Shown here piece after piece: positions 1 to 64,000 of a DNA stretch of 64,000 nt. The notes under the pieces are model-generated. The model did no database searches, had not been told where the DNA came from, and saw only the letters and a program-made list of their open reading frames with translations. This stretch comes from Planctomycetota bacterium (GTDB taxonomy: Bacteria; Planctomycetota; UBA1135; GCA-002686595), in assembly GCA_002686945.1 (NCBI GenBank), contig NYYZ01000002.1, positions 136,010 through 200,009 of the forward strand, read 5' to 3'. Each line of letters starts with the position of its first letter. Position 1 is the stretch's first letter. A program made the translations under genes and the position numbers.

Positions 1-1
1 G

Positions 2-565
2 ATTGCCGCCCGCTTTCGACCAGAGGATCGTGTGCAACTCCTGGTTCATGGCTTGCATGATGACGGCCTGACTCCCGAGCAGGCCCAGCGCAGATTGCAG
101 GCAGGCTTTGAGGTCTTCCTCGCTCTCGAAGGGGAGTGGAGTGCCGACGCCCTGTTGGTGGCCCAGGCCCTCCACCTGCGTGCCCAGGCCCCCTGGTCTG
201 CCTTCTGCTTGGAGGGGATTCAGCGCCGTCTGGGGCACCTGGACCTGGCCCTTGAGACCATCGATCAGATGTTGGGTCCCGTCTCTGCCGCTCGGGGTCC
301 TGTCTGGCAGTCCTTGATGGGTCGCCGGGCCATCGTCCACGCAGGGGCTGGCGATCGTGATCTGGCGCGGGCTGATCTGGGCAGGCTGCTGTCCTCAGGG
401 GCGGCCGATGCACATCAGATCCTGGGCCTGGAGGCCCTGTTGGACCGGCAGTGGCAGGTCTCCAGCGCCCACTTTGGCGTGTTGCTGGACAGCAGCCGAA
501 GGTCTGGGGAGCCCCATCCACCCTGGGCCCTGCGTGGTTATGGTGTGTCCTTGCTCCCCAGGTGA
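2..565 (+). CDS. hypothetical TPR-like protein, 5'-truncated by window edge
   Basis: Frame is open from base 2 (IAARFRPEDRVQLLVHG...) to the stop at 565; helical Ala/Leu-rich repeat-like protein. Confidence 0.6.
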   Translation: MAARFRPEDRVQLLVHGLHDDGLTPEQAQRRLQAGFEVFLALEGEWSADALLVAQALHLRAQAPWSAFCLEGIQRRLGHLDLALETIDQMLGPVSAARGPVWQSLMGRRAIVHAGAGDRDLARADLGRLLSSGAADAHQILGLEALLDRQWQVSSAHFGVLLDSSRRSGEPHPPWALRGYGVSLLPR

Positions 566-702
566 ACTAGAGGTGGGGGATAGCCTCAGGGCATCCCCAA
601 CAAGCGAAATCCGACCTTCCCGGCCACTTTCAGTCCTGGTGCTTGCCATTCACCCCCCGTCCGATGATCCTAGAGGCTCCTCTTCTTGAGCCCCTCATAA
701 CC

Positions 703-1971
703 ATGCTGCGACTAGCCCTTCTTGCCGCCCCTCTACTGTGCCTCTCAGCGGTCAGCCCTGCCATCGCTCCCGCCCTGGACGGACCCTACCTCAAGGACAC
801 TGACCTGAAGAGATTGGCCAAGACCTTCAACGACTACATCGAGGCCTCGGTGGCCAGAGAGGGTGTGCTGAATGCGGAAAACGAGGTGGAGAAGGCCTTG
901 GGGAAGCTGGAGCGCAAACTGCGCAAGGCGCCTGTGCAGGATGTTCTCGCCAGCCCACTCGACCTGGGCCGCGCTCTCTGGATGTCGCGGGAGTACGGCA
1001 AGAAGCGAGTCAAGTTTGGCAGCATCCAAGATGGCGAATATGACGTGACCGTTCCTGGTGGTGATGGTCCCCTCAAGTACGCAATCCTGGCGCCCGCTGC
1101 CTATGACAAGGGCAAGAAGAAAAGCTGGCCTCTCGTGCTCTGCATCCCAGACGTGGATGAGAACCACAGAGAGACCCTCCTGGAGAACTGGGCCGACGGG
1201 GATCTGCACAAGGAAGTGATCCTGGTCTGTCCGGAAATGCCCGAGGACGTGGACAAGTGGGGCGAGATGCCTGGCGTTGGGACCATGCTGATCCTCTTCC
1301 GCGCGATCTATGAGGATTGGGCCATCGACTACAATCAGGTTTTCCTGGCTGGGCGCGGCGCCGGAGTGGATGCGGCGCTCTCCATCGCCGGCAAGTTCCC
1401 TGAGTTGTTCGCCGGTGTTATAGGTCGGGCGGGTGATGCCCAACATGCGACCCCCGAGAACTTTTCCAATCTGCCCACTTGGTTCAGTGGTGGAGGATCC
1501 GGAGTCACTGCCTGGGCAGAGGCGATCAAAGCGGAGGGTTGGGAAAACTGCACCGTCGATCCTTCGGGCCGCGAGAAGGAAATCCTCGGCTGGCTGAACG
1601 ACACCCACCGAGACGGCGTACCCAGCGAGGTCACACTGGTTCCGGGCCGGCCCTTTCCCACCCGCGCCTACTGGCTTGAGGTTCCTGCCGGAGATGAGGA
1701 TGGTGGGCTGGTCAAGGCTCGGGTGGAGCGGGATGACAACACGATCCACATAGAAGCAACTCTGGTGCCTTCGGTCACCTTGCTGTTCAATGATCTTCTG
1801 GTGGATCTCTCCAAGCCCGTCAAGGTGGTCATCAACGGGGTAGAGCACACCGACCTCTTGCCCCGTAGCTACCGCACTTGCCTCAAGCTGATCTTTCGGG
1901 GCACCAACGATCCGGGCCGCATTTTTGTTGCCATGAAGACCTACTCGGTTCCTCCGCGGGCGAACAAGTGA
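703..1971 (+). CDS. secreted alpha/beta-hydrolase-like (esterase/phospholipase-type) protein
   Basis: Signal peptide MLRLALLAAPLLCLSAVSPA; hydrolase-like core WPLVLCIPDVDEN...VFLAGRGAGVDAALSIAGKFPELFAGVIGRAG. Confidence 0.65.
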   Translation: MLRLALLAAPLLCLSAVSPAIAPALDGPYLKDTDLKRLAKTFNDYIEASVAREGVLNAENEVEKALGKLERKLRKAPVQDVLASPLDLGRALWMSREYGKKRVKFGSIQDGEYDVTVPGGDGPLKYAILAPAAYDKGKKKSWPLVLCIPDVDENHRETLLENWADGDLHKEVILVCPEMPEDVDKWGEMPGVGTMLILFRAIYEDWAIDYNQVFLAGRGAGVDAALSIAGKFPELFAGVIGRAGDAQHATPENFSNLPTWFSGGGSGVTAWAEAIKAEGWENCTVDPSGREKEILGWLNDTHRDGVPSEVTLVPGRPFPTRAYWLEVPAGDEDGGLVKARVERDDNTIHIEATLVPSVTLLFNDLLVDLSKPVKVVINGVEHTDLLPRSYRTCLKLIFRGTNDPGRIFVAMKTYSVPPRANK

Positions 1972-3602
1972 CGGTGGACGAACGCCCTGTCCCCGGGGGC
2001 GCTTCGGCCCCCCTTGTCCTGCTCTGCTGTGCCCTGGCGGGAGCGGGCACCATGGTGGTGGAGCTTGCGGCGGTGCGCCTTGTGGCACCTTGGTTCGGAG
2101 CCAGCCACGTGGTCTGGAGCAATGTGATCGGCGTTGTGCTGCTTGCTCTGACCATGGGTTATGTGTTGGGTGGGCGTCTGGCCTGTGGGGCGCGACCGGC
2201 TCGCTCCATGGGGGTGGCCATTGCCGTAGCCGCGGTTTGGGTGGCCCTGCTGCCCTTTGGGGCCCAGAGCATCTGTCGCCTGTTCATGCCCGAAGCGACC
2301 GCACTGGATCAGGCCCTGGTTCTCTTTACCTGGGGTAGCTTTTCGGCGTCCCTGTTGTTGTTCTTGCCAGCGGCCGTGCTGCTCGGTGCAGTCTCACCTC
2401 TTGCCACGGAAGTGCTTGCGCGTCTGGAGCACCTGCGCGCGGGGCAGGCCGGGGGCCGCGTGTTGGCGGCCGCCACCCTGGGCAGTTTGCTGGGTGTTTT
2501 TGGCACGAGCCACCTGTTGCTGCCCATGCTCGGTGTGCGCGGCACGTTCCTGCTGGCGGCGGTTTTCCTGATGGGGGGCGCGACTCTCTTGCTTTGGTGT
2601 GCGAGAGACTCCCGCCTGCTGCTTCTGCTTTGGTTGCCCTTGCTTGGGCTCGGACAACTCGATGCGCATGGTCCCGCAGTCTCACCGGGAGAGCGGCTCC
2701 TGGGCACGGCCGAGTCGGGCTATCAGTCGATCCGCGTAATCGAATCGGGGGAGGCAGACACTCAATCCCGCCGGATGGTGGTCAATGAGGCATTGGATTC
2801 GTTTCAGAGTGTCTGGGGCCCCAGTCCAGGCTTGCTAGGAGGGGGGCACTACTACGACCTGTTCACACTTCCTCTGGCCTGGCAGGAAGTACCTCCTTCC
2901 TGGAACCTGCTGGTGCTTGGGCTTGGAGCAGGAACGGCTGTGCGGGTGATGGGCGGGGTGCTGCCCGAAGACACGGATCTTGTCTGGACGGGAGTGGAGA
3001 TCGACCCTGCGGTTGTACGCTTGGGTCAGGAGCACATGGACCTGGCCGCAGAGCCTCCCAGCCAGATACTGACCGGTTGGGATTCCCGGGCCGCCCTGGC
3101 TGTGTTACCCGGTCCGTTTGAGCAGATCATTTTGGATTCCTACGCCAACAACATGGAGATCCCTTTCCATTTGGCCACCGTGGAGTTTTTTTCTGAGGCT
3201 CTGGCCAAGCTTTCTCCGGGAGGCTGGTTGACCCTCAATGCCGCGGGGTTCGGGGTGCAGGATTCTCTGATCGTTTCCTTGGCTGGCACTTTGGCCGCCG
3301 CAGCGGACAGTCGGGCCCTGATTCTGGAGGTGCCCTTCAGTCGGAACGCCATGGTTTTCGTGCGTCGGGATGGGGAGATCCCCTTCGGCACCGAAGCGGC
3401 GCAGTTTGAAGCACCCGCCCCGATCCAGGTCCTCCTGCAATCTCTAGGCGCACCGGGCACATTCCGCTGGGTGGAGCCCGCCAGCGCAGGAGACCTGCTG
3501 ACCGATGACCGCGCCCCGTTGGAGCAGTTGCAACGCGCCTCCATCGCCCGGGGCAGAGGGGATTGGGGTAAACAAGGTCTGGCACAGGAGAGCCGGCCGT
3601 GA
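1968..3602 (+). CDS. multi-pass membrane protein fused to spermidine synthase-like methyltransferase-fold domain
   Basis: GTG start overlaps upstream stop; N-terminal TM helices, then LLVLGLGAGTAVRVMGG...WTGVEIDPAVVRLGQEHMDL...IILDSYANNMEIPFHLATVEFF (spermidine synthase-like). Confidence 0.75.
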   Translation: MTVDERPVPGGASAPLVLLCCALAGAGTMVVELAAVRLVAPWFGASHVVWSNVIGVVLLALTMGYVLGGRLACGARPARSMGVAIAVAAVWVALLPFGAQSICRLFMPEATALDQALVLFTWGSFSASLLLFLPAAVLLGAVSPLATEVLARLEHLRAGQAGGRVLAAATLGSLLGVFGTSHLLLPMLGVRGTFLLAAVFLMGGATLLLWCARDSRLLLLLWLPLLGLGQLDAHGPAVSPGERLLGTAESGYQSIRVIESGEADTQSRRMVVNEALDSFQSVWGPSPGLLGGGHYYDLFTLPLAWQEVPPSWNLLVLGLGAGTAVRVMGGVLPEDTDLVWTGVEIDPAVVRLGQEHMDLAAEPPSQILTGWDSRAALAVLPGPFEQIILDSYANNMEIPFHLATVEFFSEALAKLSPGGWLTLNAAGFGVQDSLIVSLAGTLAAAADSRALILEVPFSRNAMVFVRRDGEIPFGTEAAQFEAPAPIQVLLQSLGAPGTFRWVEPASAGDLLTDDRAPLEQLQRASIARGRGDWGKQGLAQESRP

Positions 3603-4144
3603 TTGCTGCGGCCGTATTGCTCTGTTTGGGTGGTGAGCTCAGTGACCCAGGACCTCAGGATCAGGTTGCTCGCTACCGCGCCCTGCTGGCCGCCGGTCAA
3701 TACGTGCAGGCCATCACCGTGGCTGGCGGAATCCAAGATGACCTTGTGCGCCAACAGTCACAGGTGGAGGCACGCTACTGGTGCGGAGACCTGAGCGGGG
3801 CCCTCGCCGTCGCGCGTTCCGCGCTCGCTGCCCACCCTGATGACTTGCAGTTGTTGAATATGGGGGCGGACCTGGCCCTGCAGTTGTTGCAGATCGAGGA
3901 GGGCATCCGCTGGAGTCAGAGCCTTGCTCGTCTGGCCATTGAAGCCCCCGAGCTGCCCCAGGAAACCCGCGAGTTCTACAGCACCAAGGCCCGCAATCAT
4001 CTGGCTCTGGCCGTTGAAGCCCGTCACGCCCAGGATTCTCGTGCCAGCGCCCTGTTTCGCGCCCAGCTCACCGTTGTCCTCGTGTGCCTGCTGGCCGCGG
4101 GAGTCGGGGCTGCGGCCTGCCACAAATCCGGACGCTTTAGTTGA
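3599..4144 (+). CDS. TPR-like protein with C-terminal TM helix
   Basis: 4-nt overlap with the previous gene; repeat-like helices, C-terminal LTVVLVCLLAAGVGAAAC. Confidence 0.55.
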   Translation: MIAAAVLLCLGGELSDPGPQDQVARYRALLAAGQYVQAITVAGGIQDDLVRQQSQVEARYWCGDLSGALAVARSALAAHPDDLQLLNMGADLALQLLQIEEGIRWSQSLARLAIEAPELPQETREFYSTKARNHLALAVEARHAQDSRASALFRAQLTVVLVCLLAAGVGAAACHKSGRFS

Positions 4145-4183
4145 GGTTGTGAGTCGAGGGCTTGCGGGTATGGCGACACAAAA

Positions 4184-4215
4184 GGAGCTGCCCGCTGAAT
4201 TCAGCGGGCAGCTCC
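4184..4215. terminator. perfect 32-nt palindrome, likely bidirectional terminator between convergent genes
   Basis: GGAGCTGCCCGCTGAATTCAGCGGGCAGCTCC is fully self-complementary; lies between the convergent stops at 4144 (+) and 4254 (-). Confidence 0.6.
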
Positions 4216-4253
4216 TCATGACCTCGCCGGGCTGACCCGGTAATCAAAGACGC

Positions 4254-6398
4254 TCAAAGAATATCCAGGATGCCCGTGCCGCCGCCGGTCAGGGTCGTGG
4301 AGTTTGCGCGGTAGTTGATGTCCTGGCCGATCTTGGAGTTCCAAGGCAGCATCTCTTTGTCACACACGATCCCCAGGGCCACCGCCGCGAAGCCGCGGGC
4401 GCCACCGGTCATCTTGGGACTCTGGAGCATCTCCACCAAAGGCTCGATTGAGTTGCGATCGCCGATCTGGCCCAAGGCCGTGGCGATGGCAGCTTGAGTG
4501 GCCATTCCCTTGGCGTTCGCCAGCATGTCCACCAGCTTGGGCACGATGGCCTTGTCGCCCAGCAAACCCAGGGAGATTGCAGCCTGCTTGAGCAGGTCGG
4601 GGCGGTACTTGGCTTCTTCGATCAGAACCTGGATCTGCTCCACCGGGCGGGGGTCACCGATCAGGCCGAGGGCCACGCAGCAGTAACCGCGGGCCTCGTC
4701 ATCACCGGTGAAGTAGTCCAGCTTGTCGATGATCAGATTGATCGCGTCGACGTTCTTGCTCATACCCAAGCCAAGTACATAGGCGCCGATGTCCGCGGGA
4801 CGACGGCAGTCCTTTGTGGCCGCTTGCAGGGCAAGAATCGAGGTGGTATCCAGGCTCTGGCCTGCTTCCAAGAGATCCCAACTCTGCACGCCGATGGCCA
4901 GACCGGCCCAGGGCTTGAGTTGTACCTTGCCGCGACCGAGGGTCTTGGTGAGGGCTGATTCCACTTCTTCGCGGCCGCCCCAGGGCTTCTCGCCGATGCC
5001 GGCGCGGGCACCGATTTGGGACAGAGCTATGAGTGAGAATCGTCGGGCCTGTTGACGGCCCTTGGATGCGACCTCACGCAGACCAGCACGGATCTTGTTG
5101 TCGACGGCCTTGGCCCCATCGTCGTCGCAGTTGCCGATCTGGCCCAGGGCCAGGGCGGCACTCATTTTCAGCTCGCGTTGCGTGTAGTCGCTACGCTCGC
5201 GAATGGCTTCGAGCAGCATCTCGGACACTGCCGCGCGCTGAGTTTTGGCCTCTTCGCCGGTCAGGTCTTCAAGCAGCATGGCCATGGAGCGGGGCGCGTG
5301 GGCGCGCACCAGATAATGGCGCGTGCTCTTGTTGGCGCGCACGTTGCGCTCGTTGAAGTAGTCGAGCAGGAAGGCGAGTTGGGCCTGGCGCGAGACCACA
5401 TGGGGCAGGTTGCCCTTCATCTCATCTTCGCTGAGTTCTGGAACTGCTTCCACCGCGTCTACACGGGTCAAGCCGAAGGCCACCATGGCGGCGATCTTGA
5501 TGTCCCGGGTAGCGAAATTTGGAGAAGTCAAAACGTCGGCCAGATGCTCGGCGATCTGCTTGCGCAGTTCGTTGTCGCCGGAGCGGTAACCGAGTAGACC
5601 CAAGCCATAGGCGGCGAAGGCTCGGGTGCGCAGAGATACCTGTGTGGAACCCACGGCTTTGCGGCCAATGGGCCCGTCGTTCATCAATTCCACCAAGATA
5701 TCGATGCTGCCCTCATCGGCCAAGATGCCCAAGGCCACGGCAGCGGTCTCGGCTATCTCTTGACTGGAGTCGTCGAGGAACTTCATGATTTCCTTTTGGA
5801 AACGCGACTCGCCGCTTTCGTCCTGCTCGTCACCGATTTTGGCCAGGGCGATCATGGCGCCGGTGACGATGTCATTGTGACGTTCCTTTGCAAGGGCCTC
5901 GAGCAGTGCGGGAACCACTACATTGTCGATCTGTTCTTTGGTGGGGCGCAGGGTTTCTTTGGCCTGCTCCTTTTGACCATGGCCCAGAAAAAACTCAGCG
6001 GAGCCGGTTTGGATGTTGCCATCGTGGATGTGGCTCTTCAGGTTGAGGTAGGGGTCTTTGTTGAATCCCCACCAAAAATCCCAACGGGTCAGGTCGGGTC
6101 CGGCGTCGCCGCCACCTTGGGTCGTGGGGCCCTGAGTCTGGCCCGGAGCCGGGGTGCCGGCGGGGGTACCAGGTGCCGCAGCGGGGGTGCCAGGGGTGGA
6201 AGGTGCGGGGGTGGTGGGAGCACCAGGAGCCGGGGCTCCAGGGGCAGCGCCGCCGCCTCCTCCGCCACCACCGGCGCCGGGGGGCACCGTGTCACCGGGA
6301 CCCCGGTAGGTGCCGCCGTGGCCCACGGAAAAGTCGCTCAGGGCAATGGTGCTGGCTGCCATCAAGGCGCCGATAAGGATGAGTTTTTTCATGGTCAT
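4254..6398 (-). CDS. secreted HEAT-repeat protein with Gly/Pro/Ala-rich N-terminal linker
   Basis: Signal peptide MKKLILIGALMAASTIA; many HEAT-like units (ALLEALAKERHNDIVTGAMIALAKIGD, AAVALGILADEGSIDILVELM, AAIATALGQIGDRNSIEPLVEML). Confidence 0.8.
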   Translation of the reverse strand: MTMKKLILIGALMAASTIALSDFSVGHGGTYRGPGDTVPPGAGGGGGGGGAAPGAPAPGAPTTPAPSTPGTPAAAPGTPAGTPAPGQTQGPTTQGGGDAGPDLTRWDFWWGFNKDPYLNLKSHIHDGNIQTGSAEFFLGHGQKEQAKETLRPTKEQIDNVVVPALLEALAKERHNDIVTGAMIALAKIGDEQDESGESRFQKEIMKFLDDSSQEIAETAAVALGILADEGSIDILVELMNDGPIGRKAVGSTQVSLRTRAFAAYGLGLLGYRSGDNELRKQIAEHLADVLTSPNFATRDIKIAAMVAFGLTRVDAVEAVPELSEDEMKGNLPHVVSRQAQLAFLLDYFNERNVRANKSTRHYLVRAHAPRSMAMLLEDLTGEEAKTQRAAVSEMLLEAIRERSDYTQRELKMSAALALGQIGNCDDDGAKAVDNKIRAGLREVASKGRQQARRFSLIALSQIGARAGIGEKPWGGREEVESALTKTLGRGKVQLKPWAGLAIGVQSWDLLEAGQSLDTTSILALQAATKDCRRPADIGAYVLGLGMSKNVDAINLIIDKLDYFTGDDEARGYCCVALGLIGDPRPVEQIQVLIEEAKYRPDLLKQAAISLGLLGDKAIVPKLVDMLANAKGMATQAAIATALGQIGDRNSIEPLVEMLQSPKMTGGARGFAAVALGIVCDKEMLPWNSKIGQDINYRANSTTLTGGGTGILDIL

Positions 6399-6838
6399 TC
6401 GATGGGAATGGGTGTCTCTTGCTGAGGTGAATTCTTCAGGACTGCTTGAACAGCTTCTGTCTGATTCCGTGCGGTGCGTTTGAGTGCGGTGTGTCTGGTT
6501 TGTGCCCCAGTTGGGATCTCCCAGCTGGGCTTTCTGCTGGCTTGCAGAAGGACCGAGTGGGCGCCATTCCAGGGCGGTATGGCCCCAGCGAACTTGCCGG
6601 GGTTGTGTTTATCCTCTGCAAGGGGCGTGCCGCCAGGTGCCTGTGATAGGGCTTCCAGGATAGGATCGTGGGGGCTCAAGCGCAATGCGTGGGGTTATGG
6701 GGAAGTGGTTTCTGGGGTCGCTGGTGGCAACTGTGGACAGGGGTCTAGCAGCCTCGCCGATCCGTGTTTCCCCTGGGGAACACAGGTGTTCCCTTTGAGG
6801 GGGTCCCATTGGGGCCCACCAGGCGGCAGACTATACCC

Positions 6839-8206
6839 ATGGCAGGTGCAGCAAGGACCCATTCGGAACTGGAGCCCCTTTTCAGGTGCCTGTTGGCTAG
6901 GAGTTCCGCGCAGGGCCCGCCCTCGCCGGAAGCCCTTCTCAAGGACCTTCTGGAAGCCTCCCCAGGGCTGCTGGCCCTTGGTTACCTGCCCCTGGGCGGC
7001 CAGGCCTGGCGTACCCCAGGCTGTGGGCGGCTGACCAATGGCCTCTTGGGAGAGGCCGCCTGGGCCAGCGCTGGCAGTCGGGGGAGGCCCCCCGCGAAGA
7101 TTTCAGGCTCCTGGAGGGTGCAGCCGGCGATGGGGGAGGAGGGTCTTGTTCAGCGAGGCCACCTGATTATCAGAAGCCACTCCCAGGGAATCCTTGAGGC
7201 AGTCGGCTGGGAAAGTCTGGCTGATGGGATCGGAGCCTTGGTGGCTCGTACCAATTCGTCTCAACAATCCGAGCATCTGCTCGCCCTGGGTGCGCGCTCG
7301 GCAAGTCTGGCCCATGACCTGCGCAATCGTCTGACCGGTGTCATGCTTGAATCCTGCCGCATGCGCATGGACGACAGGGCCGTGGGCTTTGGGCAGTTGG
7401 AGGATCATCTCATGGAGGCCGCAGAACTCTGCGGCCGGGTATTGGATTCTGAAGGTCCAGGTCCCGGTGCCCCTCTGGGAACGTGCCCTGCAGCCAGCCG
7501 ACTCGATCTCTGCCAGGTTGCTGCCTCCGCCTTGGAGCGATCCAAGTCGACAATCCGGGCAGGATCAGCGGCGCTGCCCCCGGAAGTCATCAACGACCTG
7601 CCTGCCAGAGGTCAGGTATTCGCCAACCGCGCTCTGTTGGAGGATGCCCTGGTCAACCTGATCGTCAACGCCGCGGAAGCAGCTGGTTCCCGGGGCAAGG
7701 TGCGAGTTGGACTGACCCAGGAGCGCGGCTTGTCCGGATTTTGGGTACAGGACAACGGTCGGGGTCTGCCCGCGGGTGCCACCGAGCCGGGGGCCAGCAA
7801 CGGCGGCACCGGTCATGGGTTGAGTGGAGTCATCGAGTGTGCTCGTCGCCACGGGGGCGAACTGATCTATTCGCGGAAAGAGGGGTTTACGCGTCTTGAG
7901 TTGTTTTGCCTCGATGCTTGTCACCTTGAGGGCTCCTGGCAGATCCACTTTGACCCCCTGGGGGGACGTCTTGTACGGAGAGCAGCCAGCCGTGGGCCAC
8001 TGACACTCTGCACTCAACGCCTCGACTACGCCATCCGTTGGATGGACCTTCTGACCCCTGAAGTTGCGGGCGAAGTGCATGCCTGGCGTGGTTCGCCTGG
8101 ACTGGGAAGGCTGACCCGCCTGGTGGGTGGTTGGGGCAGTCAGCACGTGAAACTTGTGCTCCACAGCGGCGCTCTCAACGAGGGCCCCTGGGCGTTCGCC
8201 TCCTAG
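6839..8206 (+). CDS. soluble histidine kinase-like protein (DHp + HATPase_c) with novel C-terminal extension
   Basis: DHp-like [16 protein letters not shown]; HATPase N box [16 protein letters not shown]1 [10 protein letters not shown]2 [10 protein letters not shown]; start uncertain (ORF opens at 6764). Confidence 0.75.
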
Positions 8207-8970
8207 CGGGACAAAATACTGGCTCGTAGATACTCGCGATTCATGCGCGCGATGTTGTCTGTCGAGATCCCCTTGGGACAAGCAGCCATGCACTCGTAGT
8301 GATTTGTGCAGTGACCAAAGCCCTCGGCCTCCATTTGTTCCACCATGCCCAGCGCCCGGGACTCGCGCTCGGGAGCGCCTTGGGGAAGGAGGGCCAACTG
8401 ACTGACCTTGGCGGCAGTGAAAAGCATGGCGGCAGCGTTTGGGCAGGCTGCAACGCAGGCTCCGCACCCGATACAGGCCGCGGCATCCATGGCCAGATCT
8501 GCGTTCTGCTTGGGAATTGGCAAGGCGTTGGCGTCCTGGGGGGCGCCTGTGTTGACCGACACGTAGCCGCCTGCCTGGATGATGCGGTCCAAGGGAGAGC
8601 GGTCAATGATCAGATCCCGCAGGACGGGGAAGGCCTTTGCCCGGAAAGGCTCGATCCAGATCACATCTCCATCGTTGAAGCTGCGCATGTGGAGCTGGCA
8701 GGTCGTGGTCTCTGACTCGGGGCCGTGGGGTTTACCATTGATCACCAGGCTGCACATGCCGCAGATGCCCTCGCGGCAGTCGTGGTCGAAGGCAAAGGGC
8801 TCACGTCCCTCTCGCTGGAGATTCTCGTTGACCACATCAAGCATCTCCAGGAAGGACATGGCGGGGCTGGCCTCCCGGCTGTGGGTCTCGAATTCTCCCG
8901 CCGTATCTGGGCCGGACTGGCGCCAGATGTTGAGAGTCAACGTCAAGGTCTCGTCGCTGTGCCCGCCCAT
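8203..8970 (-). CDS. sdhB: succinate dehydrogenase/fumarate reductase iron-sulfur subunit
   Basis: [54 protein letters not shown]. Confidence 0.95.
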
Positions 8971-10895
8971 TACTTGTAGCTCCTTGTAGTCAATTGAACG
9001 TTCTCAAAGGAGAGCGCCTCGGTGTGCCTTTGGTGCTGCTGATCACGCCCGCGGTATTCCCAGGCAGCTACATGGCAGAAGTCTGCGTCATCCCGCTTGG
9101 CTTCTCCCTCGGCGGTTTGATACTCCTCGCGGAAATGGCCCCCGCAAGATTCCTCTCGGGTCAGCGCGTCTTTCATCATCAGCTCGGAGAATTCCATGAA
9201 GTCTGCAACCCGCCCCGCATGCTCCAGGGCCTGGTTGAGGGAGCGCCCATCTCCCAAGACCCGCACATCGTTCCAGAACTCTTCGCGCAACTGAACCACC
9301 TGCTTCAAGGCCTGCTCCAGCCCTTCTTTGGTGCGCGCCATACCGCAGTGGTCCCAGTTCAACTGGCCCAGAGCCCGGTGCATCTGGTCCACCGTGCGCG
9401 AACCATTGATATTGAGCAACTTGTCAAACCGTGCCCGGGATGCGGATTCGGCTTCAGCGAACGCTTCGTGACTCGTGTCGATGCGCTCGAGTTTGCGTCC
9501 CGCCAGGTGGGCTGTGACCGTTGCGGGAACCACGTAGTAGCCGTCTGCAAGACCTTGCATCAGCGCGCTTGCACCCAGACGATTGGAGCCATGATCTGAG
9601 AAGTTGGCCTCGCCCAGCACAAACAGCCCGGGCAATGTGCTTTCAAGGTTGTAGTCCACCCAAAGACCACCCATGGTGTAGTGCACCGCCGGGAAGATTC
9701 TCATTGGTTGGGCGTAGGGATCTTCGCCAGTAATGCGTTCGTACATTTGGAAGAGGTTGCCGTAGCGCGACTCGATGGTTGCGCGACCATCTCTGGAGAT
9801 GGCGTCGGCGAAGTCAAGGTAGACGCTAAGACCTGTGGAGCCCACGCCGCGGCCCTCGTCGCAAACCGCTTTGGCGTTGCGACTGGCCACATCTCTAGGG
9901 ACGAGATTTCCAAAACTCGGGTAACGCCGCTCCAGGTAGTAGTCCCTCTCGTTTTCGGGGATCAGCGCGGGCGGGCGTTGGTCGCCCTTGGTCTTTGGCA
10001 CCCAGACGCGGCCGTCATTGCGCAAGGACTCGCTCATCAGGGTCAGTTTGGACTGGTACTCGCCGCTGACAGGGATGCAGGTTGGGTGGATTTGTGTGTA
10101 GCAGGGATTGGCAAAGAACGCGCCACGTTTGTGGGCTCGCCAGGCGGCAGTCACATTGCAGGTCTTGGCATTGGTTGAAAGGTAGAAGGCGTTGCTGTAT
10201 CCGCCAGTACACAGCAGCACCGCGTCTGCGGAGTGACGCTCAAAGGCACCGGTTTCCAGGTCTCGCGTGATGATGCCTCTGGCGATTCCGTCCAAGGTGA
10301 CCACATCGACCATTTCGCAGCGCGTTCTTACTTCCACCCTGCCCGCTGAGACCTGGCGCATGAGGGCGCTGTAGGCTCCGAGGAGTAACTGTTGGCCTGT
10401 CTGGCCTCGTGCGTAGAACGTGCGCGAGACTTGGGCACCCCCAAAGGACCGGTTGTCGAGCAGACCACCGTATTCCCGGGCAAAGGGCACTCCCTGGGCC
10501 ACACACTGATCGATGATATTGACGCTGACCTCTGCCAGACGGTGGACGTTGTGCTCTCGGGCGCGGTAGTCGCCGCCCTTTACCGTGTCGTAGAACAGTC
10601 TGTGCACGCTGTCCCCGTCACCCTTGTAGTTCTTCGCAGCGTTGATGCCTCCCTGGGCCGCAATCGAGTGGGCCCGGCGGGGGGAATCCTGAATGCAGAA
10701 GGACTGAACTTCGTAGCCCATTTCTGCCAGCGTGGCGGCGGCGGAGGCACCAGCTAGACCTGTGCCCACCACCGCGATCTTGAACTTGCGGCGATTGGCG
10801 GGGTTGATCAGAGGCAGGGCGAATTTATGGTTCGTCCAGGCGTCGCTCAGAATCCCAGAGGGCACCTTGGAATCGAGCGTGGGGGGGGCATTCAT
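8970..10895 (-). CDS. sdhA: succinate dehydrogenase/fumarate reductase flavoprotein subunit
   Basis: [65 protein letters not shown]. Confidence 0.96.
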
Positions 10896-11560
10896 GATGA
10901 AGCTCCTTGGCCGGTGAACAGCAGGTAGAGGGGAATGGCAGCGAAGCCCAAGGTGATCAGAGCTGCGCAGGCAACGCTTGCGCGGCGCACATTGTCAGCG
11001 CAGCGCGGGTGGCTCAACCCGAGGGTTTGGAACGCACTCTGCAGAGCGTGGCGCAGGTGCAGGCCCAGGGCGATGATGCCCCCCAGGTAGATCACTAATC
11101 CGAGCGGGCTTGTGATGCGTTCGACCACCGCCTGGCCCAGGTCCGCCACCGCCGGATCGCCCATGATCTTCTTGATGCGAAAGTCCGTGATGTGGATCAC
11201 GAGGAACACGCCCAGGGCCAGACCGGTGATCAGCATGGAGCGCGAAGCGACAGTGGAGCGCCCCATGTTGGCGCGCACGCGGTAGTCATCTGGTCGGGCT
11301 TCCCGGCTTTGACGATGCAGGCTCAGGGCCAGCCCCATGTGCACCACAAAGAGCGTCAAAAGGCCCACTTCGGCCACCATCAAGATCGGTCCCAGGTCCT
11401 CAAGTTTCTGGGCGTATTCGTTGAGGGCCTCAGTGCTGCTGAAGAGCGTGAAGTTGCCCAAAAGGTGGACCACAACAAATCCGAACAAGGACAAGCCAGT
11501 GATGGCCAGGACGGTCTTGCGGCCGACCGATGTTTCAAGGAAGCGTCTGAGCGCATGCAT
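10892..11560 (-). CDS. sdhC: succinate dehydrogenase cytochrome b subunit
   Basis: Five TM helices with conserved His ([27 protein letters not shown]); 4-nt overlap with sdhA. Confidence 0.9.
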
Positions 11561-11759
11561 GGAGGTGACCTGGGAACAGGAGGGCTGAGAACCGTAGCGA
11601 TGGGGGCGGCAAAGTTCTAGGCGGGAGCGGCGCTTCTTGGCCCCGGATGCTGATTTTGGCCAGAATCCGGGGCGCTGGGCAGGAGGAGTGCTTGCGTGGC
11701 GGGCATGAGATCTACGGAGGGTGGGGGAGTTGGTTGGGGTCCCGCGCTATGGTGTGGCC

Positions 11760-12392
11760 ATGCCGAATTCTGCCACTCGCATTCATCTCTTCCGTCATGG
11801 GCAGGTGACTCAGGCCTGGCAGGGAATGATCTACGGGCGTCTCGATGTTCCGCTTTCCGAAACGGGGCTCGAGCAGGCTCGTTGGGCTGCCAGCAGTTTG
11901 GAAGATGTTGCCTTGGGGGCGGTGATCTCATCTGGCCTGCAACGAGCCGAGACCAGTGCTGCACAATTGCGCCAGGGCAGGGATCTGCCCCGGCGTGATG
12001 AGCCTGATCTGCTGGAAATCGACAGGGGTTCCTGGGCGGGTTTGAGTCCACAACAGGTCAACCGCAACAACCCAGGAGGATTCGAAGCCTGGAAGGCCAG
12101 CGGCGGCTTATTGACTCCACCGGGAGGTGAGACCGTGCAGGTCATGGCCATGCGAGTTTCTACGTGCCTGTTGAGTCTGGCCGAGGAATATGCGGGATCA
12201 ACAATCGCCATCGTTGCCCACATGTGGGTCCTGCGGATTGCTCTCTGTATGGGCCTGAGCCGGCCCTGGCAGGACACACCCCGCATGCAGGTTGGACCCG
12301 GTGTACGCACGGACTTCGAGTGGACCCCAGGCGTGGGCTTGCGTTTTCTTGGAGTTGAGGCCCCCGAAGGCTCAGAAGTGAAACTCGGCTGA
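11760..12392 (+). CDS. histidine phosphatase family protein (phosphoglycerate mutase/CobC-like)
   Basis: RHG motif IHLFRHGQVTQAW; SSGLQRAETSA; second His VAHMWVLRIAL. Confidence 0.85.
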   Translation: MPNSATRIHLFRHGQVTQAWQGMIYGRLDVPLSETGLEQARWAASSLEDVALGAVISSGLQRAETSAAQLRQGRDLPRRDEPDLLEIDRGSWAGLSPQQVNRNNPGGFEAWKASGGLLTPPGGETVQVMAMRVSTCLLSLAEEYAGSTIAIVAHMWVLRIALCMGLSRPWQDTPRMQVGPGVRTDFEWTPGVGLRFLGVEAPEGSEVKLG

Positions 12393-12404
12393 TGCCCCTC
12401 AGTT

Positions 12405-12893
12405 TCAGCTCGTCGACTTGGGCCGCCGGGAGACCACCGTCTGCCAGCGAGATTCCACAAGCACCGTGTCGTCGGCCTTTATCACCTGCACGTTGAACTC
12501 GACTGTTCCGCGCCTCGACTTGGGATTGGAGTCCACTTCGGCTACTTCCATGATGACCCGGATCGTGTCACCAACTCGTGCGGGTGTCTTCCAGGCGATC
12601 TCCATGGATGCCAGGGCCACAAGAGTGCCGTGGAAAATGCCCATTTGAACCGCCAGGCCGGTGGCAATTGACTGCACGAGCATGCCGTGGGCCACGCGAC
12701 CCCGGAAGGGCGTGGCCTGGGCGGTTTCCTGGTCCAGATGAACCGGGTTGAAGTCCCCCGAGATACCAGCGAAAAGCACCAGGTCAGCATCGGTAAGGGT
12801 ACGGCCGAATGATTCAAAGCTTCGGCCGAGGGTGAAATCCTCGAAGAAGAGGCCTGCAGGCAGACGGCCTGTGGTATCGGATAGTCGGGGCAT
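12405..12893 (-). CDS. MaoC family hot-dog dehydratase
   Basis: DLVLFAGISGDFNPVHLDQETAQATPFRGRVAHGMLVQSI hydratase motif. Confidence 0.88.
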   Translation of the reverse strand: MPRLSDTTGRLPAGLFFEDFTLGRSFESFGRTLTDADLVLFAGISGDFNPVHLDQETAQATPFRGRVAHGMLVQSIATGLAVQMGIFHGTLVALASMEIAWKTPARVGDTIRVIMEVAEVDSNPKSRRGTVEFNVQVIKADDTVLVESRWQTVVSRRPKSTS

Positions 12894-13120
12894 GAGGGTT
12901 CCTTGGGAGGCGGACATTCGAGCGCATCTGAGGCCCGCGCACAACCTGGTAGGCGAATCTGCCCGTCCGCAGGTCATGAGGCAAGAGTCCCTGGGGGCTT
13001 TCAGGGCTTGGGCACTGTTTCCACGGTGTTCGGCCAATACCCCGCCCACAGGGCCTCAGGGCCCCTCGTGATATACATAACATACATTATCCGACACAAT
13101 GGGTTGGGGGATGCCAGCTA

Positions 13121-14176
13121 GTGCCGTGGGCCGCGCGGCGGTATCCTGGGAGCGTGCGAAGACGGCACCTGATCTCCTTTGTCCTAGCCGGACTGACTGT
13201 CACGGTTTGCGCCTCATTCCGGACGGCTATCACCCCTCCGGACATAGGCACTCGGCCACCCCCCATCTCGGCGGGCCACTGGTTCAACTGGATCGGAGAC
13301 GGTCCGACCCTGGAGTCTCTTAGTGGCCGCGCAGTCTTTGTGCACTTCTTCGTGTGCGAGGAGCCTAAGAAGGCGGCCTGGCTCAGTCTGCTCAAGTTCC
13401 ACCACGACCACGTGGACAAGGGCTTGGTGATATTGGCGGTTACGCGCGATTCGCGCGCCGATGTGAAGAACCTGCTCGACAACTATCCCCTGCCCTTCCC
13501 GGTGGGCGCCGCCAGCGACATGCAGTCAACCTGGGGCTCGGGAGGTGACTACGGCCAGGTCGTGCTCGACACCAACGGCGAAGTATTTCACCGCGCCGGT
13601 ACTTCGAACGGCACCTGGAATGGCAAATTGCTCAAGGCGCTCAAGGGCTCAGATCGCCTCGGTGCCAAGGCCTGCCTGCGCTTATTTCCGGAGGGCGGCC
13701 ACGGCAAGCGGGTCAAACGGGTCCGCGAGCTAGCTGGGGCGGGGAAACTGGCGAAGGCGTTCGTGGCCCTCGACGCGATCGATGCTTCGACCAGCGCGAG
13801 CGAGGATGAGCGTGAGCAAGCAACTGTCCTACGCAAGGCGCTGGAAAACCACCTTGCCACGCTCATGAAGCAGATTGAAGAGATGCTCGAGCGGCGTGAA
13901 GTCCTCCCGGCGAAGGGCGCGTTGGAGGCCCTGGCGAAGGAACTGAAGGGACACCCCCTTGGCGACGCGGTCCGGGCGCGAATTTCCAGTTTCAGCGATG
14001 ACGAGACCTACTCCGTCGAGCTCGAGGCCGCTGAGGAATACGAGCGACTGGTCGAATCCTTCTGGCGCCGTGGCTGGAAGAAGAACGTTGCCCGGTTCGA
14101 GAAGCTGGTCGAGAAGTATCCCCAGACGCGCGCGGCTCAGAAGATGACGAACTTTTGGATCCCGCATCCTTGGTAG
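13121..14176 (+). CDS. thioredoxin/redoxin-fold-like secreted or membrane protein
   Basis: Hydrophobic N-terminus; FVHFFVCEEPKKAAWLSLLKFHHDHVDKGLVILAVTRDSRADVKNLL...FPVGAASDM, TlpA/AhpC-like layout but no CxxC. Confidence 0.6.
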   Translation: MPWAARRYPGSVRRRHLISFVLAGLTVTVCASFRTAITPPDIGTRPPPISAGHWFNWIGDGPTLESLSGRAVFVHFFVCEEPKKAAWLSLLKFHHDHVDKGLVILAVTRDSRADVKNLLDNYPLPFPVGAASDMQSTWGSGGDYGQVVLDTNGEVFHRAGTSNGTWNGKLLKALKGSDRLGAKACLRLFPEGGHGKRVKRVRELAGAGKLAKAFVALDAIDASTSASEDEREQATVLRKALENHLATLMKQIEEMLERREVLPAKGALEALAKELKGHPLGDAVRARISSFSDDETYSVELEAAEEYERLVESFWRRGWKKNVARFEKLVEKYPQTRAAQKMTNFWIPHPW

Positions 14177-14458
14177 ACGCCGCGAGCAGCCGGTGATGCC
14201 CGCGGTGATGCAACGTGGCCTGGTCCTTTAGACCTCCCAGACCTCCGGATCTGAGGGAAACTTCTCGTCTACCCCATCCGCTGGAGTTGGAGGACCTGGG
14301 CTCGGATTTGTAACCAGGCCTAGGGCCATTCTTCGGGCAGCCCCCAATATCGGCGTTCATTCGAACTGTGCCAAATAGGCCAGCAAGGGAGGCTCCTGGG
14401 AATGCAAGTGATCTTCTCGCCAAAAGGAGCCGATAGGGAAAGCATGCCCACTGGTGAC

Positions 14459-15067
14459 ATGAAACTGATCCCAAGCACCCTGTTGTTGCTTCTCTCTTCT
14501 TGCGCCCTGCAGGGTACGGTCCCCACCGACCCCGGCCCAACATATGCCCGTTGGAGCGTCGGCTTCAGCGACCTGCAGGTTTCCCACCCGCCTTTTCAGA
14601 CGGTGCACGCCAACTGGAAGGACCGCAGACAAGTGCCTTATGTCTACCTTGAAATCCGCGGGAACGAGGCGGACAGGGAGTCGATGATTCCGATCCTTCA
14701 GCAGGAACTGAAGAAACAGGGTCTGGTTGCGGATGGTCCACCTTTCTGTCTTTTCTATGTCGCCCCTGGCGTGCCCCCCACCGAATCGCCCAGCTCAAGG
14801 GTTTGCATGCCGGTGCACAAGGAGGTTGAACCGGTGTCGCCTCTTGAGTTCGGAGTCCTGCCCAGCACAACAGTGGTCTATGGCCTTGCGTCGGGCGTCA
14901 GATCGGATGTGCGCAAGGCATGGACAGGGATCTTTGACTATGTGGAAGGTCAGGATTGGGTCCCTGACGGGCCGCTGCGCGAGATCTACCTTGTGGCTCC
15001 TGGAACTGACCCCACTCCGGCGGATCTGATCAGCGAAGTCCAGGTTCCAGTGCGCAGTGCACGCTAA
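14459..15067 (+). CDS. lipoprotein with GyrI-like/AraC effector-binding domain
   Basis: Lipobox LLLLSSC; C-terminal REIYLVAPGTDPTPADLISEVQVPV resembles the GyrI-like signature. Confidence 0.65.
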   Translation: MKLIPSTLLLLLSSCALQGTVPTDPGPTYARWSVGFSDLQVSHPPFQTVHANWKDRRQVPYVYLEIRGNEADRESMIPILQQELKKQGLVADGPPFCLFYVAPGVPPTESPSSRVCMPVHKEVEPVSPLEFGVLPSTTVVYGLASGVRSDVRKAWTGIFDYVEGQDWVPDGPLREIYLVAPGTDPTPADLISEVQVPVRSAR

Positions 15068-15154
15068 GGGAGATGCCGTGAGGACGATCGGGTGCGGGAC
15101 CGGTCGCTGGTCCCAGGTGCCGATTTCGTATCCTGGCAGCATCGCGTCGGGGAC

Positions 15155-16807
15155 TCATGCGTCCAATCGGTGTGCGCTCCCCGGATAGACGCTGCGCACT
15201 TCCAGTTGACTGTCGTCGAGCAGTTTGGCACGTAGCAGATCACCCTGTTGAGCCGAGCGAAGGGCTTCACTCTTGATTTCGGTACGAAAAGGCATGCCCC
15301 CTGGACTCGAGACCATCAAACCCGGCAGGCCCCGGGGGTCTTCGCCTTCAAGAACCTCGAACAGTTCCCCGTCCTGGTCAGGCCTGCAGGGCAGGTTCTG
15401 ATTGAGGTCCAGAATCCGCTTCAGGTCGACGAGGTACTCACCGTCACTGCCCTGCCAATCGTCCACCTCAAGGTCTTGTTCTTGGCTGGCCCAGCGGCAA
15501 AAGGCTTCGAGTGCTGGAACCAGGTTTTCGATTTGGCCGGATTTGACCCGCTGCTCAGGACACCAGAAAAAGAGAAACTGCCGCATGGCCTGGCCTCCTA
15601 GTTCTTCCGGCTGTTCAAAGCCGGCGCCAAATTCAATCAACAGGTCAAGGGAATCAAGCTGTTCTCCGGTCAGCTGGATTTCGTTCGACGCTTGAGCTTC
15701 CCAACGGAACTCTGTCACTATAGCCCGTGTGACTCCACCCGAGGGCAGGGTGCTGACGGGCTCCGCGTCTTCTGAACCGCTCTCCCCAAGTCCCAGGTCG
15801 CGCTCAAGATCGTCCAGCAGCGCCTGCACATCCCGGCCTTGAGCCCGTCCCTGGTCAAAGTGCGCCAGAGCACTGGTTACATCGAGCGGATCGGTCCTGC
15901 GTTCTGCGGACTCCAAGCGCAAACTGTGCCAGGCCGCAGCCAGGACTGCTCGGGCGCGAGTCAAATCCACTTCGGTGTCAAAGGCTAGCTCATCTAGGAT
16001 CTCTCCTAGGCGGTCATTGGAGCCCAGAACCAGGTTGTCGGCCTTCATGGGTGTCGAGCGTAGGCGTGCGAATGTGTCCTGGATCGCGGACTCGGGCATC
16101 CCGGCTTCACTCAGAAGGTCTCTGGCAGAGTCAAGGGAGTTGACTGTCGGCGACGATTCATCAATCGGGGTCGGGTCCTGGGTCAAACAGAAGAAGGCCG
16201 CCTCAAGGGTCTGTTGATCGAAGCGCAAGAGAGTTGACCCGCCACCGCTGCGACGTCGCGCAAGGTCCGCTTCAATCGCCTGATGCAGGTCTGCGCTGCG
16301 GAAAACGCCAGCTGCCGGGGAAGCAAGAACTGCACCGTCGCCATCCGGATGCATGCGCCCGATGATCAGATCCCCTATCTCCAGGGCGGGCGCGTCGGGA
16401 TTGGGGCGCAGGGAGTGTTCCTGCAAGCAACCAAGATCCTCCAACCAGGCGGCACCATCATCGGCCACCCCCCGCACGGAGAAGATTCCCGCGCAGGAGT
16501 CCAAAAGGGCTCGCTCCCCTATCTCAAGTTCTTGCAACTGGTCCGCAACCGCTTTTCGCCATTCACCCAGCAGGCGCTCGCAGGGCACGCCCTCCAGGTG
16601 GGTGCTGTGGCGCTCAAACAGAAACCACTCCTGATGTCGACGGGCGTTGAGCAGGTCGTTCCCTCGAATCTCGTATGGCGCACTCATCTGAGGGAAGAAA
16701 TCCCCAACACTGCCGGCCAGCTCGGCTTCGAGGGCGGAATTCTGGCGGGCCAGGCGCAGTAATTGCTGGAAACCTAGTTCCAAATCCGTGGGCGTGAGGG
16801 TTGCCAT
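15155..16807 (-). CDS. hypothetical cytoplasmic protein
   Basis: 551-aa ORF (start MATLTPTDLEL), acidic, no recognised motif. Confidence 0.65.
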   Translation of the reverse strand: MATLTPTDLELGFQQLLRLARQNSALEAELAGSVGDFFPQMSAPYEIRGNDLLNARRHQEWFLFERHSTHLEGVPCERLLGEWRKAVADQLQELEIGERALLDSCAGIFSVRGVADDGAAWLEDLGCLQEHSLRPNPDAPALEIGDLIIGRMHPDGDGAVLASPAAGVFRSADLHQAIEADLARRRSGGGSTLLRFDQQTLEAAFFCLTQDPTPIDESSPTVNSLDSARDLLSEAGMPESAIQDTFARLRSTPMKADNLVLGSNDRLGEILDELAFDTEVDLTRARAVLAAAWHSLRLESAERRTDPLDVTSALAHFDQGRAQGRDVQALLDDLERDLGLGESGSEDAEPVSTLPSGGVTRAIVTEFRWEAQASNEIQLTGEQLDSLDLLIEFGAGFEQPEELGGQAMRQFLFFWCPEQRVKSGQIENLVPALEAFCRWASQEQDLEVDDWQGSDGEYLVDLKRILDLNQNLPCRPDQDGELFEVLEGEDPRGLPGLMVSSPGGMPFRTEIKSEALRSAQQGDLLRAKLLDDSQLEVRSVYPGSAHRLDA

Positions 16808-16892
16808 AGCCCATAAGTTTAGCCTAGAGGGAGCCGTTCGGGCAATCGAGGGAGCTCTTGGATTGATCAGTGGGGAATGCCATGATGACCTC

Positions 16893-17501
16893 GTGCAAGC
16901 CCAAGAGATCTCTGAGCATTTGCAGGCCTCCAGCGTCGTTGCCCTGGCCTGGATCGACCAGCTGGGATTGGGCCTGGCCGGGCTGTTCCTGGTGCTTGGC
17001 ATCTGGCGCGGCTTGTGGGGTCAGATTCTGCGACTCTTCGGTCTTGTGGCCGCAGTGGCCGTTGCCCGACAATTGTTCCTTCCCCTTGGAGAAGTCCTTG
17101 AGGGGTGGGACCTGGGCTTGGGTACTACCTTGTCGGGAACCCTGGCGTGGTTCCTGATTTTCATCTCGGTCCTGTTGTTTGTGGCCATGCTGGCCCGCCT
17201 GGGCAAGGAGGCTCTGGCCGCCATGCAGTTGGGCCTTTGGGATAGGGCTGGAGGCGCCCTGGCTGGTTGCTTGACCGGTTTATTGCTGCACGCAGTACTC
17301 TTGTTTGTGATGGCAGTATTGGCTCCCGAAGTCTGGGTCAAGGGCACTCTCGAGGACACCTACTCGCGCACGCTGTTGGAAAAATTCCAGGTCCTGGCTC
17401 AGCAGGCTATGGACGCAGCAGAAGAACAAGTGGATCTTGAGGATCTGGGAACGGGTGGGAACAACTCCGGGGCGAGCGACTCGGTGGAGATCGACGGCTA
17501 G
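16893..17501 (+). CDS. CvpA family membrane protein
   Basis: Four TM helices with CvpA-like pattern (GLFLVLGIWRGLWGQILRLFGLVAAVAVARQL, WDRAGGALAGCLTGLLL); start uncertain. Confidence 0.7.
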   Translation: MQAQEISEHLQASSVVALAWIDQLGLGLAGLFLVLGIWRGLWGQILRLFGLVAAVAVARQLFLPLGEVLEGWDLGLGTTLSGTLAWFLIFISVLLFVAMLARLGKEALAAMQLGLWDRAGGALAGCLTGLLLHAVLLFVMAVLAPEVWVKGTLEDTYSRTLLEKFQVLAQQAMDAAEEQVDLEDLGTGGNNSGASDSVEIDG

Positions 17502-17544
17502 GGCAATCTTGAGTTGACTTGGCCAGTGAGCCATGTGACAGTAG

Positions 17545-17670
17545 TCTCTTCAAAATTCGTCAGGTGCCCCATGCGGGGGAAGTTCGTGTGATTCGAACGC
17601 GGTCCCGCCACTGTGAAGTCCATCCATTGGACTGAGCCAGGATTCTCGCTGTGGCACCGGGACCCCCGGG
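17545..17670 (+). promoter_or_regulatory. cobalamin (B12) riboswitch
   Basis: AGGTGCC (17562-17568), GGGGGAA, hairpin GTTCG-TGTGATT-CGAAC (17582-17598), CGCGGTCCCGCCACTGTGA, hairpin GTCCA-TCCAT-TGGAC (17618-17632), B12-box-like GAGCCAGGATTCTCGCTG (17634-17651), in canonical order. Confidence 0.88.
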
Positions 17671-17768
17671 GTCTTGTTCAGTACCAGTCTTGTCCGAGGA
17701 GTGTTTCTTTGGGGCGGTACAACAACAGGTTTCCGGGTCTTTTCAGCGGAGCACTGATTGGATCACCC

Positions 17769-19106
17769 ATGAAACCCTCTTTCTCAGTTCGTGTCCTTGG
17801 AGGCACTCTTTCTTTGGCGCCGGCTTTGTCGGCAATTCTCATTCTCGTTCCCGGCGCCCAGGCCCAAACCGTTGCTCGTCCCGGTTATCAAGTGGCCGAT
17901 ACTGCACCTGTGCCCCTGGGCGCGGCCGTGAGTTCGCTGACCGATGGCCGCTATGTGACCTTTGATGGGGCGACTGTGGACCTTTGGAATTCTGCTGGCA
18001 TACACCAGCTGAGTCTCGGATCGTTCCCCAGCCCCGTATTTGCGAGCTTCATCGCAGTCCACCCGGACCAGACAATGGCCATTCTGGGCGAGAGCACCAA
18101 TGGCGAAATCTACTCCATTGACCTCAACGGTGGCGGCATGCTGCTTCTGGCCCAGGCGACATTCAACTACGCCTTGTGCTACGACCCGGATGGGAGTCGG
18201 GCTTGGGTCTCGGCGGCATTGGGGGGTTGGGGTGCAGGCAATGACCTCCTGGAACTCGATCTGGTTACAGGGCAGCTGACTCCCCGTGCGCATGTGGTGG
18301 GCCCATCGGGTCCCCTGGCCACAGACAGGGCTGGCAACCTCTATTACGGCACTCAATACGACGGGTGGCCCGTGCCCCCGGATACCCAGAACCTGATTCG
18401 CTTCGAGGCCAGTGATCTTCAGGGTCCGGGCCTGCTGACTGAACTGGACGCGACTGTGTTGATCAGTCGATTGGATGGCACCAGCGGAATCGTGGTCGAT
18501 GAGCCTGGCGGGAGCATGTTTGTGGTGGAAAGCGACCCTTCCGGGGGCGCAGAGAACATCTTGCGCCGCTACGACCTTGCGGGCAATTTGCAGGACGATG
18601 TCCTTGCGGCCACTGCCTGGCTCAACGCCCTTGAGCTGGTGCCTTCAGCGAGCCCTTCGATTCTGGCCCCCTATCAACCTCTGGGTGCTGAGTTGCGGCT
18701 GGGAAGCACGGATTTCAACTTCGGGGTCAGTGAACGGCTCATTCTGGAGAGCAAGCGTTGTGGTATTTCCTTCAATGGCCCCAGCGGTCCTGCCACTGGG
18801 CCCGCCCTGGTGACCGTGAGCGATGTGCCCCAGGGCGGCAGTGCCTCGATCATGCTGACCCGCACGGCATTCTTGACATCTCGTGAGTATCAGGTTGATT
18901 TGGGTTGGGGCGTGCCGGTGTTCTTGATGACCCAGCCTGCGTTGATTCTGCGCCGTACGATTTCCTTGGATGTGGGCCCCAATGGCGAGGTCCAGCTGGC
19001 CTACACCCAGCCAGACTTCATGTTCGGGGTGGTGGGGTATCAGGCGGTGATCCATGACGCGCTGGGTGCGCCCGTGGGCACCAGCGAGGTCGTCATCAAC
19101 GATTGA
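17769..19106 (+). CDS. secreted beta-propeller-like protein under predicted B12 riboswitch control
   Basis: Signal peptide ending GAQAQ; repeated beta-blade-like segments (IAVHPDQTMAILGESTNGEIYSIDLNGG, ALCYDPDGSRAWVSAAL...LLELDLVTGQL, LATDRAGNLYYGTQYD...LIRFEAS). Confidence 0.75.
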   Translation: MKPSFSVRVLGGTLSLAPALSAILILVPGAQAQTVARPGYQVADTAPVPLGAAVSSLTDGRYVTFDGATVDLWNSAGIHQLSLGSFPSPVFASFIAVHPDQTMAILGESTNGEIYSIDLNGGGMLLLAQATFNYALCYDPDGSRAWVSAALGGWGAGNDLLELDLVTGQLTPRAHVVGPSGPLATDRAGNLYYGTQYDGWPVPPDTQNLIRFEASDLQGPGLLTELDATVLISRLDGTSGIVVDEPGGSMFVVESDPSGGAENILRRYDLAGNLQDDVLAATAWLNALELVPSASPSILAPYQPLGAELRLGSTDFNFGVSERLILESKRCGISFNGPSGPATGPALVTVSDVPQGGSASIMLTRTAFLTSREYQVDLGWGVPVFLMTQPALILRRTISLDVGPNGEVQLAYTQPDFMFGVVGYQAVIHDALGAPVGTSEVVIND

Positions 19107-19120
19107 TCAGGCGCCGGGTT

Positions 19121-19414
19121 TCACTCTTCAAGTTCGACTCCGGTGACCCATGGCAGGCGTTCCTTGAGCTTGGGAGCCACTGCGCCCTGCAGGGTCAAGA
19201 TGCTGGCTCCGCAGCCGTTGCAGGCGCCATGGGCTCGCAGCAATACCCTCCCATCTGGGGTGATGCGAATCAGGGTCAGGTCCCCCCCGTCCGCTTGGAA
19301 GGCGGGACGCAATTCCGCAAGGATTTCATCCACTGCGGCACCGTTGGCGTCATGGGCTGGAGTGCGCCGCTTGAGGAAGCGCCCCAGCAGGGGGACTCTG
19401 TCCAAACGCATCAT
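19121..19414 (-). CDS. NifU C-terminal domain (Nfu-type) Fe-S scaffold protein
   Basis: VDEILAELRPAFQADGGDLTLIRI...GACNGCGASILTLQGAVAPKLKERLPWV with CxxC. Confidence 0.9.
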   Translation of the reverse strand: MMRLDRVPLLGRFLKRRTPAHDANGAAVDEILAELRPAFQADGGDLTLIRITPDGRVLLRAHGACNGCGASILTLQGAVAPKLKERLPWVTGVELEE

Positions 19415-19983
19415 GGCTGACTCAGGTATTGAGCTGGCAGCAAGAGGTCGGCTCCTGGGCCGTCAGTTCTGTCCACTAGCGTGGCCCCAGGCACCTGTTC
19501 CACAAATTCCGCCGGATTGCATCCGGGCAGAACAAGGCGCCAGCCATCTGCTTCCATGCGGAAATGCCATGCGCCAGGGTGGGGCTGTTCCCCCACCTGC
19601 CAGAGCAGACTGCCCACAATCCAGGGCACAGACCACCCATCTGGGGTACAGCCCATCAAGCGTGGGAGGGACGCTGGAGCCGTGGGCAGGTGCCGTTCTT
19701 CACGCCTGGCAGCCTTTGCTACCAGGGTCACAATCCAATCAAGGCCCGCCTGTTCTCGTCGCGCCAGCAGCACATCATGGCCCCCCGCCGCGCCGAGCAC
19801 TCCAAGCAACCAGCCCAGGCGCTGTGCATCGTTTCCTGCCCGGGCCAGGTCATCCTCATGGCTGGCGAGCAACTCATCGCCGCCGGCCATGGTGGTCAGG
19901 GCGTGCAGGCCCGTCAGCAACTGGGTGGTGTTGGCCAACTCGTGCAGCAGAGTGGGCAACAGCGCTCGGGCCAGGGTGTCCAT
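19411..19983 (-). CDS. degenerate histidine kinase/ChpT-like phosphotransferase-like protein
   Basis: DHp-like LLHELANTTQLLTGLHALTTM; C-terminal half could be a degenerate ATPase fold. Confidence 0.5.
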   Translation of the reverse strand: MDTLARALLPTLLHELANTTQLLTGLHALTTMAGGDELLASHEDDLARAGNDAQRLGWLLGVLGAAGGHDVLLARREQAGLDWIVTLVAKAARREERHLPTAPASLPRLMGCTPDGWSVPWIVGSLLWQVGEQPHPGAWHFRMEADGWRLVLPGCNPAEFVEQVPGATLVDRTDGPGADLLLPAQYLSQP

Positions 19984-20030
19984 AGGGTTGGGTGGGTTCG
20001 CGCGATGCCCCCGCCCAAAAAAGAAGCGGG

Positions 20031-20116
20031 TGGTACCGGGCAAGGGACTCGAACCCTCATGGAGTTGCCTCCAACGGATTTTGAATCCGTCGCGTCTACC
20101 ATTCCGCCAGCCCGGC
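20031..20116 (-). tRNA. tRNA-Leu (anticodon CAA)
   Basis: Reverse complement GCCGGGCTGGCGGAATGGTAGACGCGACGGATTCAAAATCCGTTGGAGGCAACTCCATGAGGGTTCGAGTCCCTTGCCCGGTACCA; long variable arm; CCA encoded. Confidence 0.96.
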
Positions 20117-20164
20117 GCGAGGCAGCAGAGTAGGGAGCCCGTGCTCATCCTGCAAGCGGCTTGA

Positions 20165-20920
20165 TCAGGGAGCGGGGCAGAACCTGCCCCAGGCCCCCTC
20201 TTCCGACATGCGAGCCCCAAAGGCCGAGTCGAGGCCCAGCTCGAATCCGTTCAGGGTCTGCACATGGTTCAGGGCAAGTAGAATCCCCGGCCCGAAGGCC
20301 TCGCGGCTGCTGATCTGGTGACTGAGCCGCAGGGTCTCCGCCCCCCACTTGAAGGCCACGGTCTGGTTGGCCAGCACTCCCTCCAGGCGTTCCGATCGAA
20401 TCGAAATGGCAGGTGCCCCGTCGGCCTCCAAGAGGGCGGCGGTCCGAAGCGAGGTGCTTGAGGGGGAATCGATTTTCTCCAGGTGGTGTTGCTCCTCAAG
20501 GCTGACCTGGACATCACCGCAGCCCTGGGGTTGCAGAAACCCAAGGGCCAGTCGCGAGCAGAGTTGTTGGATCGTGATCCCAAGACTGAAATTGGGCACC
20601 ACCAGGCAGCCCAGTTGACCTTCTTCCGCCTGGGCCTTCAGGTCCCTGAGTTCGTTGGGTTGCAGGCCGCTGGTGCCGATCACAGCCCTGACGCCGCTCT
20701 CCAGGATCACCCTTCCATGGGAAGCGCCCAGACCTGCCCGGGTCAGGTCCAGGGCAACTTCACAGGAAGACTCGCGCAGGCAGGTGCCGATGTCATCTTC
20801 ACGCACGATTCGGGTCGCCAGTTCGAGGTCGGCAGTTTGCTCAATACAAGCGCAGGCCAACTGCCCCATGCGCCCCTGGGCACCGATCACCGCTACTCGG
20901 GTCTTCGCCTGGGTGCTCAT
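20165..20920 (-). CDS. dapB: 4-hydroxy-tetrahydrodipicolinate reductase
   Basis: VAVIGAQGRMGQ; VIGTSGL; VVPNFSLGITI; EEQHHLEKIDSPSSTSL. Confidence 0.92.
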   Translation of the reverse strand: MSTQAKTRVAVIGAQGRMGQLACACIEQTADLELATRIVREDDIGTCLRESSCEVALDLTRAGLGASHGRVILESGVRAVIGTSGLQPNELRDLKAQAEEGQLGCLVVPNFSLGITIQQLCSRLALGFLQPQGCGDVQVSLEEQHHLEKIDSPSSTSLRTAALLEADGAPAISIRSERLEGVLANQTVAFKWGAETLRLSHQISSREAFGPGILLALNHVQTLNGFELGLDSAFGARMSEEGAWGRFCPAP

Positions 20921-21966
20921 GGTGTTCTGTTCTTGAGAGCTCGTTTGAGAATCAACTCCACCAGTTCTTGAAAGCCTATGCCCACAGCCCGTGCCGCAAG
21001 TGGCAGCAGCGACCGCTGTGTGAAGCCGGGCAGAGTGTTGATCTCGAGGCAGACGGGAGGGCCGTCCGGGGGCACGATAAAGTCCATGCGCGCGTAGCCG
21101 TCGCAGCCAGCCAGGCGGAATGCCCGTTGGGCCAGGGCGCTGACCTCTGCGCAGCGTGCGGGTTCAAGGACTTGGGGAGGGCAGAATTCCTGAGCGCCGC
21201 TACTGGTGTACTTTTCTTCGAAGTCAAAGAAGTGTCCAGGAGCGGGGCGAACTTCCACCAGGGGCAGGGCCCGTGGGAGATCCCCGTCCTGGTCCAAGAG
21301 GCCAACCGTGACCTCCACCCCATCGATTGCGGCTTCTACGAGGGGCTCATCGCCCGCCGAGCGCACGGCGTCCAGGGCAGGGCCGATGTTCTGCCAGCTG
21401 GTCACACAAGTGGTGGCCAGGGAGGATCCACCTCGGCGCGGTTTGACAAACCAGGGACCTCCCCCATCCTTCCTGCAGGTTTTCGCCTGCTCGGGTCCCA
21501 CGGTCGGCTCTGTGATCAAGGCTCCGGGTGCCACAGTCAGGCCATTGTCGGAAAACAACAGACGGCTTTGATGCTTGTCCATGCAAAGGGCTGAAGCCTG
21601 CACGCCTGAACCGCTATAGGGCAGACCCAGACTGCTGAGAAGACCCTGAAGACTGCCGTCTTCTCCAAGGCCACCATGGAGTCCCAGGAGAAATACTGCG
21701 TTGGGAGGCAGATTGCTGAGAAAAGCAACCGGGGGAGCAATTGTGGAGTCATCGCTCCAGCGACCATCCTGCATCCACTCGATGCGTTGCAGACCCCGGA
21801 TGCGGTTCTCGTCCTGCAATCCCTCCAGGGCCTGCTGAAGGGCAGCACCACTCTGGAGGGAGACTTCGCGTTCTCCCGAACTCCCACCCACCAGCAAGAT
21901 TACCGTGCGCTGGGTCAGATCAGTCATCCGGTCGGCTCCGGCGGAGTCAGCGATACAACCAGCCAT
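20917..21966 (-). CDS. ddl: D-alanine--D-alanine ligase
   Basis: LVGGSSGEREVSLQSG; LLGLHGGLGEDGSLQGLL; FVKPRRGGSSLATT; MDFIVPPDGPPVCLEINTLPGFT. Confidence 0.94.
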   Translation of the reverse strand: MAGCIADSAGADRMTDLTQRTVILLVGGSSGEREVSLQSGAALQQALEGLQDENRIRGLQRIEWMQDGRWSDDSTIAPPVAFLSNLPPNAVFLLGLHGGLGEDGSLQGLLSSLGLPYSGSGVQASALCMDKHQSRLLFSDNGLTVAPGALITEPTVGPEQAKTCRKDGGGPWFVKPRRGGSSLATTCVTSWQNIGPALDAVRSAGDEPLVEAAIDGVEVTVGLLDQDGDLPRALPLVEVRPAPGHFFDFEEKYTSSGAQEFCPPQVLEPARCAEVSALAQRAFRLAGCDGYARMDFIVPPDGPPVCLEINTLPGFTQRSLLPLAARAVGIGFQELVELILKRALKNRTP

Positions 21967-23362
21967 GTTCTCCCTTGAGGGCTTTCAGCCCCCCCGCGGA
22001 TTCGTTGGCCGCGCAGAACTCAGATTCGTTTTCGGCCACCCGTGGATCCACTTCCAATGGAAGAGTGCCATCCTGGTCCCGATCCGGTAAATCCACGCCT
22101 GCAGCTCGCAACATGTTACCGAAGGATTCGGTCAGGGCCTGACGGCAGGTTGAAGGGGAATCCGGGCCCTCTGCATTCTTGACGGGTGAGAATTCTTCCT
22201 CGCGGCGAACTTCCAAGGTCACGCTGTTGGCCGCTGCGCCCAGAGCGTCAAAGACAAATGTCTCGAACTTGACACCCGGGATTTCGCCAGGGTTGCCCTG
22301 AGCATCGAGTCCCTTGAGGTTCTTTTGTGCCAGATGCCAGGGTAGGTCCAGGAGGCCGTCTTTTGTGAGGTTCTCAACGAAGTCTCGGCGGATCATATGC
22401 ACAGCGATATTGCCTGCCCGAAAACGCAGACTGCCGTCCCCCTCCTTCTCTGTGCGCAAGTCCCCCGGCAGATCCGAGTACTCGATGCAACCCAGCCTGC
22501 CGTCCGCCAGGCCCAAGACGCCTACCTTTTCTCCGGGATCATCCTTGGCCACAACCTTGCTGGACATGTCCGCTTCGGCCAGGGCATGCAAACCCAGGAA
22601 GAGCGGGTCAGCAGGACGCACCAAGGGATTGTCGACCTGGAAGTAGCTGAACTGCTCGATACCAAGCGAGGCGGCCAGATCCAGCATGCCTTCGGAGCGA
22701 AGGGCTGCCAGGGTTCCGCCATGGCCGTTTGGGGCCAGGAAGAGGGCATCGGGGGCTGTGCGCACGATGCGCCCCTCCTGATCCAGGGCCGGCAGCATCT
22801 GTTGGGTAAAGAAGTGCACGTTCTGTCTTCCCAGACCAAAGACATCCTGATCTTCAAAGAAGGAACGAGTGGCCCCATCGTTGCTGGAGGAGGTCATCAC
22901 GAACCAGGCGATGTTGGTGCCATGGCGTCGTTGGGCAGCGCTGAGGCGTGCCGCGTGCCAGCCGAACAGACTCAGGCCGCTAACAGGTCCAACCCCAAAC
23001 ATTCCCTTGGGACCGTTGAAGCCCAGGCGGCTGCCCTGTCCGCCAGCCACAAGCACGAATCCTACCTTGCTCTCTCGTAGCAGCTGCTTTCCGATGGAGA
23101 TGGCATGTTCCGCCCGGGCTGCTTGTTCCGTGCTTCTGCCCAGGGGAAAAGTCAGCGGTGGTTCGAAGGACTTCGCAGCGTGCTCATTGGGGGAGCGCAA
23201 GTGTTCCCTCAGCCGTTGGACCTGGTCCAGGTCCAACCCCTCTAGGGCAGTCCGTAGATTGGCTTGTTCCTCGACGGACAGGTCACTCCAGGTGCCCATG
23301 AGGTGGTCCTGACCAGCGGCCTCGAGGGCTGCAGCCAGGTCGCTCTTAGATTCTGGCATCAT
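21947..23362 (-). CDS. UDPGP-family nucleotidyltransferase (UDP-GlcNAc/UDP-sugar pyrophosphorylase, eukaryotic UAP1-like)
   Basis: FVLVAGGQGSRLGFNGPKGMFGV; APNGHGGTLAALRSEGML; YFQVDNPLVRPADPLFLG. Confidence 0.88.
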   Translation of the reverse strand: MMPESKSDLAAALEAAGQDHLMGTWSDLSVEEQANLRTALEGLDLDQVQRLREHLRSPNEHAAKSFEPPLTFPLGRSTEQAARAEHAISIGKQLLRESKVGFVLVAGGQGSRLGFNGPKGMFGVGPVSGLSLFGWHAARLSAAQRRHGTNIAWFVMTSSSNDGATRSFFEDQDVFGLGRQNVHFFTQQMLPALDQEGRIVRTAPDALFLAPNGHGGTLAALRSEGMLDLAASLGIEQFSYFQVDNPLVRPADPLFLGLHALAEADMSSKVVAKDDPGEKVGVLGLADGRLGCIEYSDLPGDLRTEKEGDGSLRFRAGNIAVHMIRRDFVENLTKDGLLDLPWHLAQKNLKGLDAQGNPGEIPGVKFETFVFDALGAAANSVTLEVRREEEFSPVKNAEGPDSPSTCRQALTESFGNMLRAAGVDLPDRDQDGTLPLEVDPRVAENESEFCAANESAGGLKALKGEHGWLYR

Positions 23363-23521
23363 GGCCCGAGTCTACCGTCAAGAGGTCTCTGATTCGAAGG
23401 CCATCTCGACTCTAGGACTTGCGCAAACCTTCGTCCTGATCGTGGACGGCCCAATCGCACAGGGGCGCCCTGGACTGGGCACAAGGCACAGACCTACAGC
23501 GCCATCAAGAAGGGCCTGTCC

Positions 23522-23860
23522 TCAGACCGCTTCGCGTTCTTGTGAGAGCAGCTCAAACATTTGCTCTGTCAGGTGCACCAGGGCGTCGATGCGCCTCTCT
23601 GCGAGAACCTGGCGGCGCACGAGCTTCTCCACCACGGGGGGGAGAATAGCCTCGCGAACATAGTTGTTGATCATGTTGATGATCTCTGCCCGGTCCGCAT
23701 TGGGCAGCTTGTGGAAGTGGTAGTGGAACTTGTCCTCGAGGATCTCCTCAGTAATGGTCATGCATTCTGAGGTCATTTCCTCCACGCTTTGCCGGTCGTG
23801 AGCGGTGTGGAAGACGTCGACCTTGTACTGGTGCAGCAAATCCTTGAAATTCTGATGCAA
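23522..23860 (-). CDS. small helical protein, unknown function
   Basis: 112-aa ORF, predicted TTG start preceded by GGAGCCCAAC; MTITEEILEDKFHYHFHKLPNADRAEIINMINNYVREAIL. Confidence 0.6.
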   Translation of the reverse strand: MHQNFKDLLHQYKVDVFHTAHDRQSVEEMTSECMTITEEILEDKFHYHFHKLPNADRAEIINMINNYVREAILPPVVEKLVRRQVLAERRIDALVHLTEQMFELLSQEREAV

Positions 23861-24015
23861 GTTGGGCTCCGGTTGTGAATACGGGGGGCGGCATGCCCCC
23901 TATGCCCCCATTCTATGGCTGAACCGCCCAAAGGGAAAGGGTGCAGTTGACTGGTCTCAACCCGACCACAATCCCGGATGCCCTCCTGGCCCCAGGTCTC
24001 AGCGGGGACCACTCA

Positions 24016-25269
24016 TCAGTGCGGGTCCACCTGCCCTATGCAGATTGAAACATTGTGCCCTCCGAACCCGAGGGAGTTACAGAGGGCGTTGCGCACCTCC
24101 ATGCTCCTGGCTTCACCAGGCACATAATCCAGGTCGCAAGCCGGGTCGGGAGTGGTGTAGTTAAGCGTGGGGTGTACCTGCCCGGTATGCACGGCCAGGG
24201 CCGTGTAGAGCAGTTCCACCGCGCTGGCGGCCCCCAAGAGATGCCCGATCATGGATTTGGTGCTGGAAACCGCCAGCTTGTAGGCGTGATCTCCAAAGGT
24301 CCGTTTGAGGGCCGTGGTCTCGATCGAATCGTTGAACGCGGTGCTGGTGCCGTGAGCGTTTACGTACTGCACATCTTCGGGCTCCAGGCCCGCATGGCGC
24401 AGAGCCTCATTGAAGGCTCGAGCGGGGCCCTTGCCGTCCTCCCGGGGAGCGGTGATGTGATATGCGTCGTCGGTGGAGCCATAGCCCTTGACTTCGGCGT
24501 AAATGCGCGCACCACGCGCCCGGGCGCGTTCCAGTTCCTCCAGTATCAGGATGCCGCAGCCCTCACCCATCACGAAACCGTCGCGGTCCTTGTCAAAGGG
24601 CCGCGAGGCACCGGCGGGGTCATCGTTGCGCTTGGAAAGGGCGCGTGCGGAAGAGAACCCAGCCATGGAGAGAGGCGTAACGGCTGACTCGGAGCCACCC
24701 GTAATCACCAGATCTGCGTCGCCCCATTGGATCGCTCGCCAGGCCATGCCAATTGCGTGACCTGCGGACGCGCAGGCGCTTGCTGTTGTGAAGGCCGTAC
24801 CCAGGAGGCCATGGCGAATCGCCACTTGCCCTGAGACCGCGTTGGCCATGATGCGGGGGATGAAATGGGGCGAGACTCTGCGCGGGCCCTTTTCTATCAG
24901 TACGGCCTGCTGCTCGATGATTCCCATGATCCCACCGATCCCGGTGGCGACGATGGTCCCGAAACGCTCGCGTTCTTCTTCGGGAAGACTTCGAATATCT
25001 TCAAGGCCCGCATCGCGTAGGGCCTCGTCGGCGCCAATGAGGGCCCACATGGTAAACGGGTCTAGTTTGCGCTGCTCTGGCTTACCAAAACCATGAGCGC
25101 TCGGATCCCAGTCAACCATGCCGCCGATTTTCGTGGCATGGTCACTGGTATCAAAGGATTCAATGAGGCGTACCCCGCTCTCACCCTTGAGGATGCGAGG
25201 GAACGTCTCCTCCACCGAGAGCCCGAGGGAGTTGATGGTCCCCAAGCCGGTGATGACTACACGGCGCAT
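24016..25269 (-). CDS. fabF: beta-ketoacyl-ACP synthase II
   Basis: VVITGLGTINSLG; TTASACASAGHAIG; NAHGTSTAFNDSIE; KSMIGHLLGAASAVE. Confidence 0.96.
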   Translation of the reverse strand: MRRVVITGLGTINSLGLSVEETFPRILKGESGVRLIESFDTSDHATKIGGMVDWDPSAHGFGKPEQRKLDPFTMWALIGADEALRDAGLEDIRSLPEEERERFGTIVATGIGGIMGIIEQQAVLIEKGPRRVSPHFIPRIMANAVSGQVAIRHGLLGTAFTTASACASAGHAIGMAWRAIQWGDADLVITGGSESAVTPLSMAGFSSARALSKRNDDPAGASRPFDKDRDGFVMGEGCGILILEELERARARGARIYAEVKGYGSTDDAYHITAPREDGKGPARAFNEALRHAGLEPEDVQYVNAHGTSTAFNDSIETTALKRTFGDHAYKLAVSSTKSMIGHLLGAASAVELLYTALAVHTGQVHPTLNYTTPDPACDLDYVPGEARSMEVRNALCNSLGFGGHNVSICIGQVDPH

Positions 25270-25332
25270 GATTGCGTAAGGCCGGGGAAGCCCTAGGGCT
25301 TTGAGCCCGAGGGAGTTTCCCGGGTTGCCGGC

Positions 25333-25578
25333 TTAGAGCTTTCCGCCGATGTATTCGACGGCTGATCCGACAGTGCGCATCTTGTCAGCGTCTTCGTCGG
25401 GGATGGTAATATCGAACTCCTCCTCAAGGCACATGACCAACTCGACGGTGTCGAGGGAGTCGGCGCCCAAGTCTTGGACGAAGTCGGTTTCGGGCTTGAT
25501 CTGATCAGCAGTCTTGTCCATCTGGTCACAGACAATCTTGATGACGCGGGATTCAATCGAGGCAGTGGTGTCGCTCAC
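25333..25578 (-). CDS. acpP: acyl carrier protein
   Basis: [42 protein letters not shown] with phosphopantetheine DSL. Confidence 0.97.
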
Positions 25579-25661
25579 GTGGCGTTCTCCGAATGATCGG
25601 TAATTCTTAGTTGAACTGCCGGCCGAATGGCGCGGCAGAGAGAGATGGACCAGCGTCTAGT

Positions 25662-26420
25662 CTAGAGGGAGAGGCCTCCATCCACCACTAAAGTCTGGCC
25701 TGTGATATACCCGCCGGCAGGGCCGGCTAGGAATGCTGTCAGAGCGGCAATATCGGCGGCCATGCCGATGCGGCCTAGGGGGATGCCCGCCAGGAGGTCT
25801 GAGCGCTGATCCTCGCTCAGGGCTGCGGTCATGTCGGTCTCGATGAAACCCGGGGCGATGGCGTTGCAGGTCACCTTACGCCCTGCCAATTCTTTGGACA
25901 CGGACTTGGTCAGGCCAATCACTCCGGCCTTGGAGGCGGCATAGTTGGCCTGTCCGGCATTGCCGGTGACCCCCACCACAGAAGAGATGTTGATGATGCG
26001 TCCAGCGCTTTTCATGAGGGGGCGAGCTGCAGCCTGCACAAAATTGAAAGCACCCTTGAGGTTTACCGCGATCACCTGATCAAAATCCTCCTCGCTCATG
26101 CGCAGAAGAATTCCATCACGCGTGATGCCCGCGTTGTTCACCAGGATGTTCAACCCCCCGAGTTGTTCCACTGCGTCTTTGACGAGGGCCTTGACCGCTG
26201 CATTGTCGGCTACATCGACTCCCAGGGCAAAGGACCCATCAGTAAGAGCGGCGCACTCGGCCGCGCTGGCCTCAGCGCTCTTGACGCTGGTCGCTACACA
26301 TGCGACCCGCGCGCCCTGCCCAGCAAGGGCGATGGCAATGGCACGGCCTATTCCTCGGCTTGCGCCGGTAACCAGAGCGGCCTGACCCGCGAGGGGCTGT
26401 TGTGTCGTGGAGGAGGTCAT
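25662..26420 (-). CDS. fabG: 3-oxoacyl-ACP reductase
   Basis: ALVTGASRGIGRAIAIAL; NNAGITRDGILLRM; YAASKAGVIGLTKS. Confidence 0.96.
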   Translation of the reverse strand: MTSSTTQQPLAGQAALVTGASRGIGRAIAIALAGQGARVACVATSVKSAEASAAECAALTDGSFALGVDVADNAAVKALVKDAVEQLGGLNILVNNAGITRDGILLRMSEEDFDQVIAVNLKGAFNFVQAAARPLMKSAGRIINISSVVGVTGNAGQANYAASKAGVIGLTKSVSKELAGRKVTCNAIAPGFIETDMTAALSEDQRSDLLAGIPLGRIGMAADIAALTAFLAGPAGGYITGQTLVVDGGLSL

Positions 26421-26458
26421 CGGAAGATGCGCATTCTAGGGATCGGGAACCGTCTGAG

Positions 26459-27379
26459 TCATGCTGAAAGATCGCCAAGAGCGTCAACAGATCGCACCTG
26501 GGCCTCTTTCTCGGTCTTGCGCATGAGTCCTGCCAGTACCTTGCCCGGTCCTGGTTCAATGAATTCGGTCTGCCCCAGGGCCAGCGCAGCTCGCATGGAG
26601 CGTTCCCAGAGGACGGGGGCACAGACCTGCCGAGCCAGGAGTTCGCGGATCATATCCGGGCTCCCGGCTGGCTCAGCGGTCACATTGGAAAGTACAGGTA
26701 TCTTGGGATTGAGGATTTCAACGTCCAGCAGAGCCTCCTGCAGTCGCTCGGCGGCGGGCCGCATGACCTCCGAGTGAAAGGCTCCGGCTACGCTCAAGCG
26801 GATACAACGCCGGATGCCATGGTCTTTGGCCGCCGCCTCGGCCGCATCTATGGCGGCGTTCTCCCCTGACAGGATGATCTGACTGGGGCTGTTGAGATTG
26901 GCCACCTGACATACACCTGCTTGGGAGGCTTCTTCTGCCAGGGCGGTGGCGGTCTGTTGGGTAGCTCCCAGGAGGCTGAGCATACCGCTGGGAGTAGCCT
27001 CGGCCGCCTGCTGCATTGCTTGACCCCGCAAGCGCACCAGGCGCAGGGCGTCGTCGAGGGAGAATGCACCCGCCAGCCACAGGGCACAGTATTCTCCCAG
27101 GGAAAGTCCTGCGCAGAGGGGCACCAGAGCTCGGTCAACCTGGCCCTCGGCCTCGAGCACGCGCATGATCGCGGCACTGGTGGCGAGAATTCCCGGCTGA
27201 GCGATGTCTGTGCGGTGGACATCTGCGTCCGCACTCCAAATCGCTTCCGAGAGGGAAAAGCCCAGGGCGTCGTCAGCCTGCTGGAAAGTCTCTCGGGCCA
27301 CGGGAAAAGCCTCGGCCCACTCCTGCCCCATGCCCACGAATTGAGCTCCTTGACCAGGAAATAGGATTGCTGCAGTCAT
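26459..27379 (-). CDS. fabD: malonyl-CoA:ACP transacylase
   Basis: ILFPGQGAQFVGMG; CAGLSLGEYCALWLAGAF; AGAFHSEVM. Confidence 0.96.
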   Translation of the reverse strand: MTAAILFPGQGAQFVGMGQEWAEAFPVARETFQQADDALGFSLSEAIWSADADVHRTDIAQPGILATSAAIMRVLEAEGQVDRALVPLCAGLSLGEYCALWLAGAFSLDDALRLVRLRGQAMQQAAEATPSGMLSLLGATQQTATALAEEASQAGVCQVANLNSPSQIILSGENAAIDAAEAAAKDHGIRRCIRLSVAGAFHSEVMRPAAERLQEALLDVEILNPKIPVLSNVTAEPAGSPDMIRELLARQVCAPVLWERSMRAALALGQTEFIEPGPGKVLAGLMRKTEKEAQVRSVDALGDLSA

Positions 27380-27392
27380 GGCAAGAAAGTGC

Positions 27393-28379
27393 CTACCAGC
27401 GCAAGAGGGACCCGCCCCAGGTTAGGCCAGCGCCAAAGGCAACCAGCACCACATACTTACCGTCTTGGATGCGGCCCTGCTCAAGGGCCTCATGAAGTGC
27501 AATCGGGACACTGGCGGCAGACGTGTTCCCGTAACGGTCTATGTTGACCATGACTTTGCTCTGATCCCAGTCCAACCGATCCAGAGCGCCCTCGATGATG
27601 CGTTGGTTCACCTGGTGGGGAATTACGCAACACAGGTCCTCCTGGTCGATGCCCTCCATGGCCCAACGAATCAACTCGGCCATTTTCTGAACGGCGAAGC
27701 GATAGACCTCGCGCCCCTTTAGTTGGATGAAGTGGTCCTCCTTGACGTAGGAGTCCATATTGTGGAAATGACGAGTGCCGCCCATGGGGAGGGCTATCAG
27801 GTCATGCCCTGAACCGTCGGCACCCAGGGTGCTGCGCAGGATTTCACCGCGCCCGCAGATGTCAAAGGGCTGCAGGATCGCCGCGCCGGCACCATCCCCA
27901 AAGATGATCGCGGAGCCTCGGTCCGTCTTGTTTACCATCCGCGAGAGGGCTTCCGTACCGATTACCAACACACTCTTTGCCAGGCCAGCAGAGATGTGGG
28001 TGCTGCCCACCTGCATTGCGGTCAGGAAACCGGTACAGGCCGCGTTCACATCGAAGGCGGCGCACGTCGCGCCCAGGTTGTGTTGCACCTGACAGGCTAC
28101 GGCCGGAAAAACATAATCTCCTGACACTGTGCCAACAACGATCAAGTCCAGGTCGCTGGCTTCGAGTCCCGCATTGGCCAAAGCTTCTTGAGCGGCTCCC
28201 GTGGCCAAATCTGAGCATTGGACATCGTCCTCCACCCAGCGCCGCTCGCGGATGCCCGTCCGCTTGGTGATCCACTCGTCGCTGGTATCGATTACCTTGG
28301 CCAGATCATCGTTGGTGACCCGATGCTCAGGAAGGCAGAGGCCTGTTCCGGCTATTCCAGCAGCTACTAGATTGGTCAT
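27393..28379 (-). CDS. fabH: beta-ketoacyl-ACP synthase III
   Basis: TSDEWITKRTGIRERRW; FDVNAACTGFLTAMQVG; IPHQVNQRII; GNTSAASVPIAL. Confidence 0.96.
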   Translation of the reverse strand: MTNLVAAGIAGTGLCLPEHRVTNDDLAKVIDTSDEWITKRTGIRERRWVEDDVQCSDLATGAAQEALANAGLEASDLDLIVVGTVSGDYVFPAVACQVQHNLGATCAAFDVNAACTGFLTAMQVGSTHISAGLAKSVLVIGTEALSRMVNKTDRGSAIIFGDGAGAAILQPFDICGRGEILRSTLGADGSGHDLIALPMGGTRHFHNMDSYVKEDHFIQLKGREVYRFAVQKMAELIRWAMEGIDQEDLCCVIPHQVNQRIIEGALDRLDWDQSKVMVNIDRYGNTSAASVPIALHEALEQGRIQDGKYVVLVAFGAGLTWGGSLLRW

Positions 28380-28504
28380 GATTGGGTTCGGGAAAGCGTG
28401 AGATCCGCCTGAGTCTAGCCCCGTCCAGTGTTTGGATCGAGGGAGAATGGGCGTAGATTGGTCAGCGAGACATGTAGAGCGGGCATGGTCCAGTCTTGTG
28501 GCGC

Positions 28505-29527
28505 CTAAGGGGTAGGGCGCTGCTTGGCCCTCTCGGCGAGCGATTCCACGGCCCTGCCGTTTACATCGGAATCCAGATCCTTGGCAGCAACCTTGAGGGC
28601 GTTGTGGACGGCATTGCTGTCAGAGCGGCCGTGACCGATGACCACCACGCCATTGACTCCCAGCAAGAGGGCTCCGCCGTATTCGGAATAGTCCACGCTG
28701 CGCATGGCCTGGCTCAGAACCTCATCCGGCAGAGGCTGACCAACTCGTTTGCCTTCTCTCACGATCTTGTCCAACAAGAAAGATCCAAAGCCCTCTATTA
28801 GCTTGAGGACCACATTGCCTGTGAATCCGTCCGTTACGATCACTTCGGCGCAATCGGTGAAGATGCCGTCTGGTTCAATGTTGCCTACGAAGTTGAGGCC
28901 GCTCTCAAGCAGCAGGTCACGAGCCTCCTTGGTCAGCCTGGTGCCCTTCTTGTCTTCTTCGCCAATATTGAGCAGACCCACTCGCGGATCTTTGACCCCG
29001 AGCACGCCCTCTTGAAGGGCCGCGCCCATGATCGCGTATTCAACGAGATCAGAGCCCCGTGGCGCAGCGTTCGCGCCCATGTCCAGCAAGGTCGTTGGCT
29101 TACCCGTCAGATTGCTCGTGACTGCAATTCCCGGCCGCCGAACACCGGGCAGGGTGCGCAGAATTATGGTGGCGGCGCCTACCATTGCTCCCGTATTGCC
29201 CATGGAGACCGCCGCGGCAGCATCGCCTGAACGGACAGCTTCGATGCACATAGGAATTGTGGCTTTCGGTTTGGCACGCAGAGCCGTCCCAGGCTCCTCG
29301 TGCATACCAATCACCTCAACGCTGTCGAGGATTGCGAAACGGTCCAGAGCGTTGTGCTCCGCTAGAATTGGCGAAAGCTCCGCTTTGGGCCCCACGAGAA
29401 GAATGCGGTCCGCAGGCAGACCATCATCCCGAGTGGGATCGGTTGCACGCAGGGCGCCTTCAAGAATCTGACGGGGGGCGTTATCGCCCCCCATGACATC
29501 CAAGGCTATACGACCGGCTGTCGTCAT
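28505..29527 (-). CDS. plsX: phosphate acyltransferase PlsX
   Basis: IALDVMGGDNAPRQILEGAL; SMGNTGAMVGAA; TDGFTGNVVLKLIEGF. Confidence 0.95.
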   Translation of the reverse strand: MTTAGRIALDVMGGDNAPRQILEGALRATDPTRDDGLPADRILLVGPKAELSPILAEHNALDRFAILDSVEVIGMHEEPGTALRAKPKATIPMCIEAVRSGDAAAAVSMGNTGAMVGAATIILRTLPGVRRPGIAVTSNLTGKPTTLLDMGANAAPRGSDLVEYAIMGAALQEGVLGVKDPRVGLLNIGEEDKKGTRLTKEARDLLLESGLNFVGNIEPDGIFTDCAEVIVTDGFTGNVVLKLIEGFGSFLLDKIVREGKRVGQPLPDEVLSQAMRSVDYSEYGGALLLGVNGVVVIGHGRSDSNAVHNALKVAAKDLDSDVNGRAVESLAERAKQRPTP

Positions 29528-29549
29528 CCTGGGAGATTGTCGAAGGGGA

Positions 29550-29756
29550 TCAGAAGTCTTCGCGCTCGAAGACCTGGTGGCCGCCCTGGCCACCCTTGTC
29601 AAAACCGTAATGGGTGGCTTCTTTCTCGTTCACCCGGTGGGGCCGGGTGAGCGCTCCCGAGCGCGGGTCACGTTGCAGGGCTTCGGGCTTGATCGCAAGG
29701 TGCGAACGGCGGACGCCCTTGCGAGCTTTTGAGGTGCGGCGCTTGGGATGGGGCAT
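29550..29756 (-). CDS. rpmF: 50S ribosomal protein L32
   Basis: MPHPKRRTSKARKGVRRSHLAI; upstream of plsX as expected. Confidence 0.88.
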   Translation of the reverse strand: MPHPKRRTSKARKGVRRSHLAIKPEALQRDPRSGALTRPHRVNEKEATHYGFDKGGQGGHQVFEREDF

Positions 29757-29992
29757 TGTTTGGAGGGGCTGGGGCCCCGGGGAATCGTTCGTGGTGGGGT
29801 TGGCAGGACTGGTTCTCCTGCCAATGAAGCGCCAGAGGGTACCCGCAGCGGAGGGAGGGGTCAAACTTCTGCCCCAAAAGAAGGACACCAGAGAGCCTAG
29901 GGAAGCTGTTCTGGGCCGTTGAGGGGCTGATCGACCCAGATCAGGCCTGCATCAGGACACGGGGCATGGCTGGCCCTGGTGGAGAGGAGTTC

Positions 29993-32689
29993 TCAACCCA
30001 GGGTTTCTATCACCCTTGCGCTGACAGCGGCAATGGCCTCAGTCAGGCCATCGGGCTTCAAGCCCTGACCCTGAGCTGCGTCAGGCCGACCGCCGCCACC
30101 ACCCCCCAAGAAACCAGCCAGGGTCTTGGCCAGTTCACCGGCGGCCAGACCCTTCTCAAGAGCGGTGCCGCCGCAAAGAACCAGGAAAGGCACCTTGCCC
30201 TCGGACTGCCCCAGGAGCGTGATGCAGTGATCCTTTGAGAATGACTTGGCCCGGACGGAAAGTTCTCGGAGCCCCGTGGCGTCGATCTCCCCCAATGACA
30301 CCACGCCCCAGAGGACGCCGTCTACTTCTGTCAAGCCGGCCTTGACCTTGTCCGCCAGCGCACCCACGTCTCCCATGGCGGCCTGCCTGGCTGACTTTCT
30401 GGCATCTTTCAGCTCACTCTGTAAGGCCGAAATGCGCTCGGGAACATCCTCAGCCGAGGACTTGAGCAGACTTTGGACCTGGTTGAGCAGAGCTCGTTGC
30501 TCGCGGAAGTGTTCCTGGGCAGATCGCCCGGCCACCGCTTCGATGCGCCGCACTCCAGCTTGTATGGCCTTTTCAGAGAGAATTGCAAAGCCACCTAGAT
30601 CGCCGCTGCGGGTGGCGTGGGTCCCGCCACAAAGTTCCATGCTCCAGCCTCCTATATCCACTACACGGACTGTGTCCGAGTATTTTTCACCAAAGAGGGC
30701 CATGACTCCGCGCTCGGTGGCCGCGTCATAGGACTCTTCGGTGGAAGCAACCACGTGGTTGGCCAAGATGGCGTCGTTGACGAGTTCCTCAATGCGATCT
30801 ATCTGTTCTGGTTTGAGGCCCTTGGGCTGACTGAAGTCAAAGCGAAGGCGGTCTGCCCCGACATAGGATCCCTGCTGGGTCACATGGTCCCCGAGCACTT
30901 CCCGCAGGGCCGTGTGCAGCAGGTGTGTAGCTGTGTGGTTTGCCCGCACACCGTGACGATGGCTGTGATCCACGGCGCAGGAAACCTCTGCTCCCGTCTC
31001 GATCACGCCCTCGCTCACACCCAGGTGCACTACAACGCCACCGACTCTTTGAGTGTCATGCACCTCGAAGGCGAAAGTGCCACTGGCGTTGGTGATTTTG
31101 CCCCGGTCACCCACCTGACCACCGCCTTCGCCATAGAAAGGCGTTGCGTCAAGCACCAACCGTTCACCGCCCCCTTGATCAGCCAGCAGGCTGAGAACAT
31201 GTCCACGGCCAGCTTCTCCCAGAAGCTCGGCGGGAGCACCAAATTCGGCACCGTGGGCCAAAGAGTCGGTCTCCTTCAGGCCCGTCAGTTCCTCTGCGGA
31301 GAGCAACTGTTTGAATGACCCTTCGCCCCTGCTGGCTGTGGAGTGGTCGTTGCGTGCAGCTTCCCAGCCTTCTGCATCGAGTTCAAGCCCTCGCTCTCGT
31401 CCGAGCAACTCAACCAGATCCTGGGGGAATCCATAGGTGGCATACAATTCATAGCTTTCGCGCCCAGGCAGCGTTGCCCCCGATTTCAGCTTGCCTGCCA
31501 GTTTCTCAAATTGCACCAAACCCCGGTCGAGGGTCTTGCGGAAGCTCTCCTCCTCGCTCTTGATTATCAGAGCAGCGTGCTCTGTGCGTTGAGCGATTTC
31601 TGGATAGGCTTTGCCCAGAATTGATGCAACAACATCCACCAATTCAAACAGGAAGGGCTCTTTAAGGTCCAGGTTCTGCAGGCCGTAGCGGCTCGCGCGC
31701 CGGATCAATCTGCGCAGTACATAACCACGGCCTTCATTAGAGGGCAGAGCGCCATCGGAAAGAGCCACCGTCACCGCCCGTACATGGTCGCCGCAGACCC
31801 TCATGGCGATGTCGACTTCAGAGTCGCCCTGGTCATACACCTTGCCCGAGAGATTCTCCAGAACCCTGAAAATCGGCTGAAAGAGGTCAGTGTCGTAGTT
31901 GGAGAGCTTGCCCTGCAAGACCCCCAGGACCCGCTCGAAACCCATTCCGGTGTCCACATGTTTCGCGGGGAGTTCAATCAGACTTCCATCGTCCATGCGA
32001 TTGAACTGCATGAAAACCAGGTTCCAGAGTTCAATGAAACGCTCATTGCCCGCATTGACGCCACACTTGGAATCTGCCCCATCGGCAGGATCTGAGTCCG
32101 GCCCTCCCCGGTCCAGATGGATTTCCGTGCAGGGGCCGCAGGGTCCCGTGTCCCCCATCTCCCAGAAGTTGTCCCTGCGGTCGAAGCGCAGGATGTGTCC
32201 GGGGTCGATGTCGGTGTTCTTGCGCCAGAGAGCTTCCGCTTCTAGGTCTGGACCCAGGCCGTCCTTCTCGTCGCCGGCAAAGACTGTGACCCAAAGCCGT
32301 TCCTTGGGCATACCCCAGACCTCGGTCAGGATCTCCCATGCCCAGGTGATTGCATCCTCCTTGAAGTAGTCTCCAAAGGACCAATTACCCAGCATCTCAA
32401 AGAAGGTGTGGTGGTACGTGTCAACCCCAACCTCTTCAAGGTCGTTATGCTTGCCCTGCACCCTGATGCATTTTTGCGCGTCCACGGCTCGGCGGTAGTC
32501 ACGCTTGCCCGTGCCAAGGAACACATCCTTGAACTGGTTCATGCCCGCGTTGGTGAAAAGCAGTGTTGGGTCATCCTTGGGGAAGACCGGCGAGGAGGGC
32601 ACGCTCTTGTGGCCGCGTTCAATAAAGTAGTCCAGGAAGGACTGACGAATGGCCGCGGAACTGGTGTCTTGAAGAGTGCTGCCTTGCAT
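29993..32689 (-). CDS. alaS: alanine--tRNA ligase
   Basis: FLDYFIERGHKSVPSSPVFPKDDPTLLFTNAGMNQFKDVFLG; VRANHTATHLLHTALREVLG; WSMELCGGTHATRSGDLG. Confidence 0.98.
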   Translation of the reverse strand: MQGSTLQDTSSAAIRQSFLDYFIERGHKSVPSSPVFPKDDPTLLFTNAGMNQFKDVFLGTGKRDYRRAVDAQKCIRVQGKHNDLEEVGVDTYHHTFFEMLGNWSFGDYFKEDAITWAWEILTEVWGMPKERLWVTVFAGDEKDGLGPDLEAEALWRKNTDIDPGHILRFDRRDNFWEMGDTGPCGPCTEIHLDRGGPDSDPADGADSKCGVNAGNERFIELWNLVFMQFNRMDDGSLIELPAKHVDTGMGFERVLGVLQGKLSNYDTDLFQPIFRVLENLSGKVYDQGDSEVDIAMRVCGDHVRAVTVALSDGALPSNEGRGYVLRRLIRRASRYGLQNLDLKEPFLFELVDVVASILGKAYPEIAQRTEHAALIIKSEEESFRKTLDRGLVQFEKLAGKLKSGATLPGRESYELYATYGFPQDLVELLGRERGLELDAEGWEAARNDHSTASRGEGSFKQLLSAEELTGLKETDSLAHGAEFGAPAELLGEAGRGHVLSLLADQGGGERLVLDATPFYGEGGGQVGDRGKITNASGTFAFEVHDTQRVGGVVVHLGVSEGVIETGAEVSCAVDHSHRHGVRANHTATHLLHTALREVLGDHVTQQGSYVGADRLRFDFSQPKGLKPEQIDRIEELVNDAILANHVVASTEESYDAATERGVMALFGEKYSDTVRVVDIGGWSMELCGGTHATRSGDLGGFAILSEKAIQAGVRRIEAVAGRSAQEHFREQRALLNQVQSLLKSSAEDVPERISALQSELKDARKSARQAAMGDVGALADKVKAGLTEVDGVLWGVVSLGEIDATGLRELSVRAKSFSKDHCITLLGQSEGKVPFLVLCGGTALEKGLAAGELAKTLAGFLGGGGGGRPDAAQGQGLKPDGLTEAIAAVSARVIETLG

Positions 32690-32903
32690 GGCTCAGGGTA
32701 GGCCGTTGAGGATGGGCTCGAGTCTGGTTAGAGGACCAGGGGCGCGGCGTACGGTGCTCGCTGCGCCCCCAAGCAGGGTGTCAATGGTGCAGCATAGAGT
32801 GTCCATGGTGCCCACTTCAGGTCCTCGGGCAGGATGTCTTGCCCAAACTCTGCCGGAAACGGCAGGCCTGGGCAGGCAGTTGAAAGGTGTCATAGGAACG
32901 ATC

Positions 32904-32930
32904 CGGGGGCGAGGTGCCCTCGCCCCCGGA
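32904..32930 (-). terminator. GC-rich stem-loop downstream of recA
   Basis: CCGGGGGCGAGG-TGC-CCTCGCCCCCGG, 12-bp perfect stem; no long T-run. Confidence 0.5.
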
Positions 32931-32941
32931 GCCCTGGAACA

Positions 32942-34132
32942 TCAGGCCTTGCCACTAGCAGCGGTTTGTGCCTTCTCGGGGCTCGGCTCCGTGGGCTTCT
33001 CGGCCTTCTCATCCGGTACCGCCTTGGCCTTTGCAGTGCTCTTGGGGACCTCCTCATCGGGCTGGGGAGCCCATTTGGAGAAGATCGCCTCCTCAATCAC
33101 TGCGGCCAGATCCGGGTTGTCAATCAAGAAGGTGCGTGATCGCTCCATACCCTGGCCCAGGCGGATTTCTCCGTCTTTGGGGTGCTTGAGGCTGAACCAG
33201 GTGCCGCTCTTGAGCACGATGCCAGCCTTTTGCCCCAGGTCGAGCAACTCGCCTTCCTTGCTGATTCCCTGGTTGTAGAGGATGTCGAATTCGACCTTGC
33301 GAAAGGGAGGCGCCAGCTTGTTCTTGACCACCGTCACCTTGGTGCGGTTGCCCACCACCTCTTCGCCAGCCTTGAGCTGACCGATACGACGGATATCCAG
33401 GCGCACCGAGCTGTAGAATTTCAGCGCCCGACCACCGGTGGTGGTTTCGGGGCTGCCGAACATGACCCCGATTTTTTCGCGGATCTGGTTGATGAAGATC
33501 ACCAGGCAGTTGGACTTGGCTATGGCTCCAGTCAGCTTGCGCAGACCCTGGCTCATCAGTCGCGCGTGCAAACCCACAAAGGAGTCCCCCATCTCGCCTT
33601 CGATTTCCGCCCGTGGTACCAGTGCAGCCACCGAATCGATGACCACCATGTCCACAGCGTTGGAACGCACCAAAGCCTCGACGATTTCCAGGCCCTGTTC
33701 ACCCGTGTCGGGTTGAGAAACCAAAAGGTCATCCAGCTGAACGCCCAAACGGCGGGCATAGGTGGGATCCAGCGCGTGCTCCGCGTCCACAAAGGCGCAG
33801 ATGCCGCCCGTCTTTTGGGCGCTGGCGATGGCGTGCAGGGTCAAGGTCGTCTTGCCAGAACTCTCCGGGCCATAGACCTCGACTACCCGACCGCGGGGCA
33901 ATCCCTTGCCGCCAAGGGCCAGATCGAGGGTCACCGATCCGGTCGAAATGCCGGACACATCGCGCATTTGGTTAGCCTGGTCGCCCAAGCGCATAATCGA
34001 GCCCGTGCCGTAGGCTCTTTCGATTTCACCGAGGGCCGCAGCCAATGCCTTGTCCCGTGCAGCTCCTTGAATCGGTGCCCCAAGTGGCCCGGAGGCACCC
34101 GAGTTGGGGCCAGTTCCTTTCTTCTTGCTCAT
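32942..34132 (-). CDS. recA: recombinase RecA
   Basis: [58 protein letters not shown]. Confidence 0.99.
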
Positions 34133-34376
34133 AGTCGTGTTTAACTTCGTCTCATGGATCTCGCGGTGCCTGCCACAGAATCAACTTTCGGTTGGTAAAC
34201 CGGTCTTCAGCCCCCGAGCCTAGCAGTCTGGACCCGAGGAAGGAACCAGGAACTAACTAGACGTTTGGCGATCCCTCAGGTTTCACCCCTGGGTTGAGAT
34301 TCTTCTGGGTCGCCCGCAGCGGCCCCCCTCTGGGACGCTCCCTCCCAGGGCACCTCGCACCCCAACGGAGGGCACC

Positions 34377-36446
34377 CTATCTTGCGCCGAAGGTCACCAC
34401 CCCCACATCGGTCACGCTACCCGCCGGGCCCACCCGCACGGTTTGCTCCGTGCGCCTGAAGGCCAAAACCGAGTTCGGCACGAGGAAATCAAACGAGAAG
34501 CGCCAGTCCTCGTCCATGGAGTCGCTAAAAGGGGCTGCAGTCTCCTGGAGCAAGTGCTCTGGGAGGTCTGCCGGCCAAGCGTGAACAACCCGGCGGGGGG
34601 GGGCCCCGGGAGCGTTTCGGCCCGTGCCGTAGATGGCTGCCGCCCGTTCCGCGTGCACGTGCACGGTCTCTCCCGGTCCAAGGGTGGCCTCACCGATGGC
34701 GATCAGCCAATCACCCTTTCCATCGTGCCCCTTGGAGGCTCCATCGCGGCCGTGGAATCGATAGAGGTACTCGCCGGGGCTCACGGCCAACTCCCCCACG
34801 AGTCGGCCCTTGTCATCGAGACGGCAAGTGGCGCTCAAGCTTCCGCCGGCTCCGAACACACGAAATCCATTCCTGTTGCCCAATTCGATTCCCGGATCAG
34901 CAGTGATCAGCACTCGAGTGCGCTGCTTGGCATCCACGATCACCACATCGAGAGTGATCGTGGTGTCTTCCGAAAGATCGAAAGTTCGACCGATCTCTCC
35001 GGGGAGCCTGCTGAGTCCCTGTTCCTTGCCAGTTTGTCCGGGCAGGCGGAACTCCCTGGGGACCTGCACCCAAAGTTGGACCTCGCCTTCTTGGAGCTGC
35101 AAGCGAAGGGTATCCTCGGCGTAACGCCAAGGAATCCTCTCCCCCAGAAAACCGAAGAGCCCCTTGCCCGTGGTACTGATGTTCAGCTGGCTGATCCCGA
35201 AGTAAGCCGGATCGAGATCTAGCTCATTCCCTTCCATGTCAAGAAAACGGGTCCGGAGGGTCAGCTCATGCCCCTCAACCTCCTGGATGGGCACCACCCG
35301 ATCTCGGCTCTTGGGCAATGTGACCCGTGCCTGACCAAACCTCAAGCAGCCCTCATCCGACAGCCATTGCCCGCGCAACAAGTACTTACCCGGGGGCAAC
35401 CCGCTGACCCGGGCAATGCCATCCCCATTAGCAGACGCCTGAGCCACAGTGGAGTGGTAGGCCTCCATGTGCCCAGTTGGGCCCATGGCCCAGCCATTGC
35501 TCAGCACGCGCAAACTGGCCCCGTGGGCATCGCCCGGGAAAACCGCCACCAAAACAGGCCCACTGCTGCCCCCCACCACGATGCGCTTGGTCTTTCCGGC
35601 TTGCACCATAAAAATACCCGAGAGCTTGCGGGTGGGTTGGGGCGCGCCCGAGCCAAAACCAGCCTCGATGGCCTTGGCCCAGGATTCATGGGCTGGAACA
35701 GGAATCACCCCCGGGGCCCTTCGGATTGCCCAGCGCAAATCGCGCTTCGCATCCACACGCAGCCAGTCAATCTGCCCATCGGCATCGGGAGAAAGCACGC
35801 GCTCTGCCACCGGCCAGGCGCGGCGCGTGTCGCTCGCGAGCTCTTTCATCCAAAGGGGAATCAGAAGCGGATAGGGCGGCAAAACCTCAAGGGCTCCGGA
35901 CAAAGCAGCCCGGGCTTTACCGGAGTCAGTCGGCCTCAGCTTCCCCACCAGGTCCAAATCCTCCAGCCCCGGACCATCGAGCAAACGCACGATGGCCTCG
36001 GTGGGAATGTCTTTGGGAGGTCCTGCAAAACGCAGTTCGACTCTTCCCGTGGGAGGGACCCGGACCACGAGGGGCGAGGTAGAACTCTCCTCCAGCAGAA
36101 AAGCCCACTCAGACTCAGCCCCCCGTTGCAGTTCCAAATAAATTGGCAGGGCCAGGGACGTGCGCAAGATCCCACCGGAGTTGACCAATCCACTCTCAAT
36201 CTGGCAGCTCCCATTGACCGCTTTCCACTCCATGGCCCCGGGGTCTGGGAGTCCCTCCACTTGGATTTCGAGATCACCCACCACGCGACCGCCAATGGAA
36301 GCAATTGAACCGGCATCTCTAGCCGTCGAAGGAGGCTCGGCCGTCTTTGACCGGAGCGATTCTGCGGTTTCTGTCTCCGGCCAAAGAACCCAAGCAGAGC
36401 CCACGATAAGGGCTGCGAGGAGGAGCAGGCGTCTTGGGTCTTGCAT
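34377..36446 (-). CDS. large membrane-anchored/exported hypothetical protein with beta-rich domains
   Basis: N-terminal MQDPRRLLLLAALIVGSAWVLW; GKYLLRGQWLSDEG and PGEYLYRFHGRDG resemble carboxypeptidase-regulatory-like repeats; start uncertain. Confidence 0.6.
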   Translation of the reverse strand: MQDPRRLLLLAALIVGSAWVLWPETETAESLRSKTAEPPSTARDAGSIASIGGRVVGDLEIQVEGLPDPGAMEWKAVNGSCQIESGLVNSGGILRTSLALPIYLELQRGAESEWAFLLEESSTSPLVVRVPPTGRVELRFAGPPKDIPTEAIVRLLDGPGLEDLDLVGKLRPTDSGKARAALSGALEVLPPYPLLIPLWMKELASDTRRAWPVAERVLSPDADGQIDWLRVDAKRDLRWAIRRAPGVIPVPAHESWAKAIEAGFGSGAPQPTRKLSGIFMVQAGKTKRIVVGGSSGPVLVAVFPGDAHGASLRVLSNGWAMGPTGHMEAYHSTVAQASANGDGIARVSGLPPGKYLLRGQWLSDEGCLRFGQARVTLPKSRDRVVPIQEVEGHELTLRTRFLDMEGNELDLDPAYFGISQLNISTTGKGLFGFLGERIPWRYAEDTLRLQLQEGEVQLWVQVPREFRLPGQTGKEQGLSRLPGEIGRTFDLSEDTTITLDVVIVDAKQRTRVLITADPGIELGNRNGFRVFGAGGSLSATCRLDDKGRLVGELAVSPGEYLYRFHGRDGASKGHDGKGDWLIAIGEATLGPGETVHVHAERAAAIYGTGRNAPGAPPRRVVHAWPADLPEHLLQETAAPFSDSMDEDWRFSFDFLVPNSVLAFRRTEQTVRVGPAGSVTDVGVVTFGAR

Positions 36447-36506
36447 GGCAGGCATTTGGCTTGGATCTCTGGGGGCGAAGCAATAAATGGACCGACTCAC
36501 GCGGAT

Positions 36507-37325
36507 CTAGGGTCCACAGAGGATGATTCGATGGTGCCAGTGATCGGTCTCTGCCTCTGCTTCGACTCTGCCCCAGGCATCAGCGAGAACGCCACCCCAT
36601 ACATTGTAGCCGTCCGCTCTGCCTTCCGTGTGGCAAGTCACGGCAAGCATGAAGTGGTATTCATTTTGCTCTGAGGCTGGATCACTGACCGTCGGATTTG
36701 ACTCTTCGATCTGGAATTGTCCATCCCCAGTCACGGTGGTGATGGGCACAGTCACAGCCACTCCACCGATAATGGGGACAGTGAGCGAGCCATGACCCTT
36801 GGACCCCGTAGCCCGCGCGAATTGTCCGACAATCTGTTCACTGTATAATTCCCCGATGTTGTGGTTGATATGAGTGCCGATGATCGAGGCGATCATGCTG
36901 TCGTCCTCCAACTCCGCTATTCCTCCGTTGTACCGCATCTCAAATCCAGCCTCGACCTCACCGCGCCAGTTCGTCCACTGGGGATAGAACTTCCACTGCT
37001 CATACAGGTACCCCGTAGCGCCCACATAGGCGCTCGCTTCAATGCCGGGAGCAGCGTCCCCGACCTCCAGCTCGGTGTATCCCCAGGCCCAACTCGCCTG
37101 AACATTCCACTTAGCCCATCCAACCGGAAGCAGGCCCCCATAAATGCCTTCACTGCCTACCTCAAAATCCGTTTCAAAGTGCAATTGAGTTTGCCTCCAA
37201 TGGGGGGGAGCCCAGAACGGCGTTGCGGGGTCATACCCCGGAAGCTGAGGACTGGCGGTCACGCCTTGAGACAGAAAAACAGACAGGACGAAGATCAGAC
37301 TGGTAGCTGCAAGAGCATGTTTCAT
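36507..37325 (-). CDS. secreted hypothetical protein
   Basis: Signal peptide MKHALAATSLIFVLSVFLSQGVTA; aromatic/beta-rich mature region. Confidence 0.6.
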   Translation of the reverse strand: MKHALAATSLIFVLSVFLSQGVTASPQLPGYDPATPFWAPPHWRQTQLHFETDFEVGSEGIYGGLLPVGWAKWNVQASWAWGYTELEVGDAAPGIEASAYVGATGYLYEQWKFYPQWTNWRGEVEAGFEMRYNGGIAELEDDSMIASIIGTHINHNIGELYSEQIVGQFARATGSKGHGSLTVPIIGGVAVTVPITTVTGDGQFQIEESNPTVSDPASEQNEYHFMLAVTCHTEGRADGYNVWGGVLADAWGRVEAEAETDHWHHRIILCGP

Positions 37326-37636
37326 GGTGCTTCCGGGTAGATTTGATTGAGTGAGTGGTTGCCCGACCGGCATCGCATTTCGCGGGGCTGGTCGACACGA
37401 AAAAGGTACCCAGCCCTGGTCCTGGGACTCGCCTAAGATGGCAACAAGGTTCCACATGCCCCCCCCCCTCCATCATTCCTAAGCCATTGCTCACACCCAT
37501 GTTAGGCGTCTTGGGATTTACAGGGGGCCTACCCCGGGCTGCAACTCGCTGCTTGCAAAATCGCAGATTCGAGGAGTTCTGCTTTGCGCGAGACAAAGCC
37601 CATGAACACTTTTGGCTTGTGGATAACTCTCAGCCC

Positions 37637-38536
37637 CTAAACCGTCACGATGCTCAACAGCTCGTTGTAGCGCTCGTCGATTTCGGCTCTGGTGCGGGAC
37701 CCGATGTCTTCCACGCTAAACCCCTGCACGCAGAAGCTCGCCGTAATCGTGCCGTGCACCATGGCCCGGCGCAGGACGCTGGGCTCGATTGAATCGGCTT
37801 CGGCCACGGCGCCCATGAAACCACCAGCAAAGCAGTCTCCAGCACCGGTTGGGTCCACCACCGTTCCTACCGGGTATGCGGGCAGGGCGAAGTGCACGTT
37901 TTCGCCCATCAGGAAGGCACCATGTTCGCCCTTCTTGACGATCACATAGCGAGGACCCATGCCCAGCACTTGCTGCGCCGCAAGGATCAGGTTGTCCTCG
38001 CCCGTGAGCATGCGCGCTTCTTCATCGTTCAGGATAAGACCATCGATGCGGCGGATCAAACCCTTGAGATCGTCTAGGGCGATATCCAGCCAGAGATTCA
38101 TCGTGTCCGCCATCACAAACGTGGGCGCGTCCACCTGGTCCAGCGCACGGGCCTGCACCGCTGGCGCGGCATTGGCCAAGAAGACGAACTTGGCATTCCT
38201 GGATTGCTCTGGCACCTTGGGATCAAAGTGCTCAAGGACATTCAGTTCCGTGAAAGTCGTATGGCGTGTATTCCAGTCCGGCTCGTAGCGACCGCCCCAG
38301 CGAAATGTCTTGCCGTCCACCTGTTCGACTCCTGTGCAGTCCACACCCTTCGAGCGCATCATGGCCAGGTCCTCTTCCCGGAAATCCTGGCCCACCACTC
38401 CCACCAAGGCCGGCTTGGTGTAGAAGGCCGAGGCCAGAGAGAAGTACATGGCAGACCCGCCGAGTGCGTTGTCCCGCTGGCCAAATGCAGTTTCGACCGT
38501 GTCGTAGGCTAGGGTTCCGATTACGAGCAGGCTCAT
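37637..38536 (-). CDS. PfkB family carbohydrate/nucleoside kinase
   Basis: GGSAMYFSLASAF; LILNDEEARMLTGE; VVDPTGAGDCFAGGFMGAV. Confidence 0.92.
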   Translation of the reverse strand: MSLLVIGTLAYDTVETAFGQRDNALGGSAMYFSLASAFYTKPALVGVVGQDFREEDLAMMRSKGVDCTGVEQVDGKTFRWGGRYEPDWNTRHTTFTELNVLEHFDPKVPEQSRNAKFVFLANAAPAVQARALDQVDAPTFVMADTMNLWLDIALDDLKGLIRRIDGLILNDEEARMLTGEDNLILAAQQVLGMGPRYVIVKKGEHGAFLMGENVHFALPAYPVGTVVDPTGAGDCFAGGFMGAVAEADSIEPSVLRRAMVHGTITASFCVQGFSVEDIGSRTRAEIDERYNELLSIVTV

Positions 38537-38643
38537 GGATGGGGACTGGCTGGGAGAGTTGAAGACAGGCTAGGTATTGGGCCGAACGCTTGATTGCCCG
38601 GTAGTTCCAGGGGCGAGCATTGAAAGCTACCGATCTGAAGAGG

Positions 38644-39993
38644 TCAAGGGCTGGAGACGGTCGTGGAGTCTTCTGGCCCGATTGGAGGATCCTGATGGTT
38701 GGTTTCGGACGTTGATTGGCTCCCCGGAGAATTCCCCACCACGGGTTCGCCCTTGGCCGCTGCTCTGAACTCCTGGCGCATTTCTCGCCCTCCGGGCAGG
38801 AGGCTGGCCAGACCACCGATCAGTCCAACCGCCAACAACTCAAGGCGCCAGGCCAGGCTTGTCCCGACTCCCAGAGCCCAGGATCCCCCCGCCATGCGGA
38901 ACAGGCCCCCAAAGAGGATCTCGCCCACCCCGAGTCCACCCGGCGCCAATGGAATCGCGCTGAGGGTATTGGCCACTGTGCTGATCACCAGGATCTGGAG
39001 GAAGCTGATCTCTTCTCCCAGCCCTCGGGCCAGCCAGAAAATCGCCAGGGCGCTGGTGAAATGGTTGGCGAAAGAGAGGCCCAGGGAACAGAGAACGACC
39101 TTGGGCCGCTGGGCCAGCTCTTGTCCGACCCGATCCAGGTCCACCAAGATCGATCCCTTCGGCAGGCGTTGGAGACGCTCTTGCAAGCGCAGCCAACGGC
39201 GTGGCCCCTCCAGGGAGTAGATCACCCAGGCGAGAGTCAGTCCTGCTGCAGCAGCAGCTACCGGCAGGCGCAGGCTCTCGAAGCGCAAGTCGCTGATGGA
39301 CACCGCGGCCAGGGCCACCAATGTCATGGCCCAGAGCCCAAAGACTCGATCCGCCACCACCGTAACCACCGCTGCGCTGCGTCGTTCTGGATGGCCCCGG
39401 GCAGCGATCCAACCGCGGGCAAGATCGCCGCCGGAAAGACCTGGCAGGATCACATTGAAGAACAGGCCGGTATAGGTGATACGCAGGGCGTTCAACCACG
39501 AGGTGGGACAGCCTGCCGCGTGCAGCAGCAACCACCAGCGAGTGTTGATCAGCAGGGTCGCAAACATGAGAGCGGCGAGCCCCAGGGGCAGAGCGTTTCC
39601 GTCGGCGCTCTTGAGGATGCTGCTCAACCCGGGCCGCACTTCGACACCATCCAGCTCGATTCCGTCGATCGAGCCCTTGCCTTCCTCACCCACCTGAATC
39701 GTCAGGGTGCTTCCGCTGGAGAGTTCCGGAAGCAGGGCCCCTATTTCCGCTGGAGGCGCGGCCTCTGGCTCGAACTCGATGTCGCCCTTGAGTTCCTTGC
39801 CGCGCCAGTTGCCCTCCAGCAGTGAAAGGGGTGCGCTCCAAGTGACCGGAACGCCCCCATCCTTGGATGCACGCAGAACCAGGTGGTCCCCTAGAGAGAC
39901 CTGGGCCAGGGCATACCAAAGGAACGAGAGGGCCAAAGCGATGCCCACCCAACGCATCCAAGAGCGGCTCGAGGCACTGGATTGCTCAGACAT
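38644..39993 (-). CDS. lysylphosphatidylglycerol synthase-like (UPF0104/AglD) membrane protein
   Basis: TYTGLFFNVILPGLSGGDLARGWIAARGHPERRSAAVVTVVADRVFGL; IPLAPGGLGVGEILFG. Confidence 0.85.
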   Translation of the reverse strand: MSEQSSASSRSWMRWVGIALALSFLWYALAQVSLGDHLVLRASKDGGVPVTWSAPLSLLEGNWRGKELKGDIEFEPEAAPPAEIGALLPELSSGSTLTIQVGEEGKGSIDGIELDGVEVRPGLSSILKSADGNALPLGLAALMFATLLINTRWWLLLHAAGCPTSWLNALRITYTGLFFNVILPGLSGGDLARGWIAARGHPERRSAAVVTVVADRVFGLWAMTLVALAAVSISDLRFESLRLPVAAAAAGLTLAWVIYSLEGPRRWLRLQERLQRLPKGSILVDLDRVGQELAQRPKVVLCSLGLSFANHFTSALAIFWLARGLGEEISFLQILVISTVANTLSAIPLAPGGLGVGEILFGGLFRMAGGSWALGVGTSLAWRLELLAVGLIGGLASLLPGGREMRQEFRAAAKGEPVVGNSPGSQSTSETNHQDPPIGPEDSTTVSSP

Positions 39994-41362
39994 TCTCTGA
40001 GTCGCTGGTGGCTGTGTCCGTTGGACTGCCTGCGGGGGCCTCAGTTGCGCCGCTGGTCGGTTCTGCTGGGCTGCCATTGGTTGGAGAGGCTTGGGCGCGT
40101 TGAGCGAATACGCGCCACCAGGCCTCCCACTCCTCCTTGCGGCGGCTTCCAGGGCCTTCGGGCGCCAGGGCCGTCAGGGCACGCAAGGCCGAGGCCCGCG
40201 AGGCTTCATCGAAGGTGACCATGTCGTAGCTGATGGCAATCACCAGGCTGAGTACGCGCAGGCGCGTGTTCTTGCGCAAGTCCGGATCCATGTCCGCAGA
40301 AAGATCGAGGCCCCCTGCAGCCAACTGGTCGAGGACGCGCTGCACGACGAGCCCTTCTCCAGGCACGATAGGGAACAGACCATACACACGGGTACGCGCC
40401 ACGCGACCCTGTGAATCCGGTTGACTGGGAGTCAGGCTGTCAAGGGCTTCCAGAACGAACCCGGGACCGAGGTATCGCATTCCGGTTTCCATCGCTGCTG
40501 CGCGGACCAAAGGGTCGAAGTCTCTCAACCCGGAACCCAGGGCCATGGCCAGCGCACGCCTTTCGAGGGTGCGTGCAACCTGGAACAGAATCGGCTTCAT
40601 TTCTTCAGTGGCCTTGTCGCCGTCAGCCACGGCCTCGAGAGCTTTGAGCACGCGCCACAGACCCTGCAAGTCAAGCTCTCGATCGAGCAGATCATCCGCA
40701 GATGCCTGCAGGTTCTGGTTTCCTTCATCGGGGGCCTCGCTCCAGGCAGTGATGAACTGCCTGAGCAACACAAGCACATCCTCCTCCTCTGCAGGGACCC
40801 TTGGTGGGTCAGAAGGTGCCGACACCTCGAGCTTCAGCAGCCACGGCCCCATGCCCAGCAGAGCACGCTCCCGAGCCAGTCGGCCGGGACAATGGGCTGC
40901 ATAACGGGCGAGTTGCCTGATCAGGCGCAGCTCCTCAGCCAGGCTGTCACTAGGGACCCGGAGAAGATCGAGCAGTTGATGCAAGGCTTCAAGGCTGGGG
41001 TCGCCCACATAGACGAGTCCGGTCTGGTCTGATCCCACCTGATCGAGGATCTGGCCTGCCTGTGCCGCGACCACGACCGCCCCCTCCTGCACCGTGTTCA
41101 GTAGTTCCCCATCGAGAGCGTCAGGATTATCGTCCTCCAGGGCGTCCGCAACTGCCACCGTAGCCCCGAGTAGAGCGGCTCGCCCCGCCAGGTCCAACAG
41201 GAGTTCGTCCATGAAACCGCGCAACTCGATCACGTGGCGCAATTCATCGTTGCTGTCCAAGAGCTCATCGAGATTATGGGAGGCAGCCGGACCGGAGACG
41301 CAGGAACCCAAGAGCGCACCCAGGGTGGCGGCGGAGATCAATCGTAGACGGGTGCTGCCCAT
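39986..41362 (-). CDS. hypothetical lipoprotein with helical repeats
   Basis: Lipobox TLGALLGSC; long helical protein. Confidence 0.6.
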   Translation of the reverse strand: MGSTRLRLISAATLGALLGSCVSGPAASHNLDELLDSNDELRHVIELRGFMDELLLDLAGRAALLGATVAVADALEDDNPDALDGELLNTVQEGAVVVAAQAGQILDQVGSDQTGLVYVGDPSLEALHQLLDLLRVPSDSLAEELRLIRQLARYAAHCPGRLARERALLGMGPWLLKLEVSAPSDPPRVPAEEEDVLVLLRQFITAWSEAPDEGNQNLQASADDLLDRELDLQGLWRVLKALEAVADGDKATEEMKPILFQVARTLERRALAMALGSGLRDFDPLVRAAAMETGMRYLGPGFVLEALDSLTPSQPDSQGRVARTRVYGLFPIVPGEGLVVQRVLDQLAAGGLDLSADMDPDLRKNTRLRVLSLVIAISYDMVTFDEASRASALRALTALAPEGPGSRRKEEWEAWWRVFAQRAQASPTNGSPAEPTSGATEAPAGSPTDTATSDSENV

Positions 41363-41485
41363 CAGTTGAGTCTAGGAACTCGGCGGACGAGGTCCAAGGG
41401 GCCGTGGAGTTCTTTGGTCAATGCCCTCGTTGGTGCAGCGCACATGCAGCCTCTCCAAATCTGCCGAGCAGGCAGAAGGAGGCAA

Positions 41486-41843
41486 TGGTGGAGGCGGGGG
41501 GAATTGAACCCCCGTCCCGGAGCCGCCAGCCCCGGACGTCTACGCGTGTGTTCCGTGCTCAGTATCTCGTCCTCCAGCTGCCCACGGACAGGCGGCGTTT
41601 CAGACCAGCCTCAGAAAAGTCTCATCGGGTTGCCCTGAGGCGCAACTCTCCGACCAGCCCGTTGTTGTCGTCTCTGCGGGGCCACGGGCGCTCCCCGCAG
41701 AGACGGCGGCTGATAAATCAGGCCGCGAGTTCAAAATTGTTGGCAGTTAAAAATTGCCGTCCCGGGATGTTGACGGGGTGACCTGGGATCCCCGACGCGC
41801 AGTCCGAAGTCGCACGAGAACCGGTCGAAACCAGTGCGCCCCC
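41486..41843 (-). ncRNA. ssrA: transfer-messenger RNA, tag ANNFELAA
   Basis: Reverse complement starts GGGGGCGCACTGGTTTCGACCGG and ends GGACGGGGGTTCAATTCCCCCCGCCTCCACCA; acceptor GGGGGCG/CGCCTCC; tag ORF GCC AAC AAT TTT GAA CTC GCG GCC TGA. Confidence 0.97.
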
Positions 41844-42063
41844 AGTTGCTGATTGTCATTATCGACTGTTGAAGCCAGAAGGTCAAGCAGCGTGCAGTCC
41901 ACTTTCGTTCTCGAAATGGGGCATGGACCGCCTCAGGGGTGGTAGGAGTCAGATGGCGAGTGGCCAGTACGCGGATCAGGGGGCATTGAACCATCGACAC
42001 CGCGAGGTCGCTGGACCGAGCTTGGAGCTGGGGCCGTCTTCCAGCCCTCTTCTCATATCTGAT

Positions 42064-42540
42064 TCACCGACGGTCGTGGTGCTTCGCCTCACGGGCAATT
42101 TCGCGTTTGTCGTCCCGCTCGCGGGTGGCGGCTCGCTTGTCATGCATTTTCTTTCCCCTCACCAAAGCGATCTTGAGCTTCGCATGTTGGCGCAGGAAGT
42201 ACAGCGACAAAGGCACGATTGTAACCCCCTTCTCACGGCTGGCTCGTTCCAAGCCCGCGATCTCACGCTTGTGGGCCAAGAGCTTGCGTGTGCGGGTTGG
42301 CTCATGGTTCTGTTTGCCCGCGTGCACATATTCAGGGATGTGTGTCCCCACCAGGAACAGTTCGCCGCCTTTGGCGCGCACATGTGCTTCGGCCAGGCTG
42401 CAACGTCCATTGCGTAGGCTCTTGACCTCGCTTCCGAGCAGCACCAGGCCTACCTCCAGTTCCTGTAGGATCAGGTACTCATGGCGTGCCCGACGGTTCT
42501 GGGCCACCATACGTGGAGCATTGGGGTCGATCTTCTTCAT
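42064..42540 (-). CDS. smpB: SsrA-binding protein
   Basis: NRRARHEYLILQELEVGLVLLGSEVKSLRNGRCSLAEAHV...KLLAHKREI. Confidence 0.97.
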   Translation of the reverse strand: MKKIDPNAPRMVAQNRRARHEYLILQELEVGLVLLGSEVKSLRNGRCSLAEAHVRAKGGELFLVGTHIPEYVHAGKQNHEPTRTRKLLAHKREIAGLERASREKGVTIVPLSLYFLRQHAKLKIALVRGKKMHDKRAATRERDDKREIAREAKHHDRR

Positions 42541-42655
42541 GTGCGCTCCTATCTTGCCAGGGCCGGACCCAGGTGCGTGCCTCCAAGTCCCATTGGGATT
42601 TTCAAGAGCCCGCGTTGACGGATTGGGGCATGTCTCTGTAAGGTCCCCGCCCCTA

Positions 42656-42742
42656 GCCCGGGTGGCGGAATTGGTAGACGCGCATGGTTCAGGTCCATGT
42701 TCCTGCAAAGGAGTGGGGGTTCGACTCCCCCCTCGGGCACCA
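42656..42742 (+). tRNA. tRNA-Leu (anticodon CAG)
   Basis: GCCCGGGTGGCGGAATTGGTAGACGCGCATGGTTCAGGTCCATG...GGGGGTTCGACTCCCCCCTCGGGCACCA; long variable arm; CCA encoded. Confidence 0.97.
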
Positions 42743-42860
42743 CATCCCTCTCGATGTGGATGAACGGAGGCACGCCAAGATGTTCCTGGCGCTTGCTGAG
42801 TGACGGTAAGCGTTTTGGATCGAGCGGTGTAGTGAAGTCACTTCGCTTATCGGAGAGACC

Positions 42861-43037
42861 ATGAGCAATCCCAAGATTCCGACTCAAACCACAGCTCCCG
42901 GTTTCACGGCCTTGCTGCGGGCAAACCTGGTGGTCTTGACCGCCGTGGGAGTGTTTGTGGTCCTTGCCTACCTGATCTGGCGTGGAGCTGCGGCCCTCTT
43001 TCCAGAAACGGGGTGGTTGCAGGGCCCTCTGAATTGA
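42861..43037 (+). CDS. 58-aa single-pass membrane protein (small ORF)
   Basis: GGAGAGACC before ATG; MSNPKIPTQTTAPGFTALLRANLVVLTAVGVFVVLAYLIWRGAAALFPETGWLQGPLN*; below ORF-track cutoff. Confidence 0.6.
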   Translation: MSNPKIPTQTTAPGFTALLRANLVVLTAVGVFVVLAYLIWRGAAALFPETGWLQGPLN

Positions 43038-43055
43038 CCTGCGTCGGCCGGAGAT

Positions 43056-43850
43056 TCAACGCCCTGCGCCACCAGGGGCCCTGTAGATCAATAGAGCGCG
43101 CTTGCCCGCATCATCTGGCAGTTCGTACTCCACCACCGTGTCAAAGTGAAATCCCAGTCGTTGCGCCTCGCGCTCGCCTGCACGCATCTCCCGGGACCAG
43201 GTGGCGCCCTTGAAGAGAATCAGCTCGTTGAAGCGGTGGCGAACCTTGCGCAGCAAGCGAACGGTCTCCCGTACACTCGAGAGAGCCCGGGCCATAACCA
43301 CGTCGACTCCAGCCTCGCCCAGGTGATCCTCGCCACGGGCCTCGACAACGGACACGTTGGGCAGGGCCATGGAAGCTGCCGCCGATTCCAAGAAGCGCAC
43401 CCTTCTTCCACGGGACTCGCAAAGGGTGACCGAACAGTTGGGCTCGGCCAGGGCCACAGGAAACCCTGGGAAGCCACCGCCCGAGCCAAGGTCGAGCACC
43501 TTGCGACCTAGCAGAGGCAATAGCCGAGCCGCCTTCCAACAATCAAGGTAGTGCTTGACCGCCATGTCCTGGGGAGTGGTGATGGCGGTCAGATTGACCC
43601 GCTGATTCCAATCCAGCAGCAATTCGGCATGATCCGCGCAACGCTCAAGGTAGTCTGGAGGCAGGTCCTTCTCTTCCGCGAAGGCGGACACCAGGGCCGA
43701 CATGATCAGCTTGCGGGAGGGCAGCGGCCCCTCCCATATAGGCTCAAGATCCTGGTCGGGATCTTCTTCGGGCTTGGCAGGGGATTTTTCGGCCCCGTGC
43801 TCGTCCTCGACTTCGTCGGGCTCGTCAGGGACAGGGGGGCAGGGTTGCAT
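43056..43850 (-). CDS. rsmG: 16S rRNA (guanine(527)-N(7))-methyltransferase with acidic N-terminal extension
   Basis: WNQRVNLTAITTPQDMAVKHYLDCW; VLDLGSGGGFPGFPVALAEPNCSVTLCESRGRRVRFLE; start uncertain. Confidence 0.92.
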   Translation of the reverse strand: MQPCPPVPDEPDEVEDEHGAEKSPAKPEEDPDQDLEPIWEGPLPSRKLIMSALVSAFAEEKDLPPDYLERCADHAELLLDWNQRVNLTAITTPQDMAVKHYLDCWKAARLLPLLGRKVLDLGSGGGFPGFPVALAEPNCSVTLCESRGRRVRFLESAAASMALPNVSVVEARGEDHLGEAGVDVVMARALSSVRETVRLLRKVRHRFNELILFKGATWSREMRAGEREAQRLGFHFDTVVEYELPDDAGKRALLIYRAPGGAGR

Positions 43851-43900
43851 GCTGAGGCGAAATCACGCGGGTTCATCTGGGCCAGCAACTCAAGGAGGAC

Positions 43901-43977
43901 TGGCAGGGGCGGAGGGACTCGAACCCCCAGCCTACTGATTTGGAATCAGTCGCTCTAACCATTAGAGCTACGCCCCT
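43901..43977 (-). tRNA. tRNA-Trp (anticodon CCA)
   Basis: Reverse complement AGGGGCGTAGCTCTAATGGTTAGAGCGACTGATTCCAAATCAGTAGGCTGGGGGTTCGAGTCCCTCCGCCCCTGCCA; CCA encoded. Confidence 0.96.
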
Positions 43978-44191
43978 TCCGGGCACGGAGCCTAGGCCCC
44001 AGAGGCCCTCAGTGCAACGATGAAGTGGCCTCCACAGATTCCCTGAGCCGCTTGGATCCCAGCCCTGCTCATGCTTCAGTCATGGATAGAAAGATTGGCA
44101 CGGGGAGGGCTCAGTCCCTCAGGTACCCTCTGCTTGCGCCACGCCGGACCTGGACTTGGGGAGCCTGCTTGATCCGTGGCCAGACCCATCC

Positions 44192-45682
44192 ATGACGGAC
44201 ACTCCCAGAAGACGTCGGCCCAGACGCCGTAGAGGTTCAGCGGGCAATTCGCGGGGCGGCAACCGTGATGCCTCTGAACGCAAAGAGGAATCTGGACCTC
44301 AAGAGACTTTGAGTCATCGCGAGAAACGTAGAGCGGAGCGACGTTCCGAGCGTGAAGAGGCCCGACATGTACGCAAGAGATCCCGGATCAAGGCCGAGGT
44401 GCACAAGATGCACAAGGATGAGATCGACCCGCGCGCCTTGGACCGAGACGCTCGGCGCGTGGTGACGCGACTCCAGCGGCATGGATTTGAGGCCTACTTT
44501 GTCGGGGGCTGCGTGCGTGACCTGATGGTCGGTCGCAGGCCGAAGGATTTTGATGTTGCCACTGACGCTACGCCCCATGAGATTCGTCGCCTATTCCGCA
44601 ACGGTCGCATCATTGGGCGGCGTTTCCGACTCGTGCATGTGCACTACGGGGACAACATCATTGAGACCAGCACATTCCGCTGTGAGCCTCCAGAACAAAA
44701 GGACGGCAGTGATCTTCTCATTGTCGAGGACAATGAGTTCGGCACTGCCGAGGAAGATGCGCAACGCCGGGATTTCACTGTCAACGCCCTCTTTCTGGAC
44801 CCCAGCACCTACGAGATCCATGACTGGGTTGAAGGCATGGGCGATCTTGAGGCTCGCTTACTGCGCACGATCGGTGACCCGATGGTGCGCCTGGCGGAAG
44901 ACCCGGTCCGGATTCTGCGGGCGGTCAAGTTCGCAACGCGCCTTGACTTTGAAATCGAGGAAGGCACCTGGCAGGCCATGGTTGAGTTGGCGGAGCACCT
45001 GGGCCGTTCAGCCCCGCCGAGAGTGCTCGAGGAAATTCTGCGGTTGTTGCGCTCCGGCTCGGCCTTGGGTGCCATGAAGATGCTGCGGGCAGCTCGGGGC
45101 CTGAAGGTCATTTTTTCTGACCTGGACGAACGCCTTGGGGAAAGGAATGCAGACGACCACGAGGTCCAGCAGCGCGCTGCATTCTTCTGGCGCCTGCTGG
45201 AAGCCCTTGATCAACGTGTGCACAGTGGGCTCGAGCCAAGCAACGCGTTGTTGCTGGCGGTCTTGTTTGCGCCTCTGGTGGAGAACTCTTTCCTCCCTGA
45301 GCACAATCACCTGGATCGGATGCGCATTGCGGAGGAGTGCCTGGCCTCAACTGCAGAAAGCGCGCGCCTAGCCAAGCGCGATACTGGTCGGGCCGCTCGA
45401 ATCCTGGCCAATCATCCACTCTTCGTGAAGCCGCAAGAGCGACGGTTCAGTCCTTTGCTGTTTGCCCTGACACCTGAATTTGAAGAGTCCCTGGCCTTTT
45501 TTGGCCTCAGGGTCCAAGCTCGAGGGAAGGGGTGGGATGTGTTCGAGGCCTGGGAAGAGCGTCGGGCCCGCGCTCTCGAGGCTGATGAAGAGGAACTAGA
45601 GGAGGAGCGCAAGCGTGTCCGTGGGCGCAGGCGGCCCCGCAGACCCCATCGAGGAGGTCGCGGCCGATCCAAGCCGGGGTGA
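44192..45682 (+). CDS. pcnB: poly(A) polymerase I-like nucleotidyltransferase
   Basis: FEAYFVGGCVRDLMVGRRPKDFDVATDATPHEIRRLFRNGRIIGRRFRLVHV (PAP-type); RRDFTVNALF; basic N- and C-terminal tails. Confidence 0.9.
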   Translation: MTDTPRRRRPRRRRGSAGNSRGGNRDASERKEESGPQETLSHREKRRAERRSEREEARHVRKRSRIKAEVHKMHKDEIDPRALDRDARRVVTRLQRHGFEAYFVGGCVRDLMVGRRPKDFDVATDATPHEIRRLFRNGRIIGRRFRLVHVHYGDNIIETSTFRCEPPEQKDGSDLLIVEDNEFGTAEEDAQRRDFTVNALFLDPSTYEIHDWVEGMGDLEARLLRTIGDPMVRLAEDPVRILRAVKFATRLDFEIEEGTWQAMVELAEHLGRSAPPRVLEEILRLLRSGSALGAMKMLRAARGLKVIFSDLDERLGERNADDHEVQQRAAFFWRLLEALDQRVHSGLEPSNALLLAVLFAPLVENSFLPEHNHLDRMRIAEECLASTAESARLAKRDTGRAARILANHPLFVKPQERRFSPLLFALTPEFEESLAFFGLRVQARGKGWDVFEAWEERRARALEADEEELEEERKRVRGRRRPRRPHRGGRGRSKPG

Positions 45683-45860
45683 TCATTCCGAGATCCGAGT
45701 GAGGGGCCCCTGGGACTCGCGCTCAGCCCACGGGTGGTGGACCCGACCCCCAAAGGGACTGCCTCGGGGCCAGGGTCCAATTTGAGACGCTCAGGGCGCT
45801 CCTTTTGAAGACCGGGCAACATTTTCCCGATTCACCCGTGCAAAGGCCTCGTTCTACTGT

Positions 45861-46030
45861 ACTGTTCCCGTGTGCGGTAGGAACCGGGAATGAGGCCCCA
45901 AGATCTCCTCTCTCCACCCCCCCCCGACCTTGACCAATGCGGTGAGTTGATGTCGGACGGATAGAGGAGCCCAAGGAGGCTTCGCGGGAAGCACCTGGTT
46001 CCAACCTGCGCCACAGCCCCCCTGCGGCGC
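45861..46030 (+). ncRNA. candidate structured ncRNA with 6S-RNA-like rod architecture
   Basis: Nested stems GTG(U)GCG/CGCCAC (45870-45876/46009-46014), GGAACCGGG/CCTGGTTCC (45880-45888/45994-46002), CTCCTCTCTCC/GGATAGAGGAG (45905-45915/45959-45969), central bubble with 3'-side hairpin GCTTC-GCGG-GAAGC (45979-45992); ends approximate. Confidence 0.42.
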
Positions 46031-46065
46031 AGGAGTGGCGGCCCTCGGGTCGCCGCGAAGATGCT

Positions 46066-46100
46066 GGGGCGGTCCTTCTTGGACCGCCCCCTCTTTTTTT
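46066..46100 (+). terminator. strong intrinsic terminator
   Basis: GGGGCGGTCC-TTCTT-GGACCGCCCC (10-bp perfect stem) followed by CTCTTTTTTT. Confidence 0.88.
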
Positions 46101-46131
46101 GCCCGAGCACACCCTGGAAGGCGGTCTCGTG

Positions 46132-47346
46132 ATGCAGCACGAACCGGTTTTTCTGCTGAGCCCTTGGGCAGAGCCTGCATCCAGGTGGCACCATGGTGCA
46201 ATGTTGTGCCTCACATCTGCTGTGGTTTGGGCTCTGACTCTGCCAATGGACTGGTCGCACTTGGGTTCCATCGAATCGACGCCCCGTGCTGTTCGGCCAG
46301 CCTCGGAGGTTCAGGGGGATCTTCAAGATGTGAGCGATGAAAGTCTGCGCAAGATCTGGTCGGCACTGCCCAAGGAGGACCAAAAAGAGATCTCAGCCTG
46401 GTACCGGGCGGAGTGTGACCGTCGCCGCACCCTTGCACGCCAATTGGAGCGCCACGTCTTCCACTCATTGAAAGAAGCACGGGGCAAGTGGGGAATACTG
46501 GAACCAGCGAGCGTGTACAACGGGGCCAAGCATGCTCCCGCTCAACCAATCATGCGCACGATGCTCGCACCCCAGGACCCGAAAGTCCTGGCGGAACGCA
46601 AACGCATGGGCCTCACCCAGGTCAATCCCGCCCCCGCCTGGGTCTATGACTGGGGCACCGGCATGGTCCAGCAAAGCGAGCACCCCTTTGCCCCGGATCA
46701 TCTCTTTGAACTGGCCCTGGCCGGTCGGGCGCCGGAGCAGGATCTGGCGATCGCACTGATCGAGCAAGCATTGGACTTGGGCACTCTGCGCCCCATTCAC
46801 AAGGCCTTTGGCCACACATATGCTTCCCGAACGGGCACGGCCTATTCCGGTATCAGCCTCTATGACGCCTGGGGATCGGGGGTCAAGATAGAAATGCCTG
46901 ATGTGGAGTGCCTGGGGATCTTGCACGATGTGGAAGACGACTGGAGGTCTTTCAGTGCACCTGTGCCTGGCGGCCAACAAGCCCGGCTTTACAAGCGCAT
47001 CGGCAAAATGTTTCACAGCATCCGGCGCGAGCGTGGTCTCGCCCAGGCCCTGGCATCGAGCTACTTCAATGCGGATCCAAGACTCGACCCCACCTATTCC
47101 TCGGCAACAGATCGCTTGCAGCTCTTCTGGACGAAACACGATTCCGCACTGGATGTAAGCCGAGCAGCCCTCCCCGCCAGTTCCGATTGGGACGCCTGGT
47201 GGGAGAGCTTGGCCCTACTGCAGACAGATGAGGATCTGCTCGAACGTGCTGCTCAGCGGCGCATGTCCTTACGAACAGAGGGTGTGCGGCTGCGGGGAAT
47301 CATGGTCTGGGTCTTGCGCGAGTGGGGAGCCCTCAAGGACAAGTGA
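46132..47346 (+). CDS. exported hypothetical protein
   Basis: Long ORF with hydrophobic N-terminal segment MLCLTSAVVWALTLPMDW; no recognised domain; start uncertain. Confidence 0.6.
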   Translation: MQHEPVFLLSPWAEPASRWHHGAMLCLTSAVVWALTLPMDWSHLGSIESTPRAVRPASEVQGDLQDVSDESLRKIWSALPKEDQKEISAWYRAECDRRRTLARQLERHVFHSLKEARGKWGILEPASVYNGAKHAPAQPIMRTMLAPQDPKVLAERKRMGLTQVNPAPAWVYDWGTGMVQQSEHPFAPDHLFELALAGRAPEQDLAIALIEQALDLGTLRPIHKAFGHTYASRTGTAYSGISLYDAWGSGVKIEMPDVECLGILHDVEDDWRSFSAPVPGGQQARLYKRIGKMFHSIRRERGLAQALASSYFNADPRLDPTYSSATDRLQLFWTKHDSALDVSRAALPASSDWDAWWESLALLQTDEDLLERAAQRRMSLRTEGVRLRGIMVWVLREWGALKDK

Positions 47347-47374
47347 TGTAGAAGAATCTGAATCAGGCTGGTGG

Positions 47375-48655
47375 TCAATCAGGCTGGGGCAGAGCGAGAG
47401 CCGCCACCTCTGCGCAGGCAAATGCAACCTGAAAGTTCAATCCGCCGATCGGCCCATCCAGGTCGAGCAGTTCTCCCAATACGACCAGACCACTCAGACG
47501 GTTGACCCGCATGCTGAAGGGATCCACCTGGTGGAGTGCCAGACCGCCTCGGGTGACTTCGGCGGCTTCAAAACCGCGCGTGCCGCTGAGTTTCATGGGC
47601 AGACCATGGAGGGTCTCCACCAGGCGGTGCCGGGCAGCGCGATCGAGGGCAAGCGCCCGAGGGTCGGGTCCACTCAACTCTGCTGCATGGGCGACGGCAC
47701 TGAGCAATCGGCGGGGCAGAGGCTCCACCAGGCAGCGGGATACGCGAGGGGAGCCCTTGCGCCCTGCCCCCTCGATCAGCCGAGCCCTGGTTTCTTGGCG
47801 GGTCTCCTGGGGAAAGAAATCCAGCAGAAGGCGTAGACCCTCTGGGTTTCCCTGCACCACCTGCCCGGACAGATCCATAGCCGCAGGGCCAGAAAGCCCT
47901 TGGTGAGTGAAAAGCAATGGCCTGCGGCGGCGACCGAGGACCCTTCCATCCCTATTTTCAAGCCGCGCCTCGCCGTTCTGCCAGGCGATACCCTTCAACT
48001 GTTGTATCCAGCTCTCGTCGCTGGTCAGTGGCACCAGGGCCGGAGTTGTAGGGGTCAATTCAAGGCCCAATTCTTTTAGCCAGCCATAGCCTTCCCCCGT
48101 GGTTCCCGTGGTGGGAAAACTGCGCCCCCCCACTGCCAACACAAGATGCTGACAACGGCCCGTTCCCAAGGGCGTCTCTACGAACCAGTTGTTCTCTTTG
48201 CGCTGGATCGCAAGGCCAGGAGCGTTGCAGATGATCCGAACTCCCGCTGCACGAGCGGCAACCTCCAATGCATCACGAACATCTCGGGCGCGGCCGGATC
48301 TGGGAAAGACCTTGTCCAGGGGCGCTTCCTCCGTGGGAACCCCCAGTTCGGCGAAAGCCTCGCGCACGGCACTGGGTGGTAACACCTCAAAAGCATGCTT
48401 CAAGAACCGCGAGCCCCGTTCCCCGAATAGGCTTGCTGCTTGGGGGTGATCGAGGCTGGTGGTCACATTGCAACGCGTGCCACCACTGGCGAGGATCTTG
48501 GTGCCCGTTCGCGGAGTTTTTTCGAGCAGCAAGACCTGGGCACCGGCCCGTGCGGCGCGCCAGCTGAACCACAGCCCCGCAGCTCCAGCTCCGAGCACAA
48601 TGACCGCTGAGTTCAGATCTGTCTTGTTGGTCGCTCCCGACTTGACTTCCTCCAT
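47375..48655 (-). CDS. HI0933/BaiN-family FAD-dependent oxidoreductase
   Basis: VLGAGAAGLWFSWRAARAGAQVLLLEKTPRTGTKILASGGTRCNVT; LVLAVGGRSFPTTGTTGEGY; FTHQGLSGPAAMDLS. Confidence 0.92.
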   Translation of the reverse strand: MEEVKSGATNKTDLNSAVIVLGAGAAGLWFSWRAARAGAQVLLLEKTPRTGTKILASGGTRCNVTTSLDHPQAASLFGERGSRFLKHAFEVLPPSAVREAFAELGVPTEEAPLDKVFPRSGRARDVRDALEVAARAAGVRIICNAPGLAIQRKENNWFVETPLGTGRCQHLVLAVGGRSFPTTGTTGEGYGWLKELGLELTPTTPALVPLTSDESWIQQLKGIAWQNGEARLENRDGRVLGRRRRPLLFTHQGLSGPAAMDLSGQVVQGNPEGLRLLLDFFPQETRQETRARLIEGAGRKGSPRVSRCLVEPLPRRLLSAVAHAAELSGPDPRALALDRAARHRLVETLHGLPMKLSGTRGFEAAEVTRGGLALHQVDPFSMRVNRLSGLVVLGELLDLDGPIGGLNFQVAFACAEVAALALPQPD

Positions 48656-49866
48656 CAGCCCCCCTCCAGGGCGCGTTCATGGGCGGCGATCTCGGAGGGG
48701 CTATGAGGCCCCCTTGGGGGCGTGTCATCCTGCAGGTCATCGAGATAGCCCTCGGGAAGGCGTACCTTCTGACGGCCGCCGCGCTTGGCCCGGGAGGTTC
48801 GCAGGGCTGATTGAGGGAAGGGCTCATCTGGGTCGAGTTCGGACAGCAGGCTGTCGAGCTCCGCAAGGCTCTCGATCAGATGCAAGCGGCCGCGAATGGC
48901 TGCTGAGCCCCGGAATCCTTTGGTGTACCAGGTGCTCCATTTACGCATGTGGCGCAAACCTGTAGTGGCCCCAAAAAGGCTGGTCAAACGCACCGCATGG
49001 TCGCGCATGACCAGTGCCACCTGCCCCATATTTGGAGGCGGGTCCGGTTCCCGTCCGTCAAAGACCTGGGCCAGCTCGCGAAACAACCAGGGCCGGCCCA
49101 AACAACCACGGCCCACCACTACTGCGTCACAGCCGGTTTCACGCATCATGCGCAGGGCGTCCCAGCATTCCCAGATGTCTCCGTTTCCAAGCACGGGCAC
49201 GGCAACGGATTGCTTGAGACGCGCGATCGAGTTCCAGTCTGCCTGCCCTGAATAGAGTTCTTCTGCCGTTCGTCCGTGCAGAGCAATCGCCGCCACCCCT
49301 TCATCCTCAGCAGCCCTGGCCGCGTCTTCAAAGGTGATCAGGTCTGCACTGATGCCCTTGCGCATCTTGATGGTCACGGGGACTCCACCGGCCACGCTGA
49401 TCATGGCACGCACCAGTCGAGCCACCAGACGAGGCTTGACGGGAATCGCCGAACCACCCCCCGTACGGGTCACCTTGGGTACCGGACAGCCCAGGTTAAG
49501 ATCGATATGGTCGACCCCCTGGTCCACGAGGGTGCGCACCATTTCGCTGAGATCAATGGGATCCGAACCATAGACCTGCACCGAGCGCGGCTTCTCGCTG
49601 GGATCGCTGGAGGCAAGAAGGTTGGTCAGCCGGTTGCCGTTCAGAAATCCACGGGCGGTGATCATTTCGCTCACATAGAGCCCCGCCCCCTGCTCTCTGC
49701 AAAGGCTCCGAAAGGCCAGATTCGTGACTCCTGCCATTGGGGCCAGAACCACCGGCGGCCAGACCGAAAGCGGTCCTAGCTGGAGAGGATGGAACTCACC
49801 CGCCCTGGCCACCTGGCCCGCAGGGCCTGACTCCTGCGACTCGCGTTCGACAGGGGCTGCCATCAC
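48655..49866 (-). CDS. dus: tRNA-dihydrouridine synthase
   Basis: VLAPMAGVTNLAFRSLCREQGAGLYVSEM; DLNLGCPVPKVTRTGGGSA; PVTIKMRKGI; ALHGRTAEELYSGQADW. Confidence 0.94.
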   Translation of the reverse strand: MMAAPVERESQESGPAGQVARAGEFHPLQLGPLSVWPPVVLAPMAGVTNLAFRSLCREQGAGLYVSEMITARGFLNGNRLTNLLASSDPSEKPRSVQVYGSDPIDLSEMVRTLVDQGVDHIDLNLGCPVPKVTRTGGGSAIPVKPRLVARLVRAMISVAGGVPVTIKMRKGISADLITFEDAARAAEDEGVAAIALHGRTAEELYSGQADWNSIARLKQSVAVPVLGNGDIWECWDALRMMRETGCDAVVVGRGCLGRPWLFRELAQVFDGREPDPPPNMGQVALVMRDHAVRLTSLFGATTGLRHMRKWSTWYTKGFRGSAAIRGRLHLIESLAELDSLLSELDPDEPFPQSALRTSRAKRGGRQKVRLPEGYLDDLQDDTPPRGPHSPSEIAAHERALEGG

Positions 49867-51911
49867 AACTTGTCGTCCTCCGTGGGCACCGGCTGATCTT
49901 CGTTCGTAGTGTTCGGGGGTGTCGGTTCGGGTGTTAGGGTCGACACGCGTGACTTGACAGGGGGCGTTCCGCGTCCCCCATGCATGTCGACCCTGAGGCT
50001 GGTGAAGTCGCTACGCCTGTCTCCACGAACGCGACTGTGCACTTGCGGAGCTCCGTGCATGTCGACCCCGCAAAGCACCCCACCGGCACCGCTGCGAACG
50101 CGCAGGAGACCATCCTCTCCCACGGTCAGATCCCAGGGCCAGATGCGCGGCTCCGCTGTAGCTCCCTCCATGGTCAGCACAGGATTTTCCCCGGCCGGGC
50201 AGTGCTGCGCCAGAATCATGGTGGTCAATGCGGGGGAAACATCCAAGAGAGCCGGTTGATCGCGTAGGGGCGTGTTGCTGAGGAAAGTACCATCAAGGCG
50301 GCGCTCCACCTGCATCTGGTTTGAACCATCAATTCGCCGCCCAATGAGACTCATTACCTTGCCCGAGGCGATGTCCTTGACCGAGAGATCGAAGGAGTCC
50401 AGGACACCCTTGGTGATGCGCTGCACCAGCATGGTTTCACGGCCACCCTGCCCCGCGGATTGCAGATGCACAAGATGGCTTCCATAAAGGCGCGCTCCAT
50501 CGGGCAAGCGCCCCACAATCCAATGTTCCTGGGTTAGTCGCAGGCCCGCTGCATAGACCTCCGCTTCACCCGAAAGCAGGACGCGGGCATCTTCTGGGAG
50601 ATTGGGAGGCTCAATGTCCAGGTGTTGCGAGAGAACGGCGCGGGCATCGGCCTGGCTCTTGCGAAGTGCAGCCAACCGGGCGCCGATGTCTGAGCGCGTA
50701 AGGAGTTTGCCACGCACCATCACATAGGCCGGGTTCCTGAGTGCCGAAATGTCAAGAGTGGGGTCCTGTACCACCACAAGCAAATCGGCTGGTGCCCCAT
50801 TGAGCAGGGTGCCGACCTTGGGTTCGCCGGGCAGGAGGATTTCAGCGGCACCCCGGGTGGCGGCATGCAGCACCCGCTCAGCCGGGATTCCCGCTGCCTG
50901 CCAGAGAATCAACTCCTCCACAAGGGAGCGGCCGGGAAACAGCCATGGATTGGGGGTGCCAGAGCCCGGCACCACACGTGCGCCCGATGCAAGCAGGCCA
51001 GCAAGCGCGACCCCCTGGGCTCGCTGGACTCCTTCCAGGCGGGTGCGGAATTCAGGGGTCACCTCCCGCCGCCAGCGCGTTCTTTCGGCAGTCCACAGGG
51101 GCACCATATGCACCGAGAGAAAGCTGAGTTCTGGCGTATCGGCCGGGTACTCCAGCAGGACGCGCCCCAGGACGCCAAGCATGGGGACAATCGCCGTGCC
51201 GCCCTTGGCGAGTCGTTGAATCGATGCTTCCAGTGCTTCCTGATTGTTTGATTCTTCCCAGGATCCTTGAGCGGGCAGGAGGGCGTCCATGCCCATGATT
51301 CCTCCTTGGCCCAAGTCAAGTGCCTCTTCCAGAGTCGCACCCTTGGGCAGCGGTCCCCAAAGTTCCAGGCCCTGTTCCTTGGCAGCGGGCACAAGCGCGC
51401 GCCAGGAGGAAAGAGCCAGGGTCTCGTCGTTGACCAGACCTTCCAAGCTGGCTCCTTCAGCGGCCAAGCCACTGAGCAGGGAAGCGAGTTGCCGCACTGC
51501 GTCCTCCCCCTTGGCTGCCATGGGCCACTGCATTCCGGGGACGGAAGTTTCCGAAGCCATCCTCGGACCGCCATAGAGAACTCGGGGGCCTGGGACCTGA
51601 TCCCTTGTCGAAGCCCGTGCTTCTGCCAGGCCTCGGGCAAGTTCAGCACCCGTGTGACGTACAGTCGTGACTCCAGCGGCCACGTACAAGATGTCGTGCT
51701 CCATCTGGTGTCCGGCGGCACCATCGATCAGACCAGGAACGATGAACAGGCCCGTGCAGTCCACTTGGACGCAATCAGTGGGCAGGGCCTGGTCGGGGGC
51801 CAGGACCCGTAGACTGCCTTCGCTCACCAAGACGGTGCCAGCAACGGGGACTCCTGGAGCCATGCCGTGCAAGGTGGCCCCGATCAGGGCGATCTCTCCA
51901 AGTGTAAACAT
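49863..51911 (-). CDS. amidohydrolase-family protein with C-terminal extension
   Basis: Amidohydrolase layout CTGLFIVPGLIDGAAGHQMEHDILYVAAGVTTVRHTG...LVEELILWQAAGIPAERVLHAATRGAAEIL...GAPADLLVV; usual His pair of PGLIDxHxH appears altered. Confidence 0.8.
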   Translation of the reverse strand: MFTLGEIALIGATLHGMAPGVPVAGTVLVSEGSLRVLAPDQALPTDCVQVDCTGLFIVPGLIDGAAGHQMEHDILYVAAGVTTVRHTGAELARGLAEARASTRDQVPGPRVLYGGPRMASETSVPGMQWPMAAKGEDAVRQLASLLSGLAAEGASLEGLVNDETLALSSWRALVPAAKEQGLELWGPLPKGATLEEALDLGQGGIMGMDALLPAQGSWEESNNQEALEASIQRLAKGGTAIVPMLGVLGRVLLEYPADTPELSFLSVHMVPLWTAERTRWRREVTPEFRTRLEGVQRAQGVALAGLLASGARVVPGSGTPNPWLFPGRSLVEELILWQAAGIPAERVLHAATRGAAEILLPGEPKVGTLLNGAPADLLVVVQDPTLDISALRNPAYVMVRGKLLTRSDIGARLAALRKSQADARAVLSQHLDIEPPNLPEDARVLLSGEAEVYAAGLRLTQEHWIVGRLPDGARLYGSHLVHLQSAGQGGRETMLVQRITKGVLDSFDLSVKDIASGKVMSLIGRRIDGSNQMQVERRLDGTFLSNTPLRDQPALLDVSPALTTMILAQHCPAGENPVLTMEGATAEPRIWPWDLTVGEDGLLRVRSGAGGVLCGVDMHGAPQVHSRVRGDRRSDFTSLRVDMHGGRGTPPVKSRVSTLTPEPTPPNTTNEDQPVPTEDDKL

Positions 51912-52048
51912 GGTCCTAGGATCGGTCCCTCAGGGGTCCGGCGCAAGTCCCAATGATGCGCTAGTTTTGCTCAGTGCTTGTGGGCATCGGATTTCAGGAG
52001 GCATTCCCCCCCCAGGCGCGGCAGCCTGCGCGCTACCCTGTGCGGATC

Positions 52049-53215
52049 ATGACCCTGCCCCAAGTCCGTCTGCTCACCGATCGGTTGCCCGCGGGCCCTT
52101 GGATCTTCGGCCGACAGGTGGATGAACCCAGCGGCGTCGAAAATGGCGCCCTGGTGGAGATCCAGGACGCTTCGGACCGCTTTGTGGGACATGGCCTCTA
52201 CAACAGCAGTTCAGACATCAGGATACGTGTGCTCAGCCGCGGTCGGCGGTCTGCCTGGGATCGTCCCGTCGAAGTGCTGCGGCAGATGATTGCCCGTAGC
52301 GCTCGCCTCAGAAGCAAGACCCTTCGCCTGGGAGACCACAGCGACATGTGGCGGGTGGTACATGCTGAGGGCGATGACCTGCCTGGTTTGATCGTAGACC
52401 GCATGGGCGACTGCTACGTAGTGGAGCACCATGCCCTGGGATTCTGGCGTCTGCGCAAGGAAATCGAAAAGGCGTTGCTGGCAATTTCGGATGGAGCCAC
52501 AGTGATCCACAGGGTGCCCAAGAACGTACGCAACCTGGAGAACTTTGAACCTGAAGAGGAAGAGGTCACGGTCGAGGGGCGTTGGCTGAACGAAGGCGGC
52601 ATTTCCTACCCCGTGATTCCCGGTTACGGACACAAGACAGGCTGGTTCTGCGATCAGCGCGACAATCGTCAGACAATAGGAGCCCTCTGCCGTGGAAGGG
52701 TGGTCCTCGATTTATGCTGCAATGCCGGGGGGTTCGCTCTTCAGGCAGCCAAGCATGGCGCCCACTCCGTGACAGCAGTGGACCTGGATGAAGATGTACT
52801 GGAGCGCGCCAGGATGGCCGCAGAGCAAAACCAATTCGAAGTGACCCTTGAACATGAGGACATCTTTCATCACCTGCGCAGGCGGGCCCACGAAGGTCAG
52901 CGCGCGGAAGTGGTGATTCTTGACCCGCACAAAATGATCCGCGGACGTTCGTCCTTGGAAGGGGGCAAAGAAAAATACCTGGACATGAACACCCTGGCCT
53001 TGGGCGCCGTGTCCCAAGGTGGACTTCTAGCGACGTATTCCTGCTCGGGAGCCCTGGACCTGCCGAGCTTCCTGGGAGTCCTCTTTCAGGCTGCTCGCCG
53101 CGCCGAGCGAACAGTCAAGATTCTGGCCATCCAGGGAGCGGGTCCGGATCATCCCCAACGGCCTGACTTTCCGCGCTCCAGGTACCTGAAGGGCGCCCTG
53201 CTGTTTGTGGACTGA
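52049..53215 (+). CDS. class I SAM-dependent 23S rRNA methyltransferase, RlmI-like
   Basis: PUA-like N-terminus; LPGLIVDRMGDCYVVE; GWFCDQRDNRQTIGALCRGRVVLDLCCNAGGFALQAAKHGA; DPHKMIRGRSS. Confidence 0.9.
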   Translation: MTLPQVRLLTDRLPAGPWIFGRQVDEPSGVENGALVEIQDASDRFVGHGLYNSSSDIRIRVLSRGRRSAWDRPVEVLRQMIARSARLRSKTLRLGDHSDMWRVVHAEGDDLPGLIVDRMGDCYVVEHHALGFWRLRKEIEKALLAISDGATVIHRVPKNVRNLENFEPEEEEVTVEGRWLNEGGISYPVIPGYGHKTGWFCDQRDNRQTIGALCRGRVVLDLCCNAGGFALQAAKHGAHSVTAVDLDEDVLERARMAAEQNQFEVTLEHEDIFHHLRRRAHEGQRAEVVILDPHKMIRGRSSLEGGKEKYLDMNTLALGAVSQGGLLATYSCSGALDLPSFLGVLFQAARRAERTVKILAIQGAGPDHPQRPDFPRSRYLKGALLFVD

Positions 53216-53325
53216 TGCTGCCCCAGGGCCCTGGGGCACGACTCCAGGCCATAACCAAGTCCAGCGGGTACGAATTGGGCAGCTTTGTCCTTGGTGAGGG
53301 TAGGCCGCAATGCCACAATACACCT

Positions 53326-53384
53326 ACGCCCCCGTGGGTATCCATCTGGATGCCCCGGGGGCGTTCCCCTTGTCTGCTTTTTTT
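53326..53384 (+). terminator. intrinsic terminator after rlmI-like gene
   Basis: Stem ACGCCCCCG/CGGGGGCGT (53326-53334/53356-53364) with inner GGGTATCC/GGATGCCC; T-run CTTTTTTT to 53384. Confidence 0.7.
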
Positions 53385-53461
53385 GAGCGCCCAGCAGGGC
53401 TGCCCCCCGGTGAATGAGCCGACATTCGCCGACTTCCATAATTCACGAGCCACCTAACACA

Positions 53462-55642
53462 ATGCAACTATCCGACCTCGTTTCCCAAGAGAAGTGGCAA
53501 GAGTTCGACAGTGCCTGGAAGGACGGCATGGCCGAGGCAGACCTGAAGGACGTGCTGGCGGCTCTCTCCCTGGCGGCCAGCAAGAAGCGTATCGCGCGCT
53601 GCGTGCCTCTGGCACGGGAGCACGCGAACCTGTTGGAAGCTGATGGCCAGGCGGAGAATGCCGCGCGCATCATTGGTGCCACCCTGCTCGCAGGCGGCAA
53701 CCGGCCCGAACTCTCCGACCACCTTCGCCGCCTGGTGGATGTAGCGTTCAGTTCAGAGGACTGGTGGGAAGCCTGCCGCACTCTGACCGGTTTTGACGGG
53801 GAAAGCACGGACCTACGTGGTCCTTGGAAAGCCCTCTCACGCTTCCTCGCTTTCACCCCGCAGAGTTTGATACTGCACCCCGGTGGCTGGGGCGTTGGCG
53901 AGATCCTGTCCCGAGATGATTCCGCCCAGGAAATCCAGGTGCGCTTCCACGACGGACGCAAGGATGACTTCCCCCTACGAACGGCTGTCGAAATTTTTGA
54001 TCCACTGCAGGAAGAAGACCTCAGGGCACGTCACTTCCGGGATGCGGACGGACTCAAGAAGGAAGTCAAGAAGGAGCCCCTGGAGGTTCTGCGTGCTCTG
54101 GCCGAACAGGCAAATGGAAACATCACGACAAACAACATCAAGACCGCAATGGCCAACATCGGGATCGAGGGCAGCGCCTGGTCCGCCTGGTGGCGCAAGG
54201 CACGCAAGTTGGCAGAGAATTCCGAGTGGTTCGAGGTCTCGGGTTCGGCACAAAAGGCAATCATTCGGCTCCTGACCTCAGCCAAGGACCCTTCCGAGGC
54301 CTTACGTCGACAGTTGCAAATGAGCGCCAACTTGGCGGATGTGCACCGGCGCGTGCGCGACCTCCTGGGCACCGCAAAGGACGGCGATCCCCTGCGCAAG
54401 ATCGCCTTGGATGAACTTGCAGTAGCCACCGAGGACGAGACGGAGTCCCTGGCAGAGCGCCTCGCCGCCTGGCTCTTGCTGCGCGATTGCACTGGCACCA
54501 CCCCCGAGTCCTTGATGCCCGCCATCGAAGACCTGGTCAATGCCGAGCCCACCTCAGATCCAAGCACACCCCATCCCCTCTGGGCCCTCTTTCAGGAATT
54601 GCCCAGCGCAAAAGATCAGGAGCGTGCAACGCACCTCTTGCAAGAGGTCTTCGAGGATGCCTGGATGGATCACTCGCTGGACAATCTGTCCCACGCGGCT
54701 CCGGGTATGGTACGCCCCCTCTTTGACATGCTGGTCAAAGCCGGCTTCAAGGATGATGTACGTGAAGTCTACCGGGGCCTGCTGGCCAGGCCCCTACGGG
54801 CACCTGCCCTGCTTGTAACCCTGGCAGCGAACTTTGAAAAAGAGGAGTTGTCCGATGCCTTTCCAACTCCGCCCCAGCGCGCTCAGGCCCTGTTGACCCT
54901 GGCGAGCCAGTTGTTCTCCACTCGCCGCGGAAACCCTCACCTGACCCGCGTCTGCACACGCCTGACCGATGTGCTTTCCAAAGGCGAGCCCTCTCTCGTT
55001 CAGCGACTGCTTGAGACCAGCGACATGCCTTCGTTGCGCGGTGCGACCCTTATCTGTTCACGCGGAGTTGATCCGGATCTGGATCGCGCAGTGACCGAGG
55101 CCGCACTCTCCCATGATCGGCACTTCTTCGCTGTACAGACCGGCCCTTTCTGGGAGGGTAAGACAATCTGGACCACAAAGATCGGCCTGGAGCGCCGCTC
55201 GAGCGAACTGCGGGAGCTGACTGAAACCAAGATCCCCGCCAACGAGGTGGCAATTGGGAAAGCCGCTTCCTACGGCGACCTCTCAGAGAACGCCGAGTGG
55301 GAAGCCGCCATGGAGGAACAGCGCAACCTGACCAAGCGGGCAATGGACATGGAAGCAGAACTGCGCGAGACCGACCTTCTTGAAAACGTTGCCCTGCCAG
55401 ACGGTGAAGCCGCCCCGGGTACCAAAGTCATATATCGCGAGGCCAGTGGCCGTGAGCGCGAAGTCGCCATCCTCGGCCCCTGGGATGGTGACTCCTGGGA
55501 TGGCGTTCAAGTCGTATCCTACCGAGCTCCTCTGGCTGCTGGACTCCTGGGCACCAGCGCAGGGGAAACCGCAGATTTGGTCTTGCCTTCCGGTGAAGAG
55601 CAGGTCGAAGTTCTCAGTGTCACACCCTTGGTCTTAGAATAG
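53462..55642 (+). CDS. greA: long-form transcription elongation factor GreA/GreB
   Basis: C-terminal GreA: AASYGDLSENAEWEAAMEEQRNLTKRAMDMEAEL...GTKVIYREASGREREVAILGPWD; ~550-aa N-terminal extension; start MQLSDLVSQEKW (ORF opens at 53414). Confidence 0.87.
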   Translation: MQLSDLVSQEKWQEFDSAWKDGMAEADLKDVLAALSLAASKKRIARCVPLAREHANLLEADGQAENAARIIGATLLAGGNRPELSDHLRRLVDVAFSSEDWWEACRTLTGFDGESTDLRGPWKALSRFLAFTPQSLILHPGGWGVGEILSRDDSAQEIQVRFHDGRKDDFPLRTAVEIFDPLQEEDLRARHFRDADGLKKEVKKEPLEVLRALAEQANGNITTNNIKTAMANIGIEGSAWSAWWRKARKLAENSEWFEVSGSAQKAIIRLLTSAKDPSEALRRQLQMSANLADVHRRVRDLLGTAKDGDPLRKIALDELAVATEDETESLAERLAAWLLLRDCTGTTPESLMPAIEDLVNAEPTSDPSTPHPLWALFQELPSAKDQERATHLLQEVFEDAWMDHSLDNLSHAAPGMVRPLFDMLVKAGFKDDVREVYRGLLARPLRAPALLVTLAANFEKEELSDAFPTPPQRAQALLTLASQLFSTRRGNPHLTRVCTRLTDVLSKGEPSLVQRLLETSDMPSLRGATLICSRGVDPDLDRAVTEAALSHDRHFFAVQTGPFWEGKTIWTTKIGLERRSSELRELTETKIPANEVAIGKAASYGDLSENAEWEAAMEEQRNLTKRAMDMEAELRETDLLENVALPDGEAAPGTKVIYREASGREREVAILGPWDGDSWDGVQVVSYRAPLAAGLLGTSAGETADLVLPSGEEQVEVLSVTPLVLE

Positions 55643-55701
55643 GCAGGAGCCTCTTGGGAAACGCGGCCATTCGCCGTCTGCATTCAGCCTGAATCCACTA
55701 G

Positions 55702-57210
<1,509 letters not shown>

Positions 57211-57342
57211 GGAGTTACCCGGGGAGCAGCCAAGCGCGCCCTGGCAAATCCCTTTTTCAGAGCGGGACACCCAGAGGCGAGTCTCTGGTGTGCTCGGGCC
57301 CATTCTCAGCAGGGTCGCCCCTGGAGGGATAGACTGGAGTCG

Positions 57343-58611
57343 ATGCCCTGGTCTTCGCTATTGGTGCCCATGCTTGGTCTGTTGGTCCTTGCCAGTGGGG
57401 AGAGTTCTGCCCAGACGCCGCCGCGCAAGCTGTTGGTTATCGACATCGATGACGTGGGCATTGAACTCCTGCAGGCAACACCCACCCCGCACTTGGACAG
57501 CTTGGCAGGTGCAGGGCGCTACTACCCGCGCTTTTACACCTCGCCCATGTGCACCCCAACCCGCGCACTTTTTCAGTTGGGGGCCAGGGGCAGTCGGGCA
57601 GAGGTTCGCTGTACCGGCAATGTGGGCCCGGGCAACACCTACCGCCTGCCGATCGGCCCCCTGACTCCTCTTGCCGCAAAGTTGCAAGGGGCCGGCAAGA
57701 GCGCGATGAAGATTGGGAAGTGGCATCTCAGCCCAGACGACCTGCTGCAGCACCCTCCTACCCTTGGATGGCAGCCCTACATTGGGGTGATGGGCAATGT
57801 GGGTAATCTTGGAGTGGGCAGCGGAGACTGGTTCAACTACCCGGAGAACCGAAGCGGCAACCCTCACTGGGTCAGCGCCTTGTACCTGACCACCCGTGAG
57901 ACCGACCTGGGGATTCGCGCAGTATCTGCGGGCTACGACCTGATCTCACTTAGCTACCACGCAGCCCATCGTCCCTTTCACGATCCGCCACCCCATCTAC
58001 ACACCCTGCCCCTGCCCTTGATCGGCCATTGGGATCAAGCCCGTGCCGCCTTGCAGGCCCTCGATACTGAGCTGGCGCGTTTGACTCCCCTGGCCCTGGC
58101 TCTGGGATACACCGTGATCATCTATAGTGACAATGGCCTGGCGGGTCCCTTGGGAGGGCTCAAGGGAACTGTGTACGACGGTAGCGTGCACACCATGCTC
58201 TGGGCTCTCGGTCCGGGCATCCCCACCGGGGTCGACAACTCACTCATTGAAGTGGTGGATGTCTACGCCACGGTATTGGACCTATTGGGGATCTCCCAAG
58301 GTCCTCTCGATGGCCCCGACTCGGTTTCTTTTGCGTCACTCCTGCAAGGCGCAGGTACGTCTCCGCTGTTTGTGATAGCCGAGAGGGGTGGCCCGGCAGG
58401 GACTGATCCCCATAACAATCCCTTGCGCTGGCGGCGCACGGCCAGGGAAGACCGCTACAAGCTGATCGTCAATCAGGACATCTTCCGCGCGCGTCTTTTC
58501 GACCTTTGGAACGACCCCCAAGAGCAGACCGACCTTCTGCTGGCTGGCCCGCTCTCCCCTCAGGCTATCATGGCCTATGACCTGTTGAGGACGGCACTGG
58601 CGGGGCTGTAG
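57343..58611 (+). CDS. secreted type I sulfatase-like protein (copy 1)
   Basis: FGly-type C-x-P-x-R motif in FYTSPMCTPTRALFQLGARGSR; MKIGKWHLS; VIIYSDNGLAGPLGGLKGTVYDG; signal peptide. Confidence 0.87.
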   Translation: MPWSSLLVPMLGLLVLASGESSAQTPPRKLLVIDIDDVGIELLQATPTPHLDSLAGAGRYYPRFYTSPMCTPTRALFQLGARGSRAEVRCTGNVGPGNTYRLPIGPLTPLAAKLQGAGKSAMKIGKWHLSPDDLLQHPPTLGWQPYIGVMGNVGNLGVGSGDWFNYPENRSGNPHWVSALYLTTRETDLGIRAVSAGYDLISLSYHAAHRPFHDPPPHLHTLPLPLIGHWDQARAALQALDTELARLTPLALALGYTVIIYSDNGLAGPLGGLKGTVYDGSVHTMLWALGPGIPTGVDNSLIEVVDVYATVLDLLGISQGPLDGPDSVSFASLLQGAGTSPLFVIAERGGPAGTDPHNNPLRWRRTAREDRYKLIVNQDIFRARLFDLWNDPQEQTDLLLAGPLSPQAIMAYDLLRTALAGL

Positions 58612-58678
58612 ATCCGACTGCAGCGACCCAAACCGAAATGAACTCGGCCCCCTCCAGGATTCGGAAAGGTTGATCCCC

Positions 58679-59911
58679 ATGCCTACTGCAATTCGCTCAT
58701 TCTGGATTGTTCTCGCCGCCTTTGCCGGCTTGGAGGCGATGGCCCAAAGCCCGCCCAGAAAGCTTTTGATCGTGGACATCGACGACTTGGGGCTGGAATT
58801 GCTGCAGGCCACACCGACTCCCCACCTGGACAGCCTGGCCAGTCAGGGACGCTACTATCCACGCTTCTACACTTCGCCCATGTGCACGCCTACGCGGGCC
58901 CTCTTTCAACTGGGGGCCAGGGGCAGTCGGCCAGAGGTGCGCTGCACAGGCAATGTGTCCCAGGGCAACAGCTACCGTTTGCCGACTACCCCCTTCACTC
59001 CACTTGCGACTCGGGTCCGTGCGGCCGGCAGAACGGCAATGAAAATTGGCAAGTGGCACCTGTCACCCAACGATGCCTTGTTGCACCCAAACGCGCTTGG
59101 TTGGCTGCCCTATGCGGGAGCCCAGGGGAACCTGAATCCCTGGGGAGGAACCTGGTTCAACTACCCGGAGAACATCAATGGCACGCTCCATTGGGTTTCC
59201 AACACCTATCTGACCACCCGTGAAACCAACCTCGGAATTCGGGCAGTGCTTGATGGCTACGACCTCATCTCCCTGAGCTACCACGCGCCCCCCCAGCCGT
59301 TCCACAATCCACCCCCCTCTCTTCACACTTTCAGCCTGCCCCTGGTTGGTGAGCGGAGACAGGCCCAGGCCGCTCTCCAGGCTGTGGACACCGAACTTGC
59401 GCGCTTGACCCCACTGGCGCTTGCCCTTGGATACACCGTGATCATCTATTCAGACAACGGTCTCGCCGGCACCCTGGGCGGCCTCAAAGGCACCGTCTAT
59501 GAGGGCGGCGTGAGGACCATGCTCTGGGCAATTGGTCCCGGCGTCCTGCCGGGCGTCGATAATTCCCTGATCGAAGTGGTCGATCTCTACGCAACTGTGT
59601 TGGAGATCCTGGGAGTTTCCCAGGGTCCTATGGACGGCCCCGATTCGGAGTCCTTCGCGCCCCTTCTACAGGGTGCTGGCAGTCCCCCTCTCGTTGTGGT
59701 GGCCCAGCGCGGCGGCCCCTCGGGAGTTGACCCCCATACCCAGAACCATCTCTGGCGGGCATGGCCAGAGAAGACCGCTACAAGCTCATTGTCAATCAGG
59801 ATGTCTTGCGTTCCAGGTTGTTTGATCTTTGGAATGACCCGGAAGAGCAGACAGACCTCCTGCTCGCCGGCCCCCTCTCCCCCCAGGCGGCTTTGGCCTA
59901 TGGCCTGTTGA
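58679..59911 (+). CDS. secreted type I sulfatase-like protein (copy 2), C-terminus frameshifted relative to copy 1
   Basis: MCTPTRALF, MKIGKWHLS, VIIYSDNGLAGTLGGLKGTVYEGG; homology to copy 1 continues in another frame after ~59755, ending at TAA 59932-59934. Confidence 0.83.
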   Translation: MPTAIRSFWIVLAAFAGLEAMAQSPPRKLLIVDIDDLGLELLQATPTPHLDSLASQGRYYPRFYTSPMCTPTRALFQLGARGSRPEVRCTGNVSQGNSYRLPTTPFTPLATRVRAAGRTAMKIGKWHLSPNDALLHPNALGWLPYAGAQGNLNPWGGTWFNYPENINGTLHWVSNTYLTTRETNLGIRAVLDGYDLISLSYHAPPQPFHNPPPSLHTFSLPLVGERRQAQAALQAVDTELARLTPLALALGYTVIIYSDNGLAGTLGGLKGTVYEGGVRTMLWAIGPGVLPGVDNSLIEVVDLYATVLEILGVSQGPMDGPDSESFAPLLQGAGSPPLVVVAQRGGPSGVDPHTQNHLWRAWPEKTATSSLSIRMSCVPGCLIFGMTRKSRQTSCSPAPSPPRRLWPMAC

Positions 59912-59989
59912 GGACGGCCCTCGGGGGTCTCTAAGAGATCTTCTGATTGAGAGCTTGAGCGCGATCCCTGACGAAGCAATGCTGGTTGG

Positions 59990-60919
59990 ATGAAATCCGT
60001 TGGCCGCCTTGCACCTAGCCCCACGGGCGCTCTGCACCTGGGCCATGCTTTTGCGTTCCTGCATGCCTGGTGGACAACGCGATCGCAAGGCGGACGCGTG
60101 GTACTACGCATGGAGGATCTGGACCCCGAGCGCTGCACGCTGGAATTCGAGCGCGGAATTCTCCTTGATCTTGAGTGGTTGGGATTGGACTGGGACGGGC
60201 CAGTGTTACGTCAGTCGGAACAGTTCCCTCGCTATCGGGAAGTGTTGGCCGACCTGGCGTCGCGGGATTTGACCTATGCCTGCCGCTGTTCACGACGCGA
60301 CATTCGGCTCGTCCTGGCACCACATCCTGGGGACGAACTGCGCTACCCTGGCACTTGTAGCGAGCTTGACCTGAACACATCCTCCAATGAGGAGTCCTAT
60401 GGCCAGAGGCTGAGAGTTCAGGCGGGTAGTGTTTTGCTTCAAGACCGCGTGCAAGCTCCGCTTGAGGCCGAAATCGCACAGGAGTGCGGCGACTTCCTGC
60501 TGTGGACCAAAGCAGATCTGCCTTCCTACCAATTCGCCGTGACACTTGATGACCATTATCAAGGGGTCACGGAGGTCGTTCGCGGGCGTGACCTGTTGCC
60601 CAGCACTGCCCGGCAGAATCTGTTGCGCCAACACCTCAACTACCCCAACCCCAGCACGGTGCACCTGGGGATGATCCTGGACCGACAAGGCCAGCGCCTG
60701 GCCAAACGCACCGGGGCCAGCAGTATTGCCGGGTTCCGGGAGGCGGGTGGCCAGGCTGGGGAATTGGTCGACTGGGCCGCCCAAATCGCCGGTCTTGAAA
60801 GCCGCGGACCAGCGCCTGTGGACTATCTCCCGGACTACACACTGCCCCCAAAAGAGGACTGGTGGCCCTCGCAAGCATCTGCTGGGCCCTTTCCCCCAAA
60901 CAGCACCCAGGACCAGTGA
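59990..60919 (+). CDS. gluQ: glutamyl-Q tRNA(Asp) synthetase
   Basis: GRLAPSPTGALHLGHAFAFLHAWW; RMEDLDPERC; YPGTCSE; AVTLDDHYQGVTEVVRGRDLL; RLAKRTGA. Confidence 0.92.
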   Translation: MKSVGRLAPSPTGALHLGHAFAFLHAWWTTRSQGGRVVLRMEDLDPERCTLEFERGILLDLEWLGLDWDGPVLRQSEQFPRYREVLADLASRDLTYACRCSRRDIRLVLAPHPGDELRYPGTCSELDLNTSSNEESYGQRLRVQAGSVLLQDRVQAPLEAEIAQECGDFLLWTKADLPSYQFAVTLDDHYQGVTEVVRGRDLLPSTARQNLLRQHLNYPNPSTVHLGMILDRQGQRLAKRTGASSIAGFREAGGQAGELVDWAAQIAGLESRGPAPVDYLPDYTLPPKEDWWPSQASAGPFPPNSTQDQ

Positions 60920-60978
60920 TTGAAGTCACTCCCGTCCATCCCTGGTTTTCGCACAGTGGCCCGCTACACTGCGAATCC

Positions 60979-61593
60979 GTGCGAACGACTCTCCTCCTAC
61001 TTGGGCTCCTGACCCTGCTCGGCTCCAATGCTGGCTGCGGGGCGACCTCAGATGTGACTCGCTCACGCCACCGGACAGAGAACCGCTATTCGCCACCCGC
61101 CGGACTCAATGCTTCTCACTCCATTGGCGCAGTGAACATATGGGTGGATCCGAATTGGCAGGTCTCCGCACGCACCTGGCGTCTGTTCCTGCCCAAGGTC
61201 AGGACACGCATGGCCCCGGGTCTTGGCTCCACCAGGACCGGCTTGGATGTGGAGGCGGGTTGCCAGGCTTTTGAATCTGCCCTGCGCCGGGAATTGCACG
61301 AACAGGCCTTCGAAATCGTCAATCGGCCCCGCACCGGTTTGTACCGCCTTGAAGTGATTCTGGAGGGGCAGGCCAGGGCCTCGGCCCTACAGACCCCGGT
61401 CTGGATCCAAGCCAGCTTGTCAGTGCCTGGACACGAGGGTCCGGTCCTGATCCTGCGCGCCCCAGCCGCAGGCTCACCAATTCAGGAGAACGGCGTGATG
61501 CGTACATGGGGTGAAGGCAAGAAGGCAGTGCGGACCTGGGCACGGCAAATTGCCAGCGCCCTAGAACAGGTCCGGAACTCTAGAGTTCGGTGA
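60979..61593 (+). CDS. hypothetical lipoprotein
   Basis: GTG start; signal VRTTLLLLGLLTLLGSNAGCGA with lipobox; no recognised domain. Confidence 0.6.
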   Translation: MRTTLLLLGLLTLLGSNAGCGATSDVTRSRHRTENRYSPPAGLNASHSIGAVNIWVDPNWQVSARTWRLFLPKVRTRMAPGLGSTRTGLDVEAGCQAFESALRRELHEQAFEIVNRPRTGLYRLEVILEGQARASALQTPVWIQASLSVPGHEGPVLILRAPAAGSPIQENGVMRTWGEGKKAVRTWARQIASALEQVRNSRVR

Positions 61594-63940
61594 CCGCGAC
61601 CTCACCCAGCGCCAGACAAATATGGTGTGCAATCAGGACAAAAGCTCCGCTGGTCTGCCCCTTGTCTGTCGTGCCGTGCACAAGGTCCCATTCCCCGGGC
61701 TCCGCGGAGCCAGTGGGCCAGGCTTTCAGTGAATAGAGGCAGGAACCATCGAGTTGGCTTTCGCACTGAAGTTTGATTTTCATCGAAACCCCCAGGGGAA
61801 TGGCTGGTCCTGTGGTCCACTCGACTACCGGCTGGGTCTCCTCAGTGGTCAGACTCCAATAGGGTGTCTCACCACTCCAATGCAAAGCGAACAGCCCCCC
61901 CATGGGATGGGGGTTCTCCGCAGGCTGTTCCAGGCTCCCAATATGGCTGTGCCCACGCCAGCGGGCTCCGATACCCAAGAAAGGGGCTCCGGCCTGGGGT
62001 GGGGTTGCGTCCAAGGCGTCCACAACAAGAGTCAACTCCACCAGGTAGTCCTGCCATGCCTGGGGGCCATGGCCCTCACCAAGGGTGATCATGCGCTGGT
62101 AGCCCAGCGTGTCCGCATCGTTGCAAAGTGCATTTCCCAGGATTCCATGGGGCACATGCTGCCAGCGACCGTCCACCAGCCCAACTCCAGATTCCGGACC
62201 TGATCCTGGCTCCGAGGTGAAATCAAGGCTCATGGGCAATTGCCAGGTCACACTCGGAGTGTGAGCCAGGTACGCCATTGCCCGCACACTTTCATCTGCG
62301 CCAAAGCTGGCTTGCAACTCCACCAGATGAAGCAATTGTCCATCCAGGAGCAGCCCATCCTCTAGAGCATTCACATCAACTTCTACGTTGAAGTCCCACT
62401 GACGGGTCAGTCGCTTTGGCAGGTAGTTTTCAAGAGGGTCTTCACCCAGACCCAGGGAGATCCAGGGTCCTCCATCCAGGCGGGCAGTCAAGTCGACCTC
62501 TGACACTTCTAAAGATTGGGGCATCCCTTCCAGGGAGCCCCGCAGATTCCACACAGCCTGGGGATCCCCCAGTTCGCCACTGGTCAATGCCCAGACCCCA
62601 TGAACGTTCTCGATTCCCTCCCAGAGGGACATGCGTGGCGTCGAAGAAGACTGTGGCTGAGGAGTGGAGGCACTGAGCGGTGGGCTCCAGACCGCATTTC
62701 CGGACGGGTCGATCAATTGTGCTCGCAAATGCAGCAGGGTGTCAGCCTGCAGGCCGGACAAGAGCAGGAAGCCGTCTACGTCTGGAGTAAGACTGCCGAG
62801 GGATTCGAACGAGGAGAGGTCCGTACCCACTTCAACAAGCGCCGTTACTGGCTCGTCGGTCTCGAAACGCAGGCCAACCGTATCTGAAGATACCATCCAG
62901 GCATCCGCCCGCGGACACCAGGGAACGCACGAATCCTCTGTCGGATCTAGATCAGGATCCATGTCGGGCTGCCTGGCTTGAGTACGAACCCAGTCGAAGC
63001 GTGCGCGGTAGGGGCTCGCGTGTCCACCAGAGTGGGCGACAGCGGGACCCATACGCCGCACAAGAATAGAGAAATCAAAGCTGTGTCCGACGTTGAAGGT
63101 CTCCCCATCAAGGGACCACTCCTGGGTCCAAGCGTCATTCTCCCGAATCACGCGCATCCAAAGATCCAGGTTGCCGTTGTGGATCGCCTGCGGTAGCGCA
63201 ATTGACTCCTGCACCATCGATTGGCCGCCCCGGAAGCCTGCTGCAAAGAGATGTGTACGTTGATTGGTGGTGACGAATTCAAAGCGCAACCAGGTTCCGG
63301 GCCCCTCCTCGATCAACAAGCCGTGTCCCGTACTGTTTGGTCCGTTGGACCCCAAAGAGCGGAACTCCAACCGCAGATCCTCATCGATCACATTTTCCAG
63401 CAGGGCCAGGGACTGATCTCCTGTGGTCCAGTTCTGGTATGGCAGCGAGCCTGGCACGCGCAACTCCAACAGGCGCTCGTCTCCCTGGGTCACGTGACGC
63501 GCGCGTCCGAAGCCATGGACATCCTGCAGATGCCAACGCTCCAGGTCGATGTTCGCATTCGCGAATTCGTCCCCCTGGCCAGATGTTGGGGACAATGTCT
63601 GTACCTCACTCGTGAGTCCGTACCCCTGGACGCCATCAAGCCGGGTTCCAATCGGGCGCACTCGGTAGATCTCCCCGGTAGCCAACCCATCCAGCAGAAG
63701 GTTGTGCCGGGTGCCGATCTGGGAGGTTTCCAGCCGACGCAGGACCTTTCCGTCGGGACTGACAACTTCCAGGCCGGCCTGAACCTGCTCCTGCGTGCTG
63801 AATGATATTTGTGCAGCCGCAAGATGGGGTAGCACAACAAAGGTTGAGAAGTGAACTGGGGGGACGGGCGGAGGCGCTTCCGTGCCTCCGCATGCACACC
63901 ATAGATAAAGGGGAGCGATTAGAGCAAGACGAGACCTCAT
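61580..63940 (-). CDS. large lipoprotein with fibronectin-like and concanavalin A-like segments
   Basis: MRSRLALIAPLYLWCACGG lipobox; DEFANANIDLERWHLQDVHGFGRARHVTQG...GHGLLIEEGPGTWLRFEF...DLWMRVIRENDAWTQEWSLDGETF (LamG/DUF1349-like). Confidence 0.65.
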   Translation of the reverse strand: MRSRLALIAPLYLWCACGGTEAPPPVPPVHFSTFVVLPHLAAAQISFSTQEQVQAGLEVVSPDGKVLRRLETSQIGTRHNLLLDGLATGEIYRVRPIGTRLDGVQGYGLTSEVQTLSPTSGQGDEFANANIDLERWHLQDVHGFGRARHVTQGDERLLELRVPGSLPYQNWTTGDQSLALLENVIDEDLRLEFRSLGSNGPNSTGHGLLIEEGPGTWLRFEFVTTNQRTHLFAAGFRGGQSMVQESIALPQAIHNGNLDLWMRVIRENDAWTQEWSLDGETFNVGHSFDFSILVRRMGPAVAHSGGHASPYRARFDWVRTQARQPDMDPDLDPTEDSCVPWCPRADAWMVSSDTVGLRFETDEPVTALVEVGTDLSSFESLGSLTPDVDGFLLLSGLQADTLLHLRAQLIDPSGNAVWSPPLSASTPQPQSSSTPRMSLWEGIENVHGVWALTSGELGDPQAVWNLRGSLEGMPQSLEVSEVDLTARLDGGPWISLGLGEDPLENYLPKRLTRQWDFNVEVDVNALEDGLLLDGQLLHLVELQASFGADESVRAMAYLAHTPSVTWQLPMSLDFTSEPGSGPESGVGLVDGRWQHVPHGILGNALCNDADTLGYQRMITLGEGHGPQAWQDYLVELTLVVDALDATPPQAGAPFLGIGARWRGHSHIGSLEQPAENPHPMGGLFALHWSGETPYWSLTTEETQPVVEWTTGPAIPLGVSMKIKLQCESQLDGSCLYSLKAWPTGSAEPGEWDLVHGTTDKGQTSGAFVLIAHHICLALGEVAVTEL

Positions 63941-64000
63941 GCCCCCAGGCTAGCTTGCATGAAAACCATGACCGCGCCCACTTTCTCCATGTCCCATTCT

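Follow-up and report, generated by a model that had tools for sequence, protein, structure and literature searches.

A cobalamin riboswitch-linked exported beta-propeller of Planctomycetota as a candidate corrinoid-capture protein

The locus raises the question of why a cobalamin (B12) riboswitch should stand in front of a gene for an exported protein of no named family. Capture of B12 at the cell surface by propeller proteins has so far been described from gut Bacteroidetes, where BtuG is a seven-bladed surface lipoprotein adjoining btuB (PMC10404256, PMC6143338). The original prediction was that the present gene encodes an analogous, possibly independent, B12-regulated propeller for corrinoid scavenging; in the literature searched, BtuG and Planctomycetes were not found together in any paper. 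The window is the whole 64,000-nt stretch of contig NYYZ01000002.1 that was analysed, and positions are those of the window unless a locus is named. The source assembly amounts to 2.8 Mb in 53 contigs and is about 79% complete.

Riboswitch, linkage and expression platform

A cobalamin riboswitch aptamer was matched by the Rfam covariance model RF00174 at 17525..17667 on the + strand. The score of 36.8 bits (E 1e-5 in a search of the whole window with all Rfam families) exceeds the gathering cut-off of 31.5 and places the element within the family, which bears out the aptamer originally proposed for this leader. When a short stretch was searched, the AdoCbl model RF01482 scored 48.8 bits, its cut-off being 50, at 17550-17676, and this alignment runs through the aptamer elements named in that proposal. 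The RF00174 match is the only one in the source assembly, a draft genome. The start codon of the propeller gene lies about 100 nt past the end of this match.

Conservation of the arrangement was examined in 61 genomes, namely the source genome and 60 relatives, each of which was searched with RF00174 and with the protein. Relatives that could be named are Planctomycetota, for the most part metagenome-assembled genomes, together with the complete genome Pla86, which has an orthologue (L144). The protein query gave 50 matches in 46 of the 61 genomes, 44 of them at E <1e-7, and for 41 of the 50 matches a riboswitch lies 18-302 nt upstream on the same strand. Counted by genome, 41 of the 44 with a clear homologue are riboswitch-linked, and this, with the further loci described below, upholds the expected linkage among orthologues. 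Retention in 41 related genomes is more than chance would give. The three exceptions all lie at contig edges: about 100-200 nt precede the gene in G035 and G021, and in G038 the contig begins with a BtuH-like gene that stands ahead of it. The remaining unlinked matches are second copies or very weak.

A search with the family profile recovered homologues across the phylum, more than were found by the protein query. Among 40 further distant or extra loci, 26 have a riboswitch above the cut-off (17 in the first batch of 20, 9 in the second), and four extra named planctomycete loci (L138, L145-L147) have one as well. The linkage reaches other Planctomycetota families, including those that match in the propeller part only. 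Loci lacking a riboswitch include contig-end fragments, paralogues, two homologues of the PEP-CTERM kind and one genus (L204-L206) from within the same family; at L202 a sub-threshold AdoCbl match was obtained. In two small-genome planctomycetes of family f51 (L190 and L191), a propeller with a PEP-CTERM-like tail was observed with no detectable cobalamin riboswitch.

An alignment of 24 leaders revealed a conserved hairpin within the 40 nt upstream of the start codon. In the window this is TCAG-CGGAGCA-CTGA at 17743..17757 (+), 11 nt before the ATG. Over the alignment 93.8% of the cells are paired and 20 show a change in both partners; in 500 shuffled controls neither value was reached, and pairing fell to 46% at most when the partner was slid by one base. 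The loop opens with an invariant CG in the 24 leaders. In corrinoid riboswitches L5 (consensus UCCCG) forms a kissing interaction with L13, the loop of P13 in the expression platform, and the CGG of L13 is functional in one such riboswitch (PMC10653944). The loop in the window starts with CGGA and could pair, with one bulge, with UCCCG at 17603..17607 (+), which by comparison with the published consensus is the putative L5 of the aptamer. The covariation of the hairpin and its place next to the start codon are in keeping with P13/L13 and translational repression; we infer that it would act as P13/L13 and that ligand binding would block translation.

The exported protein and its predicted fold

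The gene extends from an ATG at 17769 to a stop at 19106 (17769..19106, +) and encodes a protein of 445 residues (P0001) with homologues in related genomes and a single copy in the source genome. Neither Pfam nor NCBIfam returned a family match for the protein, in line with the earlier statement that it is not a known cob, btuB, metE or nrd gene; a role as a metE/nrd-type isozyme was rejected, no such domain being found in either database. Single-sequence searches with the window protein likewise found nothing, including no YncE-type match. The 5' neighbour is a CvpA-like gene and the 3' neighbour, on the opposite strand, is a short NifU-like frame (by reading), so the propeller gene seems to be solitary. 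Riboswitch control of the CvpA-like gene was rejected, since that gene sits 5' of the riboswitch.

A putative signal peptide, as had been anticipated for this gene, occupies residues 1-32 (17769..17864, +): the N-terminus reads as hydrophobic and ends in an AQA site, and residues 1-31 have pLDDT values <50. A scan for the lipobox pattern gave no lipobox in the window protein, the first 136 residues of which contain no cysteine, and a loose form of the pattern occurs in 2 of 41 family members.

An AlphaFold2 model built with 17 family members was all-beta, with a pLDDT of 86.9 and a pTM of 0.83 for the full protein and 89.0 and 0.88 for the propeller alone. Residues 33-330 (17865..18758, +) are predicted to form a six-bladed beta-propeller, the strand order being read as six blades over residues of about 53-328. 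The AlphaFold2 model and a family profile search set residues 331-445 (18759..19103, +) apart as a C-terminal beta-sandwich. The original description of a propeller-like protein is therefore retained for residues ~33-330 and given up for 331-445. Among the Foldseek matches listed all are propellers, which agrees with the fold expected. When the propeller was modelled alone, the higher TM-scores among those matches went to six-bladed folds, with strictosidine synthase at 0.63-0.66, PQQ sugar dehydrogenase at 0.62 and a designed six-blade propeller at 0.71 by target length. The expected resemblance to BtuG did not emerge, BtuG being absent from the best 50 matches of a search in which Foldseek did not separate the propeller families.

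The C-terminal sandwich alone (profile positions ~326-440) matches other long, unrelated planctomycete frames, and in other families the same propeller is joined to tails that read as dockerin-like or PEP-CTERM-like. These changing anchors on a constant head suggest a surface-held protein. Within the propeller, the loops of one face are slightly more conserved, a bias that is suggestive at most (p 0.08). A separate protein of ~1000 residues with repeated carboxypeptidase-regulatory-like domains (cluster c30) is encoded after the propeller gene in three genomes, at L072:1145-4162 (-), L108 and L131.

Neighbouring genes and B12 economy

In several planctomycetes the propeller gene is accompanied by exported, BtuH-like proteins encoded directly behind riboswitches (cluster c11). 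BtuH binds B12, and 7BIZ is an entry cited in the paper describing it (PMC8941943). The best PDB match of the c11 profile is the BtuH domain of BtuG1, at a weak E of 0.23; a clear member of the cluster from a distant planctomycete (P0003) matches the same domain with an E of 2.8e-20, and 7BIZ with an E of 2.4e-12. In G353 the riboswitch is followed by the propeller gene and then by the BtuH-like gene; in G289, and likewise on a short contig in G341, riboswitch and propeller are followed by a large protein with a BtuH-like part. In G038 the BtuH-like gene comes before the propeller. Two riboswitches occur in tandem in G032 (L083, about 4283-7340), the first ahead of the propeller gene and the second ahead of the BtuH-like gene, and in G049 the two genes diverge with one riboswitch each. 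No BtuH-like gene was detected in the source genome.

A different propeller occupies the riboswitch position in 11 genomes. This cluster, c9, belongs with the YncE/surface-layer YVTN propellers (3VGZ, 1L0Q), of the YncE/BtuG superfamily (3VGZ E 5.5e-10; 8BLW E 0.003), whereas the window protein has no such match on its own. The window's propeller family is found at that position in none of the 11, an exclusion with a chance of about 1e-8 on the assumption, which does not hold, that the genomes are independent; two of the 11 come from the same bacterial family as the window. The c9 leaders contain a like hairpin, with a loop that also starts with CG. Within a few kb after the c9 gene of G039, G043 and G047 there is a thiC-type gene (Pfam-checked for L096), the riboswitch-controlled c9 genes near thiC being L085:5468-6847 (-), L096:4067-5413 (-) and L076:7839-9575 (+). 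This hints that B12 capture may be tied to thiamine synthesis.

CbiC, which catalyses a step of corrin synthesis and is a single marker rather than the whole pathway, was found in 0 of the 61 genomes, with the control set detected in 7 genomes. The host group thus apparently cannot make B12. Nonetheless it has B12-dependent enzymes: B12-binding domains are present in all 37 genomes tested, and a congener encodes full-length MetH, of which the source genome shows a fragment at the edge of a contig. FecCD-type permeases are encoded in 59 of the 61 genomes, and in relatives BtuF-, BtuC- and BtuD-type genes lie behind the same riboswitch class. The best scores of the ABC ATPase found in the source genome are to heme importers.

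No BtuB-type receptor lies beside any propeller copy examined, and in the window neither a TonB receptor nor a B12 transporter adjoins the propeller gene; Pfam searches of ten neighbours of distant loci also gave no TonB receptor. The only TonB receptor found in the source genome is on another contig (L148:4784-7078 (+)) and scores closest to heme receptors, though without reaching their cut-offs. It is divergent from a tonB gene (L148:4009-4809 (-)), and a CzcA-like efflux gene follows the receptor gene.

Corrinoid capture and its alternatives

Taken as a whole, the explanation that is probably correct is that an exported, surface-held propeller captures corrinoids for a bacterium unable to make them. 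The scavenging role originally predicted gains from the BtuH-like neighbours, the YncE/BtuG-type replacement and the absence of CbiC, and we infer from these that the propeller binds a corrinoid. At low intracellular B12 the aptamer would be empty, P13/L13 would not be stabilised and the propeller protein would be made. With plentiful B12 the bound aptamer would let L5 (UCCCG) kiss L13 (CGGA), so that P13 is held and the translation start blocked. The signal peptide would direct export, and the C-terminal module would keep the protein at or near the outer surface. There, one face of the propeller may bind the corrinoid and pass it to a putative outer-membrane transporter, from which it would go to a BtuCD-type ABC importer.

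Several points weigh against capture: the likeness of propellers to each other and the many enzymes among them, the missing BtuB-type neighbour, the heme-like best scores of the TonB receptor and ABC ATPase, the weak one-face bias, and the genus and paralogues that lack the riboswitch. The protein could be a B12-repressed secreted enzyme, a catalytic six-bladed propeller of the lactonase, PQQ dehydrogenase or strictosidine synthase kind, that frees or remodels corrinoids or meets some other need in B12 shortage. That strictosidine synthase and PQQ aldose sugar dehydrogenase are among the six-bladed folds with the higher TM-scores points in this direction, as do profile matches that include pieces of DFPase. 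However, no enzyme family was matched in Pfam or NCBIfam, and the BtuH-like partner genes together with the YncE/BtuG-type replacement favour capture; we therefore consider an enzyme unlikely.

Capture might instead have been inherited, the protein being a true BtuG family member that has drifted past sequence recognition. Profiles A1 and A2 can be aligned across 112 columns with a probability of 94%, and A2 members weakly match BtuG structures (8blw E 0.003, 8okv 0.05). Alignments of this kind are, however, common between propellers. The protein has features in common with BtuG1-3 of Bacteroides thetaiotaomicron, as an exported beta-propeller under cobalamin riboswitch control in B12-scavenging bacteria, with a BtuH-type partner that is fused in BtuG1 and encoded by an adjacent gene in some planctomycetes. 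Its pI of 4.2 also agrees with the negative face of BtuG, but a low pI is common and was given no weight. Against this, six blades are predicted by AlphaFold2 rather than seven, the signal peptide is of the ordinary type with no lipobox, there is no DUF5074/YncE sequence match, no btuB lies beside the gene and a C-terminal module is added. DUF5074 is moreover absent from 58 of the 61 genomes, including the source genome, and the Foldseek result given above points the same way. A remote BtuG is thus quite unlikely. Because the BtuG features tested (predicted blade number, lipobox, family match and btuB linkage) are lacking in the window protein, 'analogous, possibly independent' is the better wording than 'BtuG'.

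The BtuH-like proteins that adjoin the propeller under riboswitch control recall BtuH2 (BT_1956) and the BtuG1 domain, whereas the window protein itself has no BtuH-domain match. Mucisphaera calidilacus, a planctomycete, enters the comparison through DUF4465, a domain found in 0 of the 61 genomes searched. BtuJ/DUF4465 proteins are accessory proteins that are exported and bind B12; they have a jelly-roll fold and in Bacteroides are under riboswitch control, and one tested DUF4465 member comes from M. calidilacus (PMC13398666). The window protein resembles BtuJ in being exported and riboswitch-regulated but is not predicted to share the jelly-roll.

A B12-regulated surface protein with a task unrelated to corrinoids (adhesion, signalling or the use of a substitute under B12 scarcity) would accord with the many roles of propellers and with the lack of an adjacent B12 transporter in the source genome. 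Yet tens of genera retain the linkage, and where neighbours under riboswitch control are present they are corrinoid-handling genes, which makes such a role improbable. That the riboswitch match arose by chance or is a relic, without control of the gene, is scarcely credible: its own score is modest and the AdoCbl model falls narrowly under its cut-off, but relatives score up to 108.7 bits, the linkage is conserved across related genomes and the P13-like hairpin covaries.

The chances appear about even for a wider form of the capture reading, in which the family is a phylum-wide, independently evolved corrinoid-capture class that combines a six-bladed propeller with exchangeable anchors, BtuH-like partners in some lineages and an outer-membrane route other than an adjacent BtuB. 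If corrinoid capture is the function, the strategy is shared by a further large phylum, which carries it out with a different protein family that has no name as yet, and exported B12-capturing proteins would be a general response to scarcity, not something peculiar to the gut. The gene family could then mark B12 scavengers in metagenomes, and the question is raised of how B12 passes the planctomycete outer membrane.

Elsewhere in the window, Rfam identified a tmRNA gene at 41486-41843 on the - strand (146 bits) and, away from it, three tRNA genes.
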